DNA of 64,000 nucleotides from Sphingosinicella humi. Lineage in GTDB: Bacteria; Pseudomonadota; Alphaproteobacteria; Sphingomonadales; Sphingomonadaceae. Below are positions 1 to 64,000 of the stretch, piece after piece. Location of the stretch: contig NZ_QFFF01000001.1 in NCBI RefSeq assembly GCF_003129465.1, positions 2,093,501 through 2,157,500 of the forward strand. Reading direction: 5' to 3'. Below the pieces are notes generated by a model that saw only the letters and a program-made list of their open reading frames with translations, ran no database searches and was not told the DNA's origin. Positions within the stretch are counted from its first letter, which is position 1; every line of letters begins with the position of its first letter. The position numbers were made by a program, and so were the translations under genes.

Positions 1-738
1 CTCGCCGAGGGAGCCGACGTGCTGGTCGTGCGGGAGCTGACCGGGGGAGTCTATTTCGGCGACCGAGTTCTGGAGGATGATGCGGCCTCGGACCTGTGCG
101 TCTATTCCCGCGCGGAGATCGAGCGCATCGCCCATGTCGCCTTCCAGTCCGCCCGGCGGCGCGGTCGCAAGGTGACGTCGGTCGACAAGGCCAATGTGAT
201 GGCGACGTCGAAGCTGTGGCGCCGGACGGTTGTGGAGGTGGCGGAGCACTATCCCGACGTGGCGCTCGACCATATGTATGTCGACGCCGCGGCCATGGCG
301 CTCGTCACCAACCCCCGCCGGTTCGACGTTATCCTCACCGAAAATATGTTCGGCGACATATTGTCGGACGAGCTGTCGGTGATCGGCGGCTCGATCGGGC
401 TGCTGGGCTCGGCGAGCGTCGGCGCCTCGGGTCCCGGCCTGTTCGAGCCGATCCACGGCTCCGCCCCGGACATCGCCGGGCTGGACATCGTCAATCCTGC
501 GGGCGCCATCACCAGCGCGGCGATGATGCTGGAGCAGCTCGGGATGGCCGACATGGGGCGCTTTCTCGCCGAGGCGCTGGGCAAGACGATGCTTGGCGGC
601 TGCCGCACGGCGGATATGGGCGGCAGTGCGCGCTGCTCCGAATTCGGCGAGGCGGTGCGCGAACATCTGCGGCGGCGGCTCGTGCGCTATGACGCCCATC
701 TGGAGCTGGTGACGATGAACCGGGGCTGCTGCGCATGA
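1..738 (+). CDS. leuB: 3-isopropylmalate dehydrogenase, C-terminal part (5' end outside window)
   Basis: The reading frame is open from the first base and encodes the last 245 residues of 3-isopropylmalate dehydrogenase, the NAD-dependent oxidative decarboxylase of leucine synthesis. Family signatures are clear: the lysine stretch [15 protein letters not shown], the segment [18 protein letters not shown], the metal-binding aspartates in [10 protein letters not shown] and the nucleotide-binding loop [17 protein letters not shown]. The N-terminal part, including most of the arginines that hold the substrate carboxylates, lies upstream of the window. The stop overlaps the leuC start (ATGA), so the two genes are probably translationally coupled in a leuBCD-ilvD operon. 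Confidence 0.96.
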
Positions 739-2168
739 GCGAGCGGCGTCGGACTCTCTACGAGAAGATCTGGGACGCCCATGTGGTCGAGCGGCGCGAG
801 GACGGCACCTGCCTCATCTATATCGATCGCCATCTCGTCCACGAGGTGACTTCGCCGCAGGCGTTCGAGGGGCTGCGGATCGCCGGCCGCAAGGTGCGCC
901 GACCGGACCTGACCCTTGCCGTGCCCGACCATAATGTGCCGACGACCGCGCGCGTGGGTGCGAACGGGGCGCGCCTGCCGATCGCGGATCCGGCCAGCGC
1001 CGGGCAGCTGGCGGCGCTCGAGTCGAATGTCGCGGAGTTCGGCGTGCCGTATATCGCCGATACGGCGGTGGAGCAGGGCATCGTCCATGTCGTCGGGCCG
1101 GAGCAGGGCTTCACCCTGCCGGGCACGACCGTCGTCTGCGGCGACAGCCACACGGCGGCGCACGGCGCCCTGGGCGCGCTCGCCTTCGGTATCGGCACCA
1201 GCGAGGTCGAGCATGTGCTCGCCACGCAGACGTTACTGCTGAAGCAGTCCAAGTCGATGGAGGTCCGGGTCGAGGGCAGTCTCGGCTTCGGCGTCTCGCC
1301 CAAGGACGTGGTTCTCGCCGTTATCGGTCGACTCGGCGCCGCCGGCGGCACCGGCTATGTCATCGAATATCGCGGCGACACGTTCGAGGCGATGTCGATC
1401 GAAGGCCGCCTGACGGTCGCCAACATGTCGATCGAGGCGGGCGCCCGCTCCGGTCTGTTCGCGCCGGACGAGAAGACCTACGCTTACCTCAAGGGCCGGC
1501 CGATGGCGCCGGCAGGCGAGGAGTGGGAGAAGAAGCTCGCCTGGTGGCGCACGCTCCCGACCGACGAAGGCGCGCGCTTCGACGCTGCCATCCGGCTCGA
1601 CGCGCAAGACATCGCGCCGAACGTCACCTGGGGCACCAGCCCCGAGGACGTGGTCGCGATCACCGGCACCATTCCCGATCCCGAGAGCTTCGCCGATCCC
1701 GCCAAGCAGGCGGCCGCCCGCAAGTCGCTCGACTATATGGGCCTGGCGCCGGGCACCGCCCTGCAGGACGTCGCCGTCCAGCACATCTTCATCGGCAGCT
1801 GCACCAACAGCCGCATCGAGGATTTGCGCGCCGCCGCCGACGTAGTCCGCGGCCGGAAGATCAGCGATGGCATAAAACAGGCGCTGATCGTGCCCGGCTC
1901 GGGACTGGTGAAGCGCCAGGCCGAGGCCGAAGGGCTCGACCGCATATTCGTCGAGGCGGGCTTCCAGTGGCGGGAGCCCGGCTGCTCGATGTGCCTCGCG
2001 ATGAACCCGGACAAGGTGCCGGCGGGCGAGCGCTGCGCCTCGACCTCCAATCGCAATTTCGTCGGGCGGCAGGGACCGGGGTCCCGCACCCATCTCGTCT
2101 CCCCCGCCATGGCGGCGGCGGCGGCGGTGACGGGCCGTCTCGCCGATGTACGGAAGCTGGTGGCATGA
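735..2168 (+). CDS. leuC: 3-isopropylmalate dehydratase large subunit
   Basis: Encodes a 477-residue aconitase-family protein that, with LeuD, isomerises 2-isopropylmalate to 3-isopropylmalate. It begins [18 protein letters not shown], typical of bacterial LeuC, and has the substrate loop [21 protein letters not shown]. The [4Fe-4S] cysteines lie in [14 protein letters not shown] and in [13 protein letters not shown], so the cluster site looks complete. Length is normal for the family. The ATG overlaps the leuB stop and the gene ends four bases into leuD, so the three genes form a tightly coupled unit. Confidence 0.98.
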
Positions 2169-2728
2169 ACCCGGTCCGCAAGGTCGAAGGCCGCGCCATT
2201 CCGTTCGGCCGCAAGAATGTCGACACCGACGTCATCATCCCGGCCGAGCATCTGAAGACGATCGCGCGCGCGGGCCTCGGCGCCCATGCCTTCGAGAGCG
2301 TCCGGCGCGAGCCCGGCAACGTCTTCGAGGACTCCGCTTATGCCGGCGCGCCGATCCTGATCGCGGGCGACAATTTCGGCTGCGGGTCGAGCCGCGAGCA
2401 TGCTGCCTGGGCGCTCGCCGACATGGGCGTCGAGGCGGTGATCGCGCCCAGCTTCTCGGACATTTTCTCGGGCAACGCCTTCAAGAACGGGATCGTCGCC
2501 GTCGTCCTCGATGGCGAAGCGGTGGCGCGCCTGATGGAGGTCGCGCGCGAGCACCCGATCACCGTCGATCTCGACACGATGACGGTGACGACGCCGCTTC
2601 AGGACCGCTTCGCCTTCGCCATGGACCCGTTCCGGCGCGAATGCCTGATGGGCGGTCTCGACGAAATCGCCCTGACCTTGGCCAGCGAGGCCGCGATCCA
2701 GGCCTATGAATTACGGACGGGAGTGTAG
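2165..2728 (+). CDS. leuD: 3-isopropylmalate dehydratase small subunit
   Basis: Encodes 187 residues of the swivelling small subunit that pairs with LeuC. The start [20 protein letters not shown] and the motif [12 protein letters not shown] are standard, as is the substrate-contacting loop [17 protein letters not shown] chose the ATG at 2165 because it overlaps the leuC stop (ATGA) and gives the usual length; a longer frame running back into leuC is not coding. The stop is followed after one base by the ilvD start, so translation of ilvD is probably coupled. Confidence 0.98.
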
Positions 2729-2729
2729 C

Positions 2730-4577
2730 ATGCCGCCCTACCGCTCCCGAACCACCACCCACGGCCGCAATATGGCCGGCGCGCGCGGCCTCTGGCGCGC
2801 GACCGGCATGAAGGATGAGGATTTCGGCAAGCCGATCATCGCCGTCGTCAACAGCTTCACCCAGTTCGTTCCCGGCCATGTGCATTTGAAGGATCTCGGG
2901 CAACTCGTCGCGCGCGAGATCGAACGAGCGGGAGGCGTCGCCAAGGAGTTCAACACCATTGCCGTCGACGACGGCATCGCCATGGGCCATGGCGGCATGC
3001 TCTACTCGCTGCCGTCCCGCGAGCTTATCGCCGACAGCGTCGAATATATGGTCAATGCCCATTGCGCCGATGCGATGGTCTGCATCTCCAACTGCGACAA
3101 GATCACGCCCGGCATGCTGATGGCGGCGCTGCGCCTCAACATCCCCTCCGTCTTCGTCTCCGGCGGGCCGATGGAGGCGGGCAAGGTCGTGCTGCAGGGC
3201 GAGGAAGTCGCGCTCGACCTGGTCGACGCCATGGTCGCCGCCGCGGACGAACATTATAGCGACGACGAGGTGAAGACGATCGAGCGCTCGGCCTGCCCGA
3301 CCTGCGGCAGCTGCTCGGGCATGTTCACCGCCAACTCGATGAACTGCCTCACCGAGGCCCTCGGCCTGTCGCTTCCCGGCAATGGATCGATGCTGGCGAC
3401 CCATGCCGACCGGGAGAGGCTGTTCCTGGAGGCTGGGCACCGCATCGTCGACCTTGCCAAGCGCTGGTACGAGCAGGACGACGCCTCGGCGCTGCCCCGC
3501 ACGATCGCCAGCTTCGCCGCCTTCGAGAATGCCATGTCGCTCGACATTGCCATGGGCGGGTCGACCAACACGGTCCTCCATCTCCTTGCCGCGGCCCAGG
3601 AGGCGGGGGTCGATTTCACCATGGCGGACATCGATCGCCTCTCGCGCCGCGTGCCCTGCCTGTGCAAGGTCGCCCCGGCCAAGGCGGACGTCCATATGGA
3701 GGATGTTCACCGCGCCGGCGGCATCATGGCGATATTGGGCGAGTTAGACCGGGCCGGACTGCTCGATACGAGTCAGCCGACGGTGCATGCCCCGACGCTC
3801 GCCGACGCGCTCGACGCCTGGGACATCGTCCGGACGAACAGCGAGGCGGCCGGAACCTTCTTCAGGGCTGCGCCGGGCGGCGTTCCGACCCAGACCGCTT
3901 TCAGCCAATCGCGCCGTTGGGAGGCGCTCGACACCGATCGGGAGCGCGGCGTCATCCGCGCCGCCGAGCACGCGTTCAGCAAGGATGGCGGGCTCGCCGT
4001 CCTCTACGGCAATCTCGCGCCCGAGGGGTGTATCGTGAAGACGGCGGGGGTCGACGAAAGCATCCTGACCTTCACCGGCACGGCGCGGGTCTATGAAAGC
4101 CAGGACGCGGCAGTGGCGGGAATCCTCGGCAATCAGGTCGCCGCCGGCGACGTCGTCGTCATCCGCTACGAAGGCCCCAAGGGCGGGCCGGGCATGCAGG
4201 AAATGCTCTATCCCACCAGCTATCTGAAGGCGAAGGGCCTCGGCGCCGCCTGCGCCCTCCTCACCGACGGCCGCTTCTCCGGCGGTACGTCCGGCCTCTC
4301 GATCGGCCACGTCTCCCCGGAGGCGGCGGAGGGTGGACTTATCGCGCTCGTCCAAACCGGTGACCGCATCGCCATCGACATTCCCGCCCGCCGCATCGAT
4401 CTTCTCGTCGACGCGGAGGAATTGGCCCGACGCGAGCAGGCGATGCTCGAACGTGGCGACAAGGCTTGGAAGCCGCTTGGACGCAAACGCGACGTATCGC
4501 CGGCCCTACAAGCTTACGCCGCTCTCACGACAAACGCAGCGCGTGGCGCCGTCCGAGACGTATCGCAGCTCCGCTGA
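2730..4577 (+). CDS. ilvD: dihydroxy-acid dehydratase
   Basis: Encodes a 615-residue Fe-S dehydratase that converts 2,3-dihydroxy-3-methyl acids to 2-oxo acids in isoleucine, valine and leucine synthesis. Start at 2730 gives [19 protein letters not shown], the usual IlvD N-terminus; an in-frame ATG 24 bases earlier lies inside leuD and is less likely. Cluster cysteines are visible in [13 protein letters not shown] and [18 protein letters not shown], and the C-terminal motif [20 protein letters not shown] is intact. The protein resembles IlvD rather than phosphogluconate dehydratase (Edd), because of these motifs and the leu-gene context. It is the last gene of the leuBCD-ilvD unit. Confidence 0.97.
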
Positions 4578-4615
4578 TTGAGGAGCGCAGCTATGACGAC
4601 GCGGACGGTTGGGCC

Positions 4616-5059
4616 CTAAGGACGCATCCTCGCGGCCGCGGAAATCGTTTCTGCGTCGACTGCGGCTGAATCGACGAAGTTGCGGCCCGGGAGCATGATG
4701 AAGCCCGGATCGAACTCGCCATAGTCGCAGAGAATTTCCTCGTCCGCGGCGATGTCCGTGATGGCGTATCCGGCGTCGGGATCATCGAAGCGCGTGTTGG
4801 GCGTCGGGGAATGGTTCATGAAGCGACCATTATCCAATTCGACCACGAGCAGGTTCGGATCGGCCATCAACGGATAGGCATATCGCTCGATGAAGGCTCG
4901 CACCGCCGGATCTAGCCCGAGCACGGAATCCTTCGGCACGAGCCGGTCGAAGCCCGGATCCAGCTTCCAAATGAGCGTGCCGGCCTGGATGGCCTCGCCG
5001 GCAAAGACTCCGACGCCCTCCAGCCGGCTGGGCGCGACATAAGTGGGCACGAGCAGCAC
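4616..5059 (-). CDS. small SET-domain protein
   Basis: Encodes 147 residues that are almost entirely a SET fold, the S-adenosylmethionine-dependent lysine methyltransferase domain. The N-terminal strand PSRLEGVGVFAGEAI resembles the G-x-G region, FMNHSPTPNT is the NHS motif, and EILCDYGEFD corresponds to the catalytic Y-containing ExxxDYG segment. The start is a GTG; a different frame stays open upstream, so the true N-terminus is uncertain. It lies convergent to ilvD. Substrate unknown; many bacterial stand-alone SET proteins have no assigned target. Confidence 0.8.
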   Translation of the reverse strand: MLLVPTYVAPSRLEGVGVFAGEAIQAGTLIWKLDPGFDRLVPKDSVLGLDPAVRAFIERYAYPLMADPNLLVVELDNGRFMNHSPTPNTRFDDPDAGYAITDIAADEEILCDYGEFDPGFIMLPGRNFVDSAAVDAETISAAARMRP

Positions 5060-5265
5060 AGGAGTATCGGTTCTTTCTCAAGTCGTTGCACGACACGACC
5101 GCTCCCAAACCGTCGGTCCCGCGTCTAGTTCCATGCTATCGCTGGCGACTTTCGAACGGTGGGCAGAGAGACGGCGAATGGCATCCAGCCTCCAGAGATT
5201 CATGGACCGCATGAGATGTCCGTGATGGGGAGTTACCCGCGGTTGAATTGGAGGAGTGCCGCCCG
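5060..5265. other. non-coding spacer, nothing recognised
   Basis: About 200 bases between two minus-strand genes. Short open frames exist on both strands but none has a family signature or a convincing ribosome binding site. It probably holds the promoter of the SET-domain gene. Confidence 0.4.
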
Positions 5266-5526
5266 CTAGCCGCGGCGGTTCTTGAGCCAGATCGAGACGA
5301 GGATCAGCGCGAAGGCGGCGAGGCGGAGGAGGTAGAGCCAGCTTCGTTCCTCGACCGGGATGTTGGAGAGGGCGAGCAGGGCCTGGGTGAGGCCCAGGAG
5401 CCAGAAGGCGAGGGCGAAGGCGACGAAGAGCCCGTCTCGGGTCCGCTTCCAGAAGCGGAGGAAAAAGAGCCCCGCGATCAGGAAACCGAGGGTAAGCGCG
5501 CCGGAGAGGAAGTGAAACAGCATCAT
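5266..5526 (-). CDS. small membrane protein, DUF5985-type
   Basis: Encodes 86 residues with about three hydrophobic segments: residues 4-24 (FHFLSGALTLGFLIAGLFFL), 34-54 (FVAFALAFWLLGLTQALLAL) and 63-80 (WLYLLRLAAFALILVSIW). The pattern RFWKRTRDGLFVAFALAFW is typical of the DUF5985 family, for which no function is established. It lies five bases downstream of a second protein of the same type and is probably co-transcribed with it and with a winged-helix regulator. The set diverges from a giant histidine kinase gene, so a role in the same signalling locus is an inference from position only. Confidence 0.75.
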   Translation of the reverse strand: MMLFHFLSGALTLGFLIAGLFFLRFWKRTRDGLFVAFALAFWLLGLTQALLALSNIPVEERSWLYLLRLAAFALILVSIWLKNRRG

Positions 5527-5530
5527 CGTT

Positions 5531-5803
5531 TCACTCCTCCAGGTCCCAGATGAAGCCGAAAAGCAGGATGCCGACTGCGGCGAGCGAGGACCAAAGTCGC
5601 CAGAATTTGAAGTCGATCGACCTGATGACGAGCAGATCGAGGATGACGAGCAGGTTGTTCGCGGCGAGGAACAGGAAGCAAAGGGCGCTCCACAAAAGCA
5701 GCCGCGCCCCGGTCCGCTTGTAGTTTCGGGCGAGGAGATAGGCGCAGGCGCTGCTCGTCAGGAAGCAGAGCAGGTAGACCGCGGTGGGAAAGAACTCCTG
5801 CAC
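5531..5803 (-). CDS. small membrane protein, DUF5985-type (second copy)
   Basis: Encodes 90 residues beginning at a GTG ([17 protein letters not shown]). There are about three membrane segments, around residues 5-24, 33-54 and 66-84, and the motif [21 protein letters not shown], which is the counterpart of the RFWKRTRD region in its neighbour. The two proteins look like diverged paralogues that may work as a pair. The gene starts five bases after the stop of the winged-helix gene. The frame is open far upstream, but only the part from 5803 has family character; the rest is antisense to the kinase gene. Confidence 0.72.
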
Positions 5804-5808
5804 GCCCC

Positions 5809-6180
5809 CTATTCCTTTCGCAGTCTGAAGGCGTCCGCGAACGCCGTCAGTCCCTCGTTCGCCGAGGCGATGATCATCCGCCTCACCGCGTCCGGACTCT
5901 TGGCATACAGGCGCTCGGCCCCATCGACTAGACGGCGCAGATCTTCGGAAGCCGGGCTGTAGAGGGCCGAGCCTTCCGCGTCCGTGCTGACGAGGCCGGC
6001 GGCCACCAGGGAATCGACGCTTTGCGACACGATCACGTCGCTGCCGCGCAGGGCCGTCACCAGATCGTAACGGGTCCAGCCGCGATCGCCATGGTTTTTG
6101 AGGAACAGGAGCAGCTCCAGCGACCAGACCGACCGAAAGGTCGCTCGAATGAAGCTGGTTACGTCCTGTTTCGACGGCAT
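5809..6180 (-). CDS. winged-helix (MarR-like) transcriptional regulator
   Basis: Encodes 123 residues from the ATG at 6180 ([20 protein letters not shown]). The region [49 protein letters not shown] reads as a winged helix-turn-helix, followed by a helical tail (about residues 75-123) that may dimerise. It leads a three-gene minus-strand unit with two small membrane proteins and faces the giant histidine kinase gene across about 220 bases, so it could regulate both directions. It lacks clear ligand-binding or redox residues. The assignment to MarR rather than another winged-helix family is tentative. Confidence 0.6.
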
Positions 6181-6401
6181 CGTGCTGCGGTGGTCCTTGT
6201 GATTGCGTGGCACGCCGGCCGGAGGCGCGGTCTTGCAAGGGCCTTCTAAGGCCCAGTCCGCGCATGACAACCCCTGCTTGACCTTCGGCCGGGAAGGATA
6301 TGAATTTTGCCGGGAGACGAGTCGGTTGTTCTGCTATGGTGCGCGCGGCCGGGGGGCCGACGCCTGGGATTCGGGGGTGGGGGAGAGTTAAGGAGCGTAA
6401 C
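6181..6401. promoter_or_regulatory. divergent promoter region between regulator and kinase genes
   Basis: This 221-base spacer separates the minus-strand regulator/DUF5985 unit from the plus-strand kinase genes and must carry both promoters. A good Shine-Dalgarno sequence (AAGGAG at 6390-6395) precedes the GTG start of the kinase. No confident sigma-70 hexamers or operator palindrome could be picked out by eye. Confidence 0.45.
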
Positions 6402-9400
6402 GTGAACGTCGAAACCCCGCGGGATTTTCTCGATCGCCGCCAGCTTGTCAGCGCGCTCAAAAGTCTGAAGCGCGGCGATTTCACCGTCCGCCTGCCCGAG
6501 GATGTTCCCGGGCTCGACAGCGAGATCGCGTCGCTCTTCAATGAAGTGGTCGGGCTCAACGAGCAGATGACCAACGAGTTCAAGCGGCTCGCGGTCGTCG
6601 TCGGCAAGGAAGGCAAGATCGGCCAGCGCGGCCGCGTCAGGGGCGCTTCCGGGGGCTGGGAGGAGAAGCTCAGCGCCGTCAACGAGCTGATCGAGGACAT
6701 GGTCCAGCCGACCATCCAGGTCGCCCGCGTGATCGGCGCCGTCGCCAAGGGCGATCTCAGCCAGACGATGACCGTGGAGATAGACGGGCGACCGCTGCGC
6801 GGCGAGTTCCTGCGCATCGGCGAGGTCGTGAACCGGATGGTCGAGCAGCTCGCCGCCTTCGCCGCCGAGGTGACGCGCGTCGCGCGTGAGGTCGGCACCG
6901 AGGGCAAGCTGGGCGGACAGGCGAAGGTGCAGGGCGTCGCCGGCACCTGGAAGGACCTCACCGACAACGTGAACGCGATGGCGACCAACCTCACCGGCCA
7001 GGTCCGCAACATCGCCGAGGTGACGACGGCGGTGGCGAGTGGTGACCTTTCCAAGAAAATCACCGTGGAAGTGAAGGGCGAGATCCTCGAGCTCAAGAAC
7101 ACCATCAATACGATGGTGGACCAGCTCAACGCCTTCGCCTCCGAGGTGACGCGCGTGGCGCGCGAGGTGGGCACGGAAGGCAAGCTCGGGGGCCAGGCGC
7201 AGGTGCCCGGCGTCGCGGGGACCTGGGCCGACCTTACCAACAATGTGAACCTGATGGCGGACAACCTGACCGGCCAGGTCCGCAACATCGCCGAGGTGAC
7301 GACGGCGGTGGCGTCGGGCGACTTGTCGAAGAAGATCACCGTGGAGGTGAAAGGGGAAATCCTGGAGCTCAAGAACACCATCAATACGATGGTGGATCAG
7401 CTCAATGCCTTCGCCTCGGAAGTGACGCGCGTGGCGCGTGAGGTGGGCACGGAGGGTAAGCTCGGCGGGCAGGCGCAGGTGCCGGGCGTCGCGGGTACCT
7501 GGGCCGATCTTACCAACAATGTGAATTTGATGGCCGACAATCTGACCGGCCAGGTGCGCAACATCGCCGAGGTGACGACGGCGGTGGCCTCGGGTGACCT
7601 TTCCAAGAAGATCACGGTGGAGGTGAAGGGCGAGATATTGGAGCTCAAGAACACCATCAATACGATGGTGGACCAGCTCAACGCCTTCGCCTCGGAAGTG
7701 ACGCGCGTGGCGCGCGAGGTCGGCACCGACGGCAAGCTCGGCGGGCAGGCGACGGTGCCGGGCGTCGCCGGCACCTGGGCGGACCTCACGGACAATGTGA
7801 ACCTGATGGCCGACAACCTGACCGGCCAGGTCCGCAATATCGCCGAGGTGACGACCGCCGTGGCGCGCGGTGATCTTTCCAAGAAGATCACCGTGGAGGT
7901 GCGGGGCGAGATCCTCGAGCTCAAGAACACCATCAATACGATGGTGGACCAGCTCAACGCCTTTGCGAACGAGGTGACCCGCGTGGCGCGCGAGGTGGGT
8001 TCGGAAGGCAAGCTCGGCGGGCAGGCGACCGTGGAAGGCGTCGCCGGCACCTGGAAGGATTTGACCGACAATGTGAACGCGATGGCGGGCAACCTGACGG
8101 GTCAGGTGCGCAACATCGCCGAGGTGACGACCGCGGTGGCGTCGGGCGATCTTTCGAAGAAGATCACCGTGGAAGTGAAGGGCGAAATCCTCGAGCTCAA
8201 GAACACCATCAATACGATGGTGGACCAGCTGAACAGCTTCGCCTCCGAGGTGACGCGCGTGGCGCGCGAGGTGGGGTCGGAGGGCAAGCTCGGCGGCCAG
8301 GCGAAGGTGGAGGGCGTCGGCGGCACCTGGAAGGACCTGACCGACAATGTGAACGAGCTGGCCGCGAACCTCACCGGCCAGGTGCGCAACATCGCCGAGG
8401 TCACCACCGCCGTCGCGCTCGGCGATTTGTCGAAAAAGATCACCGTCGACGTGAAGGGCGAGATTCTCGAGCTCAAGAACACCATCAATACGATGGTGGA
8501 CCAGCTGAACAGCTTCGCGAGCGAAGTGACGCGCGTGGCGCGCGAGGTCGGCACGGAGGGTAAGCTCGGCGGTCAGGCGCAGGTGCGCGGCGTCGCCGGG
8601 ACGTGGAAGGACCTCACCGACAATGTGAACCTGATGGCCGACAATCTGACCGGCCAGGTGCGCAACATCGCCGAGGTCACCACCGCCGTGGCGCGCGGTG
8701 ACCTCTCCAAGAAGATCACGGTCGACGTGAAGGGCGAGATCCTCGAGCTCAAGAACACCATCAACGTCATGGTGGACCAATTGAACGCCTTCGCCGCCGA
8801 GGTGACGCGCGTGGCGCGCGAGGTGGGCACGGAAGGCAAGCTCGGCGGCCAGGCCAAGGTGCCGGGCGTCGCCGGCACCTGGAAGGACCTCACCGACAAC
8901 GTCAACCTGATGGCGACCAACCTCACCAACCAGGTGCGCGGCATCGCCGACGTCGTGACCGCGGTGGCGCAGGGCAATCTGAAGCGCAAGCTGACCGTGG
9001 ACGCCAAGGGCGAGATCGCCGCGCTCGCCGAGACGATCAACTTCATGATCGAGACGCTGTCGACCTTCGGCGACCAGGTGACCAACATGGCCCGCGAAGT
9101 GGGCGTCGAAGGCAAGCTCGGCGGTCAGGCAAGGGTGCCGGGCGCCGCCGGCCTGTGGCGCGACCTCACCGACAACGTGAACCAGCTCGCCGAGAATCTG
9201 ACGAACCAGGTCCGCTCCATCGCGGACGTGGCGACGGCGGTGACCAAGGGCGACCTCACCCGCTCGATCGCGGTGGAAGCCTCGGGCGAGATGGCCGCGC
9301 TCAAGGACAACATCAACGAGATGATCCGCAACCTCAAGGATCAGACCTTGAAGAATGCGGAGCAGGACTGGCTCAAGACCAACCTCGCCCGCTTCTCCCG

Positions 9401-12125
9401 GATGCTGCAGGGCGAGCGCGACCTGGCGACGGTGTCGAACCTCATCATGTCGGAGCTCGCGCCGCTGGTGAACGCGCAATATGGCGTCTTCTACGTCGCG
9501 CGGAAGGAGGAGGACGAGACGGTCCTCGATCTCGTCGCGAGCTATGGCGCCGAAGCCAAGGACCAGCTAAAGCCGAGCTTCAAGCTGCGCGAAGGCCTTG
9601 TCGGCCAGGCCGCCGCCGACAAGCGGCCGTTGCTGCTGGAGAAGGTGCCGGGCGACTTCATCCGCATCGGCTCCGGCCTCGGCCATGCCAAGCCCGCCAA
9701 CGTCAACATCCTGCCCGCGCTGTTCGAGGACGATGTGAAGGCCGTGATCGAGCTGGCGTCGTTCAACGAGTTCAACGAGACCCACCAGAACTTCCTCGAC
9801 CAGCTGATGGAATCGGTCGGCATCGTCTTGAACACGATCGCCGCGACCATGCGCACCGAAGGGCTGCTGAAGCAGTCGCAGCTGCTGACGCAGGAGCTTC
9901 AGGCGCGGCAGACCGAGCTCACGACCAAGCAGGAAGAGCTGCACGCCACCAACGAAGAGCTTCAGGAGAAGGCGCAGCTCCTCGAGAATGAGAAGAAGCA
10001 GGTCGAGGCGAAGAATATCGAGATCGAGATGGCGCGGCGCGCGGTCGAGGAAAAGGCCGAGCAGCTCGCGCTGACGTCGAAATACAAGTCCGAGTTCCTC
10101 GCCAATATGAGCCACGAGCTGCGCACCCCGCTCAACTCGCTGCTCATCCTGTCGAAGCTGCTGGCCGACAACCCGCAGGGCAACCTCAACGAGAAGCAGA
10201 CCGAGTTCGCCCGGACGATCCACTCGGCCGGTTCCGACCTGTTGAACCTCATCAACGACATTCTCGATCTTTCGAAGATCGAGTCCGGAACCGTCTCGAT
10301 AGAGCTTGGCGACATGCCGGTGGTGAGCCTGAAGCAGCATATGGAACGGACCTTCCGCCAGTTGGCGGCGGACAAGGGCCTCGCCTTCGAAGTCGATTTC
10401 GATCCGAAGCTGCCCGCCGTCATCCGCACCGACGAGAAGCGGCTGCAGCAGGTGGCGCTGAACCTCCTCTCCAACGCCTTCAAGTTCACGTCGCACGGCG
10501 CCGTGACGTTGAGCGTGCGCAGCGTCACCAGCGGCTGGAGCGCCAATCATCCGGTGCTTCGTTCGGCGAACGGTGTCATCGCCCTGTCGGTCAGCGACAC
10601 CGGCATCGGCATCCCCGAGGACAAGCAGAAACTCATCTTCGAGGCCTTCCAGCAGGCCGACGGGACGACCAGCCGCAAATATGGCGGCACCGGCCTCGGC
10701 CTTTCGATCAGCCGCGAGATTGCGCGGCTCCTCGGAGGCGAGCTCTGCGTCCGGTCGCGGCCCGGCCAAGGCTCGACCTTCACGCTCTTCATCCCCCTGG
10801 AGGCCGGGTCGTCGAGCTCCACCGCGGCGATCGCCGGGCCGCCGGCGCTCCCCGATGAAACCGGCTCGGCCGGTCCGGCGGAGCTGACCGTCGACGTGGA
10901 GGTGGTCGACGATCGCGATGCGCTCGGCGACGAGCCCTTCGTGCTGATCGTCGAGGACGATCCGACCTTCGCCGCGATCCTTCTCGACCTGGCGCGCGGG
11001 ACCGGACTGAAGGGCGTTGTCTCCACGGCCGGCGCGGGCACGCTCGCCTTGGTACGCAAGCTGCAGCCGGACGCGATCACGCTCGACCTCGGCCTTTCCG
11101 ATATCGACGGCTTCGTCCTCCTGGACCTGTTGAAGCACGATCCGCAGACGCGGCACATACCGATCCACGTCATCTCCGGGGCTGACGAGGCCCAGGCGGT
11201 GGTCGGCATGGGCGCGTTCAGCGTCACCGCGAAGCCGGCCGACCATGAAGCGCTGTCCGGGATCTTTTCGGCCATCGCCGAGCAGGTGCGCCGCACGCCG
11301 CGCCGCCTGCTGATCGTGGGCGCCGCCGCCGATCGCAAGAAGATCGCGGCCGCCCTCGCCGGCGCAAATTTGAAGGTGGAGAGCGCCGCTTCGGTCGCCA
11401 AGGCGCAGGGCAGGCTCGATTCCGTCGACGGCATTGTCGTCGCGGCGGACAAGTCCGAGCAGGCGATCAAGGAGCTCACGTCGCTTCAGGCCAGCGGGAG
11501 CGAGGCGTCGGTCATCGTCCTTGCCAAGGCCGACGGCGAGCGCATGCGGACGATGCTGGAGCCGATGGCCGGCGCCCGGGCGCTCGAGATCGTGGATCGC
11601 GTCGATGCGCTGTCGGCGCGGGTCGGCGCCGTGCTGAGGCGCGGCCGTCGAGCCGGAGTCCCGACGTCCGCTCCGGCCGCGCGGGGCATTCCCGAGCTTG
11701 CCGGCGCCAAAATTCTCATCGTCGATGACGACATTCGGAACATCTACTCCCTTACAAGCGTCCTAGAGAGCTACGACGTGGAAGTGCTCCACGCGGAGCG
11801 CGGCAAGGAGGGGATTGCCATCCTCGATGAGACACCGGGCATCGATGTCGCCCTGATCGATATCATGATGCCGGAAATGGACGGCTATGAAACGATGCGG
11901 CAGATCCGGCAGCGGTCGGCGCTGGCCGAGGTGCCGCTTGTCGCGGTCACGGCCAAGGCGATGAAGGGCGATCGGCAGAAATGCCTCGACGCCGGCGCCT
12001 CCGACTATATCGCCAAGCCGGTCGACATCGAGCTGCTGCTCGCGCTCCTTCGGGTGTGGGTGGCGCGCGCGCGCGATCGCGCGGCGTCGGTCGCCTCCGG
12101 TTCATCGCAGAAGGCGGCGGAATAA
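6402..12125 (+). CDS. poly-HAMP hybrid histidine kinase with GAF and receiver domains
   Basis: Encodes 1907 residues. The GTG at 6402 is preferred over upstream starts because AAGGAG lies six bases before it. Domain order: about eleven HAMP-like units (residues 10-980), a GAF domain (about 995-1150), a coiled coil (1155-1230), HisKA with SHELRTPLN and phosphoacceptor His1238, HATPase with [10 protein letters not shown] and [12 protein letters not shown], a receiver (LDLGLSD, Asp1562), a degenerate receiver-like module (about 1630-1740) and a last receiver ([12 protein letters not shown], Asp1820). No membrane segment is visible, so it should be cytosolic. The layout resembles fungal group III (Nik1-type) kinases and their bacterial relatives; the stimulus is unknown. 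The next gene, a second hybrid kinase, follows closely and is probably co-transcribed. Confidence 0.93.
6850..8935 (+). repeat. seven near-identical 276-bp coding repeats (HAMP units)
   Basis: Inside the kinase gene a 276-bp (92-residue) unit recurs seven times in a row. Each contains [25 protein letters not shown] and ELKNTIN, and ends near GKLGGQA. For example the string GGTCCGCAAC falls at 7001 and again at 7277. Nucleotide identity is high enough that recombination could change the copy number. Flanking, more diverged units (GDFTVRL, GDLSQTM, GNLKRKL, GDLTRSI) bring the HAMP count to about eleven. Confidence 0.9.
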
Positions 12126-12134
12126 GCGTTGACG

Positions 12135-14234
<2,100 letters not shown>

Positions 14235-14252
14235 GGTGATCCGAGGGAGTGG

Positions 14253-14318
14253 TTCTCCGGCGAAAGCCGGGGTCCAGCGGCGCGGCGGAAGGACTGGGCC
14301 CCGGCTTTCGCCGGGGAA
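14253..14318. repeat. short family A inverted repeat (REPIN-like)
   Basis: Two inverted arms (CCGGCGAAAGCCGG and CCGGCTTTCGCCGG) separated by about 30 bases lie between convergent genes. It is a shortened form of the family A element and could act as a bidirectional terminator. Confidence 0.75.
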
Positions 14319-14321
14319 CTG

Positions 14322-15593
14322 CTACCCTCGATACCAGTCCCGGTTCAGCCGGCGCGCGGCGGTGAGATAGAGGGTCGCGGCGGCGAGATAGAAGGCGAGG
14401 CCGTAGATCATCGAGTAGCGGAGCGAATCCTCGCCATAGGTGGCCGCCATGCTGTCGGACATGAAGCCGAGGAACCAAGTGCCGAAGCCGATCCCGATCA
14501 GGTTGTTGACGAACAGGAAGATGGCCGAGGCGGTGGCGCGCATCTGCGGCGGCACGACCTGCTGGATCGCCGCTATCCCTGGTCCGAGCCAGGCGAGGGC
14601 GAGCGCGGTCGGCACGAGGAGCAGCAGGAAGGTGACGAGGAGCGACGGCGCGAACAGTCCGACCGCATAGAGCGGGATGGCGAGGAGGAAGCAATAGGCC
14701 GGGACGCGGGCATAGCCGCCCGGGTCGGTCGCGCCGGCCTTGTCGCCGAGCCAGCCGCCCATCCAGACGCCGGCGAGGCCGCCGATCAGGGCGATGGTGC
14801 CGTAGAAGAGGGAGCGGTCGACGAGATCGAGGCCATGGCTCCGCGCCAGGAAGGAAGGCAGCCAGAAGGCGAAGCCGTAGCCGATCACCGAGCTGCAGGC
14901 GGAGCCGAAGGAGAGCAGCCAGAAGCTCGGCTTTTTGGACAGGATGCGGCCGACCTGGGCGAGGCTCGCGGCCTCTTCGGTGCGGGCTTCGTCGAAACCG
15001 CCGCGGGGCGCCTCGGGAACGCCGAACTTGACCAGCGGCGCGAGGAAAAGGCCGGCGAGGCCGACGATGATGAAGGCGGCGCGCCAGTCGATGTTGCTGG
15101 CGATCCAGCCGCCGAAGAAGATGCCGAGCGCCGAGCCGATCGGAATGCCGAAGGAGAAGATGGCGAGCGCCCGCCCGCGCTGGTTCGGCGGGAAGCTGTC
15201 GGAGATGAGGGCGTAGGAGGGGGCGACGCCGCCCGCCTCGCCGACGCCGACGCCCATGCGGGCGAGGAAGAGCTGCCAGAAATTGCCGGCGAAGCCGCAC
15301 AGCGCGGTGAAGCCGCTCCACAGCGCCAGGCTTACCGAGATGATGGTGACCCGGCTCTTGCGGTCGGCGAGCCAGGCGATGGGGATGCCGAGGCCGGTGT
15401 AGAATAGCGCGAAGGCGAGCCCGCCCATCAGGCCGAGCTGGCCGTCGGTCAGGCCCAGGTCCTTCTTGATCGGCTCGGCGAGGATGCTGACGATCTGCCG
15501 GTCGAGGAAGTTGAAGATATAGGCGAGGAGCAGGATGGCAAGGACGCGGCGTCCGCTTGTCGCTGCCATCATCCTGCTCCCCGCCTTGTCCAT
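14322..15593 (-). CDS. MFS transporter, spinster-like
   Basis: Encodes 423 residues with the usual twelve hydrophobic segments of the major facilitator superfamily. The N-terminal half carries NFLDRQIVSILAEPIKKDLG and GIPIAWLADRKSRVTII, the charged loop between helices 2 and 3, and SFPPNQRGRALAIFS, typical of the spinster-like group common in sphingomonads. The ATG overlaps the stop of the TonB receptor gene (TGATG), indicating a shared transcript; an internal ATG at 15572 is an alternative start. The partner receptor suggests that the carrier moves the same compound across the inner membrane. The substrate cannot be told from sequence. Confidence 0.9.
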   Translation of the reverse strand: MDKAGSRMMAATSGRRVLAILLLAYIFNFLDRQIVSILAEPIKKDLGLTDGQLGLMGGLAFALFYTGLGIPIAWLADRKSRVTIISVSLALWSGFTALCGFAGNFWQLFLARMGVGVGEAGGVAPSYALISDSFPPNQRGRALAIFSFGIPIGSALGIFFGGWIASNIDWRAAFIIVGLAGLFLAPLVKFGVPEAPRGGFDEARTEEAASLAQVGRILSKKPSFWLLSFGSACSSVIGYGFAFWLPSFLARSHGLDLVDRSLFYGTIALIGGLAGVWMGGWLGDKAGATDPGGYARVPAYCFLLAIPLYAVGLFAPSLLVTFLLLLVPTALALAWLGPGIAAIQQVVPPQMRATASAIFLFVNNLIGIGFGTWFLGFMSDSMAATYGEDSLRYSMIYGLAFYLAAATLYLTAARRLNRDWYRG

Positions 15594-17938
15594 CAGAAGT
15601 TGTAGCCCACGGTCAGAAACACCTGCCGCGGCGCGCCGTAATAGGCGGTGAGGACGCCTTCCGCCCCCAGGGTCGGGCTGAAGCCCGGGCTTCCGTTGGG
15701 CAGGATGAACGCGCCCGTATCGGGGTTCTGCCGCAGGAAGTTGTAGCCCGACACGATATATTCCTTATCCGTCAAGTTCTTGCCGTGGAGGCCGATCGAC
15801 CAGCGGTCGTCATCGGCCGTCCAGACGATGCTGGCGTCCCACAAGGCATAGCCCGGCTGGTCGAGCATCGGCGTCGGCAGCTCGAACTGATGGGTCTTGC
15901 TCCGGTAGGAAAGCGTGCCGATGAGGTTCAGCATGCCCGCGCCCACCGGCGTGCCATAGTTGAGAGTGCCGCTCGCTGTCCATTTCGGCGTGTTCTGGAT
16001 CTCGCGCCGGTCGGCGACGTCGATGCCGCGGGCGTCGATGAACTGCTTGTAGTCGGCGTTGATGTAGCCGAGCGCCCAGTTGAAGCCGAGCGAGTCGCCC
16101 TGGGTCGCGAAATCCTCGGCGAGGCGGGCGGCGCCTTCGAACTCGATGCCCTGGAAGCGGGCCTTGCCGGCGTTGGTGGTGACGCCGATGAAGGTCTGCT
16201 GGCCGTTGATGACCGCACCGACCGAGCCCGGCACCTGCACGTCCTCATAATCGGCGTGGAAGGCGGCCAGGCTGAAGTTCAGGCGGCGGTCGAGAAGGCT
16301 CGCCTTCCAGCCGATCTCGTAGCTGTCGACGGTCTCCGGCTCGAACGACATGAAGTCGAACACCTCGTCGGCATCGACGGTGCCGTCGCCGTCGAGGTCC
16401 GGCGCCGCCGTGCTGACGCCGCGCGGATCGAAGCCGCCGCCCTTGAAGCCCTTGGAGTAGCTTGCGTAGAGATTGTGGTCCGGCGTCGGCTTGAAGCTGA
16501 TCGAGGCGCGGGGCGTGAATTCCTCGAAATCGGCGCTTCCCGTGAAGTCCGACTGGACGAGGAAGAGGGTGCCGCCGCCACCGAAGAAGGGCGATCCGCC
16601 GCCGATGAACACCTGGCGGAGGATGTCGGAGGTGCGCTCGTCCCAGGTGTAGCGTCCGCCGAGCGAGACGCTGAGCTGCTCGGTGAGATCGTAGGTGGCG
16701 TCGGCGAAGATCGCGAAGGTCTTGGTGTCGACGTCGCCGAAGGTGAGGGCGGTCACGGTGTTCGGCAGCCGGACGTCGAAGACGGTCTCGGCATTGGCAT
16801 CGAGATAATAGCCGCCGAGCAGGCCGGCGAGCCGGCCGTCGTCATAGACGAGCTGGATTTCCTGCGAGAGCTGGTCGTTTTTGTAGACCGCCGGCACGTC
16901 GACATCGACGGCGGGCAGGGCGTCGAAGTCGATCGGGCTGCCGCTCTCGTCGGCGCGCCAGGCGCTGATGCTGCGCAAGGTCAGCGTGTCCGACATCTCG
17001 ACGTCGAGATGGGCGCTGACCCCGCCGGCCTTCACCTTCTGCTCGGGATCGAGCAGGGCGCCGCGCGAATCGAACACGTCGTCGAGCACGGGCGTGCCGG
17101 AAACGAGGCCGGGGATGAGGCGATGGCCTCCGCGTGGATCGCTGCGGTCCTCGGTATAGTCGCCGGCGATCCTGAGCTCTACCGCGTCGCCGACGTCGAG
17201 CTCGGCGGCGAGGCGGCCGGCCCAGATGTCGCGGTTGTAATTGTCGAGGCCGGTGGTGAGGTTCTTGCCGAAACCGTCGCGGCTGAGACGGGCGGCGGTC
17301 GCGCCGACGCGGAAGGAGTCGGTGATCGGCGTGCTGAGGCCGACGATCAGATCGGCCTGCTCATAGGTGCCGAGCGTGGCGCGGACGCGCACGCTGGGGT
17401 CGTCCGGCAGGCGCGCCGTCACATATTTGACCGCGCCGCCGATGGTGTTGCGGCCGTAGAGCGTGCCCTGCGGGCCGCGCAGGATTTCGATCCGCTCGAC
17501 GTCGTAGATGTCGAGCAGCGCCGCCTGCGGGCGGTTGAGGTAGACGTCGTCGAGATAGATGCCGACGCCGGCCTCGAAGCCGGCCACCGGATCCTGCTGG
17601 CCGACGCCGCGGATGAAGGCGGTCAGCGTGTTGTTGGTGCCGCGCGAGGCTTCGAGCGTGACGTTCGGCGTGGTGTCGCTGATCTCGGTGATGTCGAGCG
17701 CGCCCTGCATGGCGAGCTCCTCGCCGCTATAGGCGGTCACGGCGATCGGCACGTCGAGCAGATTTTCCTCGCGCCGGCGGGCGGTGACGACGATGGTGTT
17801 GCCGGTCGCGGCCGGCTCCTCCACGGCGAGCGGCGCGTTTGCATCGGCGGTCTGCGCGGCGAGGGGGGCGGTGGCGGTGAGGGCGGCGACGGCGGTGCCG
17901 ATCCTGAGCGCCGTGAGGCTATATGTATTGCGGGCCAT
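15593..17938 (-). CDS. TonB-dependent outer membrane receptor
   Basis: Encodes 781 residues. A signal peptide (about residues 1-29, ending in PLAAQ) is followed by a TonB-box-like region, a plug domain with IYLDDVYLNRPQAALLDIYD and ILRGPQGTLYGRNTIGGAV, and a beta barrel that ends in the terminal aromatic motif VGYNF. The start at 17938 (MARNTYSLTALRIG) is chosen because it opens the signal peptide; the frame remains open further upstream but overlaps the hydrolase gene. It probably imports an aromatic or lipid-like compound, given the MFS carrier, hydrolase and acyl-CoA ligase next to it, but the ligand is unknown. Confidence 0.95.
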   Translation of the reverse strand: MARNTYSLTALRIGTAVAALTATAPLAAQTADANAPLAVEEPAATGNTIVVTARRREENLLDVPIAVTAYSGEELAMQGALDITEISDTTPNVTLEASRGTNNTLTAFIRGVGQQDPVAGFEAGVGIYLDDVYLNRPQAALLDIYDVERIEILRGPQGTLYGRNTIGGAVKYVTARLPDDPSVRVRATLGTYEQADLIVGLSTPITDSFRVGATAARLSRDGFGKNLTTGLDNYNRDIWAGRLAAELDVGDAVELRIAGDYTEDRSDPRGGHRLIPGLVSGTPVLDDVFDSRGALLDPEQKVKAGGVSAHLDVEMSDTLTLRSISAWRADESGSPIDFDALPAVDVDVPAVYKNDQLSQEIQLVYDDGRLAGLLGGYYLDANAETVFDVRLPNTVTALTFGDVDTKTFAIFADATYDLTEQLSVSLGGRYTWDERTSDILRQVFIGGGSPFFGGGGTLFLVQSDFTGSADFEEFTPRASISFKPTPDHNLYASYSKGFKGGGFDPRGVSTAAPDLDGDGTVDADEVFDFMSFEPETVDSYEIGWKASLLDRRLNFSLAAFHADYEDVQVPGSVGAVINGQQTFIGVTTNAGKARFQGIEFEGAARLAEDFATQGDSLGFNWALGYINADYKQFIDARGIDVADRREIQNTPKWTASGTLNYGTPVGAGMLNLIGTLSYRSKTHQFELPTPMLDQPGYALWDASIVWTADDDRWSIGLHGKNLTDKEYIVSGYNFLRQNPDTGAFILPNGSPGFSPTLGAEGVLTAYYGAPRQVFLTVGYNF

Positions 17939-17952
17939 GACGTCTCTCCTGT

Positions 17953-18792
17953 TCAAGCGGTTGTTGTTGGATGTTCGCGGACGCGCGGCAGGCTGGCGGC
18001 GAAGTCGCGGATCGCGCGGTTGAAAGGTCCCGGTTGCTCGAAATGCGGGCTGTGGCCGGAGTGGTCGAACCGGAGCGCGCGGGCATCGGGCAGCGCCGCT
18101 ACGAGATGATCGGCGGTGTCGGAGCCGTAGAGATGGCTCTCGGCCCCGTGGATGATGAGCGTCGGCTGGCAGATGCGGCCGAGGCGGGATCGGAAATCCT
18201 GCTGCACGAGCGACGACCAGAGCGCGCTGATGGCGCCGGCCTCGTTCTTTGCGAACTCCTCGCCGGCCCAGTGGGCGCTTTCGGCCAGCGCCTCGGCATT
18301 GGAGGCGGCGAAGATGGCCTGGCCTGCGGCATTGGCGAAGGTCGGGAAGTCGGCCTCGATCGCCCGCCGCCTTGCCTCGCAGGCGTCCTCGGAAAGCCCT
18401 AGTCGCCAGCTGTCGTCGTTCATGACGCGCGGAGTCATGTCGACGATGACCGCGCCCGCGAAGCGATCGGCGGCGGCGCCGGTCAGCACCTGCCAAAGGA
18501 CCGAGGCGCCGAGCGACCAGCCGACTCCGATCGCGTCCTCGAGGTCGAGCAATTCGACCAAAGCGGTGACGTCGCCGGCGAGCTGCTCGATGGTCGGCGC
18601 CTCGCCCGGCGATCGCGATTCGCCATGGCCGCGAAGATCGACCGCTATGAGGCGGAAGCTGTCGGCGAGTTCATGCTGGCGCTCGAAAAATCCGCGATGT
18701 GCCATGAGGCCGTGGAGCAGCAGCAAAGGCCGACCCTCGCCCATGTCGTCATAGGCGATCCGAGCGCCATCGGTTGCGGTGAAATACGGCAA
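17953..18792 (-). CDS. alpha/beta hydrolase
   Basis: Encodes 279 residues of a typical alpha/beta hydrolase. The oxyanion loop is LLLHGLMAHRG, the nucleophile elbow is GVGWSLGAS (serine in G-W-S-L-G), and the catalytic histidine is likely in RFDHSGHSPHFEQP. There is no signal peptide, so it should act in the cytoplasm, as an esterase, lactonase or C-C bond hydrolase. It lies 14 bases upstream of the TonB receptor gene on the same strand and is probably the first gene of that unit. The divergent TetR gene may control it. Confidence 0.9.
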   Translation of the reverse strand: MPYFTATDGARIAYDDMGEGRPLLLLHGLMAHRGFFERQHELADSFRLIAVDLRGHGESRSPGEAPTIEQLAGDVTALVELLDLEDAIGVGWSLGASVLWQVLTGAAADRFAGAVIVDMTPRVMNDDSWRLGLSEDACEARRRAIEADFPTFANAAGQAIFAASNAEALAESAHWAGEEFAKNEAGAISALWSSLVQQDFRSRLGRICQPTLIIHGAESHLYGSDTADHLVAALPDARALRFDHSGHSPHFEQPGPFNRAIRDFAASLPRVREHPTTTA

Positions 18793-18932
18793 GAACCCCT
18801 CCCCGGCGGCCCCTCTTCGGAAGCTCGCGGTCCCCGCTGCCTGCCACTAAGTGAAACATGAGTCAACGTTCAACTTGCCCCCACGCTTGCGCGAAGGTGA
18901 AAGTCCGTTCAAGTTCCTCTCCGGGAGGGGCC

Positions 18933-19553
18933 ATGTCCGATTTGAACCGAGCCAGCGCATCGGCCGACAAGACGCCGCGCACCGAGCGGGGGCGAAAGAC
19001 TCTGCGGCGGCTGCTCGAGGCGGCGGCCGAGGAATTCGGCGAGCGCGGCTATCATGAGGCGGCGATCACCGGCATCACGGGCCGGGCCGGCGTCGCGCTC
19101 GGCAGCTTCTACACCTATTTCGAGAGCAAGGAGGAGGTGTTCCGCGCGCTGGTGCGGGACATGAGCCGGGCGACGCGCGCCCATGTCGCCGAGGCGGTCA
19201 AGGACGCTCCCGACCGGATCGCGGCCGAGCGCATCGGCCTTACCGCCTTCATCGCCTTCGTCCGCCAGCATCGCGAGCTTTATCGGATCATCGAGGAAGC
19301 GCAGTTCGTCGCCGACGATGTCTATCGCGAGCATTATCGCACCTTCGTCGAGGGCTACCGCCGCAACCTGGCCGCCGCCGCGGCGCGGGGCGAGATCGTC
19401 GCCGGCGACGACGAGCCGCGCGCCTGGGCGCTGATCGGCATGAGCGTGTTCCTGGGCATGCGCTACGGCATCTGGGAGGAGGACCTGTCGCCGGCCGAAG
19501 TCGCCGATGCCGCGATTTCGCTGGTGGCGGAGGGCCTGAGAAAGCGCGGCTGA
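18933..19553 (+). CDS. TetR-family transcriptional regulator
   Basis: Encodes 206 residues. The DNA-binding domain occupies about residues 15-75 (TLRRLLEAAAEEFGERGYHEAAI, then the recognition helix region AGVALGSFYTYFESKEEVF). The C-terminal half is all helical and should bind an effector. The ATG at 18933 is preferred because a purine-rich GGGAGGGG lies just before it; an upstream in-frame start at 18858 gives an extension of low complexity. The stop overlaps the start of the acyl-CoA ligase gene (TGATG). It probably represses the ligase and the divergent hydrolase-receptor-carrier genes in the absence of a pathway acyl-CoA; this is inferred from family and position. Confidence 0.9.
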   Translation: MSDLNRASASADKTPRTERGRKTLRRLLEAAAEEFGERGYHEAAITGITGRAGVALGSFYTYFESKEEVFRALVRDMSRATRAHVAEAVKDAPDRIAAERIGLTAFIAFVRQHRELYRIIEEAQFVADDVYREHYRTFVEGYRRNLAAAAARGEIVAGDDEPRAWALIGMSVFLGMRYGIWEEDLSPAEVADAAISLVAEGLRKRG

Positions 19554-21025
19554 TGGTCGCCGACATTCCCGATCTCCTCGCCAAGAGAGCCGAACTGTCG
19601 CCGGACAAGATCGCGCTGGAGGAAGTGGCGACGGGGCGCTGCCTCACCTATGCCGAGTTGGACCGTCGCGCCGGGCAGGCGGCTTCGCTGATGGCGTCGC
19701 GGGGCGTGAAAGAGGGGGATCGCGTGGCGATCCTCTGTCGCAACCGCATCGCCTTTTTCGAGCTGCTGTTCGGCTGCGCCAGGCTGGGCGCGATCCTCGT
19801 CCCGCTCAACTGGCGGATGCCCGGTTTCGAGCTCCACCAACTGGTGGAAGATTGCTCGCCCAGCCTCCTGTTCGCGGGACGGGACGACAGGGCGTCGGTT
19901 GAAGCCCTCGCTATTCCGGCGATCGATCTCGACGGCGACTATGAAAGGATGCTGCACGCCTCGGCGCCAGGCCGCTGGCGCTCGCGCTGGCCGAGCGAGA
20001 GCATCTGGTATCTGATCTACACTTCAGGGACGACGGGCTGGCCGAAGGGCGTCATCTACAATTTCCGCATGGCGCTCGCGAACTACGTCAATATCGGCTC
20101 CGCCATCGACCTCAGGTCCAGCGACACGACGCTGACCTTCCTGCCGCTTTTCCACACCGCCGGGATCAATCTCCACAGCCTGCCGACGCTGTTCGCCGGC
20201 GGCCGCGTCGTCATCCTCGACGGGTTCGACGAAGAGGCGGTGGTGCGGCTGCTCGAGGAGCGGCGGCTCGATACTTTTTTCGCCGTGCCGACGGTCTATC
20301 AGGCGCTGCTCGATCATCCCCGCTTCGCTTCCGCTTCCCTCGACCATGTCCGCCACTGGGGCTGCGGCGGCGCGCCGCTGCCGGATTCGGTAGCAGAGCA
20401 GTATCGCGACCTTCGGGTCAGGATATGCAACGGCATGGGCATGACGGAGACGGGGCCTACCGCTTTCCTGATGAACCCGGCCGATGCCTGGGACCGGATC
20501 GGGTCGGTCGGCAAGCCGCAGCTCCTGTGCAGCGTGCGCATCGTCGACGAGGAGGGCCGCGACGTCAGGGACGACGAGGTGGGCGACCTGCTCTTCTCCG
20601 GCCCGGGCATCACGCCGGGCTACTGGAACGACGCGGAGACGACGCGCGCCGCCTTCACCGCCGACGGCTGGCTTCGCTCGGGCGATCTCGCCCGGCGCGA
20701 CGCGGACGGCTTCTATCATGTCGCCGGACGACGGAAGGAGATGTTCATTTCGGGCGGCGAGAATGTCTATCCGGTCGAGGTGGAGAATGTGCTCGCCGCG
20801 CATCCGGCCGTTGCCGAAGCCGCCGTGGTGCCGGTGCCCGACTCCAAATGGGGCGAGGTCGCGCGCGCCTTCATCGTCGCCGCCTCCGATGTGAGGCCGG
20901 CGCCGGAGGAGTTGCAGGCCTTCTGCCGGGCGCGCCTCGCCGCCTACAAGGTGCCGAGGAGCTTCCAATTCGTCGCCGACTTCCCGCGCACGGCGTCGGG
21001 CAAGATACGCAAGCACGCTTTGTAA
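19553..21025 (+). CDS. acyl-CoA ligase (AMP-forming)
   Basis: Encodes 490 residues of the ANL superfamily, which activates a carboxylic acid to an acyl-adenylate and then to the CoA thioester. Motifs are complete: the P-loop YTSGTTGWPKGVIYN, GMGMTETGP, the hinge region GWLRSGDLARRD, and the catalytic lysine near the C-terminus in TASGKIRKHAL. Signatures fit medium- to long-chain fatty or aryl acids rather than acetate. It is translationally coupled to the TetR gene in front, which suggests that the ligase product is the regulator's effector. The exact substrate is not evident. Confidence 0.92.
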   Translation: MVADIPDLLAKRAELSPDKIALEEVATGRCLTYAELDRRAGQAASLMASRGVKEGDRVAILCRNRIAFFELLFGCARLGAILVPLNWRMPGFELHQLVEDCSPSLLFAGRDDRASVEALAIPAIDLDGDYERMLHASAPGRWRSRWPSESIWYLIYTSGTTGWPKGVIYNFRMALANYVNIGSAIDLRSSDTTLTFLPLFHTAGINLHSLPTLFAGGRVVILDGFDEEAVVRLLEERRLDTFFAVPTVYQALLDHPRFASASLDHVRHWGCGGAPLPDSVAEQYRDLRVRICNGMGMTETGPTAFLMNPADAWDRIGSVGKPQLLCSVRIVDEEGRDVRDDEVGDLLFSGPGITPGYWNDAETTRAAFTADGWLRSGDLARRDADGFYHVAGRRKEMFISGGENVYPVEVENVLAAHPAVAEAAVVPVPDSKWGEVARAFIVAASDVRPAPEELQAFCRARLAAYKVPRSFQFVADFPRTASGKIRKHAL

Positions 21026-21108
21026 CGACGCAGGCGCGCCTGCCGCCTGCCAGGCCAGGCTGTATCGAAAGGCTCGCCCGCGCCTTTCTCGGCTGATATC
21101 CGCGAGCC

Positions 21109-21840
21109 ATGCGGCTCCTGACCCACGCCATCGTTGTTGCCGTTCGGAGCCATGGCGAGCATGGCGCCATCGTTCGCGCGCTGACCCGCGACGACGGGAT
21201 CCAGCCGGGCTATGTGCGCGGTGGCCATTCGCGACGGTTGCGGCCGATCCTGCTGCCCGGCAACCTCATCCAGGCCGAATATCGCGCCCGCAGCGAGGAC
21301 CAGCTTGCCCAGCTCAGCGTCGAGCTTGTGCACAGCCGGGCGCCGCTGCTGTCCGAAGCGCTGCCGGCCGCCGCCGTCGACTGGACCTGCGCCCTCACCG
21401 CCGCGACGCTGCCGGAGGGGCAGGCCTATCCGCGGCTCTATGAGGCGCTGGACGGGGTGCTAGCGGCCGTGGAGGCGGCGCCCAGCGCCAAGGGCTGGGC
21501 GACGCCCCTCGTCCGCTACGAGCTGCTGCTGCTCGCCGAGCTGGGCTTCGGCCTCGACCTCAGTCAATGCGCCGCTTCGGGCGCCACGGAGAATCTGGCT
21601 TATGTCAGCCCCAGGAGCGGCCGCGCCGTCAGCGAGGCGGGAGCGGGGGAATATCGCGATCGGTTGCTGCCGCTACCGCCCTTCCTCCTCGCCGGCGGGC
21701 CGGCGGAATGGGAAGATATCTATGCCGGCTTCCGCCTCACCGGCCATTTCCTCGCCCGCGACCTGCTGATCGAGCGCCAGGCCGACGTGCTGGCCGCGCG
21801 CGAGCGGCTGCTGGAGCGCCTGCGCCGCGTCACGCGTTGA
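21109..21840 (+). CDS. recO: DNA repair protein RecO
   Basis: Encodes 243 residues. The N-terminal OB-fold region ([21 protein letters not shown], then [15 protein letters not shown]) and the C-terminal helical region with [19 protein letters not shown] match alphaproteobacterial RecO, which helps RecR load RecA on SSB-coated single-stranded DNA. Alphaproteobacterial RecO often lacks a full zinc-binding cysteine set, and only one cysteine is seen in the usual zinc region here. It is followed after 16 bases by apaG on the same strand. Confidence 0.9.
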
Positions 21841-21856
21841 CGACGATGCCAGGAAG

Positions 21857-22270
21857 ATGGAAGGTCGGCCGGTGAAGAGCCTTTTTGCCCATAGCCAGAC
21901 GACGCGGGACGTCACCGTCCGGGTGTCCGTCAGCTACCTGCCCGAACAGTCGGAGCCCGCAAAGGGCCGCTGGTTCTGGGCCTATCATGTCCGCATCGAG
22001 AATGAGGGCGCGCAGGCGGTGCAGCTGGTCAGCCGGCAATGGACGATCCTCGACGGGCGCGGCGGCCATCATGAGGTGCAGGGGGAGGGCGTCGTCGGCG
22101 AGCAGCCGGTGATCGAACCGGGCGGCTCCTTCGACTATGTCTCGGGCTGCCCGCTCCACACGCCGACCGGCTCGATGGAAGGCCGCTATTATATGATCGG
22201 CGAGGACGGCGCGACCTTCGCCGCCGCCATTCCACGCTTTCCGCTGGTCGCGCCGACCGTTCCCAGCTGA
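21857..22270 (+). CDS. apaG: ApaG (DUF525) domain protein
   Basis: Encodes up to 137 residues of the small beta-sandwich ApaG family, linked in other bacteria to cobalt tolerance and dinucleotide metabolism but with no firm biochemical role. Family features are FWAYHVRIENEGAQAVQLVS, RQWTILDGRGGHHEVQGEG with its glycine motif, and GCPLHTPTGSMEGRYYM. Two starts are possible: the ATG at 21857, and a GTG at 21872 (MKSLFAHSQTTRDV) that has a better spaced GGAAGG upstream and gives the more usual length. It is probably co-transcribed with recO. Confidence 0.92.
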   Translation: MEGRPVKSLFAHSQTTRDVTVRVSVSYLPEQSEPAKGRWFWAYHVRIENEGAQAVQLVSRQWTILDGRGGHHEVQGEGVVGEQPVIEPGGSFDYVSGCPLHTPTGSMEGRYYMIGEDGATFAAAIPRFPLVAPTVPS

Positions 22271-22274
22271 GGCG

Positions 22275-22559
22275 CTAGACGCAGCGCCGGATGTCGGTGG
22301 CTTTGAGGAACATGCCGCCGACATGTCCCGTCTGGCACCAGGCCACGCGGGCGCGCACCAGACCGATCTTCGGGAGGTCGATCGAGACGAAGTCGCCGCG
22401 CGTCAGCTGTTCCGTGCATTCGGCGCGGAAGCCCCGGAAGGACAGGTTGCAGATGAGCACGTCGGCCTGGTCGAAGCCGCTATGCCGCAGGCGCGAGGGA
22501 ATGGAGACGTTCAGCCTCTTTCCCGATCGCTTCTCGATATGTCCTGGCGCTGTTGCCAT
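22275..22559 (-). CDS. PilZ-domain protein
   Basis: Encodes 94 residues that consist of little more than a PilZ domain, a cyclic-di-GMP receptor fold. Both ligand motifs are present: RSGKR (RxxxR) near residue 11 and NLSFRGF (NxSxxG) near residue 42. The start at 22559 gives MATAPGHIEKRSGKR; longer versions of the frame lack family character. It lies next to a second PilZ gene in the same orientation, with 32 bases between them. Target pathway unknown; motility, surface polysaccharide or Tad pili are common outputs of PilZ proteins. Confidence 0.85.
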   Translation of the reverse strand: MATAPGHIEKRSGKRLNVSIPSRLRHSGFDQADVLICNLSFRGFRAECTEQLTRGDFVSIDLPKIGLVRARVAWCQTGHVGGMFLKATDIRRCV

Positions 22560-22591
22560 AGCTTGTTCCCGAACGTCGGGGCCGCCGGCCC

Positions 22592-22918
22592 TCAGTTGAT
22601 CCTTGCTGCCGCGATCGCCCGCTCGAGGACGGCCGGGTGCAGGGGCGCCGCGAATTCGCAGCCGACCTCGTCGCCCCGCCGCCACGCGACGCGGGCGCAT
22701 TGGGCTTCCAGGCCGGGGAGCGTCAGCCAGACGTGCGACTCGATCGGAAGCGTGTCGAAGCTTTCCATCCGGAAGCCGTCGGTCGAAATGTCGAGCAGAT
22801 CGACCCGCACCTTCTTGGCGCCCGGCCGCCTCAGACCGGCACCCATCGAGACCTCCGACCGCTCCGCCTTGCGAAGCTCGTGGAAGCCGCTCGTCGATAT
22901 TTCCGCGGCTAATCTCAT
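22592..22918 (-). CDS. PilZ-domain protein (second)
   Basis: Encodes 108 residues with a single PilZ domain. The motifs RKAER (RxxxR) and DISTDGF (DxSxxG) indicate that it can bind cyclic-di-GMP. Start at 22918 gives MRLAAEISTSGFHELRKAE. It stands upstream of the first PilZ gene and the two may be one transcript. The two proteins differ in their C-terminal halves (this one ends AVLERAIAAARIN), so they are unlikely to be a recent duplication. Confidence 0.83.
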   Translation of the reverse strand: MRLAAEISTSGFHELRKAERSEVSMGAGLRRPGAKKVRVDLLDISTDGFRMESFDTLPIESHVWLTLPGLEAQCARVAWRRGDEVGCEFAAPLHPAVLERAIAAARIN

Positions 22919-22998
22919 AGCGCCCTCTTTTCCACGTTCGAGCCTTAGGGCTTTTTCGCTAAGGAACGGTGAACGCGGGCGAATTCCTGCCGGTGGGG

Positions 22999-23295
22999 CT
23001 ATTCCAGCAATATCGTCAGCGCGCTTGCCGAGGGCAGCAGGAGGAGGAGCGCCAGGGCTATGTCGAAGATGCGCAGCGGGAGCATCCGGTCGCCGCGCCG
23101 ACGGTGGAAGAGGAGGTCGACGGCCGTGATCCACAGGATCGACAGGCCGCAAAAGGCCGCGACGGCCAGCGCCGCTCCATAGGGCAGCGCCAGCGGCTCC
23201 TGCAGCGCGGCATAAGCGGGCCACAGGATCAGCGCGGCCAGCCCCGCGACCACGCCGACACCGGTGGCGCGGCCGATCGTCCACCATCTCAGCAT
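22999..23295 (-). CDS. small membrane protein of unknown function
   Basis: Encodes 98 residues with three hydrophobic segments: about 12-30 (GVGVVAGLAALILWPAYAA), 38-60 (PYGAALAVAAFCGLSILWI) and 75-95 (LRIFDIALALLLLLPSASAL), and a basic loop FHRRRGDR between the last two. I do not recognise the family. It sits between parE and the PilZ pair on the same strand, 30 bases downstream of parE, and may simply be read from the parE transcript. Confidence 0.6.
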   Translation of the reverse strand: MLRWWTIGRATGVGVVAGLAALILWPAYAALQEPLALPYGAALAVAAFCGLSILWITAVDLLFHRRRGDRMLPLRIFDIALALLLLLPSASALTILLE

Positions 23296-23325
23296 CGCGC
23301 TATTCCCGGCGATCGCCCGCTGCGC

Positions 23326-25302
23326 TCACGCGTCGATCTCCTCTTCGTCCAGCTCGGCGGCGTGGCTCTGGATGAACTGGAAGCGGTGCTCCGGGTTCTT
23401 GCCCATCAGCCGGTCGACGAGGTCGCGGACGGCGGAGCGCTCCTCATATTCCTGGGGGAGGGTGATGCGGATGAGACTGCGGGTCCTGGGGTCCATGGTG
23501 GTCTCGCGGAGCTGCTGCGGGTTCATCTCGCCAAGACCCTTGAAGCGGCCGACCTCGACCTTCTTGCCCTTGAAGGTGGTGCGCTCCAGCTCGGCGCGCT
23601 GATCGTCGTCCTTCGCATAGGCCACGGTTCCGCCCGCCGAGAGGCGGTAGAGGGGCGGCTGGGCGAGATAGAGGCGGCCCTTGCGGACCAGATCGGGCAT
23701 TTCCTGGAAGAAATAGGTCATCAGCAAGGTAGCGATGTGGGCGCCGTCGACGTCGGCGTCGGTCATGATGATGACGCGCTCGTAGCGCAGGTTGTCGACG
23801 TCGCAGCGGTCGCGGGTGCCGCAGCCCAGCGCGAGGGTGAGGTCGGCGATTTCCTGGTTGGCGCCGATCTTGGCGGTGTTGGCGCTGGCGACGTTCAATA
23901 TCTTGCCGCGGATCGGGAGGATCGCCTGGGTCTTCCTGTCGCGGGCCTGCTTGGCCGAGCCGCCGGCGCTGTCGCCCTCTACGATGAACAGCTCGGTGCC
24001 GGCGGGATCGTCATTGGCGCAGTCGGTGAGCTTGCCGGGGAGGCGGAGCTTGCGCGAGGAGGTCGCGGTCTTGCGCTTCACCTCGCGCTCGGCCCGGCGC
24101 TTCAGCCGCTCGTCCATGCGGTCGAGGACGAAGCCCAGAAGGGCGCGGCCGCGGTCCATATTGTCGGTCAGGAAATGGTCGAAATGATCGCGGATCGCGG
24201 CTTCGACCAGGCGGGCCGCGTCGGGGCTGGTGAGGCGGTCCTTGGTCTGGCTCTGGAATTGCGGGTCGCGGATGAAGACCGAGAGCATGATCTCGGCGCC
24301 CGCGACGACGTCGTCGGCGTGGATGTCCTTGGCCTTCTTCTGGCCGGTGAGCTCGCCGAAGGCGCGCATGCCGCGGGTGAGGGCGGCGCGGATGCCCTGC
24401 TCGTGGGTGCCGCCGTCGGGCGTCGGGATGGTGTTGCAATAATAGGAGGAGCCGCCCTCGCTCCACAGCGGCCAGGCGACCGCCCACTCGACCCGGCCCT
24501 GATCGTCGGGAAAGTCCTGCTGCCCCTTGAAGAATTCGGACGTGGCGCATTCGCGGCTACCCACCTGCTCCTTCAGATGGTCGGCTAGGCCGCCGGGAAA
24601 CTGGAACACGGCCTCGGCGGGCGTGTCGTCCTCGATCAGCGCGGGATCGCATTTCCAGCGAATCTCGACCCCGGCGAAGAGATAGGCCTTCGACCGCGCC
24701 AGGCGGTAGAGCCGCGCCGGTCGGAACTTGGCGCCCTCGCCGAAAATCTCCGGATCGGGCGTGAAGGCGATGGTGGTGCCGCGCCGGTTCTGGGTGGCGC
24801 CGACCTTCTCCAGCTTCGAGGTCGCGTGGCCCTTGGAGAAGCTCTGGCGGTAGATTTCCTTGTTGCGGGCGACTTCCACCACCGTGTCGTTCGACAGCGC
24901 GTTGACGACGCTGACGCCGACGCCGTGGAGACCGCCCGAGGTCGCATAGGCCTTGTGGCTGAACTTGCCGCCCGAGTGCAGCATGGTGAGGATCACCTCG
25001 AGCGCCGACTTGCCCGGATATTTGGGATGCGGGTCGATCGGGATGCCGCGGCCATTGTCGGCGATGGTGAGGCGGTTGCCCGCCTCCAGGGTCACCTCGA
25101 TGCGGCTGGCATGGCCCGCCACCGCCTCGTCCATGCTGTTGTCGAGCACTTCGGCGGCGAGATGGTGCAGCGCCCGCTCGTCGGTGCCGCCGATATACAT
25201 GCCGGGCCGCCGCCGAACGGGCTCCAGCCCTTCGAGAACCTCGATCGAGGAAGCGTCATAGTCGTTGGAGGAGGGAGTCGCGGACGAGAACAAATCGGAC
25301 AT
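23326..25302 (-). CDS. parE: DNA topoisomerase IV subunit B
   Basis: Encodes 658 residues of the ATPase subunit of topoisomerase IV, which decatenates daughter chromosomes. The GHKL ATPase region is intact (LDNSMDEAVAG, ADNGRGIPIDPHPKYPG, GGLHGVGVSVVNALS), and the TOPRIM region has EGDSAGGSAKQARDRKTQA and TDADVDGAHIATLLM. The length and the ending (MGKNPEHRFQFIQSH) suit ParE rather than the longer GyrB. The start at 25302 gives MSDLFSSATPSSNDYDAS; the frame upstream of that runs toward the repeat region and is not coding. Confidence 0.95.
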   Translation of the reverse strand: MSDLFSSATPSSNDYDASSIEVLEGLEPVRRRPGMYIGGTDERALHHLAAEVLDNSMDEAVAGHASRIEVTLEAGNRLTIADNGRGIPIDPHPKYPGKSALEVILTMLHSGGKFSHKAYATSGGLHGVGVSVVNALSNDTVVEVARNKEIYRQSFSKGHATSKLEKVGATQNRRGTTIAFTPDPEIFGEGAKFRPARLYRLARSKAYLFAGVEIRWKCDPALIEDDTPAEAVFQFPGGLADHLKEQVGSRECATSEFFKGQQDFPDDQGRVEWAVAWPLWSEGGSSYYCNTIPTPDGGTHEQGIRAALTRGMRAFGELTGQKKAKDIHADDVVAGAEIMLSVFIRDPQFQSQTKDRLTSPDAARLVEAAIRDHFDHFLTDNMDRGRALLGFVLDRMDERLKRRAEREVKRKTATSSRKLRLPGKLTDCANDDPAGTELFIVEGDSAGGSAKQARDRKTQAILPIRGKILNVASANTAKIGANQEIADLTLALGCGTRDRCDVDNLRYERVIIMTDADVDGAHIATLLMTYFFQEMPDLVRKGRLYLAQPPLYRLSAGGTVAYAKDDDQRAELERTTFKGKKVEVGRFKGLGEMNPQQLRETTMDPRTRSLIRITLPQEYEERSAVRDLVDRLMGKNPEHRFQFIQSHAAELDEEEIDA

Positions 25303-25617
25303 GGCGATGCTATAGGGCGGCGTGCGGCGCCCTGCCAAGCGCGGGGTTGAGGGCAAATTCCGTCACCCCGGTTGACGCCGGGGTCCAAGAACGGCGGCTT
25401 CGTCGGTGAGGCGAGTTCGGAGTCGCTTTATTCTGCCAATCGCGTGTTCTTGGGTCCCGGCTTTCATCGGGATGACGATTGTCGCGCCATGAATCGCTAT
25501 CGAAGGGCGCCTTTCATCTGCCAGCCCCGCTCGCCGGGATGACAGCTCGTGCGCAAAGCGTTAACCCTTTGGGAATAATCTTTCGCCCTCGACTCTGTGG
25601 CTCTGTGGGAGGCCTTG
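25303..25617. other. non-coding spacer with repeats between divergent genes
   Basis: This 315-base spacer between parE and a PilZ gene holds one full family A element (25361-25477) and a loose half-copy near 25530-25545 (CTCGCCGGGATGACAG). The remaining sequence should carry the promoters for both divergent genes, but no confident hexamers were seen. Confidence 0.6.
25361..25477. repeat. family A REPIN-like repeat
   Basis: Inverted arms CGTCACCCCGGTTGACGCCG... and ...CGGCTTTCATCGGGATGACG flank a spacer of about 55 bases. The first arm has diverged from the GAAA-loop consensus. Confidence 0.8.
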
Positions 25618-26337
25618 ATGCTGGCTGGGCTCATTCAGCGGGGAATCGGCGGCCGTCAGTCCCATTGGGGGGAGCTGGCCTTCGAATCCGCGACCTTCTC
25701 GCTTTCGACGCAGGTGCCGCGGCCGACCGACCGGCGCGCGGAAAAGCGCGTCGCCGCCGTTCTGCCGCTGGTCAAGCTGGCGACGGCGAAGGGAGAGGAT
25801 TTCGCCCGTATCCGCAACATCTCGGCCGGCGGCGTGATGGTGGAGACGGCCGGCCCCGTCCCGCCCGTCGACGAGACCGTCCATATCGAATTCAACTCGC
25901 ATCAGCGCGTCACCGGCCAGGTGGTGTGGACCCGGCCGCCGATGGCCGGGATCAAGTTCGACGAAACCATGGACCTGCGCGCGTTCCTCTCCGGGCCGCG
26001 GCCCCGGGGCGGCCTCGTCCCGCGGCCGCCGCGGCTGGAGATACGCTGCGGCGCCACGGTGCGCGTCGGCAAGCTCTACCACAAGGTCGAGGTGCGCGAC
26101 ATTTCCCAGGGCGGCGTGAAGGTCGAGATCAACGATTGGCGCTGCGTCGGCAAGCCCACGGTGATCACCGTCGAAAGCCTGCGGCCGATCAAGGGCATCA
26201 TCCGCTGGTATCGCGGCGGCCAGGCCGGCATCGTCTTCGACAAGCCGCTTACCTTCGAAGAGCTGGCGGAGTGGCTGGGCAAGCGGGTGGAGATCGCCAG
26301 CCTCAAGACGGGGGCGTGGGAGAAGGACCGACTCTGA
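25618..26337 (+). CDS. tandem PilZ-domain protein
   Basis: Encodes 239 residues with two PilZ domains. Domain one (about residues 40-125) has the RxxxR motif RAEKR and NISAGGV (NxSxxG). Domain two (about 135-225) has DISQGGV and a plausible RLEIR, so it may also bind cyclic-di-GMP. Start at 25618 is set by GGGAGG a few bases upstream; an in-frame GTG at 25597 is less likely. It is divergent from parE. With the two single-domain PilZ proteins 3 kb away it makes a local group of three, but no cyclase or phosphodiesterase gene is nearby. Confidence 0.87.
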   Translation: MLAGLIQRGIGGRQSHWGELAFESATFSLSTQVPRPTDRRAEKRVAAVLPLVKLATAKGEDFARIRNISAGGVMVETAGPVPPVDETVHIEFNSHQRVTGQVVWTRPPMAGIKFDETMDLRAFLSGPRPRGGLVPRPPRLEIRCGATVRVGKLYHKVEVRDISQGGVKVEINDWRCVGKPTVITVESLRPIKGIIRWYRGGQAGIVFDKPLTFEELAEWLGKRVEIASLKTGAWEKDRL

Positions 26338-26409
26338 AGGGGGAGGGGGTGTGGCGGCGCCTCGGAAGCGGGGTCGTTGGCTGACTAGGCTCCAGTGGGA
26401 GCGCCCTTT

Positions 26410-26526
26410 CGTCATCCCGGCGAAAGCCGGGACCCAGGAACGCTGGTCGTTTCAGGTGAGGCGGTGAGCTGGTCGCCTATTCTACCAGTTTCGTGTTCTT
26501 GGGTCCCGGCGTTCGCCGGGATGACG
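26410..26526. repeat. family A REPIN-like repeat
   Basis: Arms CGTCATCCCGGCGAAAGCCG... and ...GGCGTTCGCCGGGATGACG are inverted around a spacer. The spacer (GGTGAGGCGGTGAGCTGGTC and beyond) matches, on the opposite strand, the spacer of the copy at 36236-36352. Confidence 0.88.
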
Positions 26527-26527
26527 G

Positions 26528-26689
26528 TTAGGTGGGTGGGGTCTCCTCGTCCTCGCCGTGGATGCGGTCGAGGTAGGCGGAGGCTAGCTGGTAGTGCGCC
26601 TGGACGGCGCGGGTGTCGTCGGATTGCTGGGCGAGGGCGATCTGCTCCTCGGCCCGGCGCTGGTAATAATCCTCGTCGTCACGAGACAT
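26528..26689 (-). CDS. small acidic protein of unknown function (53 aa)
   Basis: A 53-residue frame runs from the ATG at 26689 to the TAA at 26528. The product starts MSRDDEDYYQRRAEEQIALA and ends HGEDEETPPT. It is soluble, charged and probably helical (Q/A/E-rich centre around AQQSDDTRAVQAHYQLASAY). A purine-rich GGAGAA lies just before the start. Proteins with this MSRDDExYYQRRAEEQ start are, to my recollection, common in sphingomonads, but no function is known. It ends where a family A repeat begins. Confidence 0.65.
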   Translation of the reverse strand: MSRDDEDYYQRRAEEQIALAQQSDDTRAVQAHYQLASAYLDRIHGEDEETPPT

Positions 26690-26935
26690 GCTCGATCCGT
26701 TCTCCTGATATGTGCGTGGACCGGAGCCGAGCGGCTCCGTCGTGGGTGGAGCATTAACGATGATGATGGCAGAGCGTTCCCAGGACGAAAATATCCATAT
26801 GGGTTAAACAACTTGACACCGTGACGCTCATGTGGCACAGTGCGATCACGCTGAGAAAGTGTAGCTGAGTCCCGCCGAGGCGGGAGAGGAGGCCGGGCCC
26901 GTTTGGGCGCCGGCCTTTTTGTCGTGGAGGGAGAT
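26690..26935. promoter_or_regulatory. leader of the terminase genes with possible promoter
   Basis: This spacer is AT-richer than its surroundings around 26755-26830. TTGACA at about 26814 is a good -35 hexamer; 17 bases later only a weak -10 (CACAGT) is found, so the promoter is tentative. The leader ends in the strong terminator-like hairpin at 26891-26920, which would act as an attenuator for the gene that follows. Confidence 0.4.
26891..26920 (+). terminator. rho-independent terminator or attenuator before terminase genes
   Basis: GGCCGG-GCCC-GTTT-GGGC-G-CCGGCC forms a hairpin of ten pairs with one bulge, followed directly by TTTTT. It lies only 15 bases before the start of the terminase small-subunit gene, so it either ends a short upstream transcript or limits expression of the packaging genes. 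Confidence 0.75.
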
Positions 26936-27451
26936 ATGACGAAGGCGGACGAGGCGGGGGCGGGTGAGGAGGTGATCTTGTCGGGCGGGCGCAAGCCCCG
27001 GGTGCGGCGGCCGCGACGGGACGGGTGGACGGCGGAGCGGCAGCGGCTGTTCCTCGACGAACTGGCCGCGACCTGCAACGTGCAGGCGGCGGTCCGGGCG
27101 GCGGGGATGAAGCCCGGCATGAGCGTCTATGCGCTGCGCAAGCGGTCGGCGGCGTTCAGGGCGGAGTGGGCGAAGGCGCTGGCGGAGGGCTATGCCAAGC
27201 TGGAGCTGGCGCTGCTCGACCGGGCGATGAACGGAACGGTGAAGACGGTCGAGCGCGGCAACGGCATCGTCGACAAGACTCGCGAATATCCGAACGGATT
27301 GGCGATCCAGCTTTTGAAGCTGCACCGCGAGGGCGCCGCCATGGCCGAGGTGGAGGCTGGGTCCGAGGAAGTGGAGGAAGTTCGCCGGCGAGTCGTCCGC
27401 AAGCTGTCGGCGCTGGAGAAGAGGCTGAGCGGCGAGGATGGCGGGGCATGA
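26936..27451 (+). CDS. terminase small subunit-like DNA-packaging protein
   Basis: Encodes 171 residues. Residues 30-75 (WTAERQRLFLDELAATCNVQ, then AAGMKPGMSVYALRKRS) form a helix-turn-helix like that of phage and gene-transfer-agent small terminases, which recognise or hold DNA for packaging. The C-terminal third is strongly charged and helical (EEVEEVRRRVVRKLSALEKR) and probably oligomerises. The ATG at 26936 has GGAGGGAG upstream. Its last bases overlap the start of the large-subunit gene (ATGA). The assignment leans on the linked large terminase. Confidence 0.75.
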   Translation: MTKADEAGAGEEVILSGGRKPRVRRPRRDGWTAERQRLFLDELAATCNVQAAVRAAGMKPGMSVYALRKRSAAFRAEWAKALAEGYAKLELALLDRAMNGTVKTVERGNGIVDKTREYPNGLAIQLLKLHREGAAMAEVEAGSEEVEEVRRRVVRKLSALEKRLSGEDGGA

Positions 27452-28780
27452 GCGAGCCGCTCATCAGCCTCGAGCAGCTGCGGCTGTTCCTGAACCTTCG
27501 CGACGAGGAGAAGGCGCGGCGGCTGGCGAGCATGAGCTATGCCGACCTTTTGAAGTTCGACGCCGACTTCGAGCTGTGGGCCCATCGCGGGCAGCTGCCG
27601 CCGGCGGGGGAGGGCTGGCGAACCTGGCTGATGAGGGCGGGGCGCGGCTATGGCAAGACGCGGGCCGGGGCGGAGTGGATCACCCGGCTGGCGACCCAGA
27701 AAGGGCGGCGGGTGCGCATCGCCCTGGTCGGCGCGACCGAGGACGAGGTCCGCCAGGTGATGATCGAGGGCGAAAGCGGATTGCTGGCCGTCGGCGCCAA
27801 CCGGGGGCGGACGCCCCGGTGGGAACCCAGCCTCAAGCGTTTGACCTGGCCGGGCGGCAGCCGGGCGTTCGTCGGGCGACAATCCCGACGGTCTCAGAGG
27901 CCCGGCGCATCATTATGCCTGGTGCGACGAGCTCGCCAAGTGGCGGCGCGGCGACGAGACCTGGGACAATCTGCAGCTGACGCTCCGCTGCGGCGAGCGG
28001 CCGCGCGCGCTGGTGACGACGACGCCTCGGCCGATCCCGCTGCTGAACCGGATCGAGGGCGAGAAGCGCACGGTGACGACGCGGGGCCGGACGGCGGACA
28101 ATCCGCATCTTTCCGACGGCTTCTTGCAGGCGATGGTGGATGCCTATGGCGGCACGAGGCTCGGCCGGCAGGAGCTGGATGGGGAGATAGTGGAGGATGT
28201 CGAGGGGGCGCTGTGGACGCGCCGGTTGATCGAGACCTCACGAGCGCCCCTCGACTTCGCTCGGGACGAACGGATCAGGCGAGTGGTGATCGGGGTCGAT
28301 CCGCCGGCTTCGGCGGCGGGGACTTGCGGGATCGTGGCTTGTGGGCTGGGGGCGGATGGGCTCGGCTATGTGCTGGGCGATCATAGCGTGAGCGGAGTCT
28401 CGCCCGAAGGCTGGGCGCGGGCGGTGGCTTATGCGGCGGAGCTGCATGGCGCGGACCGGGTGGTGGCGGAGAGCAACCAGGGCGGGGCGATGGTCGAGAG
28501 CGTGCTGAGGAGCGCCGATATGAGCCTGCCGGTGAAGGCGGCCCATGCGCGGCTCGGCAAGGGGCGGCGGGCGGAGCCGGTGGCGATCCTGTTCGAGAAG
28601 GGCAAGGCGCGGTTCGCCGGCGCCTTTCCGGAGCTGGAGGACCAGCTTTGCGGCCTGACCCTGGGCGGCGGCTATGAAGGACCCGGGCGATCGCCGGACC
28701 GGGCGGACGCGATGGTGTGGGCGATGGCCGAGCTGATGCTGGCGCCGGTGCGGGCGGAGCCGCGGATCAGGGTGTTGTGA
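27448..28780 (+). pseudogene. terminase large subunit, frameshifted
   Basis: This is a GTA/phage-type large terminase (TerL) broken into two frames. The first part from 27448 has the Walker A motif RAGRGYGKTRAGAEW and reads to LTWPGGSRAFV. At about 27873 the frame changes, and the second frame resumes with GDNPDGLRGPAHHYAWCDELAKW (Walker B-like) and TTTPRPIPLLNRI, then the nuclease residues in VIGVDPPAS, VAESNQGG and SPDRADAM. Comparison with related terminases from memory suggests that five bases encoding most of a Tyr-Ser pair were lost. A 36-bp piece of repeat B is in-frame at 28237-28272. No portal, protease or capsid gene follows, so this is probably a relic. A sequencing error is the alternative explanation. 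Confidence 0.8.
28237..28272 (+). repeat. half of repeat family B inside the terminase gene
   Basis: Thirty-six bases (12 codons) contain CCTCGACTTCGCTCGGGACG, the 3' arm of the palindrome found in full in glyS at 58991-59067. It is in-frame and encodes SRAPLDFARDER between the linker and nuclease parts of the terminase. Confidence 0.8.
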
Positions 28781-28794
28781 GGGGGTGCTTTGGG

Positions 28795-28909
28795 GTCATC
28801 CGGGCGGAAGCGGGGGGCCGAGAACGCGGAGAAGGTGGCAAGGATGACGGGTTCGTCGCCTACCCGGTTACGAGGGTGTTCTTGGGTCCCGGCGTTCGCC
28901 GGGATGACG
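28795..28909. repeat. family A REPIN-like repeat
   Basis: The first arm (GTCATCCGGGCGGAAGCGGG) is diverged; the second (CCCGGCGTTCGCCGGGATGA) is well conserved. It follows the terminase stop by 15 bases and runs straight into a 20-bp tandem array. Confidence 0.75.
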
Positions 28910-29002
28910 GGGCCTGGTGTTTGATGACGGGGCCTGGTGCTTGATGACGGGGCCTGGTGCTTGATGACGGGGCCTAGTGCTTGATGACGGGAGCTGGTGC
29001 TT
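28902..29002. repeat. 20-bp tandem repeat, about five copies
   Basis: The unit TTGATGACGGGGCCTGGTGC recurs with one or two changes at 28921, 28941, 28961 and 28981, and a partial first copy overlaps the end of the family A element (GATGACGG). The array seems to have grown from the repeat's terminal GATGACG by slippage or replication error. Confidence 0.9.
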
Positions 29003-29148
29003 CAGGTCCGGCGCTTGGCTGAGAAATAGCCAACGCCGGCGCCGACGACGGCACCGAAGAGCGGGCCCACGAACGGGACGGGGATGGCGACCACGGCGCC
29101 GATGGCTGCCGCAATGGCCGTTCTCTTGGCGACGGGATCTTCGAACAT
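29002..29148 (-). CDS. small glycine-rich membrane protein (48 aa)
   Basis: A 48-residue frame reads MFEDPVAKRTAIAAAIGAVV, then IPVPFVGPLFGAVVGAGVGY and FSAKRRT. It has a hydrophobic centre with small-residue GxxxG-type spacing (glycine zipper) and basic ends, so a one- or two-pass membrane peptide is likely. AGGAGG lies 10 bases before the ATG, a strong ribosome binding site. An 18-bp palindrome lies just upstream (29169-29186). Its coding end touches the 20-bp tandem array. Function unknown. Confidence 0.6.
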   Translation of the reverse strand: MFEDPVAKRTAIAAAIGAVVAIPVPFVGPLFGAVVGAGVGYFSAKRRT

Positions 29149-29168
29149 GGCGTCTGCCTCCTACGAGT

Positions 29169-29186
29169 GTGTTATTTATATAACAC
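29169..29186. promoter_or_regulatory. perfect palindrome, candidate operator
   Basis: GTGTTAT-TTAT-ATAACAC is a perfect seven-base inverted repeat with an AT-rich centre, set about 20 bases upstream of the small membrane protein start. Its length and symmetry suit a dimeric repressor site, or a -10 region overlapped by an operator. Confidence 0.5.
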
Positions 29187-29225
29187 GGGAGGGGAGGCGT
29201 TGGAAGAGACCTGGCAAGCCATTTC

Positions 29226-29340
29226 CGTCATCCCGGCGTAGGCCGGGATCCAAGACCATCAGCGTGAACGGGAAGGCGCGGACTCGTCGTCCTGGCGACC
29301 ATTTTGGTGTTCTTGGGTCCCGGCTTTCGCCGGGATGACG
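29226..29340. repeat. family A REPIN-like repeat
   Basis: Arms CGTCATCCCGGCGTAGGCCG... and ...GGCTTTCGCCGGGATGACG are inverted around a 50-base spacer. It lies just past the 3' end of gcrA, where it could help end transcription. Confidence 0.85.
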
Positions 29341-29359
29341 CATGCTGATTCTATCCGCG

Positions 29360-30034
29360 TTAGCGGATGCGGGGGCCGCCGAAGGGGAGGGGCGGGGGCG
29401 GGCGGCGGTCGCGGCGTGGAAGCTGGGCCTGGTAGGCGACGCCGCAATGCTCGACGCAATAGGGGAAGCCCGGATTGGCCGGCGCGCCGCAGAAATGGAA
29501 ATCGGGCTCGCCGGGATGGCCGAGCGGCCATTTGCAGATCTTCTCGTTCAAATCGAGCAGGCTGGTCTTGTCGGCGACCTCGGGGCTCGGTTTGGCCGGC
29601 ACCAGGCGGCGCGGCGGCGCCGGCGGGATCGGCGCCTGCTGGTCGCCCGGACCCTGGCGGAGGAAGCCGCCGGGGCCGACCGAGACGATGCGGGGCTGCT
29701 GCGGCTGGGCCGGCGCGGGCTGCGGCTGGGCGGCAGCCGGAGCAGCGGGTTGCTGCTGCGGCGGCGGGGCGGGCTTGGGCGCCGGGTCCTTCCGGGGCGC
29801 GTCGGCGGGGGCGATCTCGGCGGCCGAAGCCGCGGCCGGGACGGGCTTGGCCTTGGGCTGGGCAGCCTCATTGGCCTTCACCGGGGAGGGGCGCGACTGG
29901 AGACCGAGTCGGTGGGCCTTGCCGATCACCGCATTGCGCGAGACGCCGCCGAGCTCGTCGGCGATCTGGCTCGCCGTCATGCCCTTGCTCCACAGTTCCT
30001 TCAGCCGGTCGATGCGCTCGTCGGTCCAGGACAT
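29360..30034 (-). CDS. gcrA: GcrA cell-cycle regulator
   Basis: Encodes 224 residues. The N-terminal helix-turn-helix (WTDERIDRLKELWSKGMTAS, then QIADELGGVSRNAVIGKAHR) is characteristic of GcrA, the alphaproteobacterial cell-cycle regulator that recognises CcrM-methylated GANTC sites together with sigma-70. A long proline-, alanine- and glutamine-rich linker (about 50-150) leads to a cysteine-bearing C-terminal domain (CKWPLGHPGEPDFHFCGAP, PYCVEHCGVAYQ) that binds RNA polymerase in the characterised protein. Length is above that of Caulobacter GcrA because of the linker. It supports an alphaproteobacterial origin for the window. Confidence 0.95.
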   Translation of the reverse strand: MSWTDERIDRLKELWSKGMTASQIADELGGVSRNAVIGKAHRLGLQSRPSPVKANEAAQPKAKPVPAAASAAEIAPADAPRKDPAPKPAPPPQQQPAAPAAAQPQPAPAQPQQPRIVSVGPGGFLRQGPGDQQAPIPPAPPRRLVPAKPSPEVADKTSLLDLNEKICKWPLGHPGEPDFHFCGAPANPGFPYCVEHCGVAYQAQLPRRDRRPPPPLPFGGPRIR

Positions 30035-30189
30035 TCAACAAATTCCTTCATGCGATAGCCGCGCGACCGAACGGGTCCGGCGCCGCCAATATCTCAAAAC
30101 CCTGAAAGGGATCACGCCGCTCATTAGCGATTTCGGCCCTCTATGTGAAGGCGGCGATGGGCGAATTCAAGGTTGGCGGGGCGGGCGGT

Positions 30190-32295
30190 TCAACCGCCCT
30201 TCGCCAGCTTTCCATCGACCATCGCATAGATGCTGTCGGCCGCGGCGATCGTTTCCTGGCGATGGGCGATGACGATGCGGGTGATGCCGAGGCCGGAGAT
30301 GGCGGCATTGACCTGCCGCTCATGCTCGATGTCGAGGTGGGACGTGCCCTCGTCCATGAGCAGGATGGCGGGATCGCGGTAGAGCGCGCGGGCGAGGAGG
30401 ACGCGCTGCTTCTGGCCGCCGGACAGGGTCGAGCCCATGTCGCCGACCAGCGTCTCGTAGCCCATCGGCATGGCCGCGATGTCGGCGTGGATGGCGGCGG
30501 CCTGGGCGGAGAGGATGATCCGCTCGGTATCGGGCGCGTCGTCGAACAGGGCGATATTGTCGGCCAGCGAGCCGGCGAAGAGATGGTCGTCCTGGAGGAC
30601 GGCGGCGATCTGGTCGTGATAGTTTTTGTGGCCGAAGCGGGCGAGGGAAACGCCGTCGACCAGCACCACGCCCTCGTCGGGCTCCAGGAGGCCGAGCATG
30701 ATCTTGGCGAGGGTGGACTTGCCGCCGCCGGAGGGGCCGGTGATGGCGATATGGTCGCCGGGCTCGACGACGAGGTCGACGCCGTCCAGCACCAGCGGAT
30801 CGGTCGGGCTGTAGCGGAAGCCGACGCCGCGCAGCTCGAGCCGGCCCTTGAGCTCGGTGCGGGGCGGGAGGGCCTTGGCGAAGCTTACATCCTGGTCGGA
30901 CATGGCGATGTCCGACAGGCGCTCGAGGTGGAGGCCGAGCATGCGGAAGGCGATGCCCTGGTCGATCAGCGCCGCGCCCTTGTCGATGAACTGGGTCTTG
31001 TAGGCGAGATAGGCGAAGACCATGCCGACGCTGAAGCCGCCGTCGATGACGAAACCGACCGCGAGCCAGATGGTGACGACCGTCTCGATGCCGAAGATCA
31101 GCGTGTTGCCGACCTGCTGCCAGATGCCGATGCGGGCGAGGCCGATATTGGCGTTGACCGCGTCGGTGAGCTTGGTCTGCCACTGGGCGTGGCGCTGGCT
31201 CTCGCGGTTGAACAGGCGGAGCGTGACGACGCCGCGGATGCTCTCGATCAGCATCGACTGCTCCTTGGCGCGGGCGACGATCGTCTCCTCCTCCGCCTCG
31301 CGCTGAAGCGAGAAGGAGACGAAGCGCACCAGGCCGTAGAGGGCGAAGGCGGTGAGGGCGACGAGCGCCAGGGTGGCGCTGTAGAAGAACATGACGACGA
31401 GGGTGAGGACGGCCAGCGCGCCGTCGACCACGGCCGCCACCGCGCCTTCGGTCAGCGCCTTCTGGATCGGCGTGATCGACTGGAAGCGGGAGAGGACGTC
31501 GCCGACATGGCGCCGCTCGAACCAGGAGACGGGCAGGCGGAACAGGCGCCGGGCGATGTTGGCGGCGACGCCGTAGCTGAGCGATGTCCCGGCCGAGAGC
31601 AGCACGAAGGCGCGCAGCAGCGAGGCGCCGGCGTTGATCAGGGTGAACAGGCCGAAGCCGAGCGCCAGCACGGTCAGCAGGTCGTAATCGAGGGCGGGGA
31701 GCGCCTGGTCGATGGCGAGCTGCATATAATAGGGCGAGGCGAGGACGAAGGCCTGCATGACGAGGCTCAGCACCAAGGTCTGGGCGAGCGCGCGCTTGAG
31801 CCCGGTCATGCGCCGCCAGAGCTGCGGGAGCCTCAGGCGCTCGCGCCTGGTTTCCGGCTCGAAATCGTCCGCCGGCCTGAGCTCCAGCGCGACGCCGCTG
31901 AAATGCTTCGACAGCGCGTCGAGCGTATACCATTTCGAGCGGCCGTCCGGATTGTGGACCAGCGCCTTGCCGCCCTTCACCTGCTCCAGGACGACATAAT
32001 GGTTGAGGTCCCAGTGGAGGATGGCCGGCATGTGGAGGTTCATCACCTCCTCCAGCGGCAGCTTCACGGCGCGGGTGGAAAAGCCGATCTGGTCGGCCAT
32101 CTGGATCAGCGACTTGAGCGCCGCGCCCCGCATCGACGGCGTGAACTGGCGGCGGAGCGTGCCGAGATCGACGTCGAACCCGTGATAATTGGCGACCATC
32201 GCCAGCGAGGCGAGGCCGCATTCCGCCACTTCCGTCTGGCGGACGAGCCGAACCCGCCCGCGCGACAGAAGGCCGAGATCGAGCACGCCGCTCAT
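30190..32295 (-). CDS. peptidase-containing ABC exporter (C39 peptidase, membrane and ATPase domains)
   Basis: Encodes 701 residues in the three-part layout of bacteriocin/colicin V exporters. The C39 peptidase (residues 1-130) has the catalytic cysteine in VAECGLASLAMVANYHG, the histidine in HWDLNHYVVLEQV and the aspartate in NPDG. A six-helix membrane domain (about 155-430) follows, then an ATPase with Walker A GPSGGGKSTLAK, signature TLSGGQKQRVLLARAL and Walker B ILLMDEGTSHLD. Start at 32295 (MSGVLDLGLLSRGR) overlaps the stop of the HlyD gene by four bases. Such proteins cut a double-glycine leader and export the peptide; no such peptide gene is visible nearby. Confidence 0.95.
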   Translation of the reverse strand: MSGVLDLGLLSRGRVRLVRQTEVAECGLASLAMVANYHGFDVDLGTLRRQFTPSMRGAALKSLIQMADQIGFSTRAVKLPLEEVMNLHMPAILHWDLNHYVVLEQVKGGKALVHNPDGRSKWYTLDALSKHFSGVALELRPADDFEPETRRERLRLPQLWRRMTGLKRALAQTLVLSLVMQAFVLASPYYMQLAIDQALPALDYDLLTVLALGFGLFTLINAGASLLRAFVLLSAGTSLSYGVAANIARRLFRLPVSWFERRHVGDVLSRFQSITPIQKALTEGAVAAVVDGALAVLTLVVMFFYSATLALVALTAFALYGLVRFVSFSLQREAEEETIVARAKEQSMLIESIRGVVTLRLFNRESQRHAQWQTKLTDAVNANIGLARIGIWQQVGNTLIFGIETVVTIWLAVGFVIDGGFSVGMVFAYLAYKTQFIDKGAALIDQGIAFRMLGLHLERLSDIAMSDQDVSFAKALPPRTELKGRLELRGVGFRYSPTDPLVLDGVDLVVEPGDHIAITGPSGGGKSTLAKIMLGLLEPDEGVVLVDGVSLARFGHKNYHDQIAAVLQDDHLFAGSLADNIALFDDAPDTERIILSAQAAAIHADIAAMPMGYETLVGDMGSTLSGGQKQRVLLARALYRDPAILLMDEGTSHLDIEHERQVNAAISGLGITRIVIAHRQETIAAADSIYAMVDGKLAKGG

Positions 32296-33521
32296 CGGTT
32301 CTTCACCGCCAGCAGGGGCTCGAACAGCCATTCGAACAGGCTCTGCTCCTCGGTGACGATCCGGGCGGTGAGGGTCATGCCGGGAAGCAGCGGCTGGCGC
32401 TCGCCGAAGGCCATGACCCAGGGATGGGCGAGCGCCGCGGTGACGAGATAGACAGGAACGGTCGTGCCCTCCGCTCCGGCGCGCGGAATGGCGGCCGAGG
32501 ACACCTGCACGATCTCCGCCTCGACGGTGCCGAAGCGCTGATAGGGGAAGGCATCGACCGCAAGCCGGACATTCTGGCCCGCCTCCAGGAAGCCGGCGGC
32601 GCTGCTCGGCACGTAGAGCTCAACCCGCGGCGTCGCGCCCTTCGGCATCAAGGTCATCAACGGCTGCTCGCTGCTGACCGCCTGGCCGATCCGGGCGGTG
32701 ATGGCGGTGACGGTGCCCTCGACCGGCGCGGTCAGCACATAGCCGCGCGCGGCCTGCGCATCGACGCGGCGCTGGGCGAGCGCCGCCCGACTGGAGGAGA
32801 GGCTGGCGGCCTCGGCGCGCGCCTGCGCCTCGACCCGGGCGATGTCGCGCCGCGCCTCGGCGAGCGCCGCCTCCCGCGCGCTGCGCTGCTGCCCATATTG
32901 GGCGAGCTGCTGCTGGCGGGCGAGCAAGGTTTCCTCGCGCTGGAGCACGTCGCGGCGGCTGATGAAACCGCGCTTGGCGACATCCTGGATGAGCTCGACC
33001 TCGCGCGCGGCGCTGGCGACCAGCTCACGCTGCACGCCCATCTGCCGGTCGAGATGGGCGATCTCCTGCACCAGCCCGTCGATCTGCGCGGCGAGGCGGG
33101 ATCGTTCGGCTTCGGCGGCGGTCAATATCTGCTGCGACTGACGGGCGAGGCTGGTATCCTGCTCCTCGATGGCGGCAAGGATGCGCTCGGGCGCCGTGCC
33201 GCCCGCCGCCAGGTTCTCGTCGGCGCTGATCTGGGCGAGAGAGGCGCCGGCCTCCACCGTCTCGCCTTCCTTCACATGCAGCGCCGCGACGATGCCCTGC
33301 CGGGTGGGAACGATCGGCGCCACGCCGCGATCCAGCACGACGGCGCCCGGAACGGTCTCGACCCGGGAATAGGAAGCGACGGCGAGAAAGAGGAGGGCGA
33401 TCGCCAGCGCCGCCAGCAGCCCATAGCCGATCAGCTGCCACGACACGGGCAGAGCGAGGTTGACCTCGCCGTGCAGCCGGTCGGCCCGATATTCCAACGC
33501 CTCCTTGCGGAATAAAGACAA
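32292..33521 (-). CDS. HlyD-family periplasmic adaptor of the exporter
   Basis: Encodes 409 residues. One N-terminal membrane helix (about 30-50, IGYGLLAALAIALLFLAVAS) is followed by a lipoyl/barrel-sandwich half (IVPTRQGIVAALHVKEGETV), a long coiled coil (about 110-250) and the second half with APVEGTVTAITARIGQAV. The pattern matches CvaA/HlyD adaptors of type I secretion, which bridge the ABC exporter to a TolC-like channel. It precedes the exporter gene with a four-base overlap. No outer membrane channel gene is in the window. Confidence 0.93.
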   Translation of the reverse strand: MSLFRKEALEYRADRLHGEVNLALPVSWQLIGYGLLAALAIALLFLAVASYSRVETVPGAVVLDRGVAPIVPTRQGIVAALHVKEGETVEAGASLAQISADENLAAGGTAPERILAAIEEQDTSLARQSQQILTAAEAERSRLAAQIDGLVQEIAHLDRQMGVQRELVASAAREVELIQDVAKRGFISRRDVLQREETLLARQQQLAQYGQQRSAREAALAEARRDIARVEAQARAEAASLSSSRAALAQRRVDAQAARGYVLTAPVEGTVTAITARIGQAVSSEQPLMTLMPKGATPRVELYVPSSAAGFLEAGQNVRLAVDAFPYQRFGTVEAEIVQVSSAAIPRAGAEGTTVPVYLVTAALAHPWVMAFGERQPLLPGMTLTARIVTEEQSLFEWLFEPLLAVKNR

Positions 33522-33633
33522 TCCGCCCCGCCCCCCTTCGAATCTTCCGCGAGGCTAAACCTCAAGGCCCCGGGCTGCAATCGGGGACGTGGCGGCTTGC
33601 GGCGGCGGAAAACAGCCTCTAGCGACGGGGGCC

Positions 33634-34461
33634 ATGAGCGATCGGCCTTCGGACTGGGTTCCTGCCGCCCCCGGCGAGCCCGTTTTCAAGAACGTCAACT
33701 GGGGCGGCCTCAAGACCCTTTACGTCAAGGAGGTGAAGCGCTTCTTCAAGGTGCAGCTCCAGACCATCTGGGCGCCGGCGATCACCACCCTGCTGTTCCT
33801 GGTCATCTTCACCGTCGCGTTGGGGCGCAGCGGGCGGGAGGTGATGGGCGTGCCCTTCGCCGACTTCCTGGCGCCGGGTCTCATCGTCATGGGGATGATC
33901 CAGAACGCCTTCGCCAATTCGAGCTTCTCGCTGCTGGTCGGCAAGATCCAGGGCAATATCGTGGACTATCTGATGCCGCCGCTCTCGACCGGCGAGCTGA
34001 TCGCGGGGCTGATCGGCGCGGCGGTGACGCGCGCCTTCCTGGTCGGCTTCGCGGTGTGGGGCATCATGCTCTTCTACCCCGGCGTCGATGTAGCGCCGAG
34101 CCATTTGAGCGCGGTGTTCTGGTTCGGGCTGATGGGCAGCGTGATGCTTGCCTTTTTCGGACTCATCACGTCGATCTGGGCGGAGAAGTTCGACCATGCG
34201 GCCGCGGTCACCAATTTCGTGGTGGCGCCGCTGTCGCTCCTGTCCGGCACCTTCTACTCGATCGAGAGCCTGGCGCCGACGTTCCAGGCGATCAGCCACG
34301 CCAACCCGTTTTTCTACATCATTTCGGGCTTCCGCTACGGGTTTCTCGGGATCGCCGACTCGCCAGTGACCTTCGGCGCCTTCCTCCTGCTCGGCCTCAA
34401 TATCGGGCTCGGCGCGCTCTGCTACGCACTGCTCAGCAAGGGCTGGAAGCTCAAGAGCTAG
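33634..34461 (+). CDS. ABC-2 type permease
   Basis: Encodes 275 residues with about six membrane segments and the ABC-2 layout: an amphipathic start (GGLKTLYVKEVKRFFKVQ), segments near residues 45-65, 80-105, 125-150, 160-185 and 190-210, and the signature region ISHANPFFYIISGFRYGFLG near the C-terminus. Similar to YadH-type permeases, which work with a separate ATPase subunit in export of lipid or polysaccharide. No matching ATPase gene is adjacent, since the neighbour upstream is divergent, so the partner must lie elsewhere or be lost. The start at 33634 (MSDRPSDWVP) is the best of several. Confidence 0.88.
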   Translation: MSDRPSDWVPAAPGEPVFKNVNWGGLKTLYVKEVKRFFKVQLQTIWAPAITTLLFLVIFTVALGRSGREVMGVPFADFLAPGLIVMGMIQNAFANSSFSLLVGKIQGNIVDYLMPPLSTGELIAGLIGAAVTRAFLVGFAVWGIMLFYPGVDVAPSHLSAVFWFGLMGSVMLAFFGLITSIWAEKFDHAAAVTNFVVAPLSLLSGTFYSIESLAPTFQAISHANPFFYIISGFRYGFLGIADSPVTFGAFLLLGLNIGLGALCYALLSKGWKLKS

Positions 34462-34562
34462 GCTGCGGCCACGTTGACCGCGCAGGCGCTTCTCTCCTAT
34501 GGAGCGGCCATCCGGACGGCTTTCGCCGCCGCCTTTGCAACAGCCGCTTTTAGGAGCTTTCC

Positions 34563-35753
34563 ATGGCCATAACGCCGCTCATGCCCGTTTATCCCCGTTC
34601 GCCCGTGCGTCCGGTGCGCGGCGAGGGCGTCTATCTCTATGGGGAGCAGGGCGAGCAGTATCTCGACTTCGCGAGCGGCATCGCGGTCAACCTGCTCGGC
34701 CATGGCCATCCGCATCTCACCAAGGCCATCCAGGAGCAGGCGGCGACGCTGATCCACGTCTCCAACCTCTATGGCAGCCCGCAGGGCGAAGCGTTCGCCC
34801 AGCGCCTCGTCGACCTGACCTTCGCCGACACAGTGTTCTTCACCAATTCGGGCGCCGAGGCGGTGGAGTGCGCGATCAAGACCGCGCGCCGCTACCATCA
34901 TGCCAAGGGGCAGCCGGAAAAGCATACGCTGATCACCTTCTCCAACGCCTTCCACGGCCGCACCATGGCGACGATCAGCGCCACCAACCAGGAGAAGCTG
35001 CGCGACGGCTTCGCCCCGCTGCTGCCGGGCTTCAAGGTCGTCGAGTTCGACAATCTCGAGGCGGCCAAGGCCGCGATGGACGAGCATACCGCCGGCTTCC
35101 TCGTCGAGCCGATCCAGGGCGAGGGCGGCATTCGTCCCGCCAGCCAGGCCTTCATCAAGGGCCTGCGCGAGCTTTGCGACGAGAACGACCTGATGCTGGT
35201 GTTCGACGAGGTCCAGTGCGGCGTCGCCCGCACCGGCAAGCTCTACGCCTATGAGCATTATGGCGTGGAGCCGGACATCCTCGCTTCCGCCAAGGGCATT
35301 GGCGGCGGCTTCCCGATGGGCGCCTGCCTCGCCACCGAAAAGGCGGCGGCCGGCATGGTGATCGGCACCCACGGCTCGACCTATGGCGGCAACCCGCTCG
35401 CCATGGCGGCCGGCCAGGCGGTGTTCGACATCGTCGCCGACGACGCGTTCCTCGACAACGTCACCCGCATGGGCGAGCGGCTGCGCGGCGCGCTGGAGCA
35501 GATGATCCCCAATGACGACCATCTGTTCGAGGGCGTGCGCGGGCTCGGCCTGATGCTCGGCATCAAGATGAAGACCGACAGCCGCGCCTTCGTGACCTAC
35601 CTTCGCGAGCACGGGCTCCTGACCGTGGCCGCCGGCGACAACGTCCTTCGCGTGTTGCCGCCGCTGGTGATCGAGGAAGCGCATGTGACGGAGTTCGTCG
35701 AGAAGCTGTCCGAAGCTGCGCGGCAATATGAGATGCCCCAGGCGGCGGCGTAA
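34563..35753 (+). CDS. argD: acetylornithine aminotransferase
   Basis: Encodes 396 residues of a class III PLP-dependent aminotransferase. Signatures: FFTNSGAEAVECAIKTARRY, FHGRTMATISATNQEK, FDEVQCGVARTGKLYAYEHY and the PLP lysine in ILASAKGIGGGFPMGA. The family includes ArgD, which transaminates acetylglutamate semialdehyde in arginine synthesis, and related ornithine and succinylornithine enzymes; the motifs and length favour ArgD. In other sphingomonads I recall argF following argD and preceding hslO; here a GIY-YIG gene and repeats take that place. Confidence 0.92.
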   Translation: MAITPLMPVYPRSPVRPVRGEGVYLYGEQGEQYLDFASGIAVNLLGHGHPHLTKAIQEQAATLIHVSNLYGSPQGEAFAQRLVDLTFADTVFFTNSGAEAVECAIKTARRYHHAKGQPEKHTLITFSNAFHGRTMATISATNQEKLRDGFAPLLPGFKVVEFDNLEAAKAAMDEHTAGFLVEPIQGEGGIRPASQAFIKGLRELCDENDLMLVFDEVQCGVARTGKLYAYEHYGVEPDILASAKGIGGGFPMGACLATEKAAAGMVIGTHGSTYGGNPLAMAAGQAVFDIVADDAFLDNVTRMGERLRGALEQMIPNDDHLFEGVRGLGLMLGIKMKTDSRAFVTYLREHGLLTVAAGDNVLRVLPPLVIEEAHVTEFVEKLSEAARQYEMPQAAA

Positions 35754-35761
35754 AACGCTGG

Positions 35762-35877
35762 CGTCATCCCGGCGAAAGCCGGGACCCAAGAACACTGCGG
35801 CGCACGGATGAGGCGGCGAGCGCCTCGCCCTGACGATCAAGCCGTGTTCTTGGGCCCCGGCGCTCGCCGGGGTGACG
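35762..35877. repeat. family A REPIN-like repeat
   Basis: Arms CGTCATCCCGGCGAAAGCCG... and ...CGGCGCTCGCCGGGGTGACG lie directly after the argD stop. The second arm carries a CGCTCG loop variant. Confidence 0.88.
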
Positions 35878-35917
35878 AAACTTCGTTCGAGTTCCGAAAT
35901 GGTGTAGCCTCAGACCA

Positions 35918-36280
35918 TTGGGGGGCTACGTCTACATGCTGGCGAGCCGGCGGCATGGCACGCTCTACGTCGGCGTCACCTCTGATCTGCCGAAGCGAAT
36001 CCACGAACATCGCATCGGGGCTGTCCCCGGCTTCACGCGCCGCCATCGCATCAAGCATCTCGTCTATTTCGAAGCCCACGAGGGCATCGAAGCCGCGATC
36101 ATCCGGGAGAAGCGGATTAAGGAGTGGCGCCGCGATTGGAAGATCGAGCTGATCGAACGGGACAATCCGGAGTGGAACGACCTTGCGGTTGCGGTCCTGG
36201 GGTTTGAATTGTTGCCCGAGACACCCATCCCCCATCGTCATCCCGGCGAAAGCCGGGACCCAAGAACGCGGGACTGGTAG
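35918..36280 (+). CDS. GIY-YIG domain protein with repeat-encoded C-terminus
   Basis: Encodes about 120 residues from a TTG start. The GIY-YIG nuclease fold is clear: GGYVYMLASRRHGTLYVGVT, the arginine-containing helix LPKRIHEHRIGAVPGFTRRH and the glutamate region AIIREKRIKEWRRDWKIELI. This is the short UvrC-like type with no known role, common in alphaproteobacteria. The last 15 residues (HRHPGESRDPRTRDW) are encoded by the first arm of a family A repeat, so the repeat has replaced the original stop. The TTG start is set by the fold beginning there. Confidence 0.88.
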   Translation: MGGYVYMLASRRHGTLYVGVTSDLPKRIHEHRIGAVPGFTRRHRIKHLVYFEAHEGIEAAIIREKRIKEWRRDWKIELIERDNPEWNDLAVAVLGFELLPETPIPHRHPGESRDPRTRDW

Positions 36281-36352
36281 GATAGGCGACCAGCTCATCG
36301 TTTTACCTGAATTCGCCGGTGTTCCTGGATCCCGGCTTTCGCCGGGATGACG
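36236..36352. repeat. family A REPIN-like repeat overlapping the GIY-YIG gene end
   Basis: Arms CGTCATCCCGGCGAAAGCCG... and ...GGCTTTCGCCGGGATGACG flank a spacer (CTGGTAGGATAGGCGACCAG...) that is the reverse complement of the spacer in the copy at 26410-26526. A loose half arm follows at about 36380-36399. Confidence 0.9.
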
Positions 36353-36463
36353 GAGAGGCGGGCCTGGGCTTCGAGCCGCGGCTTTCGCCGGGATGACGAG
36401 AGGTTGGATCCGGCGGAACGGCGGGATACTCGACACGGCGGCGGCGTTCCCTACATCGGGATC

Positions 36464-37384
36464 ATGACTTCCGAACACAGCAGCGAAGCGGCGCTGGCCG
36501 CCCATCTCGACGAAGCGGTCGGCTTCACCATTCCCGGACGGCACGCGCGCGGCCGGCTGGTGCGGCTGGGGCCGCTCCTCGACGAGGTGCTTTCCGCCCA
36601 TGCCTATCCGGCGCCGATCGCGCGCATCCTCTCCGAGGCGCTGACCCTGACGGCGCTGCTCGGCGCGATGTTGAAGGATGCCGGGGGCCAATTGACCGTC
36701 CAGGCGCAGACCGAGGCGGGGATCATCGACCTGCTCGTCTGCGACTATAAGGGCGGCGAGCTGCGCGGCTATGTACGCTTCGACAAGGAGCGGCTGGCCG
36801 AGGTGCACAGCCTGCCGACGCTCTTCGCCCTGTTCGGCAAGGGCTATCTCGCCATCACCTTCGACCAGGCGGTGAGCGGCGAGCGCTACCAGGGCATCGT
36901 TCCGCTGGAGGGCGAGTCGCTCGCGGAGGCCGCGCAGAGCTATTTCAGCCAGTCCGAGCAGATACCGAGCCTGGTGCGGCTCGCCGTCGACGATACCGGA
37001 CACATCGCCGGGGGCATCCTCATCCAGCATCTGCCGGACGGGGAGGAGGGCCGGGAGCGGCTGCACACCCGGCTCGATCATCCCGAATGGGAGCATGTCC
37101 GGGTGCTCGCCGAGACGATCAAGGCGAACGAGCTGTTCGATCCCGCCCTGCCGCTCGAGACCCTGCTGTGGCGCCTGTTCCACGAGGAGGAGGAGATCCG
37201 CGTCCTCGCCACCGTGCCGCTCTCCAAGGGCTGTCGCTGCAATTTCGACTATATACGCGGCGTCATCGCCCGTTTCGGCGAGGAGGAGCGGCGCGACATG
37301 GTCGACAGCGACGGATTCATCAGCGTCGATTGCGAATTCTGTTCGCGCGCCTTTCCGATTTCGGCCAGCGATCTGGACGCTTAG
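36464..37384 (+). CDS. hslO: redox-regulated chaperone Hsp33
   Basis: Encodes 306 residues of Hsp33, a cytoplasmic holdase switched on by oxidation and unfolding. The N-terminal substrate-binding domain ends near residue 230, and the C-terminal zinc site has the four required cysteines in GCRCNF (CxC) and CEFC (CxxC). The ATG at 36464 (MTSEHSSEAALAAHLDEAVG) is chosen because the frame further upstream runs through a repeat. It is flanked by family A elements on both sides. Confidence 0.95.
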   Translation: MTSEHSSEAALAAHLDEAVGFTIPGRHARGRLVRLGPLLDEVLSAHAYPAPIARILSEALTLTALLGAMLKDAGGQLTVQAQTEAGIIDLLVCDYKGGELRGYVRFDKERLAEVHSLPTLFALFGKGYLAITFDQAVSGERYQGIVPLEGESLAEAAQSYFSQSEQIPSLVRLAVDDTGHIAGGILIQHLPDGEEGRERLHTRLDHPEWEHVRVLAETIKANELFDPALPLETLLWRLFHEEEEIRVLATVPLSKGCRCNFDYIRGVIARFGEEERRDMVDSDGFISVDCEFCSRAFPISASDLDA

Positions 37385-37401
37385 GTTTGGGCGCTATTCT
37401 T

Positions 37402-37495
37402 CGTCATTCCGGCGGACGCCGGAATCCAAGAACATGGCGTTGCGGGTCTCCTGTGGCTCCGGTGTTCTTGGGCCCCGGCTTTCGCCGGGGTGACG
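37402..37495. repeat. family A REPIN-like repeat
   Basis: Arms CGTCATTCCGGCGGACGCCG... and ...CGGCTTTCGCCGGGGTGACG with a short spacer of about 30 bases, placed directly after hslO. Confidence 0.85.
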
Positions 37496-37630
37496 GCTAC
37501 CGATAACTGCACTGCAGCACGGTGCCTCGATTCCTTAACCATTGGCTGCTAATATGAGGGCTTCCGCGGCGGGGGCCGAGCGGCGAACGAACGGGGGCAG
37601 AGGGCTCGCCGTCACGCTTGGGAGTGTCAC

Positions 37631-38068
37631 ATGCTGAGCTTCAAAGGTTGGTGCCGGGCGGCGATGGCTGTCGGCGCGCTCACCTTGGCGACGGCGCCGG
37701 GGCTCGGCGAACAGGTTGGAAGGCTGACCGCGCTGACGAAGCTGGAGCACGGCCTCTGGCAACTGCGCAACCTCGACACCGGCCAGCGCCTGCCCCCGAT
37801 CTGCGTGGCCGATCCGGCCATTCTCATGCAGCTCCAGCACCGCAACTCGCCCTGCTCGCGGCTCGTCATCTCCAGCAACGCCGAGAGCGCGACGGTCCAT
37901 TACACCTGCCCGGCGAGCGGCTTCGGCCGCACGTCGCTCAGGGTCGAAACGCCGCGCCTGGCGCAGATCGACACCCAGGGGATTTCCGACAACGCGCCCT
38001 TCGCCTATCGGGTGGAGGCGCGGCGGATCGGCCCGTGCCCGGCGGGCCGCGACAGGGCCGGCCGTTAA
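37631..38068 (+). CDS. secreted protein, DUF3617-like
   Basis: Encodes 145 residues. An N-terminal signal peptide (about 1-26, ending near GLGEQ) is followed by a small domain with four cysteines (ICVADP, SPCSRL, HYTCPASGFGR, RIGPCP). The tryptophan motif EHGLWQLRNLD and the phrase IDTQGISDNAPFAYRVEARR fit the DUF3617 family of periplasmic proteins abundant in sphingomonads; no function is established. Just upstream is an AT-rich stretch with TTAACC and TAATAT (37540-37556) that may hold the promoter. Confidence 0.7.
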   Translation: MLSFKGWCRAAMAVGALTLATAPGLGEQVGRLTALTKLEHGLWQLRNLDTGQRLPPICVADPAILMQLQHRNSPCSRLVISSNAESATVHYTCPASGFGRTSLRVETPRLAQIDTQGISDNAPFAYRVEARRIGPCPAGRDRAGR

Positions 38069-38091
38069 CACTCCGTTTACCATGGGCCTGG

Positions 38092-38188
38092 TATAAGGCG
38101 GGACCGTGCCGAGTTGGGCACGCTTTCCTCCCTAGCAGGCTTAACAGCCTAAACTGGGCCGCCTTCACCGGGCGGCCCGCTTCTTTTT
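38092..38188 (+). ncRNA. candidate small RNA or attenuator leader before queC
   Basis: A -10-like TATAAG (38092-38097) is followed by three stem-loops: GTGCC/GGCAC (38106-38121), AGGC-ttaaca-GCCT (38137-38150) and a strong terminator GGGCCGCC/GGCGGCCC with TTTTT (38156-38188). This would give a transcript of about 85 bases ending 45 bases before queC. It could be an independent small RNA, a riboswitch-like attenuator for queC-queE, or simply the 3' end of the upstream gene. No match to a known preQ1 riboswitch was seen. Confidence 0.4.
38156..38188 (+). terminator. rho-independent terminator
   Basis: GGGCCGCC and GGCGGCCC pair across a seven-base loop and are followed by GCTTCTTTTTG. It lies between the DUF3617-like gene and queC. 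Confidence 0.8.
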
Positions 38189-38233
38189 GCCGCCTTGCGC
38201 CCTTGCCGCCGCGATCCTAGATCGCCGGTTCCC

Positions 38234-38926
38234 ATGATCGACAGCAGCCCTCTTGCCGTCGTCCTGCTTTCGGGCGGGCTCGACTCCATGGTCACCGCCG
38301 CCATTGCGCGCGAGCGTGGCTTCCGCCTGCTGGCGCTCACCGTCGATTACAACCAGCGTCACCGGATCGAGATCGACGCGGCGCGCCGCATTGCCGGGGA
38401 GCTCGGCGCCGAACGCCATATCGTCCTGCCGCTGGATCTGACCGGGTTCGGCGGCTCGGCGCTCACCGCCGACATCGACGTGCCCAAGGGCGGCGTCGAG
38501 GAAGGCGCCATTCCGATCACCTATGTGCCGGCGCGCAACACCATCTTCCTGTCGCTGTCGCTCGGCTGGGCCGAGGCGGCGGGGGCGCGCGACCTGTTCA
38601 TCGGCGTCAACGCGCTCGATTATTCGGGCTATCCGGATTGCCGGCCGGAGTTCGTCGAGGCGTTCGAGCGGATGGCGAACCTCGCCACCCGCGCCGGGGT
38701 GGAAGGCGACCGCTTCACCGTCCACACGCCGCTCCTCGACATGAGCAAGGCCGACATCGCCGCCGAAGCGGCGCGGCTGGGGCTCGACGCCGGCCTCAGT
38801 TGGACCTGCTACGATCCGACCCCTGCCGGCGAGCATTGCGGCCTGTGCGACGCCTGTCGCCTGCGCGCCAAGGGCTTCGTGGAGGCGGGCCTCACCGATC
38901 CGACCCGCTACGCCGTCCGGCCATGA
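38234..38926 (+). CDS. queC: 7-cyano-7-deazaguanine synthase
   Basis: Encodes 230 residues of QueC, which turns 7-carboxy-7-deazaguanine into preQ0 for queuosine in tRNA. The ATP-binding loop [15 protein letters not shown], the mid region [18 protein letters not shown] and the C-terminal zinc-site cysteines ([19 protein letters not shown]) are all present. Start at 38234 ([15 protein letters not shown]) is chosen over an upstream in-frame alternative because it gives the family's N-terminus. The stop overlaps queE (ATGA). Confidence 0.97.
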
Positions 38927-39549
38927 GCTACGCGGTCAAGGAAATCTTCCTCACCCTCCAGGGCGAGGGCATGCAGGCGGGGCGGCGCGCGGTGTTCCTG
39001 CGCTTTTCCGGCTGCAACCTGTGGACCGGCCGCGAGCGGGACCGCGCCACCGCCGACTGCACCTTCTGCGACACGGATTTCGTCGGCATGGATGGCGAGA
39101 ATGGCGGCCGCTACGAAGCCGAGGCGCTGGCGGCGAAGGTGGAGGAATTGTGGGGCGAGGGCGAGCGGCCGCTCGTCGTCATCACCGGCGGCGAGCCGCT
39201 GCTCCAGCTCGACACCGAGCTGATCGAAGCGCTCCACGCGCGGGGCTTCGAGATCGCGGTCGAGACCAACGGCACGATAGCGGCGCCGCCGGGGCTCGAC
39301 TGGATCTGCGTCAGCCCCAAGGGATCGACCAAGATCGTCCAGCGCGCCGGCAACGAGCTGAAGCTCGTCTGGCCGCAGCCGGAGATCGATCCCGCGGAGC
39401 TGTCAGGCTGGGCGTTCGACCATTTCCTGATCCAGCCGATGGACTGCGCCGATGCGGCCGGCGCCCGGGCGGCGGCGATCGAGTTCGTGATGCGCCACCC
39501 GCGCTGGCGGCTCAGCCTCCAGACGCACAAGCTGCTGGGATTGCCTTAG
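38923..39549 (+). CDS. queE: 7-carboxy-7-deazaguanine synthase
   Basis: Encodes 208 residues of the radical SAM enzyme QueE, which makes the 7-deazaguanine core from carboxytetrahydropterin. The cluster motif is the QueE-specific C-x14-C-x2-C, starting [13 protein letters not shown] and ending DCTFC, found in one branch of the family, followed by [11 protein letters not shown]. Translation is coupled to queC through a four-base overlap. The remaining steps (folE, queD) are not in the window. Confidence 0.95.
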
Positions 39550-39578
39550 GGGGGCTACTGCATCATCCCCTCTATCTT

Positions 39579-39687
39579 CGTCATCCCGGCGTAAGCCGGG
39601 ATCCAAGGACATGAGGGTATGATCTGAGGTCTCGGCCTCGTTCGTGGAATTTCGTGTTCTTGGGTCCCGGCTTTCGCCGGGATGACG
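39579..39687. repeat. family A REPIN-like repeat
   Basis: Arms CGTCATCCCGGCGTAAGCCG... and ...GGCTTTCGCCGGGATGACG lie between the convergent queE and a secreted-protein gene; an extra half arm (GCGCCGGGATGACGAG) follows at 39691-39706. Confidence 0.87.
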
Positions 39688-39711
39688 AGGGCGCCGGGAT
39701 GACGAGCGCGG

Positions 39712-40389
39712 TTATTGCGCGGCGAGCTTGGTCGCGCATTTCTCCTTCAGCCGGTCGCGCTTCCAGCAGCTCTTGTCCAGCGGGGGGAGGGTCGGCATGG
39801 CGATGAGATAGGGGTTGTAGTCGGCGACGCGGTCGTAGACCGGCGTGAGGCTGGCCCGCAGCTCGCGCATCCGCTGCTGGGCGGTGGCGAAGAGCTGGCC
39901 CTTGGGCGCGGCGAGGGCGCTGCGGGCGATGTCCGCGGCGACCTGGCAGAAGCCGTACTGCGCCTGCAGGGTCGAGAAATTATTGTAGGTGCTGGTCGTA
40001 TAGTCGTCGAAGCGCTTCTGGCCTTCCTTGCCGTGCGCCCGCTTGAAGTAAGCGTTGAGCGTCTTGTAAGCCTCGCCCAGCTCTTCGGAATGGTGGGCCA
40101 GGATGCCGTTATAATTGTCGACGGCGCGCAGATAGGGCGAGAACTGGCATTGCAGCGCGGCGACGTTGAGCCCGGCGCGCAGGTTCCAGAGCAGGTGGGC
40201 GCGATATTCCTCCGGCGTGGCGCCGGGGATGGGCAGGCCGACCAGCGGATCGCTGCCCTGGACCGGGCCGCTCGCGAAGCCGGGATCGGTGATGAACATC
40301 TGAGCGGCGGCCGCCTGGGGCAGGGCAAGGGCTCCCGCCGCCGCCACGAGACCCAATTTGCGGGCCAGCTTCTTCAGTCTCTTGTGCAT
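39712..40389 (-). CDS. secreted protein of unknown function
   Basis: Encodes 225 residues. A signal peptide with a twin-lysine start (MHKRLKKLARKLGLVAAAGA, cleavage near AAAAQ) precedes a helical, moderately basic domain with three cysteines (ALQCQFSPYL, YGFCQVAADI, KSCWKRDRLKEKCATK). I do not recognise the family, although similar proteins occur in sphingomonads. It is convergent to queE, and its promoter must lie in 40390-40530. No enzymatic motif is visible. Confidence 0.75.
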   Translation of the reverse strand: MHKRLKKLARKLGLVAAAGALALPQAAAAQMFITDPGFASGPVQGSDPLVGLPIPGATPEEYRAHLLWNLRAGLNVAALQCQFSPYLRAVDNYNGILAHHSEELGEAYKTLNAYFKRAHGKEGQKRFDDYTTSTYNNFSTLQAQYGFCQVAADIARSALAAPKGQLFATAQQRMRELRASLTPVYDRVADYNPYLIAMPTLPPLDKSCWKRDRLKEKCATKLAAQ

Positions 40390-40523
40390 GACACCCCTCC
40401 GGCCGCATCCTGTATCGGCGCTTCGCCTGACTCTATGCTTAACGCGGATGCCGCCGCAATCCAATTTCGCTTTGTTTTTCTGTCGTTTTCCGGAACGGTC
40501 AGCCGCCAAGCCTCCGCAATGGC

Positions 40524-40556
40524 TAAAGAAAAGGCCGCCCGGAGCCCGGACGGCCT
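40524..40556 (-). terminator. rho-independent terminator of the Met/Asn-rich lipoprotein gene
   Basis: On the minus strand GGCCGTCCGG-GCTC-CGGGCGGCC forms a ten-pair stem followed by TTTTCTTT. It starts about 27 bases after the stop of the lipoprotein gene. Confidence 0.8.
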
Positions 40557-40582
40557 CTTCAGACGAATGACGTCTCGGAAAA

Positions 40583-40879
40583 TTACATTCCGTTGGTCAT
40601 GTTGGCGTCGGTCGCGTTCATGTCGGTCGTCATGTTGGCGTCCATCATGTTGGCGTCCATCGTCATGTTGGCGTCCATCGCCATGTTGGCGTCTTCGCCC
40701 ATGGCGCCGTCGACGGCCGTGACGTCGTTGGTCGTGCCGTCCATCATCGTGTCGGTCGTGCCCATGTCGACGGTCATGTTGTTGACCTCAGTGTCGGCGC
40801 CGCTGTCGCAAGCGACGACGAGGAGGGCCGCACCAGCGACCATCGACGAGGTCATTACGGTCTTGAGAAGGTCACGCAT
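40583..40879 (-). CDS. small lipoprotein with Asp-Ala-Asn-Met repeats
   Basis: Encodes 98 residues. The N-terminus is a lipoprotein signal (MRDLLKTVMTSSMVAGAALL, lipobox LVVAC). The mature part is low complexity, rich in Met, Asn, Asp and Thr, with DANM/DANMT units repeated about six times near the C-terminus. It is acidic and lacks other cysteines. Methionine- and aspartate-rich stretches suggest metal binding (for example copper or silver), but this is only inference. It has its own terminator and is separated from lipB by another. Confidence 0.75.
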   Translation of the reverse strand: MRDLLKTVMTSSMVAGAALLVVACDSGADTEVNNMTVDMGTTDTMMDGTTNDVTAVDGAMGEDANMAMDANMTMDANMMDANMTTDMNATDANMTNGM

Positions 40880-40952
40880 TTAGAAACTCCCTAGATTGAC
40901 GATTTGGTCGGGGTGGCCCCTTTTTTTGCCAAACCGGTTTGCACATTAGTCG

Positions 40953-40978
40953 GAAAAAGAAGGGCTCTCAACCCTTCT
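40953..40978 (-). terminator. rho-independent terminator of lipB
   Basis: On the minus strand AGAAGGG-TTGAGA-GCCCTTCT is followed by TTTTCC. The hairpin contains the lipB stop codon itself, a compact arrangement. Confidence 0.75.
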
Positions 40979-41627
40979 CGGTTGCCCCCTCGAGAGCGAA
41001 CAGAAAATCGTCGAGCCCCTGTTTCAGTGCCAAGTCGAAACGCGTCTGCCCGTTAGACACCCCCATTTCGCCGAGGCTGGTCACTGGGAACTCGGCAATA
41101 CCGCATGGCACTATGCCTGAGAAGTGGGAAAGTTCCGGAGCCACATTGATCGAAAAGCCGTGCAGGGTGACCCAGCGGCGAACGCGGACGCCGATCGCGC
41201 CGATCTTCGCTTCGGTCCCGTTATGGGCCACCCAGATGCCGATCCGGCCGGGCGCGCGGAAGGCTTCGACGCCCAGCTCCGCCAGCGCCGCGATCAGCCA
41301 GCCCTCCAGCGAATGGACGAAACGGCGGACGTCCCGGCCGCGCCGGGCGAGGTCGATCATGACGTAGCCGACCCGCTGCCCGGGCCCGTGATAGGTGTAG
41401 CGGCCGCCGCGCCCCGCATCGTAGACCGGAAAGCCCTGGGGGTTGAACAGCTCGGCCGGATCGGCGCTGGTGCCGGCGGTGTAGAGCGGCGGGTGCTCGA
41501 GCAGCCAGACGAGCTCAGGCGCCTCGCCTTTCCGGATCGCCTCGGCCCGCGCTTCCATCGCCGCCAGCGCCTCGGGATAGGGGGTCAGGCCGGGCGTGAC
41601 CTGCCATTCGATCTGAGTTTCGGTCAT
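40968..41627 (-). CDS. lipB: octanoyl-ACP:protein octanoyltransferase
   Basis: Encodes 219 residues of LipB, which moves octanoyl groups from acyl carrier protein to lipoyl domains of 2-oxoacid dehydrogenases. The signature [20 protein letters not shown] and the catalytic lysine (AKIGAIGVR) and cysteine ([14 protein letters not shown]) are present. Start at 41627 ([20 protein letters not shown]) gives the usual length; longer upstream frames overlap the divergent gene. The product's partner LipA is not in the window. Confidence 0.96.
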
Positions 41628-41726
41628 GGCGGCTCTTTTGGCCAGCCGCGCCTCAGGTTCAAGCCTTCCTTGCCAGCTTCGCCCGGCGCCGGTTATGCGG
41701 GCTTCGCGAAAAGGAAGAGGCACCGC

Positions 41727-42467
41727 ATGAAATTCTCCTACAGCGCCGTGTGGAACGACACCGCCCGCATGTTCGGCGGCAACGCGTCGCTGCTGCTGGC
41801 GATCGCCGGCTGCTTCTTCTTCCTGCCGGCGCTGCTGGTCGGCTACCTGCTGCCCCAGCCGCAGCAAGCGACCACGCTCGAGGGGATGATCGTCGAACTG
41901 TCCGCCTATCTGGTGGCCAACGGGCATTGGCTGCTGCTGGCGAACGTCGTCAACATGATCGGCGCCATCGCCATATATCTGCTGCTGTTCAACTCGCGCG
42001 GGCACACGGTGGGCGGCGCGATCGCCGGTTCCGTGCCCATCCTCCTGCCCTATCTCCTCCTCTCGATCCTCAGCAGCTTCTTCATCGGCGTCGGCCTGAT
42101 GCTGTTCATCCTGCCGGGTCTCTATCTGCTCGGGCGGCTGGGCATCTCCGGCGCGGTGATGGTGGCGGAGGATCTGCGCAACCCGTTAGCCGCCATCGCC
42201 CGGACCTGGGGCTGGACCAAGGGGCGCGGCTGGTCCGTCGCCGGTCTCATCATCCTCGTCGCCGTCACCGGCATCGTGCTGATCTTCGTCGTCGGCGCGG
42301 TGCTCGGCTCCGTCATCCTGCTCTCGCTGGGCCGCGAAGGCGTGGGCGCGCTGATCCTGCTCATCCTCGACTCGGCGATGAGCGCCGCCTTCTCGACGGT
42401 GATGCTCGTGCTGATGGCCGCCATCTACCGGGCGCTCGCGGCTCCGGGAGAGACGAGCGGGACCTGA
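41727..42467 (+). CDS. multi-pass membrane protein (GDPD membrane-domain or YciC-like)
   Basis: Encodes 246 residues with about six hydrophobic segments. Short loops and the motif [20 protein letters not shown] after the fourth segment resemble the membrane domains of the glycerophosphoryl diester phosphodiesterase/DUF975/YciC group; the enzyme part itself is absent. The ATG at 41727 has GGAAGAGG upstream. Its last 43 bases overlap the convergent acetyltransferase gene, an unusually long tail-to-tail overlap. Function unknown. Confidence 0.75.
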
Positions 42468-43018
42468 GGGGCCGCGTCGGGCGGCAGCAGCCCCGCCAGC
42501 CGGGGATCGGGAAAGCTCTCGAACGCCCGCCTGTAGGCGGTGAAGCCCGCCTTGAGATAGGCCGGCAGCGCCGCCGGATGATCGAGCGTGCAGGTGTTGA
42601 CCCGCACCCGCTCCACGCCCTTGCGCCAGGCGAGCGCCAAGGTCTGGGCGAACAGCCAGTCGCCATGGCCCTTGCCCGCGAGCTCCGGCACCAGGCCGAG
42701 AAAGGCGATTAGGCACTCGCCCCTGGTGCGGAAGTCGAGCTCGATGAACCCGACTTCCACCCCCGACCTGTCGACGACGGCGTGGACTTCCCCAAGGCTC
42801 GCCTTCAGCGCCGCATCGTCCATGACAAGGCGCGAGAACCAGAGCCACCGCCCGCCGACGCGCCGGAACAGCTCGCGATATTGAGCGGGCTGGATGCCGG
42901 GCCACGTTTTCAGCCGCAGCGGAGAGAGGGGCAGGGGCTTCGGCGTCGGTCGCGCGGTCATCTCGAGATAGGTGACGACCGCGCCGACATGGCCCTCGGG
43001 GACGGGCGTGAGAGTCAT
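42425..43018 (-). CDS. GNAT-family acetyltransferase
   Basis: Encodes 197 residues of an N-acetyltransferase fold. The acetyl-CoA-binding core is FLGLVPELAGKGHGDWLFAQ (motif A, Q/R-x-x-G-x-G/A-like), followed by VRVNTCTLDHPAALPAYLKA, which is the motif B region typical of GNATs. The N-terminal third (EGHVGAVVTYLEMTARPTPK, PGIQPAQYRELFRRVGGRWL) is a longer version seen in alphaproteobacterial members. Acceptor unknown. The gene's 3' end overlaps the convergent membrane-protein gene by 43 bases. Confidence 0.85.
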   Translation of the reverse strand: MTLTPVPEGHVGAVVTYLEMTARPTPKPLPLSPLRLKTWPGIQPAQYRELFRRVGGRWLWFSRLVMDDAALKASLGEVHAVVDRSGVEVGFIELDFRTRGECLIAFLGLVPELAGKGHGDWLFAQTLALAWRKGVERVRVNTCTLDHPAALPAYLKAGFTAYRRAFESFPDPRLAGLLPPDAAPQVPLVSPGAASAR

Positions 43019-43020
43019 CT

Positions 43021-43192
43021 GACCCTCCCCGTCGTGAAGCGATGGGGAGGGGGACCATGTGTAGCATGGTGGAGGGGTGGCTGCCGTGTGACCCGGAAGT
43101 TCGCGCGCGATCCCTCGATGCTTGCGCCTTCTACCCCTCCACCAGCTTTCAGCTGGTCCCCCTCCCCACGAGCTTCGCTCGCAGGGAGGATG
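43021..43192. repeat. family D inverted repeat
   Basis: Arms related to GAGGGGGACCATGTGTAGCA and its inverse CCAGCTTTCAGCTGGTCCCC, with flanking CCTCCCC/GGGGAGG blocks, make a bipartite palindrome of about 170 bases. The same family occurs at 50116-50279 and 55602-55751. Confidence 0.75.
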
Positions 43193-43202
43193 GGGAGGAA
43201 AT

Positions 43203-44090
43203 TCATCCCCATGTCGCCACCGGGGGGAGGCTCATCAGGATCGCGTCGACGTTGCCGCCGGTCTTGAGCCCGAACAGCGTGCCGCGATCGTAGACGAGGT
43301 TGAACTCGGCGTAGCGCCCCCGCCATTCGAGCTGCCGCGCCCGATCCTGGTCGGTGAAGGGCGTCTCCATCCGCCGCCGCACGAGCCTGGGGAATATGTC
43401 GAGGAACGCCTCGCCCACGTCGCGGGTGAAGGCGAAGTTGGCGTCGAACGTCGCCCCCTGGCCCGGCGCCGCGCATTCCAGATGATCGTAGAAGATGCCG
43501 CCGACGCCGCGATGCATGTCGCGATGGGGGATGAAGAAATAATCCTCCGCCCATTTCGAGAAGCGCGGATAGTAGGTGGGATCGTGGGCCGCGCAGGCCG
43601 CCCTCAGGCGGGCGTGGAAGTCCGCCGTATCCTCCTCATAGGGAATGGGCGGGTTGAGGTCGGCGCCGCCACCGAACCAGCGTTTGGTCGTGCAGAGGAA
43701 GCGGGTGTTCATATGGACCGCGGGCACGTGCGGATTGGCCATGTGGGCGACGAGGCTGATCCCGGTGGCGAAAAAGCGGGGATCCTCGCCGGCGCCGTGG
43801 ATCGTCTTGGCGAACTCGGGATTGAAGGTGCCGCCGACGGTCGAGACGTTGACGCCCACCTTTTCGAAAATCCGGCCCTTCATGAGGCCGCGGACTCCGC
43901 CGCCGCCAGGCGAGCCATCCTCATCCTGTCGATCCCAGGCCGTGTATTCGAAGCGCGAGTCGCTTCCCGCCTCCCGCTCGATCGCTTCGAACTCCGCGCA
44001 GATGCGGTCGCGGAGCGACTCGAACCAGTCGCGCGCGGCCTGCTGCTCCTCATCCAGTTCCAGAGCTTCCAATTCCATCATCGCGGCCAT
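43203..44090 (-). CDS. hemF: aerobic coproporphyrinogen III oxidase
   Basis: Encodes 295 residues of HemF, which uses oxygen to make protoporphyrinogen IX in haem synthesis. Typical blocks include GGGGVRGLMKGRIFEKVGVN, VHMNTRFLCTTKRWFGGGAD, HRGVGGIFYDHLE and NLVYDRGTLFGLKTGGNVDA. The start (MAAMMELEALELDEEQQAA) overlaps the end of trmL by 13 bases. Presence of the oxygen-dependent enzyme fits an aerobic organism with the bc1 complex encoded 1 kb away. Confidence 0.97.
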   Translation of the reverse strand: MAAMMELEALELDEEQQAARDWFESLRDRICAEFEAIEREAGSDSRFEYTAWDRQDEDGSPGGGGVRGLMKGRIFEKVGVNVSTVGGTFNPEFAKTIHGAGEDPRFFATGISLVAHMANPHVPAVHMNTRFLCTTKRWFGGGADLNPPIPYEEDTADFHARLRAACAAHDPTYYPRFSKWAEDYFFIPHRDMHRGVGGIFYDHLECAAPGQGATFDANFAFTRDVGEAFLDIFPRLVRRRMETPFTDQDRARQLEWRGRYAEFNLVYDRGTLFGLKTGGNVDAILMSLPPVATWG

Positions 44091-44539
44091 CCGTTCGTCT
44101 GCCTCAGTGCTTCGGCCAGTCCGATGCCCGCGGCCACCGCGATATTCAAGGACCGGGTGCCGGGCGCCTGGGGGATGCGGATGCGGGACGCGGCGCGCTC
44201 ATGCACCGCCGGCGGCACGCCCGCGCTTTCGGAACCGAGCAGCAGAATGTCGTCCGGCTCGAACCGTTCCCCCGGCAGCGGGGTGCCGCCGGCCGTGGTC
44301 AGCAGCATCAGGCGCCCGCCCAGCTGCGCCTCGAAGGCCTCCCAGCTCGCGTGTCGCGTCACATTGGCGATCTCGGCATAATCCATGCCCGCCCGCCGGA
44401 GCGCGCGGTCGCCCCAGGGAAAGCCGCAAGGCTCGATGATGTCCACGGCCACGCCGAGGCAGGCGGCGAGCCGCAATATCGTCCCGACATTGCCCGCCTG
44501 GTCCGGCTGATAAAGCGCGATCCGCATGCGTTCGTTCAT
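44078..44539 (-). CDS. trmL: tRNA (cytidine/uridine-2'-O-)-methyltransferase, SpoU family
   Basis: Encodes 153 residues (149 if the ATG at 44527 is used). The three SPOUT motifs are visible: QPDQAGNVGTILRLAACLGV, LLLGSESAGVPP and IPQAPGTRSLNIAVAAGIGL, which form the knotted SAM site. The short size without an RNA-binding extension is that of TrmL, which methylates the wobble ribose of leucine tRNAs. Translation may be coupled to hemF because the genes overlap by 13 bases. Confidence 0.93.
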   Translation of the reverse strand: MNERMRIALYQPDQAGNVGTILRLAACLGVAVDIIEPCGFPWGDRALRRAGMDYAEIANVTRHASWEAFEAQLGGRLMLLTTAGGTPLPGERFEPDDILLLGSESAGVPPAVHERAASRIRIPQAPGTRSLNIAVAAGIGLAEALRQTNGWPR

Positions 44540-44793
44540 TGCGTGGAGCGCACCGCCGAAGCAATCCGGTTTGGTCGCGGAGCGGTTCTTCGATGCCTTC
44601 GCTATTGAGCGCGATGCCGCCGTTCCATCGCCAGGGCAAAATGGCTGTTGGCAAATCGCGTTCGTCGCGGCTATCAGGCGCCAAGCCGCTGAATGGGGGA
44701 ACCTTCGCGGCGCAAGCGTGAAATCGCCCCGCCAGCGTCTCCGGCCCGGGGTGACTTTTCGCACATCCGGTACGAATCGCTTAAAGGACAGGC
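44540..44793. other. divergent spacer between trmL and petA
   Basis: About 250 bases with no gene. It should contain the promoters of trmL-hemF and petABC. No strong hexamers or terminator were found; a purine-rich AAAGGACAGG (44783-44792) serves as the petA ribosome binding site. Confidence 0.5.
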
Positions 44794-45375
44794 ATGGCGA
44801 CGGCTCAACATACCGATGACTCGGGCGCGGTTTCGGGCACTCCTCGGGAAGAGGAGGGTGTCCGCCGCCGCGACTTCATCAACATCGCGGCGGTGAGCTT
44901 CGCCGGCGTCGGCGGCGTCGCGGTGCTCTATCCGCTCATCAACCAGATGAATCCGTCCGCCGACGTGCTGGCGCTGTCCTCGGTCGAGGTCGATGTTTCG
45001 GCGATCGAGCCGGGCCAGGCGATCAAGACGATCTTTCGCAAGCAGCCCTTGTTCGTGCGCCATCTGACGCCGCAGGAAATCCAGGAGGCCAACGCCGTGC
45101 CGCTCGGCGATCTGCGCGACCCGCAGACGCTCGCCGAGCGCACCAAGGAAGGCAAGCCGCAATGGCTCGTCACGATGGGCGTGTGCACCCATTTGGGCTG
45201 CGTGCCGCTGGGCGCCGCCGAGGGCGAGAATAAGGGCGAGTATGGCGGCTATTTCTGCCCCTGCCACGGCTCGCACTACGACACCGCCGCGCGCATTCGC
45301 AAAGGCCCGGCGCCGCTCAATCTCGAGGTGCCGGAATATGCGTTCACGTCCGACACCGTGATCCAAGTCGGTTGA
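44794..45375 (+). CDS. petA: ubiquinol-cytochrome c reductase Rieske iron-sulfur subunit
   Basis: Encodes 193 residues. A twin-arginine type N-terminus ([20 protein letters not shown]) becomes the membrane anchor, and the periplasmic domain carries the [2Fe-2S] ligands in [11 protein letters not shown] and CPCHGSHYD. It passes electrons from ubiquinol to cytochrome c1 in the bc1 complex. First gene of petABC, 11 bases before petB. Confidence 0.97.
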
Positions 45376-45386
45376 GGTAAGAAAAG

Positions 45387-46682
45387 ATGAGCTTTCCCTG
45401 GGCGGACGAATATCGGCCGAATAACGGCTTCATGCGGTGGATGGACGAGCGGCTGCCGCTCCCCCGTTTGGTCTGGAACTCGGTCGGCGGCGGCTATCCG
45501 GTGCCGCGCAACCTCAATCATTTCTGGAATTTCGGCGTCCTCGCGGGCATCGCGCTGACCATCCAGATCGTCACCGGCATCATCCTGGCGATGCATTATG
45601 CGCCGACCGCGGGCGGAGCGTTCGAGTCGGTCGAGCACATCATGCGCAACGTCAACCAGGGTTGGCTGCTGCGCTACGCCCATGCCAACGGCGCATCCTT
45701 CTTCTTCATCGTCACCTACATCCACATCTTCCGCGGCCTCTATTACGGCTCCTACAAGGCGCCGCGCGAGATGGTGTGGCTGCTCGGCCTCGTCATCTTC
45801 CTGCTGATGATGGCGACCGCCTTCATGGGCTATGTGCTTCCCTGGGGGCAGATGAGCTATTGGGGCGCGCAGGTCATCACCGGCCTGTTCGCGGCCATTC
45901 CGGTCGTCGGCGAGCCGATCCAGCAGTGGCTGCTCGGCGGCTTCGCGCCCGACCAGGCGTCGCTCAACCGCTTCTTCTCGCTCCACTATCTGCTGCCGTT
46001 CGTGATCGCCGGCGTGGTCGTCCTGCACATCTGGGCGCTGCATATTCCGGGTTCGGGCAACCCCACCGGCGTCGACGTCAAGTCGCCGCAGGATACGATC
46101 CCGTTCCATCCCTATTACACGGCCAAGGACGGCTTCGGGGTCGGCCTGTTCCTGATCGCGCTCGCGCTGGTCCTGTTCTTCGCGCCGAACTTCCTCGGCC
46201 ACGCCGACAACTATATCCCGGCCAACCCGCTCTCGACGCCGGCGCATATCGTGCCCGAATGGTATTTCTGGCCGTTCTACGCGATCCTGCGCGCCTTCAC
46301 CGTCGACTTCATCCTGCCGGCGAAGCTGTGGGGCGTGATCGCGATGTTCGCCTCGATCATCATCCTCTTCTTCCTGCCCTGGCTGGACCGCTCGCCGGTG
46401 CGCTCGGGCAGCTACCGGCCGCTGTTCAGGATGTTCTTCATCATCCTGTGCGTCGACGTGCTGATCCTCGGCTGGTGCGGCGGCCTGCCCGCCGAAGAGC
46501 CCTTCGTGATGATCAGCCAGGCGGCGACCATCTACTATTTCGCGCACTTCCTCATCATTCTCCCGATCGTCTCGGCGATCGAGAAGCCACTGCCGCTGCC
46601 CAATTCGATTTCGGAAAGCGTGCTGCACGGCGAGAAGGCGGAAGCGGCGCCGGTGGGCGTCCAGCCGGCACCGGCTGAATAA
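45387..46682 (+). CDS. petB: cytochrome b subunit of the bc1 complex
   Basis: Encodes 431 residues with about nine membrane segments (N- and C-terminal parts fused, as in alphaproteobacteria). The Qo-site motif [13 protein letters not shown] and the haem-binding histidine regions ([37 protein letters not shown]) are intact. It houses hemes bL and bH and oxidises ubiquinol in the inner membrane. It lies between petA and petC in one operon. The C-terminal tail ([15 protein letters not shown]) is low complexity. Confidence 0.98.
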
Positions 46683-46697
46683 GGGGTACGACAGGTC

Positions 46698-47612
46698 ATG
46701 GTACGTTTGATTGGCGCCATCATCGGGGCCGGCTTCATCCTCATTCTGCTGATCGCCCTGATCACCGGCGCGACCACCTATATCGCCAATCCGCCGGCCG
46801 AGACGGTGGAGCAGGAATTCCACCTCGCGCCCAAGGCCGTCGCCTTCCAGAGCGACGGGCCGTTCGGCACGTTCGACCGCCAGCAGCTGCAGCGCGGCTT
46901 CCAGGTCTACAAGGAGGTCTGCGCGGCCTGCCACGGCATCAACCTGGTGGCGTTCCGCAATCTCGCCGATCTCGGCTATAGCGAGGCCGAGGTGAAGGCG
47001 ATCGCCGAGCAGTGGCAGATCGAGGTTCCGACCATCAATCCCGACACGGGCGAGGCGGACACGCGCCCGGCGCTTGCGTCGGACCGCTTCCCGCACCCCT
47101 ATGCCAACGAGGTTGCGGGCCGTGCCGCCAACAACAACGCCTTCCCGCCCGATCTTTCGCTGATCACCAAGGCGCGCGCGGGCGGGCCGGAGTATATCTA
47201 CTCGCTGCTGACCGGCTATCGGAACCCGCCGGCCGAGCTTCCCGAGGCGAACCGTCCGGGGACGGGCCTCTACTACAATCCCTATTTCGCCAACCTCAAC
47301 ATCGCCATGCCGCCGCCGCTCACCGCCGACGGCCAGGTGACCTATGCCGACGGCACCAACGCCACGATCGACCAGATGGCGAAGGACGTGTCGGCCTTCC
47401 TCATCTGGACGGCGGAACCCAATCTGGAGTCGCGTCACCGCACCGGCCTCGCCGTGCTGATCTTCCTCCTGATCGCGACCGTGCTCGCCTACATGTCCTA
47501 TCGGAACATCTGGGCGACTGCGAAGCGCGACGTGCGTCCCATCGGCCCGCTCGATCCGGAGCATATGGCGAAGCGCGAAGCCGCCAGCCGGGAAGCCGGG
47601 ATCGAGGGGTAA
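46698..47612 (+). CDS. petC: cytochrome c1 of the bc1 complex
   Basis: Encodes 304 residues. An N-terminal membrane segment (about 9-30) replaces a cleaved signal, the haem motif is CAACHG with family context FQVYKEVCAACHGINLVAFR, and a C-terminal helix (GLAVLIFLLIATVLAYMSYR) anchors it. The methionine ligand region is near NIAMPPPLTADGQ. Fifteen bases separate it from petB. A family A element follows the stop and may end the operon. Confidence 0.97.
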   Translation: MVRLIGAIIGAGFILILLIALITGATTYIANPPAETVEQEFHLAPKAVAFQSDGPFGTFDRQQLQRGFQVYKEVCAACHGINLVAFRNLADLGYSEAEVKAIAEQWQIEVPTINPDTGEADTRPALASDRFPHPYANEVAGRAANNNAFPPDLSLITKARAGGPEYIYSLLTGYRNPPAELPEANRPGTGLYYNPYFANLNIAMPPPLTADGQVTYADGTNATIDQMAKDVSAFLIWTAEPNLESRHRTGLAVLIFLLIATVLAYMSYRNIWATAKRDVRPIGPLDPEHMAKREAASREAGIEG

Positions 47613-47619
47613 GCGTCTC

Positions 47620-47722
47620 CGTCACCGACGAAATTCGGGGCCCAAGAACACCGTCATTGGCGAAGCTGGCGCAAAATCTTCTCGCTCGGTGTTCTTGGGT
47701 CCCGGCGTGCGCCGGGATGACG
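47620..47722. repeat. family A REPIN-like repeat
   Basis: The first arm (CGTCACCGACGAAATTCGGG) is strongly diverged; the second (CCCGGCGTGCGCCGGGATGA) keeps the consensus. It is just past petC. Confidence 0.7.
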
Positions 47723-47798
47723 ATGATGCTTAGGGCGTGAAACTCTCGTTCCGCTTCCGGAGCATTCCCGAAGGCGCGAAGGATTACAGCGGGTTAGC

Positions 47799-47822
47799 GT
47801 TCAGACGCCGTTCAACCGTCTG
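47799..47822 (+). promoter_or_regulatory. candidate response-regulator site before the Arg/Asp-rich lipoprotein
   Basis: GTTCA occurs at 47799 and again at 47810, one helical turn apart, the spacing used by OmpR/PhoB-type regulators. The same region contains CAGACG-n9-CGTCTG (47802-47822), a six-base inverted repeat. It lies about 50 bases before the gene start. Confidence 0.35.
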
Positions 47823-47867
47823 GGCGGAATCTTCTCGCTTTCCCCGAGTCGCACCGGGAGAGTGTCG

Positions 47868-48422
47868 ATGATCGCGCCCCGCCTCCGCACCGCCGCCCTG
47901 GCCTTCGCCGCGGCGTTCTCACTAAGCGCCTGCAGCTATGACGATGGCTATGGCTATGGCGGCCTCAACGTCGGCTACGGCAACGCCGGCTATTACGATC
48001 CCTATTACGGCTACGGCTATGGCGGGTACGGCTACGCGCCTTATTGGGGCTGGTACGACAATTATTACTACCCCGGAACCGGCCTCTTCATCTACGACCG
48101 CTTCGGCGGACGTCATCGCTGGAGCGACCGCCACCGCCGCCATTGGGAGGGCCGGCGCCATCATTGGCGGGGCGACCGCGGCGACCGTTGGGACGATTTC
48201 CGTCGGGATCGCCGGCACGATCGCCGCGACTTCCGCCGCGACCGCCGCGACGACCGTCGGGACTTCCGTCGCGATCGCCGCGAGCTTCGCCGGGACTTCC
48301 GCGAGGGCGACATAGATCGCCGCGAGTTCCGTCAGCAGCGCCGCGAAAATCGCCGCGAATTTCGACGGGAACGCCGTGACGACCGCCGCGACTTCCGCCG
48401 CGACCGGCGCCGGGACGATTAA
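47868..48422 (+). CDS. lipoprotein with Tyr/Gly-rich and Arg/Asp-rich repeats
   Basis: Encodes 184 residues (186 from a GTG at 47862). A lipoprotein signal (LAFAAAFSLSAC) is followed by a Gly/Tyr-rich stretch (about 22-70, with YGYGGYGYAPYWGWYDNYYY) and then a long Arg/Asp/Phe-rich stretch (about 80-184) of units such as RRDFRRDRRDD and RREFR. The tail is highly charged with near-balanced Arg and Asp, so it may form a single charged helix or bind polyanions. I do not recognise a characterised family. The Arg/Asp repeats may vary in number among strains. Confidence 0.8.
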   Translation: MIAPRLRTAALAFAAAFSLSACSYDDGYGYGGLNVGYGNAGYYDPYYGYGYGGYGYAPYWGWYDNYYYPGTGLFIYDRFGGRHRWSDRHRRHWEGRRHHWRGDRGDRWDDFRRDRRHDRRDFRRDRRDDRRDFRRDRRELRRDFREGDIDRREFRQQRRENRREFRRERRDDRRDFRRDRRRDD

Positions 48423-48430
48423 CGCGCCGC

Positions 48431-48520
48431 CGTCATCCCGGCTTTTCCGGTGAGGCGCAGATGTGGTCGCCATTCCGACGGCAATTGTGTTCTTGGGTCC
48501 CGGCTTTCGCCGGGATGACG
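48431..48520. repeat. family A REPIN-like repeat
   Basis: Arms CGTCATCCCGGCTTTTCCGG... and ...GGCTTTCGCCGGGATGACG. Its spacer (CCGGTGAGGCGCAGATGTGG...) matches the reverse complement of the spacer in the copy at 62906-63010. Confidence 0.82.
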
Positions 48521-48524
48521 ATGG

Positions 48525-48971
48525 CTACTCGGGTCGGCGCCGCATCAGGACGATCGAGGTGAAGGTCATCACCGGTACGTCGACCTGGTTGAGCACGGTA
48601 ACGGCGGTGCGGAAGGAGCCGATGTCGGGCTTCGAGCGCGATGGCCGCACCTCGACGATCTCGCTTTCTATGCGCAGCGTGTCGCCGGGATAGACGGGCT
48701 TCAGCCACCTGAGCTCGTCGACGCCCGGCGATCCCAGCCCCGCCTGCTCGGTCTCGACCACATTCGTCGCGATCATGGCCATGGTCATCGCACAGGTGTG
48801 CCAGCCGGAGGCCGCGATCCGCCCGAAATGAGTCTTCGCCGCCGCCTCGTCCGACAGGTGGAAGGGCTGCATGTCATATTTGGAGGCGAATTCGATCACC
48901 TCATCGCGCGTGACATGATAGCTGCCGAACGACGCCTTCTGCCCCACTTCCAGGTCTTCGAGATAGATCAA
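48525..48971 (-). CDS. MaoC-type dehydratase domain protein
   Basis: Encodes 148 residues of a single hot-dog fold. The hydratase motif is seen in DMQPFHLSDEAAAKTHFGR and IAASGWHTCAMTMAMI, with the catalytic Asp/His pair typical of (R)-specific enoyl-CoA hydratases (D-x4-H). Single-domain members act on acyl-CoA in fatty acid or polyhydroxyalkanoate metabolism. It is followed (upstream in sequence) by a family A repeat and stands alone, 28 bases from ychF. Confidence 0.88.
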   Translation of the reverse strand: MIYLEDLEVGQKASFGSYHVTRDEVIEFASKYDMQPFHLSDEAAAKTHFGRIAASGWHTCAMTMAMIATNVVETEQAGLGSPGVDELRWLKPVYPGDTLRIESEIVEVRPSRSKPDIGSFRTAVTVLNQVDVPVMTFTSIVLMRRRPE

Positions 48972-48999
48972 GGTGCTTCTCCCGTCGGCATAGATCCCG

Positions 49000-50100
49000 T
49001 CACACGTTGAAACGGAACAGCATCACGTCGCCGTCCTTGGTGACATACTCCTTGCCCTCCGAGCGGAGCTTGCCGGCGTCGCGGGCGCCGGTTTCGCCGC
49101 CGTGGGCGATATAGTCGTCAAAGGCGATCGTCTCGGCGCGGATGAAGCCGCGTTCGAAGTCGGTGTGTATGACGCCGGCCGCCTGGGGCGCCTTGGAGCC
49201 CTTCTCCACGGTCCAGGCGCGCGCTTCCTTGGGGCCCGCGGTGAAGAAGGTGATGAGGTGGAGGAGGTCGTAGCCGGCGCGGATGATGCGGCTAAGGCCG
49301 GTTTCCTCAAGACCGAGGTCGCTCAGGAACTCGGCGCGTTCTTCCGCGGGCATGGTCGCGATCTCGGCCTCGATCGCGGCGGAGATGACCACCGTCCCGG
49401 CGCCTTCCGCCTCCGCCTTCTCGAACACGCGGGCGCTGTGGGCGTTGCCGGTGGCGGCATCGCCTTCGTCGACGTTGCAGACGTAGAGGACCGGCTTGGC
49501 GGTGAGCAGCTGCGCCCGCTCCAGCGCCAGCTTTTCCTCCGGGTCCCTGGGCTCGGTCAGCCGCGCCGGCTTGGAGGCGCGCAACAACTCCAGCGCCTGG
49601 CCCAGCACCGAGGCCTGGATCTTCGCTTCCTTGTCGCCCTGCTGCGCTTTCTTGACCAGGTTGGGGACACGCTTCTCGAGGCTTTCGAGGTCGGCGAGCA
49701 TCAGCTCCGTCTCGACGGTCTCGGCGTCGGCGATGGGGTCGACGCGGCCCTCGACATGGGTGACGTCACCTTCCTCGAAGCAACGCAGCACATGGACGAT
49801 GGCGTCGACCTCGCGGATGTTGGCGAGGAACTGGTTGCCGAGCCCTTCGCCTTTCGATGCGCCGCGCACCAGGCCGGCGATGTCGACGAACTCCAGCTGC
49901 GTCTCGATGATCGCCTTCGATCCGGCGACTCTCGCAATCTCCTGCAGGCGCGGATCGGGCACCGCGACGCGGCCGACGTTCGGCTCGATCGTGCAGAAGG
50001 GATAATTGGCCGCCTGCGCCGCCGCCGTCTCGGTCAGCGCGTTGAACAGGGTGGACTTGCCGACATTCGGCAGCCCGACAATACCGCAACGAAAACCCAT
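49000..50100 (-). CDS. ychF: Obg-like ATPase YchF
   Basis: Encodes 366 residues of YchF/OLA1, a conserved translation-associated P-loop ATPase. G1 is [16 protein letters not shown]3 is [20 protein letters not shown], and the G4 position reads CNVDE instead of NKxD, which in this family explains ATP over GTP preference. The C-terminal TGS domain ends [17 protein letters not shown] and the last residues [14 protein letters not shown] are the family signature. Nothing unusual. Confidence 0.97.
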
Positions 50101-50115
50101 GGGTGCTCCTCTTAT

Positions 50116-50279
50116 CCTCCTTCCGGGCGAAGCCCGTGGGGAGGGGGACTGCGTGAACGCGGTGGAGGGGTAAAAGGCGGCGGATCAGAGGATCGCACGC
50201 GACCCGTCGACCTCCCGGCCCTTGCCCCTTCACCACCCTGCGGGTGGTCCCCCTCCCCACCGCTTCGCAGCAAGGAGGA
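50116..50279. repeat. family D inverted repeat
   Basis: Bipartite palindrome: CCTCCTTCCGGGCGAAGCCC and GTGGGGAGGGGGACTGCG on one side, CTGCGGGTGGTCCCCCTCCC and AGCAAGGAGG on the other. It fills most of the spacer between ychF and the divergent glutathione S-transferase gene. Confidence 0.75.
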
Positions 50280-50362
50280 ATTGGTTGCCGCCCGTTAGCG
50301 GCTCGGTTGCGAAAAGGCCAGCGGCGCCCTAGCTCGGCAGCGAAACGAAAGAGGGAAGCTTG

Positions 50363-51067
50363 ATGCCCGATCTCAGCCATTTTCCGATCACCAGCCGCTG
50401 GCCGGCCCGCCATCCCGATCGTCTCCAGCTCTATTCCCTGAACACGCCCAACGGCGTGAAAGCCTCGATCATGCTGGAGGAGACGGGACTTCCCTACGAG
50501 CCGCACCTCATCGACATCGGCGCGAACGAGACCTGGACTCCCGAATATCTGTCGCTCAATCCCAACGGCAAGATTCCGGCGATCATCGATCCGGACGGCC
50601 CCGGCGGCCGGCCCCTGGGGCTGTTCGAATCCGGCGCCATTCTCATCTATCTCGCCGACAAGACCGGGAAGTTCATCCCGGCCGATCCGGCCCAGCGCTA
50701 CGAGACCATCCAGTGGGTGATGTTCCAGACGGGCGCCATCGGCCCGATGTTCGGCCAGGTAGGGTTCTTCCACAAATTCGCCGGCCGCGAATATGAGGAT
50801 AAGCGCCCGCTGAAGCGCTACGCCGATGAATCGAAGCGCCTCCTCGGCGTCCTCGAAACGCGCCTTGAAGGCCGCGACTGGCTGATGGGCGACGAGTACA
50901 CCATCGCGGACATCGCGACCCTCGGCTGGGTCCGCAATCTCATCGGCTTCTACGATGCCGGCGAACTCGTCGATTATGCTGCCTTGAAGAATGTCCCCGC
51001 CTGGCTGGCGCGCGGCCTTTCACGTCCGGCGGTGCAGCGCGGGCTGGAGATTCCGAAGCGATCCTGA
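50363..51067 (+). CDS. glutathione S-transferase, YghU/Ure2-like
   Basis: Encodes 234 residues. The thioredoxin-like N-terminal domain (LYSLNTPNGVKASIMLEETG, then SLNPNGKIPAI with the cis-proline) has TPNG where nu-class (YghU/YfcG) enzymes contact glutathione with Thr/Asn. The helical C-terminal domain has GDEYTIADIATLGWVRNL. Nu-class enzymes have disulfide reductase activity. An ATG at 50363 is used; a TTG directly before it is an alternative. GAGGGAAG gives the ribosome binding site. Confidence 0.92.
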   Translation: MPDLSHFPITSRWPARHPDRLQLYSLNTPNGVKASIMLEETGLPYEPHLIDIGANETWTPEYLSLNPNGKIPAIIDPDGPGGRPLGLFESGAILIYLADKTGKFIPADPAQRYETIQWVMFQTGAIGPMFGQVGFFHKFAGREYEDKRPLKRYADESKRLLGVLETRLEGRDWLMGDEYTIADIATLGWVRNLIGFYDAGELVDYAALKNVPAWLARGLSRPAVQRGLEIPKRS

Positions 51068-51073
51068 CAAGCT

Positions 51074-51613
51074 ATGCACATGAAGATTGGGGCACTTGTG
51101 AAACTCGGGGCATTGTGTCTCGCCACCTTTGTCCCGGCAGCCGCCCAGGCGTGCTCATGTGTATGGACGGAAGATGTGAACGATCCGCGACTGCGGGCTA
51201 CGGTGGCCGCCGTCGAGTACATCGCTCTGGGAGAATTTCGTGCAAGCGAAACCGGCGACTTCCGGATTCTCCGCGTGGAGAAGGCGATCAAGGGTGCCAT
51301 GCCTGAGATCATCCAGGTACGAGTAGATGTCCCCATTGTATCGGCCGATGGCAATACCATCGTGGTCAACAGCTGCGCTGTCTCGGCCGTTATAGGCCCG
51401 CGACGTCTCTGGGCGCTTGAGCGTACCGGGGGTGAATGGACCTTCGCCAGCCTGTGCATTCAGGATGCTGTCCAGCAGGCTTACGCATCGATAGAGTCTT
51501 CCACCTTGTCGATCCATTCGGGGAAGAAGGCGGGCTCGCGGAGGGACCAGCCGGGCGCGGTCATCGCCGTGCAGGGAAGCGACTGCAGCAATTCGCGCCG
51601 CAGCTTGGGGTGA
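51074..51613 (+). CDS. secreted NTR-like protein, possibly extended at its C-terminus
   Basis: Encodes up to 179 residues. A signal peptide (about 1-25, KLGALCLATFVPAAAQA) is followed by CSC at the presumed mature N-terminus, as in netrin-like (TIMP-type) bacterial domains, and by conserved-looking positions VNSCAVSA and FASLCIQDAV. The domain appears complete by about residue 140. The last 40 residues lie antisense to the 3' end of the convergent gene and look like read-through, so the ancestral stop may be lost. Function unknown. Confidence 0.65.
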   Translation: MHMKIGALVKLGALCLATFVPAAAQACSCVWTEDVNDPRLRATVAAVEYIALGEFRASETGDFRILRVEKAIKGAMPEIIQVRVDVPIVSADGNTIVVNSCAVSAVIGPRRLWALERTGGEWTFASLCIQDAVQQAYASIESSTLSIHSGKKAGSRRDQPGAVIAVQGSDCSNSRRSLG

Positions 51614-52029
51614 AGGTGGGGGAGGGCGGAGGCCGCGCAGAAGGCGGAAGGAAGCCACGGCCTCACCGCCGCGCCGATCAGCCGCTCGTAGAGGAAGCGG
51701 TAGGCGGCAAAGTTCGACAGCCGACCTTCCGAGAGGTCGAACGCGGACAGGGCGACCAGCGGTCCGATGAGGCGCGCCGTCTCGGCGATATTGTCGTCGT
51801 CGGGGATGAGCGCGGCTATGCCGTCGAGGCATTTATAGACCTGCTGCTGCGCTTCGATCCGGGCCGTCTCGACGGAGTTCCGACCCCAGCGCCGAACCGC
51901 GTCGGGGCGGTGGAGCGCCACGCCGAGCGAGCGCCGGATGTAGCGCTGCGCGCTCTCGGGGAAGCTCGCGAATTCCGCCATCTCCACGAAGAGCATGGGT
52001 CCTGATCGGCGATTGTGGCTGGTGAACAT
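51481..52029 (-). CDS. conserved-looking soluble protein of unknown function
   Basis: Encodes 182 residues (MFTSHNRRSGPMLFVEMAEF at the start). It appears all helical, with WGRNSVETARIEAQQQVYKC, DNIAETARLIGPLVALSAFD and NFAAYRFLYERLIGAAVRPW as probable helices, and lacks signal peptide and membrane segments. I considered COQ9 and rejected it. No enzymatic motif is visible. It is convergent to the NTR-like gene and overlaps it by about 130 bases, and follows the UrcA gene on the same strand by 72 bases. Confidence 0.65.
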   Translation of the reverse strand: MFTSHNRRSGPMLFVEMAEFASFPESAQRYIRRSLGVALHRPDAVRRWGRNSVETARIEAQQQVYKCLDGIAALIPDDDNIAETARLIGPLVALSAFDLSEGRLSNFAAYRFLYERLIGAAVRPWLPSAFCAASALPHLHPKLRRELLQSLPCTAMTAPGWSLREPAFFPEWIDKVEDSIDA

Positions 52030-52101
52030 GGTGATGGCCCCTCTTGGTTAAACCTCGAACCGGGCGGCGCGGCAGACCGCCCGGACGAGGCATCGACCGG
52101 A

Positions 52102-52422
52102 TCAGTCTTCACGAGCGCTGAACTGGATCGACTGGGCGGTCGCGAGCGCGTGGGAGCGCTGCTCCTGGACGCTGGCGAGCGTTTCCTTGCGGCACTCGCG
52201 GACGCCGCGCGACGTGGCGAGGTCCACATAGGCCTTGCCGCAGACCTTGCGGACGGCGCGATCGATGCGGCCGTCGAGGGTCTTGATGCCGGCCGGCGTC
52301 GAAAGGTCGAGGTCGGCGTAGCTGACGATCTGGCTGTCCGGGTCGGACCAGCCGGCATTAGCCGGATTGGCGGCGACGGAGGCCAGCAACAGTGTCGGAA
52401 TGATCAAGGGAATGCGGGTCAT
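52102..52422 (-). CDS. UrcA-family secreted protein
   Basis: Encodes 106 residues. A signal peptide (about 1-23, IPLIIPTLLLASVAANPANA) precedes the short UrcA domain: VSYADLDLSTPAGIKTLDGR, IDRAVRKVCGKAY and GVRECRKETLASV, with the two conserved cysteines. UrcA proteins are common in sphingomonads and caulobacters; no function is established. A nested palindrome lies upstream at 52505-52539. Confidence 0.9.
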   Translation of the reverse strand: MTRIPLIIPTLLLASVAANPANAGWSDPDSQIVSYADLDLSTPAGIKTLDGRIDRAVRKVCGKAYVDLATSRGVRECRKETLASVQEQRSHALATAQSIQFSARED

Positions 52423-52504
52423 CGGTCATCTCCTGCCTGCCCGGCGGGTTTGCCGGGACAGGAGAAGGATTACGCCTCCGGCCGAGTCTCATCTTGGCGG
52501 CCGG

Positions 52505-52539
52505 CTGGAAAGATTCTGGCCCACAATCTTTCCAGAATC
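52505..52539. promoter_or_regulatory. nested palindrome between urcA-type gene and cyclophilin gene
   Basis: CTGGAAAGATT-CTGGCCCAC-AATCTTTCCAG is a perfect 11-base inverted repeat. A second pairing, GATTCTGG with CCAGAATC, overlaps it, so two alternative hairpins compete. No T-run follows, which argues against a simple terminator; a regulatory site for the divergent genes is possible. Confidence 0.5.
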
Positions 52540-52617
52540 CGACGCCGTGCCCCCGTTATCCCTTTGGCCCGCATGACGGCGTTTCAGTTGAGCCCGATCA
52601 TGTTCTAGCCTTGCCGC

Positions 52618-53286
52618 ATGCTGACACGATTCGTCCTCGCCGCCTGGCTCTCGCTCTCGCTCTCCTCCGCTCACGCTCAGCCTGTCGCCCCGCTCAGTGG
52701 GGAGGCCCCGCCGGTTGAGGCGCCAAAGCCGGCCACCGTGCGCGTCGCGCTCCAGACTCGCGCGGGGCCGATCGTGCTTGAGCTCGAGAAGGAGCGGGCG
52801 CCGATCACCACCGCCAATTTCCTGCGCTATGTCGACGAGAAGCGGCTGGACGGCGTCGCTTTCTACCGCGCCGTGAAGGTAGGCGAGCGCTATGGCCTCG
52901 TCCAGGGCGGCGTCCGCAACGATCCGGAGCGCGCGCTGCCGCCGATCGCGCATGAGCCGACCAGCGAGACGGGGCTCAGCCATGTCGACGGGGCGATCTC
53001 GATGGCGCGCAACGAGCCGGGCTCGGCCAGCGGCGACTTCTTCATGACCATCGGCGACTTGACCTCGATGGACGCGGACCCGGCGAAGCCCGGCGACAAT
53101 CTGGGCTTCGCCGTCTTCGGCCGCGTGGTCGAGGGCATGGACGTCGTCCGCCAAATCCTCGCCGCGCCGACCTCTCCCACGGAAGGCGAGGGCGCGATGA
53201 AGGGGCAGATGCTGGCCGATCCGGTGGTGATCACCGGCGCGCGGCGGGTGGAGTCAGCGGCGAATGAAAGAAGCGGGATGGAGTAA
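52618..53286 (+). CDS. cyclophilin-type peptidyl-prolyl isomerase, periplasmic
   Basis: Encodes 222 residues. A signal peptide (about 1-20, AWLSLSLSSAHAQ) and a proline-rich spacer precede a cyclophilin fold with VALQTRAGPIVLELEKERAP, FYRAVKVGERYGLVQGGVRN and GSASGDFFMTIGDL. The family's usual F-H-R triad is altered (FYRAV), as in many periplasmic bacterial members, so activity may be low. Not linked to an obvious partner gene; a family A repeat follows. Confidence 0.92.
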   Translation: MLTRFVLAAWLSLSLSSAHAQPVAPLSGEAPPVEAPKPATVRVALQTRAGPIVLELEKERAPITTANFLRYVDEKRLDGVAFYRAVKVGERYGLVQGGVRNDPERALPPIAHEPTSETGLSHVDGAISMARNEPGSASGDFFMTIGDLTSMDADPAKPGDNLGFAVFGRVVEGMDVVRQILAAPTSPTEGEGAMKGQMLADPVVITGARRVESAANERSGME

Positions 53287-53290
53287 CGGG

Positions 53291-53407
53291 CGTCATCCCG
53301 GCGAAAGCCGGGATCCAAGAACACGGCGTTGATCGTTAGAGCGATGAGCGGATCGCCTTGATCTTCTGATCCCGTGTTCTTGGGTCCCGGCTTTCGCCGG
53401 GATGACG
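53291..53407. repeat. family A REPIN-like repeat
   Basis: Arms CGTCATCCCGGCGAAAGCCG... and ...GGCTTTCGCCGGGATGACG, both close to consensus, sit between convergent cyclophilin and oxygenase genes, with a 50-base spacer. Confidence 0.92.
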
Positions 53408-53429
53408 AAGGTCAGCAACCCTTGCGCCG

Positions 53430-54032
53430 TCACCGATAGTTGAAGCTGATGCTGATCCGCTCGGCCTTGCCGGTGCCAGGAACGACCTCGTGGCGGAGCC
53501 AGCTTTCCCAGAGGAAGATCGTGCCGGGCTGCGGCTCGGCGTAGACGAAGGTCTGAAGGTCCTCCGGCGCATCGTCACGCCGGGGTGGCGCCGCCATCAT
53601 CATCGGCAGGCGCGGGTCCTCCAGCTTCAGCGCGCCGGCGCCCGGCGGCACCGCGACATAGAGGGTGCCGGAGACGACGCTGTGGGGATGGATGTGCCCG
53701 GAATGGGTGCCGCCCGGCTTCAGGACATTGACCCACAGGCTGTCGAGCTTCAGGCGCCGTCCGCCGAGCTCCAGCGCGCATTCGGCGGCGAAGGCGGCGA
53801 CGTGGCGGTTGAGGTGCCGGACGAGGTCGGCGAAATTCGGGTCGCGCGCCGGGAGGTCGTCGAGCGAGGCGTAGGAAGTGTAGCCGCGATAGCCATGGGC
53901 TTTCGACCAGCGCCGCCCCGCTTCGTCCTCTTCCGCCAGTACATGGCAGGAGTCTTCGAGGCCCGCGAGCAGGGCGGGATCATTGAGCACTCCGTCGTAG
54001 AAGCGGGTGGCGAAGAGCGAGCGGACGGTCAC
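53430..54032 (-). CDS. TIGR02466-type 2OG-Fe(II) oxygenase-like protein
   Basis: Encodes 200 residues of a double-stranded beta-helix dioxygenase fold. The iron motif is visible in GGTHSGHIHPHSVVSGTLYV (H-x-H and following His) and the distal histidine with the 2-oxoglutarate arginine near FLWESWLRHEVVPGTGKAER and ISISFNYR. The family is defined only as TIGR02466; substrate unknown. No partner gene is evident: pth lies 66 bases away on the same strand. Confidence 0.85.
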   Translation of the reverse strand: MTVRSLFATRFYDGVLNDPALLAGLEDSCHVLAEEDEAGRRWSKAHGYRGYTSYASLDDLPARDPNFADLVRHLNRHVAAFAAECALELGGRRLKLDSLWVNVLKPGGTHSGHIHPHSVVSGTLYVAVPPGAGALKLEDPRLPMMMAAPPRRDDAPEDLQTFVYAEPQPGTIFLWESWLRHEVVPGTGKAERISISFNYR

Positions 54033-54098
54033 GCCCGCCTGCTAGCCGATCGCTCCGGCAAGCGCGAGCAAATCCACCCGCGACGGCAATGCAGGGCG

Positions 54099-54668
54099 TT
54101 ACCCCTGCATCCGCAGGGCCACCTCGTTCATGAAGCGTGCGTCATCGCCCTTGGCGAGCCATTCGGCTTCGGCGGCGATGGCGCCGAGGAGGTCGGAGAG
54201 GGCGTCCGTCTCCGCCTTGGCGTAATTCCCAAGGACATGCGGGGTCACCTTGTCCTTGTGACCCGGATGGCCGATGCCGATGCGGACGCGGCGGAATTCA
54301 TTGCCGATATGCGCTTCGGTCGAGCGGAGGCCGTTATGGCCGGCGGTGCCGCCGCCGATCTTCACCTTCACCTTCATGGCGGCAAGGTCGAGCTCGTCGT
54401 GGAAGACGGTGACGTCCGAGATGTCGCGCTTGAAGAAGCGCATCGCCTCGCCGATCGCCTGGCCGCTCCGGTTCATGAAGGTGGCGGGCTTCAGCAGCAG
54501 GATGCGCGTGCCGCCGATGCGGCCCTGCTGGGCCCAGCCCTGGAACGCCTTCTTCGGCGGATCGAAGCCGTGGACATGGGCGATGGCATCGATCGCCATG
54601 AAGCCGACATTGTGCCGGTGCATCGCATATTGCGCACCCGGATTGCCAAGGCCGACCCAGATCTGCAC
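54099..54668 (-). CDS. pth: peptidyl-tRNA hydrolase
   Basis: Encodes 189 residues of Pth, which frees tRNA from peptidyl-tRNA released during translation. The catalytic residues are in IWVGLGNPGAQYAMHRHNVG (Asn and His), FHDELDLAAMKVKVKIGGG (Asp) and GHNGLRSTEAHIG. I chose a GTG at 54668 because it gives the standard N-terminus MQIWVGLGNPG and normal length. The frame stays open upstream to a TTG at 54785, which would add 39 residues with no family character. It follows rplY in the same transcript. Confidence 0.93.
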   Translation of the reverse strand: MQIWVGLGNPGAQYAMHRHNVGFMAIDAIAHVHGFDPPKKAFQGWAQQGRIGGTRILLLKPATFMNRSGQAIGEAMRFFKRDISDVTVFHDELDLAAMKVKVKIGGGTAGHNGLRSTEAHIGNEFRRVRIGIGHPGHKDKVTPHVLGNYAKAETDALSDLLGAIAAEAEWLAKGDDARFMNEVALRMQG

Positions 54669-54797
54669 GGGCTCGAAATCCCCCCAATCCTCTGCCGCCG
54701 CGCCGGTCCCGGATTCACTCGGCTGCCCGAGAACCTCGATCGGCTTCGAACCGAACAGGCCCTCCAGGAACCGGCGCAGCGACAAGGATCAGAAGCC

Positions 54798-55481
54798 TCA
54801 GGCTTCCGACTGGCCTTCGGAAGCCTCTTCCTCGCCCACGGTCGGGACTTCGCCCGCTTCGACTGCCTCGGCCTCCTCGGCGGCCGCGGCCGCTTCAGCG
54901 GCTTCCGCCTTGACGCCGGACGGGGCGACGACGGTGGCGATGGTAAAGTCGCGATCTTCGATCGTCGACTTGGCGCCGCCAGGCAGCGTCACATTGCTGA
55001 TGTGGATCGAATCGCCGATGTCGAGGCCGGCAAGATCGATCTCGATCTCATCCGGTATCGAGGCCGCGTCGCAGACCAGCTCCAGCTCGTGGCGGACGAT
55101 GTTGAGCACGCCGCCGCGCTTCAGGCCCTTTGAGGCTTCCTCGTTGACGAACTTCACCGGCACGCCGACGGTCACCTTGGCGTGCTCGGAGATGCGCAGG
55201 AAATCCACATGCAGCGGGCGGTCGGTCACAGGGTGGAACTGCACGTCCTTGGGCAGCGTGCGGTTGGCCTTGCCGCCGACGTCGACCATCACTACCGAGT
55301 TCATGAAGAAGCCGGTGTTGAGAAGCTTCACCAGCGCCTTTTCCTCGATGTGGATCGAAAGGGGCTCCTGCTTGTCGCCGTAGATGACGGCGGGGACGCG
55401 GCCTTGGCGACGCATGGCACGGGAGGCTCCCTTGCCTGCCCGATCGCGCGTCTCGGCCGACAGCGTAAGCTGTTCGCTCAT
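54798..55481 (-). CDS. rplY: ribosomal protein bL25, long (CTC) form
   Basis: Encodes 227 residues. The N-terminal L25 domain ([33 protein letters not shown]) binds 5S rRNA; the C-terminal TL5/CTC domain ([33 protein letters not shown]) and an Ala/Glu-rich tail (about 195-227) make it the long form, usual in alphaproteobacteria. GGAG lies eight bases before the ATG at 55481. The gene is followed by pth, a common pairing. Confidence 0.96.
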
Positions 55482-55601
55482 TTGCATGTCTCCAGAGTTC
55501 AAAATTGAATGTTCACAATCCGCCGCGCACGCCTCCAGGGATGACCATGTGCGGGGAAGCGGCGCCTATAGGCGAGGGGGCGGGGGATGGCAAGCGACAG
55601 C

Positions 55602-55751
55602 TCCTCCCCGGAACGGGGAGGGGGACCGCGACGCGAAGCGGCGTGGTGGAGGGGGCGACGGACTCGGCGTCAGCTCGGCCGGTGCCTGGCTCGCTTCACT
55701 CGCGACCCCTCCACCATGCTGCGCATGGTCCCCCTCCCCGTTCCGGGGAGG
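55602..55751. repeat. family D inverted repeat
   Basis: Outer arms CCTCCCCGGAACGGGGAGG and its inverse CCTCCCCGTTCCGGGGAGG, with inner CGACGCGAAGCGGCGTGGTG and CACCATGCTGCGCATGGTCC blocks, form a 150-base bipartite palindrome between rplY and the TraB-type gene. Confidence 0.85.
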
Positions 55752-55754
55752 ATT

Positions 55755-56681
55755 TTACTGCACCCGCTCGATCTTGATCCCGCGCCCCTTCAGCATCGCC
55801 TGGACCGAATCCTGGCCGGCAAGATGGCCCGCGCCGACGGCGACCAGCACCGTTCCCGGCTCGTCCAGCCGCTTGTCCAGCCATTCCGCCCAGGCCTTGT
55901 TGCGGTTGACCATCAGCACCTGCCTCAGCTCCGGCGACAGCGCCGTCTCGCTGTCGAAGGTGCGGGCGATGGCGTCGGTGTCGCCCGCCGCCCAGGCCGC
56001 GATCATCGCCTCGAGCTGGCGCCGCGCCGCCTCGGGGTCGTCGATCGATCCGACCAGGAAGGCGCGCTGGGAGTCCTCGGACAGGCTATCGAAGAAGCCG
56101 AACTGCTGCTCCACCGTCTCCAGCCCGCTGATCGGCTTGCCCGCCGCGCGGAAGTCCGCCGCCAGGCCTTGCTCGACGCCGGCTTCCGCCTTGAAGCCCA
56201 TGCCGCGGAAGCTGCTGGCAAAGAGGCTCATCGCCGCCGCCCAGGTCTCCATCCGGTCGAGCGTCCGGGTGGGGATGCTGGCGCTCTCGATCAGCTTCTG
56301 GAGCGCCGGCCTTTTCTCCTCCGGCACCCGCTCCAGCAGCGGCGGCAGGCCCGGGGAAATCCCCATCTCCATCATCTTGCGGCCGGTATGGGCGAGGTTG
56401 GTGCCGAGCGACGTCTCCAGCACCAGCGCCTCCGACTGCGCCACCGCCTTGTCGATCGCCGGCGTCCGCCATTCCAGCTCCTTGGGCAGCAGGTGGATCG
56501 TGCCGAACAGGTAGATGGTCGTGTCTTCGTCCGCGACCTTCCACAGGGCGGGCTTGGCCTCGGTCGCCTCGGCTACCTGCGCGGCCGGCTGCGCCGTGGC
56601 GCAAGCGGTAAGCGGCAGGACCGCCAGCGGCGACAGCCATCGTGCCGCCTTCTTCCCGAGGCCGGACCACCATTTCGACAT
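55755..56681 (-). CDS. TraB/GumN-family lipoprotein
   Basis: Encodes 308 residues from the ATG at 56681, which has GGGAG six bases upstream. The N-terminus is a lipoprotein-type signal ([15 protein letters not shown]), and the domain carries the family's [17 protein letters not shown] and the C-terminal [15 protein letters not shown]. TraB/GumN proteins include metalloprotease-like folds (Tiki family) but bacterial roles are unclear. The gene is divergent from glyQ. Confidence 0.9.
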
Positions 56682-56801
56682 CGTCATCTCCCGCTCGTTC
56701 GTTCTTATCATGGCGCGGCGGCCTTAACCCCAGCTTGCTTGACCGTATTCCGCCCATGCGCCAAAGCGGCGCCATTGTTGCATCTGCGAAGGCCGTCCGA
56801 T

Positions 56802-57671
56802 TTGGGCACGAAACCGTTAAGTTTCCAGAAGCTCATCCTGACCCTCCACGATTATTGGAGCGACCGGGGCTGCGTCATCCTGCAGCCCTATGACGTCGAG
56901 ATGGGCGCCGGCACCTTCCATCCCGCCACCACCTTGCGCGCCCTCGGCCCCGACCCGTGGAAGGCCGCCTATGTCCAGCCGAGCCGCCGGCCGACCGACG
57001 GCCGCTACGGCGAGAACCCCAATCGCCTCGGCGCTTATTACCAATATCAGGTGATCCTGAAGCCGAGCCCGCCGGACCTTCAGCAGCTTTACCTCGGCTC
57101 ACTCGCCGCCATCGGCATCGACCCGCTGCTGCACGACATCCGCTTCGTCGAGGACGACTGGGAATCGCCCACGCTCGGCGCCTGGGGCCTCGGCTGGGAA
57201 GTCTGGTGCGACGGCATGGAGGTGACGCAGTTCACCTATTTCCAGCAGGTCGGCGGCTACGACTGCAAGCCCGTGTCGGGCGAACTTACCTACGGGCTCG
57301 AACGCCTCGCCATGTACATCCAGGGCGTCGACAGCGTCTACGATCTCGCCTTCAACGACGAAGGCGTCACCTATGGCGACGTGTTCCTCGCCAACGAGCA
57401 GCAGTTCAGCGCCTATAATTTCGAGGTCGCGAACTCCGAGACGCTGTTCCGCTGGTTCAAGGAGGCGGCCGAGGAATGCCGCAACTGCGTCGAGGCGAAG
57501 CTCCCGCTTCCCGCCTACGACCAGGCGATCAAGGCCAGCCACATCTTCAACACGCTGCAGGCGCGGGGCGTCATCTCCGTCGCCGAACGGCAGGCCTATA
57601 TCGGCCGGGTGCGCGATCTGACGAAAAGCGTCGCCACCGCCTGGATGGAAAAGAACGGATGGGCGGCGTGA
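56802..57671 (+). CDS. glyQ: glycyl-tRNA synthetase alpha subunit
   Basis: Encodes 289 residues of the catalytic subunit of the two-subunit bacterial glycyl-tRNA synthetase. No ATG is available near the conserved N-terminus; a TTG at 56802 gives [20 protein letters not shown], the family start, with GAAGG about nine bases before it. Motifs include [40 protein letters not shown] and [20 protein letters not shown]. The next gene, glyS, encodes the beta subunit but is separated by 186 bases that hold a palindromic element. Confidence 0.95.
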
Positions 57672-57677
57672 GAATTT

Positions 57678-57815
57678 GTTCGCGCAGAGACGCAGAGACG
57701 CAGAGGAAGCCAATGCCTGTCCCGGCGCGAAGCGCCTTTTCGTTCAACAGCAGAGAAAAAGGTTCGGAATGGGCACTTGCTCAGCCTCTCTGCGTCTCCG
57801 CGTCTCTGCGCGAAC
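57678..57815. repeat. family E inverted repeat between glyQ and glyS
   Basis: Arms GTTCGCGCAGAGACGCAGAG... (57678-57706) and its inverse ...CTCCGCGTCTCTGCGCGAAC (57785-57815) match over about 29 bases with one or two changes, separated by about 80 bases. The arms have an internal CGCAGAGA direct repeat. It splits what is usually a tight two-gene unit. Confidence 0.9.
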
Positions 57816-57857
57816 CCATAGCGTATTCCGCGCGTCGCGCGGGCAGTGGATTTTAGG

Positions 57858-60152
57858 ATGTCAGGTTTCCTCCTCGAGCTCCTCTCAGAAGAAATCCCCG
57901 CCCGCATGCAGGCGAAGGCGTCGGCCGATCTCGCCCGCCTGTTCTCCGAGCAGCTGACCGCCGCCGGCCTCAAGGCCGAGGCCATCGAAACCTACGCCAC
58001 CCCCCGCCGCCTCGCCCTCATCGCCCGCGGCCTCCCTGCCGAAACCGAAGCGGTGAGCGAGGAGATCAAGGGGCCCCGCGCCAGCGCCCCGCCGCAGGCG
58101 CTCGAAGGGTTCCTCAGAAAGACCGGCCTCACCCGCGAGCAGCTCGTCGAGCGCGACGGCGTTCTCTTCGCGATAATCGACAAGCCCGGCCGCAAGACCG
58201 CCGACGTCCTCGCCGAAGCAATCCCGCAGATCATCCGCGCCTTCCCGTGGCCCAAGTCGATGCGCTGGGGCGCCGCTTCGCAGTCGACCGAGAGCCTGCG
58301 CTGGGTCCGCCCGCTGCAGGGCATCGTCGCCATCCTCGGCGAGGATGTCGTGGAGTTCGAGGTCGCCGGCGTCAGGTCGGGCGCTGCGACCGTCGGCCAC
58401 CGCTTCCACCATCCCGGCATCATCACGATCGGCAGCGCCCACGATTATGCCGAGAAGCTGCGCGCCTGCCACGTCATCATCGATCCGGCCGAACGCCGCC
58501 GCATCATCGCGGAGGGCGCCGCCCGGGCCGCCGCCGCTGCCGGCTTGGCGCTGGTCGAGGATGAAGGCCTGATCCACGAAAATGCCGGCCTCACCGAATG
58601 GCCGGTGCCGCTGCTCGGCGCCTTCGACCCGGCCTTCCTCGACGTTCCGCGCGAGGTGATCCAGCTCACCATGCGCACCAACCAGAAATATTTCGCGCTG
58701 ACGGATGGGGAGGGACGCCTTGCCCCCAACTTCGTGTGCGTCGCCAATATCGAGGCGTCCGACGGCGGCCGGGCCATTGTCGCCGGCAACGAAAAGGTCC
58801 TCGCCGCCCGCCTCTCCGACGCAAAGTTCTTCTGGGAGCAGGACCTCAAGGTCCCCTTGGAGGAGCAGGCGAAGAAGCTCGACCAGATCGTCTTCCACGA
58901 AAAGCTCGGCACCGTCGCCGACAAGGTCGAGCGCGTGGCGAAGCTGGCGCGGTGGCTGGTCGAGGAAGGCATAGTCGGCGCGCAGGACTCCGTTCGTCCC
59001 GAGCGAAGTCGAGGGGCGCCGGCACAGACTCCTCACGAGCGTCCCTCGACTACGCTCGGGACGAACGAGGTGGGCGATCTTGCCCAGATGGCCGAAACCG
59101 CCGCTCGCCTCGCCAAGGCCGATCTCGTCACCGGCATGGTCGGCGAGTTCCCCGAGCTTCAGGGTCTCATCGGCGGCTATCTCGCCCGCGCACAGGGCCA
59201 TGGCGACGCCATCGCCGACGCCATCCGCGACCATTACAAGCCGGTAGGCCAGGGCGACGAGGTGCCCACCGCGCCGGTGACGGTGGCGGTGAGTTTGGCG
59301 GACAAGCTGGATAGTCTCGGCGCCTTCTTCGCCATCGACCAGCAGCCGACGGGATCTCGCGATCCTTTTGCACTACGGCGCTCCGCTCTCGGCGTCATTC
59401 GCCTGATCGTGGAAAACGGTCTCCGCTTTCCCCTCGCTACCGTTCGCCCTGAGCTTGTCGAAGGGCAATCCTACTTCGGTCGGGAAGACGAAAGCAGGGC
59501 TTCGACAGGCTCAGCCCGAACGGACTGGTGGGAGGAGCTTCATGACTTCTTCGCCGATCGCCTCAAGGTCCAGCAGCGCGAAGCCGGCGTTCGCCACGAT
59601 CTGATCGACGCCGTCTTCGCCCTTGGTGGAGAGGACGATCTCGTCCGGCTGCTGGCGCGGGTGAAGGCGCTGCAGGCCTTTGTCGAAACGTCCGAAGGCA
59701 CCGATCTCCTCGCCGGCTACAAGCGGGCCGCCAACATCCTCAAAAAGGAGGCGTGGGGCAACGGCGTCATCCCGGCGGAAGGCGGGAGCCAAGAGCAGTT
59801 GGGCGGCCCGGCAGGCGCCAGCATTTCCAGCTCGGAGGTCTTGGGTCCCGGCGTTCGCCGGGATGACGAGGGGGGGCAGAATTCCCTTCCCTATACGCCT
59901 GAAAATGAGGAAGCTGCCTTGATCGCCGCGCTTGAGGCGGCCGAGCCTCGTGCCCGGGCGGCGGTGGAGGCGGAGGATTTCGAGGGGGCCATGGCGGCGC
60001 TCGCCAGTCTTCGCGCGCCGGTGGACGCGTTTTTCGACAAGGTGACCGTCAATGATCCGGACCAGGACAAGCGCACCGCCCGCCTCAATCTGCTCGCCCG
60101 CATGCGGGCGGCGGTGCATCAGGTCGCGGATTTCTCGAAGATCGAGGGCTGA
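57858..60152 (+). CDS. glyS: glycyl-tRNA synthetase beta subunit with three in-frame palindromic insertions
   Basis: Encodes 764 residues, about 70-90 more than usual for GlyS. The beta subunit helps to bind tRNA and is needed for activity with GlyQ. Family blocks are intact: MSGFLLELLSEEIPARMQAK, PWPKSMRWGAASQSTESLRW, LTMRTNQKYFALTD, LVTGMVGEFPELQGLIGGY, DKLDSLGAFFAIDQQPTGSR and APVDAFFDKVTVNDPD. Between blocks lie three foreign stretches, each coded by a different palindromic repeat: about residues 378-404 (RPERSRGAPAQTPHERPSTT), 528-556 (RPELVEGQSYFGREDESRAS) and 636-672 (VIPAEGGSQEQLGGPAGASI). All are in-frame and none has a stop. The gene therefore appears functional, with the insertions as surface loops. 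Confidence 0.95.
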   Translation: MSGFLLELLSEEIPARMQAKASADLARLFSEQLTAAGLKAEAIETYATPRRLALIARGLPAETEAVSEEIKGPRASAPPQALEGFLRKTGLTREQLVERDGVLFAIIDKPGRKTADVLAEAIPQIIRAFPWPKSMRWGAASQSTESLRWVRPLQGIVAILGEDVVEFEVAGVRSGAATVGHRFHHPGIITIGSAHDYAEKLRACHVIIDPAERRRIIAEGAARAAAAAGLALVEDEGLIHENAGLTEWPVPLLGAFDPAFLDVPREVIQLTMRTNQKYFALTDGEGRLAPNFVCVANIEASDGGRAIVAGNEKVLAARLSDAKFFWEQDLKVPLEEQAKKLDQIVFHEKLGTVADKVERVAKLARWLVEEGIVGAQDSVRPERSRGAPAQTPHERPSTTLGTNEVGDLAQMAETAARLAKADLVTGMVGEFPELQGLIGGYLARAQGHGDAIADAIRDHYKPVGQGDEVPTAPVTVAVSLADKLDSLGAFFAIDQQPTGSRDPFALRRSALGVIRLIVENGLRFPLATVRPELVEGQSYFGREDESRASTGSARTDWWEELHDFFADRLKVQQREAGVRHDLIDAVFALGGEDDLVRLLARVKALQAFVETSEGTDLLAGYKRAANILKKEAWGNGVIPAEGGSQEQLGGPAGASISSSEVLGPGVRRDDEGGQNSLPYTPENEEAALIAALEAAEPRARAAVEAEDFEGAMAALASLRAPVDAFFDKVTVNDPDQDKRTARLNLLARMRAAVHQVADFSKIEG
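58991..59067. repeat. family B palindrome, in-frame in glyS
   Basis: CGTTCGTCCCGAGCGAAGTC... pairs with ...GACTACGCTCGGGACGAACG across a short spacer. It encodes about 26 residues starting RPERSRGAP and ending PSTTLGTNE. A half copy is in the terminase gene at 28237-28272. Confidence 0.9.
59441..59522. repeat. family C palindrome, in-frame in glyS
   Basis: CGTTCGCCCTGAGCTTGTCG... pairs with ...CGACAGGCTCAGCCCGAACG. It encodes about 27 residues (RPELVEGQSYFGREDESRAS and STGSART) in the linker before the DALR-like tail. Confidence 0.9.
59765..59868. repeat. family A REPIN-like repeat, in-frame in glyS
   Basis: The first arm (CGTCATCCCGGCGGAAGGCG) is mutated, the second (CCCGGCGTTCGCCGGGATGA) is conserved. 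It is translated as VIPAEGGSQEQ ... LGPGVRRDDEGG. Several changes relative to the consensus suggest it has been there for some time. Confidence 0.9.
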
Positions 60153-60215
60153 GCCACGCTCCCGGAGATGTTCGGAATTTCGTGTAAGTCTTCCCTTTGA
60201 CCATTGGTGGGGCGC

Positions 60216-62903
<2,688 letters not shown>

Positions 62904-62905
62904 CC

Positions 62906-63010
62906 GTCATTCCGGCGAAGGCCGGGACCCAAGAACACCATTGTCGTCGGAATGGCGACGGCATCGGCGCCTCACCGGAAAGAGCGGTCCCGGCGTCCGC
63001 CGGGATGACG
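62906..63010. repeat. family A REPIN-like repeat
   Basis: Arms CGTCATTCCGGCGAAGGCCG... and ...CGGCGTCCGCCGGGATGACG. The spacer (GTCGGAATGGCGACGGCATC...) matches the reverse complement of the copy at 48431-48520, showing movement of the entire element in either direction. Confidence 0.9.
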
Positions 63011-63015
63011 ACACC

Positions 63016-63252
63016 TCAGAGTGGGCCGCGATCCCGGTCGATCGGGTGTCGCATGGCGGCGTCGCGGAGCATGTCGCGCTCCTGGGCTTCCTTGCGGAAT
63101 TGGGCGTGCTCGCGCTCCAGCTCCTCGCGCCGCCGGACCTCGTCGCGGTGGCGCCGCTTCCATTTGGGGCTGGCGAACATCGCTCCGCCAAGGAACAGGC
63201 CGAGCAGGAAGACGAGCAGCAGAATGACCCACTGGTCCAGGGTGAACGCCAT
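63016..63252 (-). CDS. small membrane protein with charged coiled-coil tail
   Basis: Encodes 78 residues. One membrane helix near the N-terminus (about 9-27, VILLLVFLLGLFLGGAMFAS) is followed by a strongly charged helical tail (KWKRRHRDEVRRREELEREH, AQFRKEAQERDML). This looks like LapA/DUF1049-type topology but the family could not be confirmed. A palindrome (63264-63284) lies just upstream of its ribosome binding site. Function unknown. Confidence 0.7.
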   Translation of the reverse strand: MAFTLDQWVILLLVFLLGLFLGGAMFASPKWKRRHRDEVRRREELEREHAQFRKEAQERDMLRDAAMRHPIDRDRGPL

Positions 63253-63263
63253 CTCGAATCTCC

Positions 63264-63284
63264 GTCACAACAAGGGCTTGTGAC
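63264..63284. promoter_or_regulatory. perfect palindrome upstream of the small membrane protein gene
   Basis: GTCACAA-CAAGGGC-TTGTGAC is a perfect seven-base inverted repeat about 11 bases from the start codon. It could be an operator or a 5' UTR hairpin that influences translation. Confidence 0.45.
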
Positions 63285-63296
63285 GATAATCCCCGA

Positions 63297-63317
63297 GGGC
63301 GGACGCTTGTTCCGCCC
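63297..63317 (-). terminator. possible terminator hairpin after tadC
   Basis: GGGCGGA-CGCTTGT-TCCGCCC pairs perfectly a few bases after the tadC stop. There is no T-run on the minus strand, so it is a weak candidate or a stabilising 3' hairpin. Confidence 0.4.
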
Positions 63318-63322
63318 CCGTA

Positions 63323-64000
63323 TCAGCCCTTCATCAGATTGTCGGAGATGGCGCAGGCGGCGGGCCCGAGGATGACGATGAACAGCACCGGAAGGATGAA
63401 CAGGATCAGCGGCACCGTCATGATCGCCGGGAGTCGCGCCGCCTTTTCCTCGGCCCGCATCATCCGCTCGTTGCGGAACTCGGCGGAAAGGACGCGCAGC
63501 GCGCTGGCCAGCGGGGTGCCGTATTTCTCGGTCTGGATCATGGTCGTGACCACGCCGCGGATCGATTCCAGGTCGATGCGCATGGCGAGATTCTCGAAGG
63601 CCGAGCGGCGGTCGGTGAGGAAGCCGAGCTCGATCGAGGTGAGCGCGAACTCGTCGCCGAGCTCGGGATAGGCGCGGCCGAGCTCCTTGGCGACCCGGTT
63701 GAAGGCGGCGTCGACGGTGAGGCCGGCCTCGGCGCAGATGACGAGCAGGTCGAGCGCGTCGGGAAGGCCCTTGCGGATCGCCGCGGTGCGCTTGTCGATC
63801 TTGTTCTTCAGCCAGATGTCCGGCGCCTTGTAGCTGCCGATCAAGGTGCCGGCGACGGCGCCATATTTCTTGAGCGCGCCCCAGTCCGGGAACCAGTCGA
63901 GCAGATAGACGCCGACGATGGCGATGGTGCCGAGCACGACGGGCATGACGAAGCGGGCGAAGATGAGGACGAAGGCGAGATCCTTGGAGCGGATGCCCGC
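63323..64000 (-). CDS. tadC: Tad pilus assembly / type II secretion F-domain protein, C-terminal part
   Basis: The frame is open to the right edge, so the 5' end is missing; at least 225 residues are visible. The T2SSF domain is clear: RKGLPDALDLLVICAEAGLT, LTSIELGFLTDRRSAFENLA, VTTMIQTEKYGTPLASALRV and FRNERMMRAEEKAARLPAIM, followed by a membrane segment (VPLILFILPVLFIVILGPAA). TadB and TadC both have this domain; the sequence around ALDLLVICAEAGLTVDAAFN suits TadC, the inner membrane platform of Flp/Tad pili. The rest of the tad cluster presumably lies to the right. Confidence 0.88.
   Translation of the reverse strand, partial: AGIRSKDLAFVLIFARFVMPVVLGTIAIVGVYLLDWFPDWGALKKYGAVAGTLIGSYKAPDIWLKNKIDKRTAAIRKGLPDALDLLVICAEAGLTVDAAFNRVAKELGRAYPELGDEFALTSIELGFLTDRRSAFENLAMRIDLESIRGVVTTMIQTEKYGTPLASALRVLSAEFRNERMMRAEEKAARLPAIMTVPLILFILPVLFIVILGPAACAISDNLMKG

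Follow-up and report, generated by a model that had tools for sequence, protein, structure and literature searches.

The glyS gene of the window, by which we mean the whole 64,000-nt stretch of DNA analysed here, carries three in-frame palindromic elements, and the site of the first, S1, has been occupied by unrelated families of such elements across the sphingomonads. This recurrent turnover of several families at single loops, in GlyS across the family and in UvrA within the genus, is the new part of our findings; in-frame REPs in tRNA synthetases and in uvrA are already published, so the kind of phenomenon is known. We found no published report of the GlyS hotspot, in a literature that covered few subscription journals. 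The conversion of repeats to protein has so far been argued mostly from isolated insertions. In GlyS, a loop of a single-copy and apparently essential enzyme has been filled, emptied and refilled many times by families unrelated to one another, and relatives display every state.

Three in-frame palindromes in glyS

The gene (57858..60152, + strand) encodes a glycine--tRNA ligase beta subunit of 764 aa, identified by a TIGR00211 match (E 5e-216). The 3.03-Mb genome (G000) holds one full-length glyS locus only and no dimeric GlyRS above the family cut-off; the decorated gene is therefore single-copy and presumably essential. Element B, at S1, is a 77-nt inverted-repeat unit (58991..59067; translation SVRPERSRGAPAQTPHERPSTTLGTNE) with arms at 58991-59019 and 59039-59067 that are 93% complementary around a 19-nt spacer. 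Element C, within the natively variable site S2, is an 84-nt unit (59440..59523; translation TVRPELVEGQSYFGREDESRASTGSARTD). Its arms, 59440-59463 and 59500-59523, were absent from the first inverted-repeat listing and were found by local inverted-repeat alignment, with a score of 18 against a maximum of 10 among 15 codon shuffles. Element A, at S3, is a 104-nt head-to-head dimer of CGTC-1 REPs (59765..59868; translation VIPAEGGSQEQLGGPAGASISSSEVLGPGVRRDD), the arms of which (59765-59794 and 59839-59868) are 87% complementary. Single-strand folding z-scores against dinucleotide shuffles were -10.4 for B, -6.1 for C and -8.5 for A, which excludes a chance origin of the palindromes. The glyQ-glyS spacer (57679-57814) holds a further palindrome of another kind, with arms GCGCAGAGACGCAGAGACGCAGAGG and CTCTGCGTCTCCGCGTCTCTGCGC.

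An earlier note on this DNA had described three stop-free palindromes in the glyS frame, flanked on each side by conserved GlyS blocks, and our analysis agrees: the coordinates are correct and the gene is a single open reading frame. Alignment of E. coli GlyS (7yse) to the window protein gave three pieces (query 4-370, 410-631 and 707-762); its breaks correspond to the B and A inserts, C falls within the second piece, and the alignment resumes past all three. C does recur, with two full-length copies in the genome, the second at G000:C1:239731, but its site is a natively variable loop of GlyS. In complete alphaproteobacterial homologues, S2 ranges from about 14 to 114 aa, with little conserved sequence and mostly without palindromes. 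A known RNA family proposed over C and its 3' flank, Rfam RF02901 at 59435-59591, was rejected: the match reached 33.5 bits where the gathering score is 97, and we take this sub-threshold match as chance or repeat content.

Because 77 nt is not a multiple of three, the frame at B was either adjusted at insertion or kept by selection. The strong hairpins inside the message might suggest that the inserts are removed from the RNA or bypassed by the ribosome. However, a skipped sequence needs neither frame nor freedom from stops, and every insert has both, in tens of cases, which makes this explanation hardly conceivable. We infer instead that the protein segments encoded by the inserts are made and tolerated.

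Copies of the elements across the genome

The earlier note had placed A and B elsewhere in the window as well and had made recurrence in the genome the test of whether the elements are mobile repeats. Both points held. We counted 136 element A arms in G000, against 0 with a reversed-pattern control, and at least 38 full-length copies of B, a lower bound because 40 of 90 first-look candidates were scored in the full-length count of B and C. Most B copies were 84-92% identical to the glyS copy, spacer included. The idea that C is a high-copy family like A and B was rejected, since it has its two full-length copies only. The flanks of the 28 B copies that we read differ, with only a weak preference for a pyrimidine before and a purine after the unit, and no target duplication was evident at these 28 copies, which separates B from MITEs with target-site duplication.

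The half copy of B that the earlier note saw in the terminase gene is real: a solo half at 28248..28272 (- strand) matches a B arm exactly and lies in the frame of the terminase C-terminal domain (Terminase_6C, PF17289; frame 28013-28780). This terminase large-subunit gene (27025-28780) probably has a frameshift somewhere from about 27870 to 28013, as its N- and C-terminal domains do not share a reading frame. B is also found in frame in three other genes of the genome: a 2-oxoacid dehydrogenase E2 (L127:617-1831, - strand), where it falls in the linker that joins the lipoyl domain to the E3-binding domain; an SDR oxidoreductase (L135:893-1747, - strand); and UvrA, at residue 258 of the reading frame (L175). 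As a comparison copy for A we used a well-preserved dimer at 53291..53407 (I18), with 97% complementary arms, which has stops in five of the six reading frames; the glyS copy of A is stop-free in its frame.

Other repeats were seen in the window. At 43024-43191, 50114-50278 and 55702-55739 there are copies that resemble the CT-rich D elements (GGGGAGGGGGACC..) found at glyS S1 in other species. Tandem 20-nt repeats (GATGACGGGGCCTGGTGCTT) at 28883-28991 directly adjoin an arm of an A element, an arrangement that looks like amplification of part of the arm together with its flank. Nine direct repeats with a period of 276 nt, 69-89% identical to the first, lie at 6836-9343 and probably encode a repeat protein.

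S1, S2 and S3 across sphingomonads

We aligned 110 alphaproteobacterial GlyS sequences and cut out the three variable sites; S1 scoring and the tree used 92 rows. Among these, 48 hold a palindromic element or its remnant at S1 and 44 are empty. The empty state native to sphingomonads reads like VEEGIVKGADP; thus the insert residues are missing at that point in relatives without the repeat, a result that answers the test for native loops set by the earlier note. The S1 elements represent about four super-families. CGTC-type elements read ..TPAKAG.. or ..TPDLIRGPA.., B-type elements read ..RPERSRG.., and the CT-rich types are D (16 residues, omitted here), E (PSPLRGEGRGEG..) and F. The inverted-repeat score was above all 15 codon shuffles in 41 S1 segments; the arms of L042 and L035 are weak palindromes, labelled from sequence resemblance. 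Solo-hairpin remnants are present at S1 in L024, L025, L096 and L104.

Inserts at S1 are repeated at full length in their own genomes in G008, G006, G060, G061 and G063, with partial matches in G064; G062 and G065 gave no second full copy at the threshold used. Strong palindromes occur at S3 in 20 rows; at S2 they are confined to two sequences, the window GlyS and L097. Many sphingomonads have different families at S1 and S3. The hotspot is therefore not a property of this genome, as the earlier note had implied, and is instead a family-wide recurrence at two GlyS loops, S1 and S3.

Turnover on the gene tree

The tree, built from the GlyS core after removal of the variable sites, is a gene tree from a quick search, and the S1 family labels were set by eye; the numbers of changes are therefore approximate, with gains and losses counted together. 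With this in mind, nine S1 states required at least 39 changes on the tree, and four super-families plus the empty state, with remnants scored as filled, at least 38. Presence or absence at S1 required at least 22 changes, at least 15 of them forced by well-supported branches. Sister sequences carry different families (L054 with A and L060 with E; L040 with A2 and L097 with F). Furthermore, E and D each use three frames at S1 and A2 uses two, which makes vertical descent impossible without compensating indels.

These counts bear on whether the inserts are ordinary lineage-specific palindromic loops of GlyS, or one ancestral insertion inherited vertically. The natural length variation of S2 and a native alternative insert at S3 (..IPQTGEEDPLVLVEEP..) would agree with such an origin, and an old first insertion would account for the fixed left edge VEEGIV and for shared offsets. 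It is contradicted by exact DNA units that recur across the genome, by unrelated families in different frames at one point and by the number of changes on the tree. For A and B this explanation is already largely refuted, and overall we consider it very improbable.

The junctions in L009, L013 and L054, where a truncated older CGTC start (GTCACCCC) stands ahead of a second complete element, are consistent with serial occupancy and may record it. Many filled S1 sites read VEEGIVT, and empty ones have K, P or R in place of T; as a trace of serial occupancy this is suggestive only. A single offset (23) is common to most D copies and could reflect older shared inserts with later replacement.

The arms of shared inserts were more alike than the genes that carry them. 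In L098 and L100, which share one E insert, the arms have 0 differences in about 78 nt and the spacer is 70% identical; elsewhere in the gene, four-fold sites differ by 24% and synonymous pS is 0.35. In L022 and L054 the arms are 100% identical and the core 76%. Arm identity in L098 and L100 despite the four-fold divergence indicates that the arms do not evolve as plain neutral protein sequence. It could have arisen by gene conversion with genomic copies, by recent re-insertion or by selection on the hairpin, two pairs being too few for a decision.

Selection on the hairpin would mean that the palindromes are kept for a function, either as hairpins in the glyS message or DNA (acting in translation pausing or mRNA stability, or as gyrase or nucleoid sites) or as peptide loops with a regulatory role on GlyRS. 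Both pairs with identical arms would fit such a role, as would the predicted folding energy of B (-62 kcal/mol), and effects of REPs in repair genes have been speculated on (PMC3733652). However, just two pairs speak for it, conversion or recent re-insertion of the same family would keep arms identical equally well, and a functional element is difficult to reconcile with 44 of 92 rows being empty, with families that swap freely and with spacer amino acids that diverge. We therefore regard a retained function as unlikely.

A second loop in UvrA and the density of elements

Other genes were compared within the genus. The 23 glyS genes contained 21 palindromes with a score of 17 or more in 55 kb. 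Genus pheT and leuS contained 0 in 55 kb each (codon shuffles, 0), and the neighbours of glyS likewise had none, with 0 in 73 kb of glyQ and 0 in 138 kb of ppdK. The 66 kb of uvrA contained 11 palindromes. Ten of these lie at a single site (residues ~245-258), where families B, D, E and F are in frame in about ten genus genomes (loci L174-L194). A palindrome at UvrA residue ~584 (L182) is probably due to chance. A leuS palindrome (L226) proved to be an artefact of taking the longest ORF, with 0 in a region-based recount, and large leuS and pheT "inserts" were discarded as being, at least in part, antisense ORFs taken as longest.

The earlier note had offered tolerance of the protein or a bias of insertion as the alternatives, and this is the right pair. 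S1 contains 6.8 strong palindromes per kb of non-element sequence, compared to 3.8 and 0.23 in the two flanking spacers, and the start points of D, E and F at S1 lie mostly within 18-30 nt of one point. The higher density together with the clustered starts makes some bias of insertion or retention likely; were tolerance the only factor, S1 should not exceed non-coding DNA in density. One form of such bias is targeting at the DNA level, in which S1, S3 and the UvrA site would hold a sequence or structure preferred by the insertion machinery and tolerance would only decide survival. An excess over neighbouring spacers and starts of several families around the same codon are what targeting would produce, and in L040, L041 and L045 the CGTC tag of the element coincides with a native ATCGTC. 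Yet the families have no common termini, the full spread of start points is 13-51 nt, the frames differ, and the B flanks within one genome show nothing beyond their weak pyrimidine/purine preference. We hold targeting to be possible but doubtful.

Structure of the decorated protein

An AlphaFold2 model of the window GlyS, built with 36 sequences, had a mean pLDDT of 85.7. Values below 50 were found at residues 378-397 (element B), 541-544 and 547-550 (element C) and 636-673 (element A). These low-confidence inserts sit between intact helices in the AlphaFold model, with the flanking core mostly above 90. In Foldseek, GlyS chains matched over the whole length and the fold matched 7yse/9a71. 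The earlier note's proposal that the inserts form extra loops is thus supported by the model, in which they are placed outside the folded core, and the protein segments of B, C and A are predicted to be disordered. As in RPE-type insertions, the inserts would lie in flexible loops compatible with folding, to judge by pLDDT and the retained GlyS fold, that is, by prediction only.

By alignment, S1 corresponds to E. coli GlyS residues ~378-384 and S3 to ~594-632, and from these residue numbers we assign S1 to the HD domain and S3 to the anticodon-binding one. GlyS contacts tRNA at 406, 473-482, 585-588 and 652-658 (PMC9908026). Judged from aligned positions, the S1 and S3 inserts flank the contacts given there and would not replace them.

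Proposed mechanism

We think it likely that the elements are REP/RPE-like non-autonomous dimers that insert widely and survive in extendable loops, S1 being a dock at which elements are replaced. B, C and A each have two short hairpin-forming arms in inverted order on either side of a spacer and carry no gene. Copies would insert around the genome, mostly between genes; those within a gene would survive only where the frame is kept, no stop is brought in and the protein can lengthen the loop, and the survivors would be translated as a disordered loop. S1, S3 and one UvrA loop may satisfy these needs so well that they become docking sites, where unrelated families would arrive, decay to a solo hairpin or be replaced near the same point. 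Tolerance of the protein would be the main filter, and replacement would proceed via serial insertion and deletion.

What moves the elements was also considered. We found no candidate mobilising transposase in the genome. A RAYT-type transposase was rejected as the mobiliser since G000 has no PF01797 (Y1_Tnp) match; Y1_Tnp is also missing in 15 of 26 genus genomes, several of which have a filled S1.

A bolder version is that S1 and the UvrA loop are true docks, preferred by unrelated families, with replacement faster than in non-coding DNA and with genomic copies as donors in gene conversions that keep the arms identical. We put this forward tentatively, as the less probable course. If true, a loop of a housekeeping protein would be continually rewritten by the resident repeat population.

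S1 of GlyS is a natural replicated experiment on tolerance versus targeting, on element turnover and on movement without a recognised transposase. In addition, glyS is a natural record of mobile DNA turning into protein sequence, translation being predicted. Through these inserts, conserved proteins hold peptides (VIPAKAG.., RPERSRG.., STGSART..) that are odd but probably translated and that should be masked in annotation and phylogenetics.

Comparison with known systems

CGTC-1 REPs have a CGTC tag, an 8-bp stem starting with AT, a 4-nt loop and a CCA tail (Di Nocera et al. 2013, PMC3733652). Intact A copies in the window, such as that at 53291, have the same layout (CGTC-ATCCCGGC-GAAA-GCCGGGAT-CCA); in the glyS copy the left arm is degenerate. 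A thus resembles CGTC-1 REPs in tag, stem, loop and tail, in its predominantly head-to-head dimers (as in the window), in its many copies (the 136 arms) and in having no associated transposase. By contrast, the arms of B (CGTTCGTCCCGAGCGAAGTCGAGGG) and C (CCGTTCGCCCTGAGCTTGTCGAAGGGC) are without the CGTC tag and the 8-9 bp AT stem, and families B, C, D, E and F all differ from the CGTC layout of that paper.

The inserts share several features with the RPEs of Rickettsia, which are reported as multicopy palindromes that lie in frame within housekeeping genes and are probably translated into loops (Ogata et al. 2000, 2002, as summarised in PMC10969869 and PMC3733652). RPE-4 and RPE-6 are themselves CGTC REPs (PMC10969869, PMC3733652). 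B, C and A are likewise multicopy (C with two full-length copies), in frame and stop-free in a conserved housekeeping gene and missing in orthologues, and their loops are probably translated. Unlike RPEs, they occur in free-living, GC-rich sphingomonads, with several unrelated families in one gene and repeated replacement at one point that is resolved over 92 aligned sequences. The earlier note's view that in-frame palindromes are known mainly from Rickettsia is not supported: PMC3733652 gives intragenic REPs in many species, among them E. litoralis and S. alaskensis, whose tRNA synthetases carry them, and others with REPs in uvrA genes, and it proposes that such insertions are tolerated in loops. 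That paper also poses the puzzle of why REPs are found in repair genes, uvrA included, and our results point to a specific UvrA loop.

The REPIN/RAYT system (GTAG REPs; PMC3116915, PMC2817692) is similar in its inverted pair of short hairpins, its discrete boundaries and the lack of a visible target duplication; our elements differ from it in having neither the GTAG tag nor a Y1_Tnp gene, here or in those 15 genus genomes. In the text of PMC3733652, no single loop is described that is occupied in turn by many unrelated families, as S1 appears to be. That paper does report different REPs at about the same site of recB in X. campestris and X. oryzae. The recB case concerns two species only, whereas S1 of GlyS involves dozens of sequences and about four super-families.
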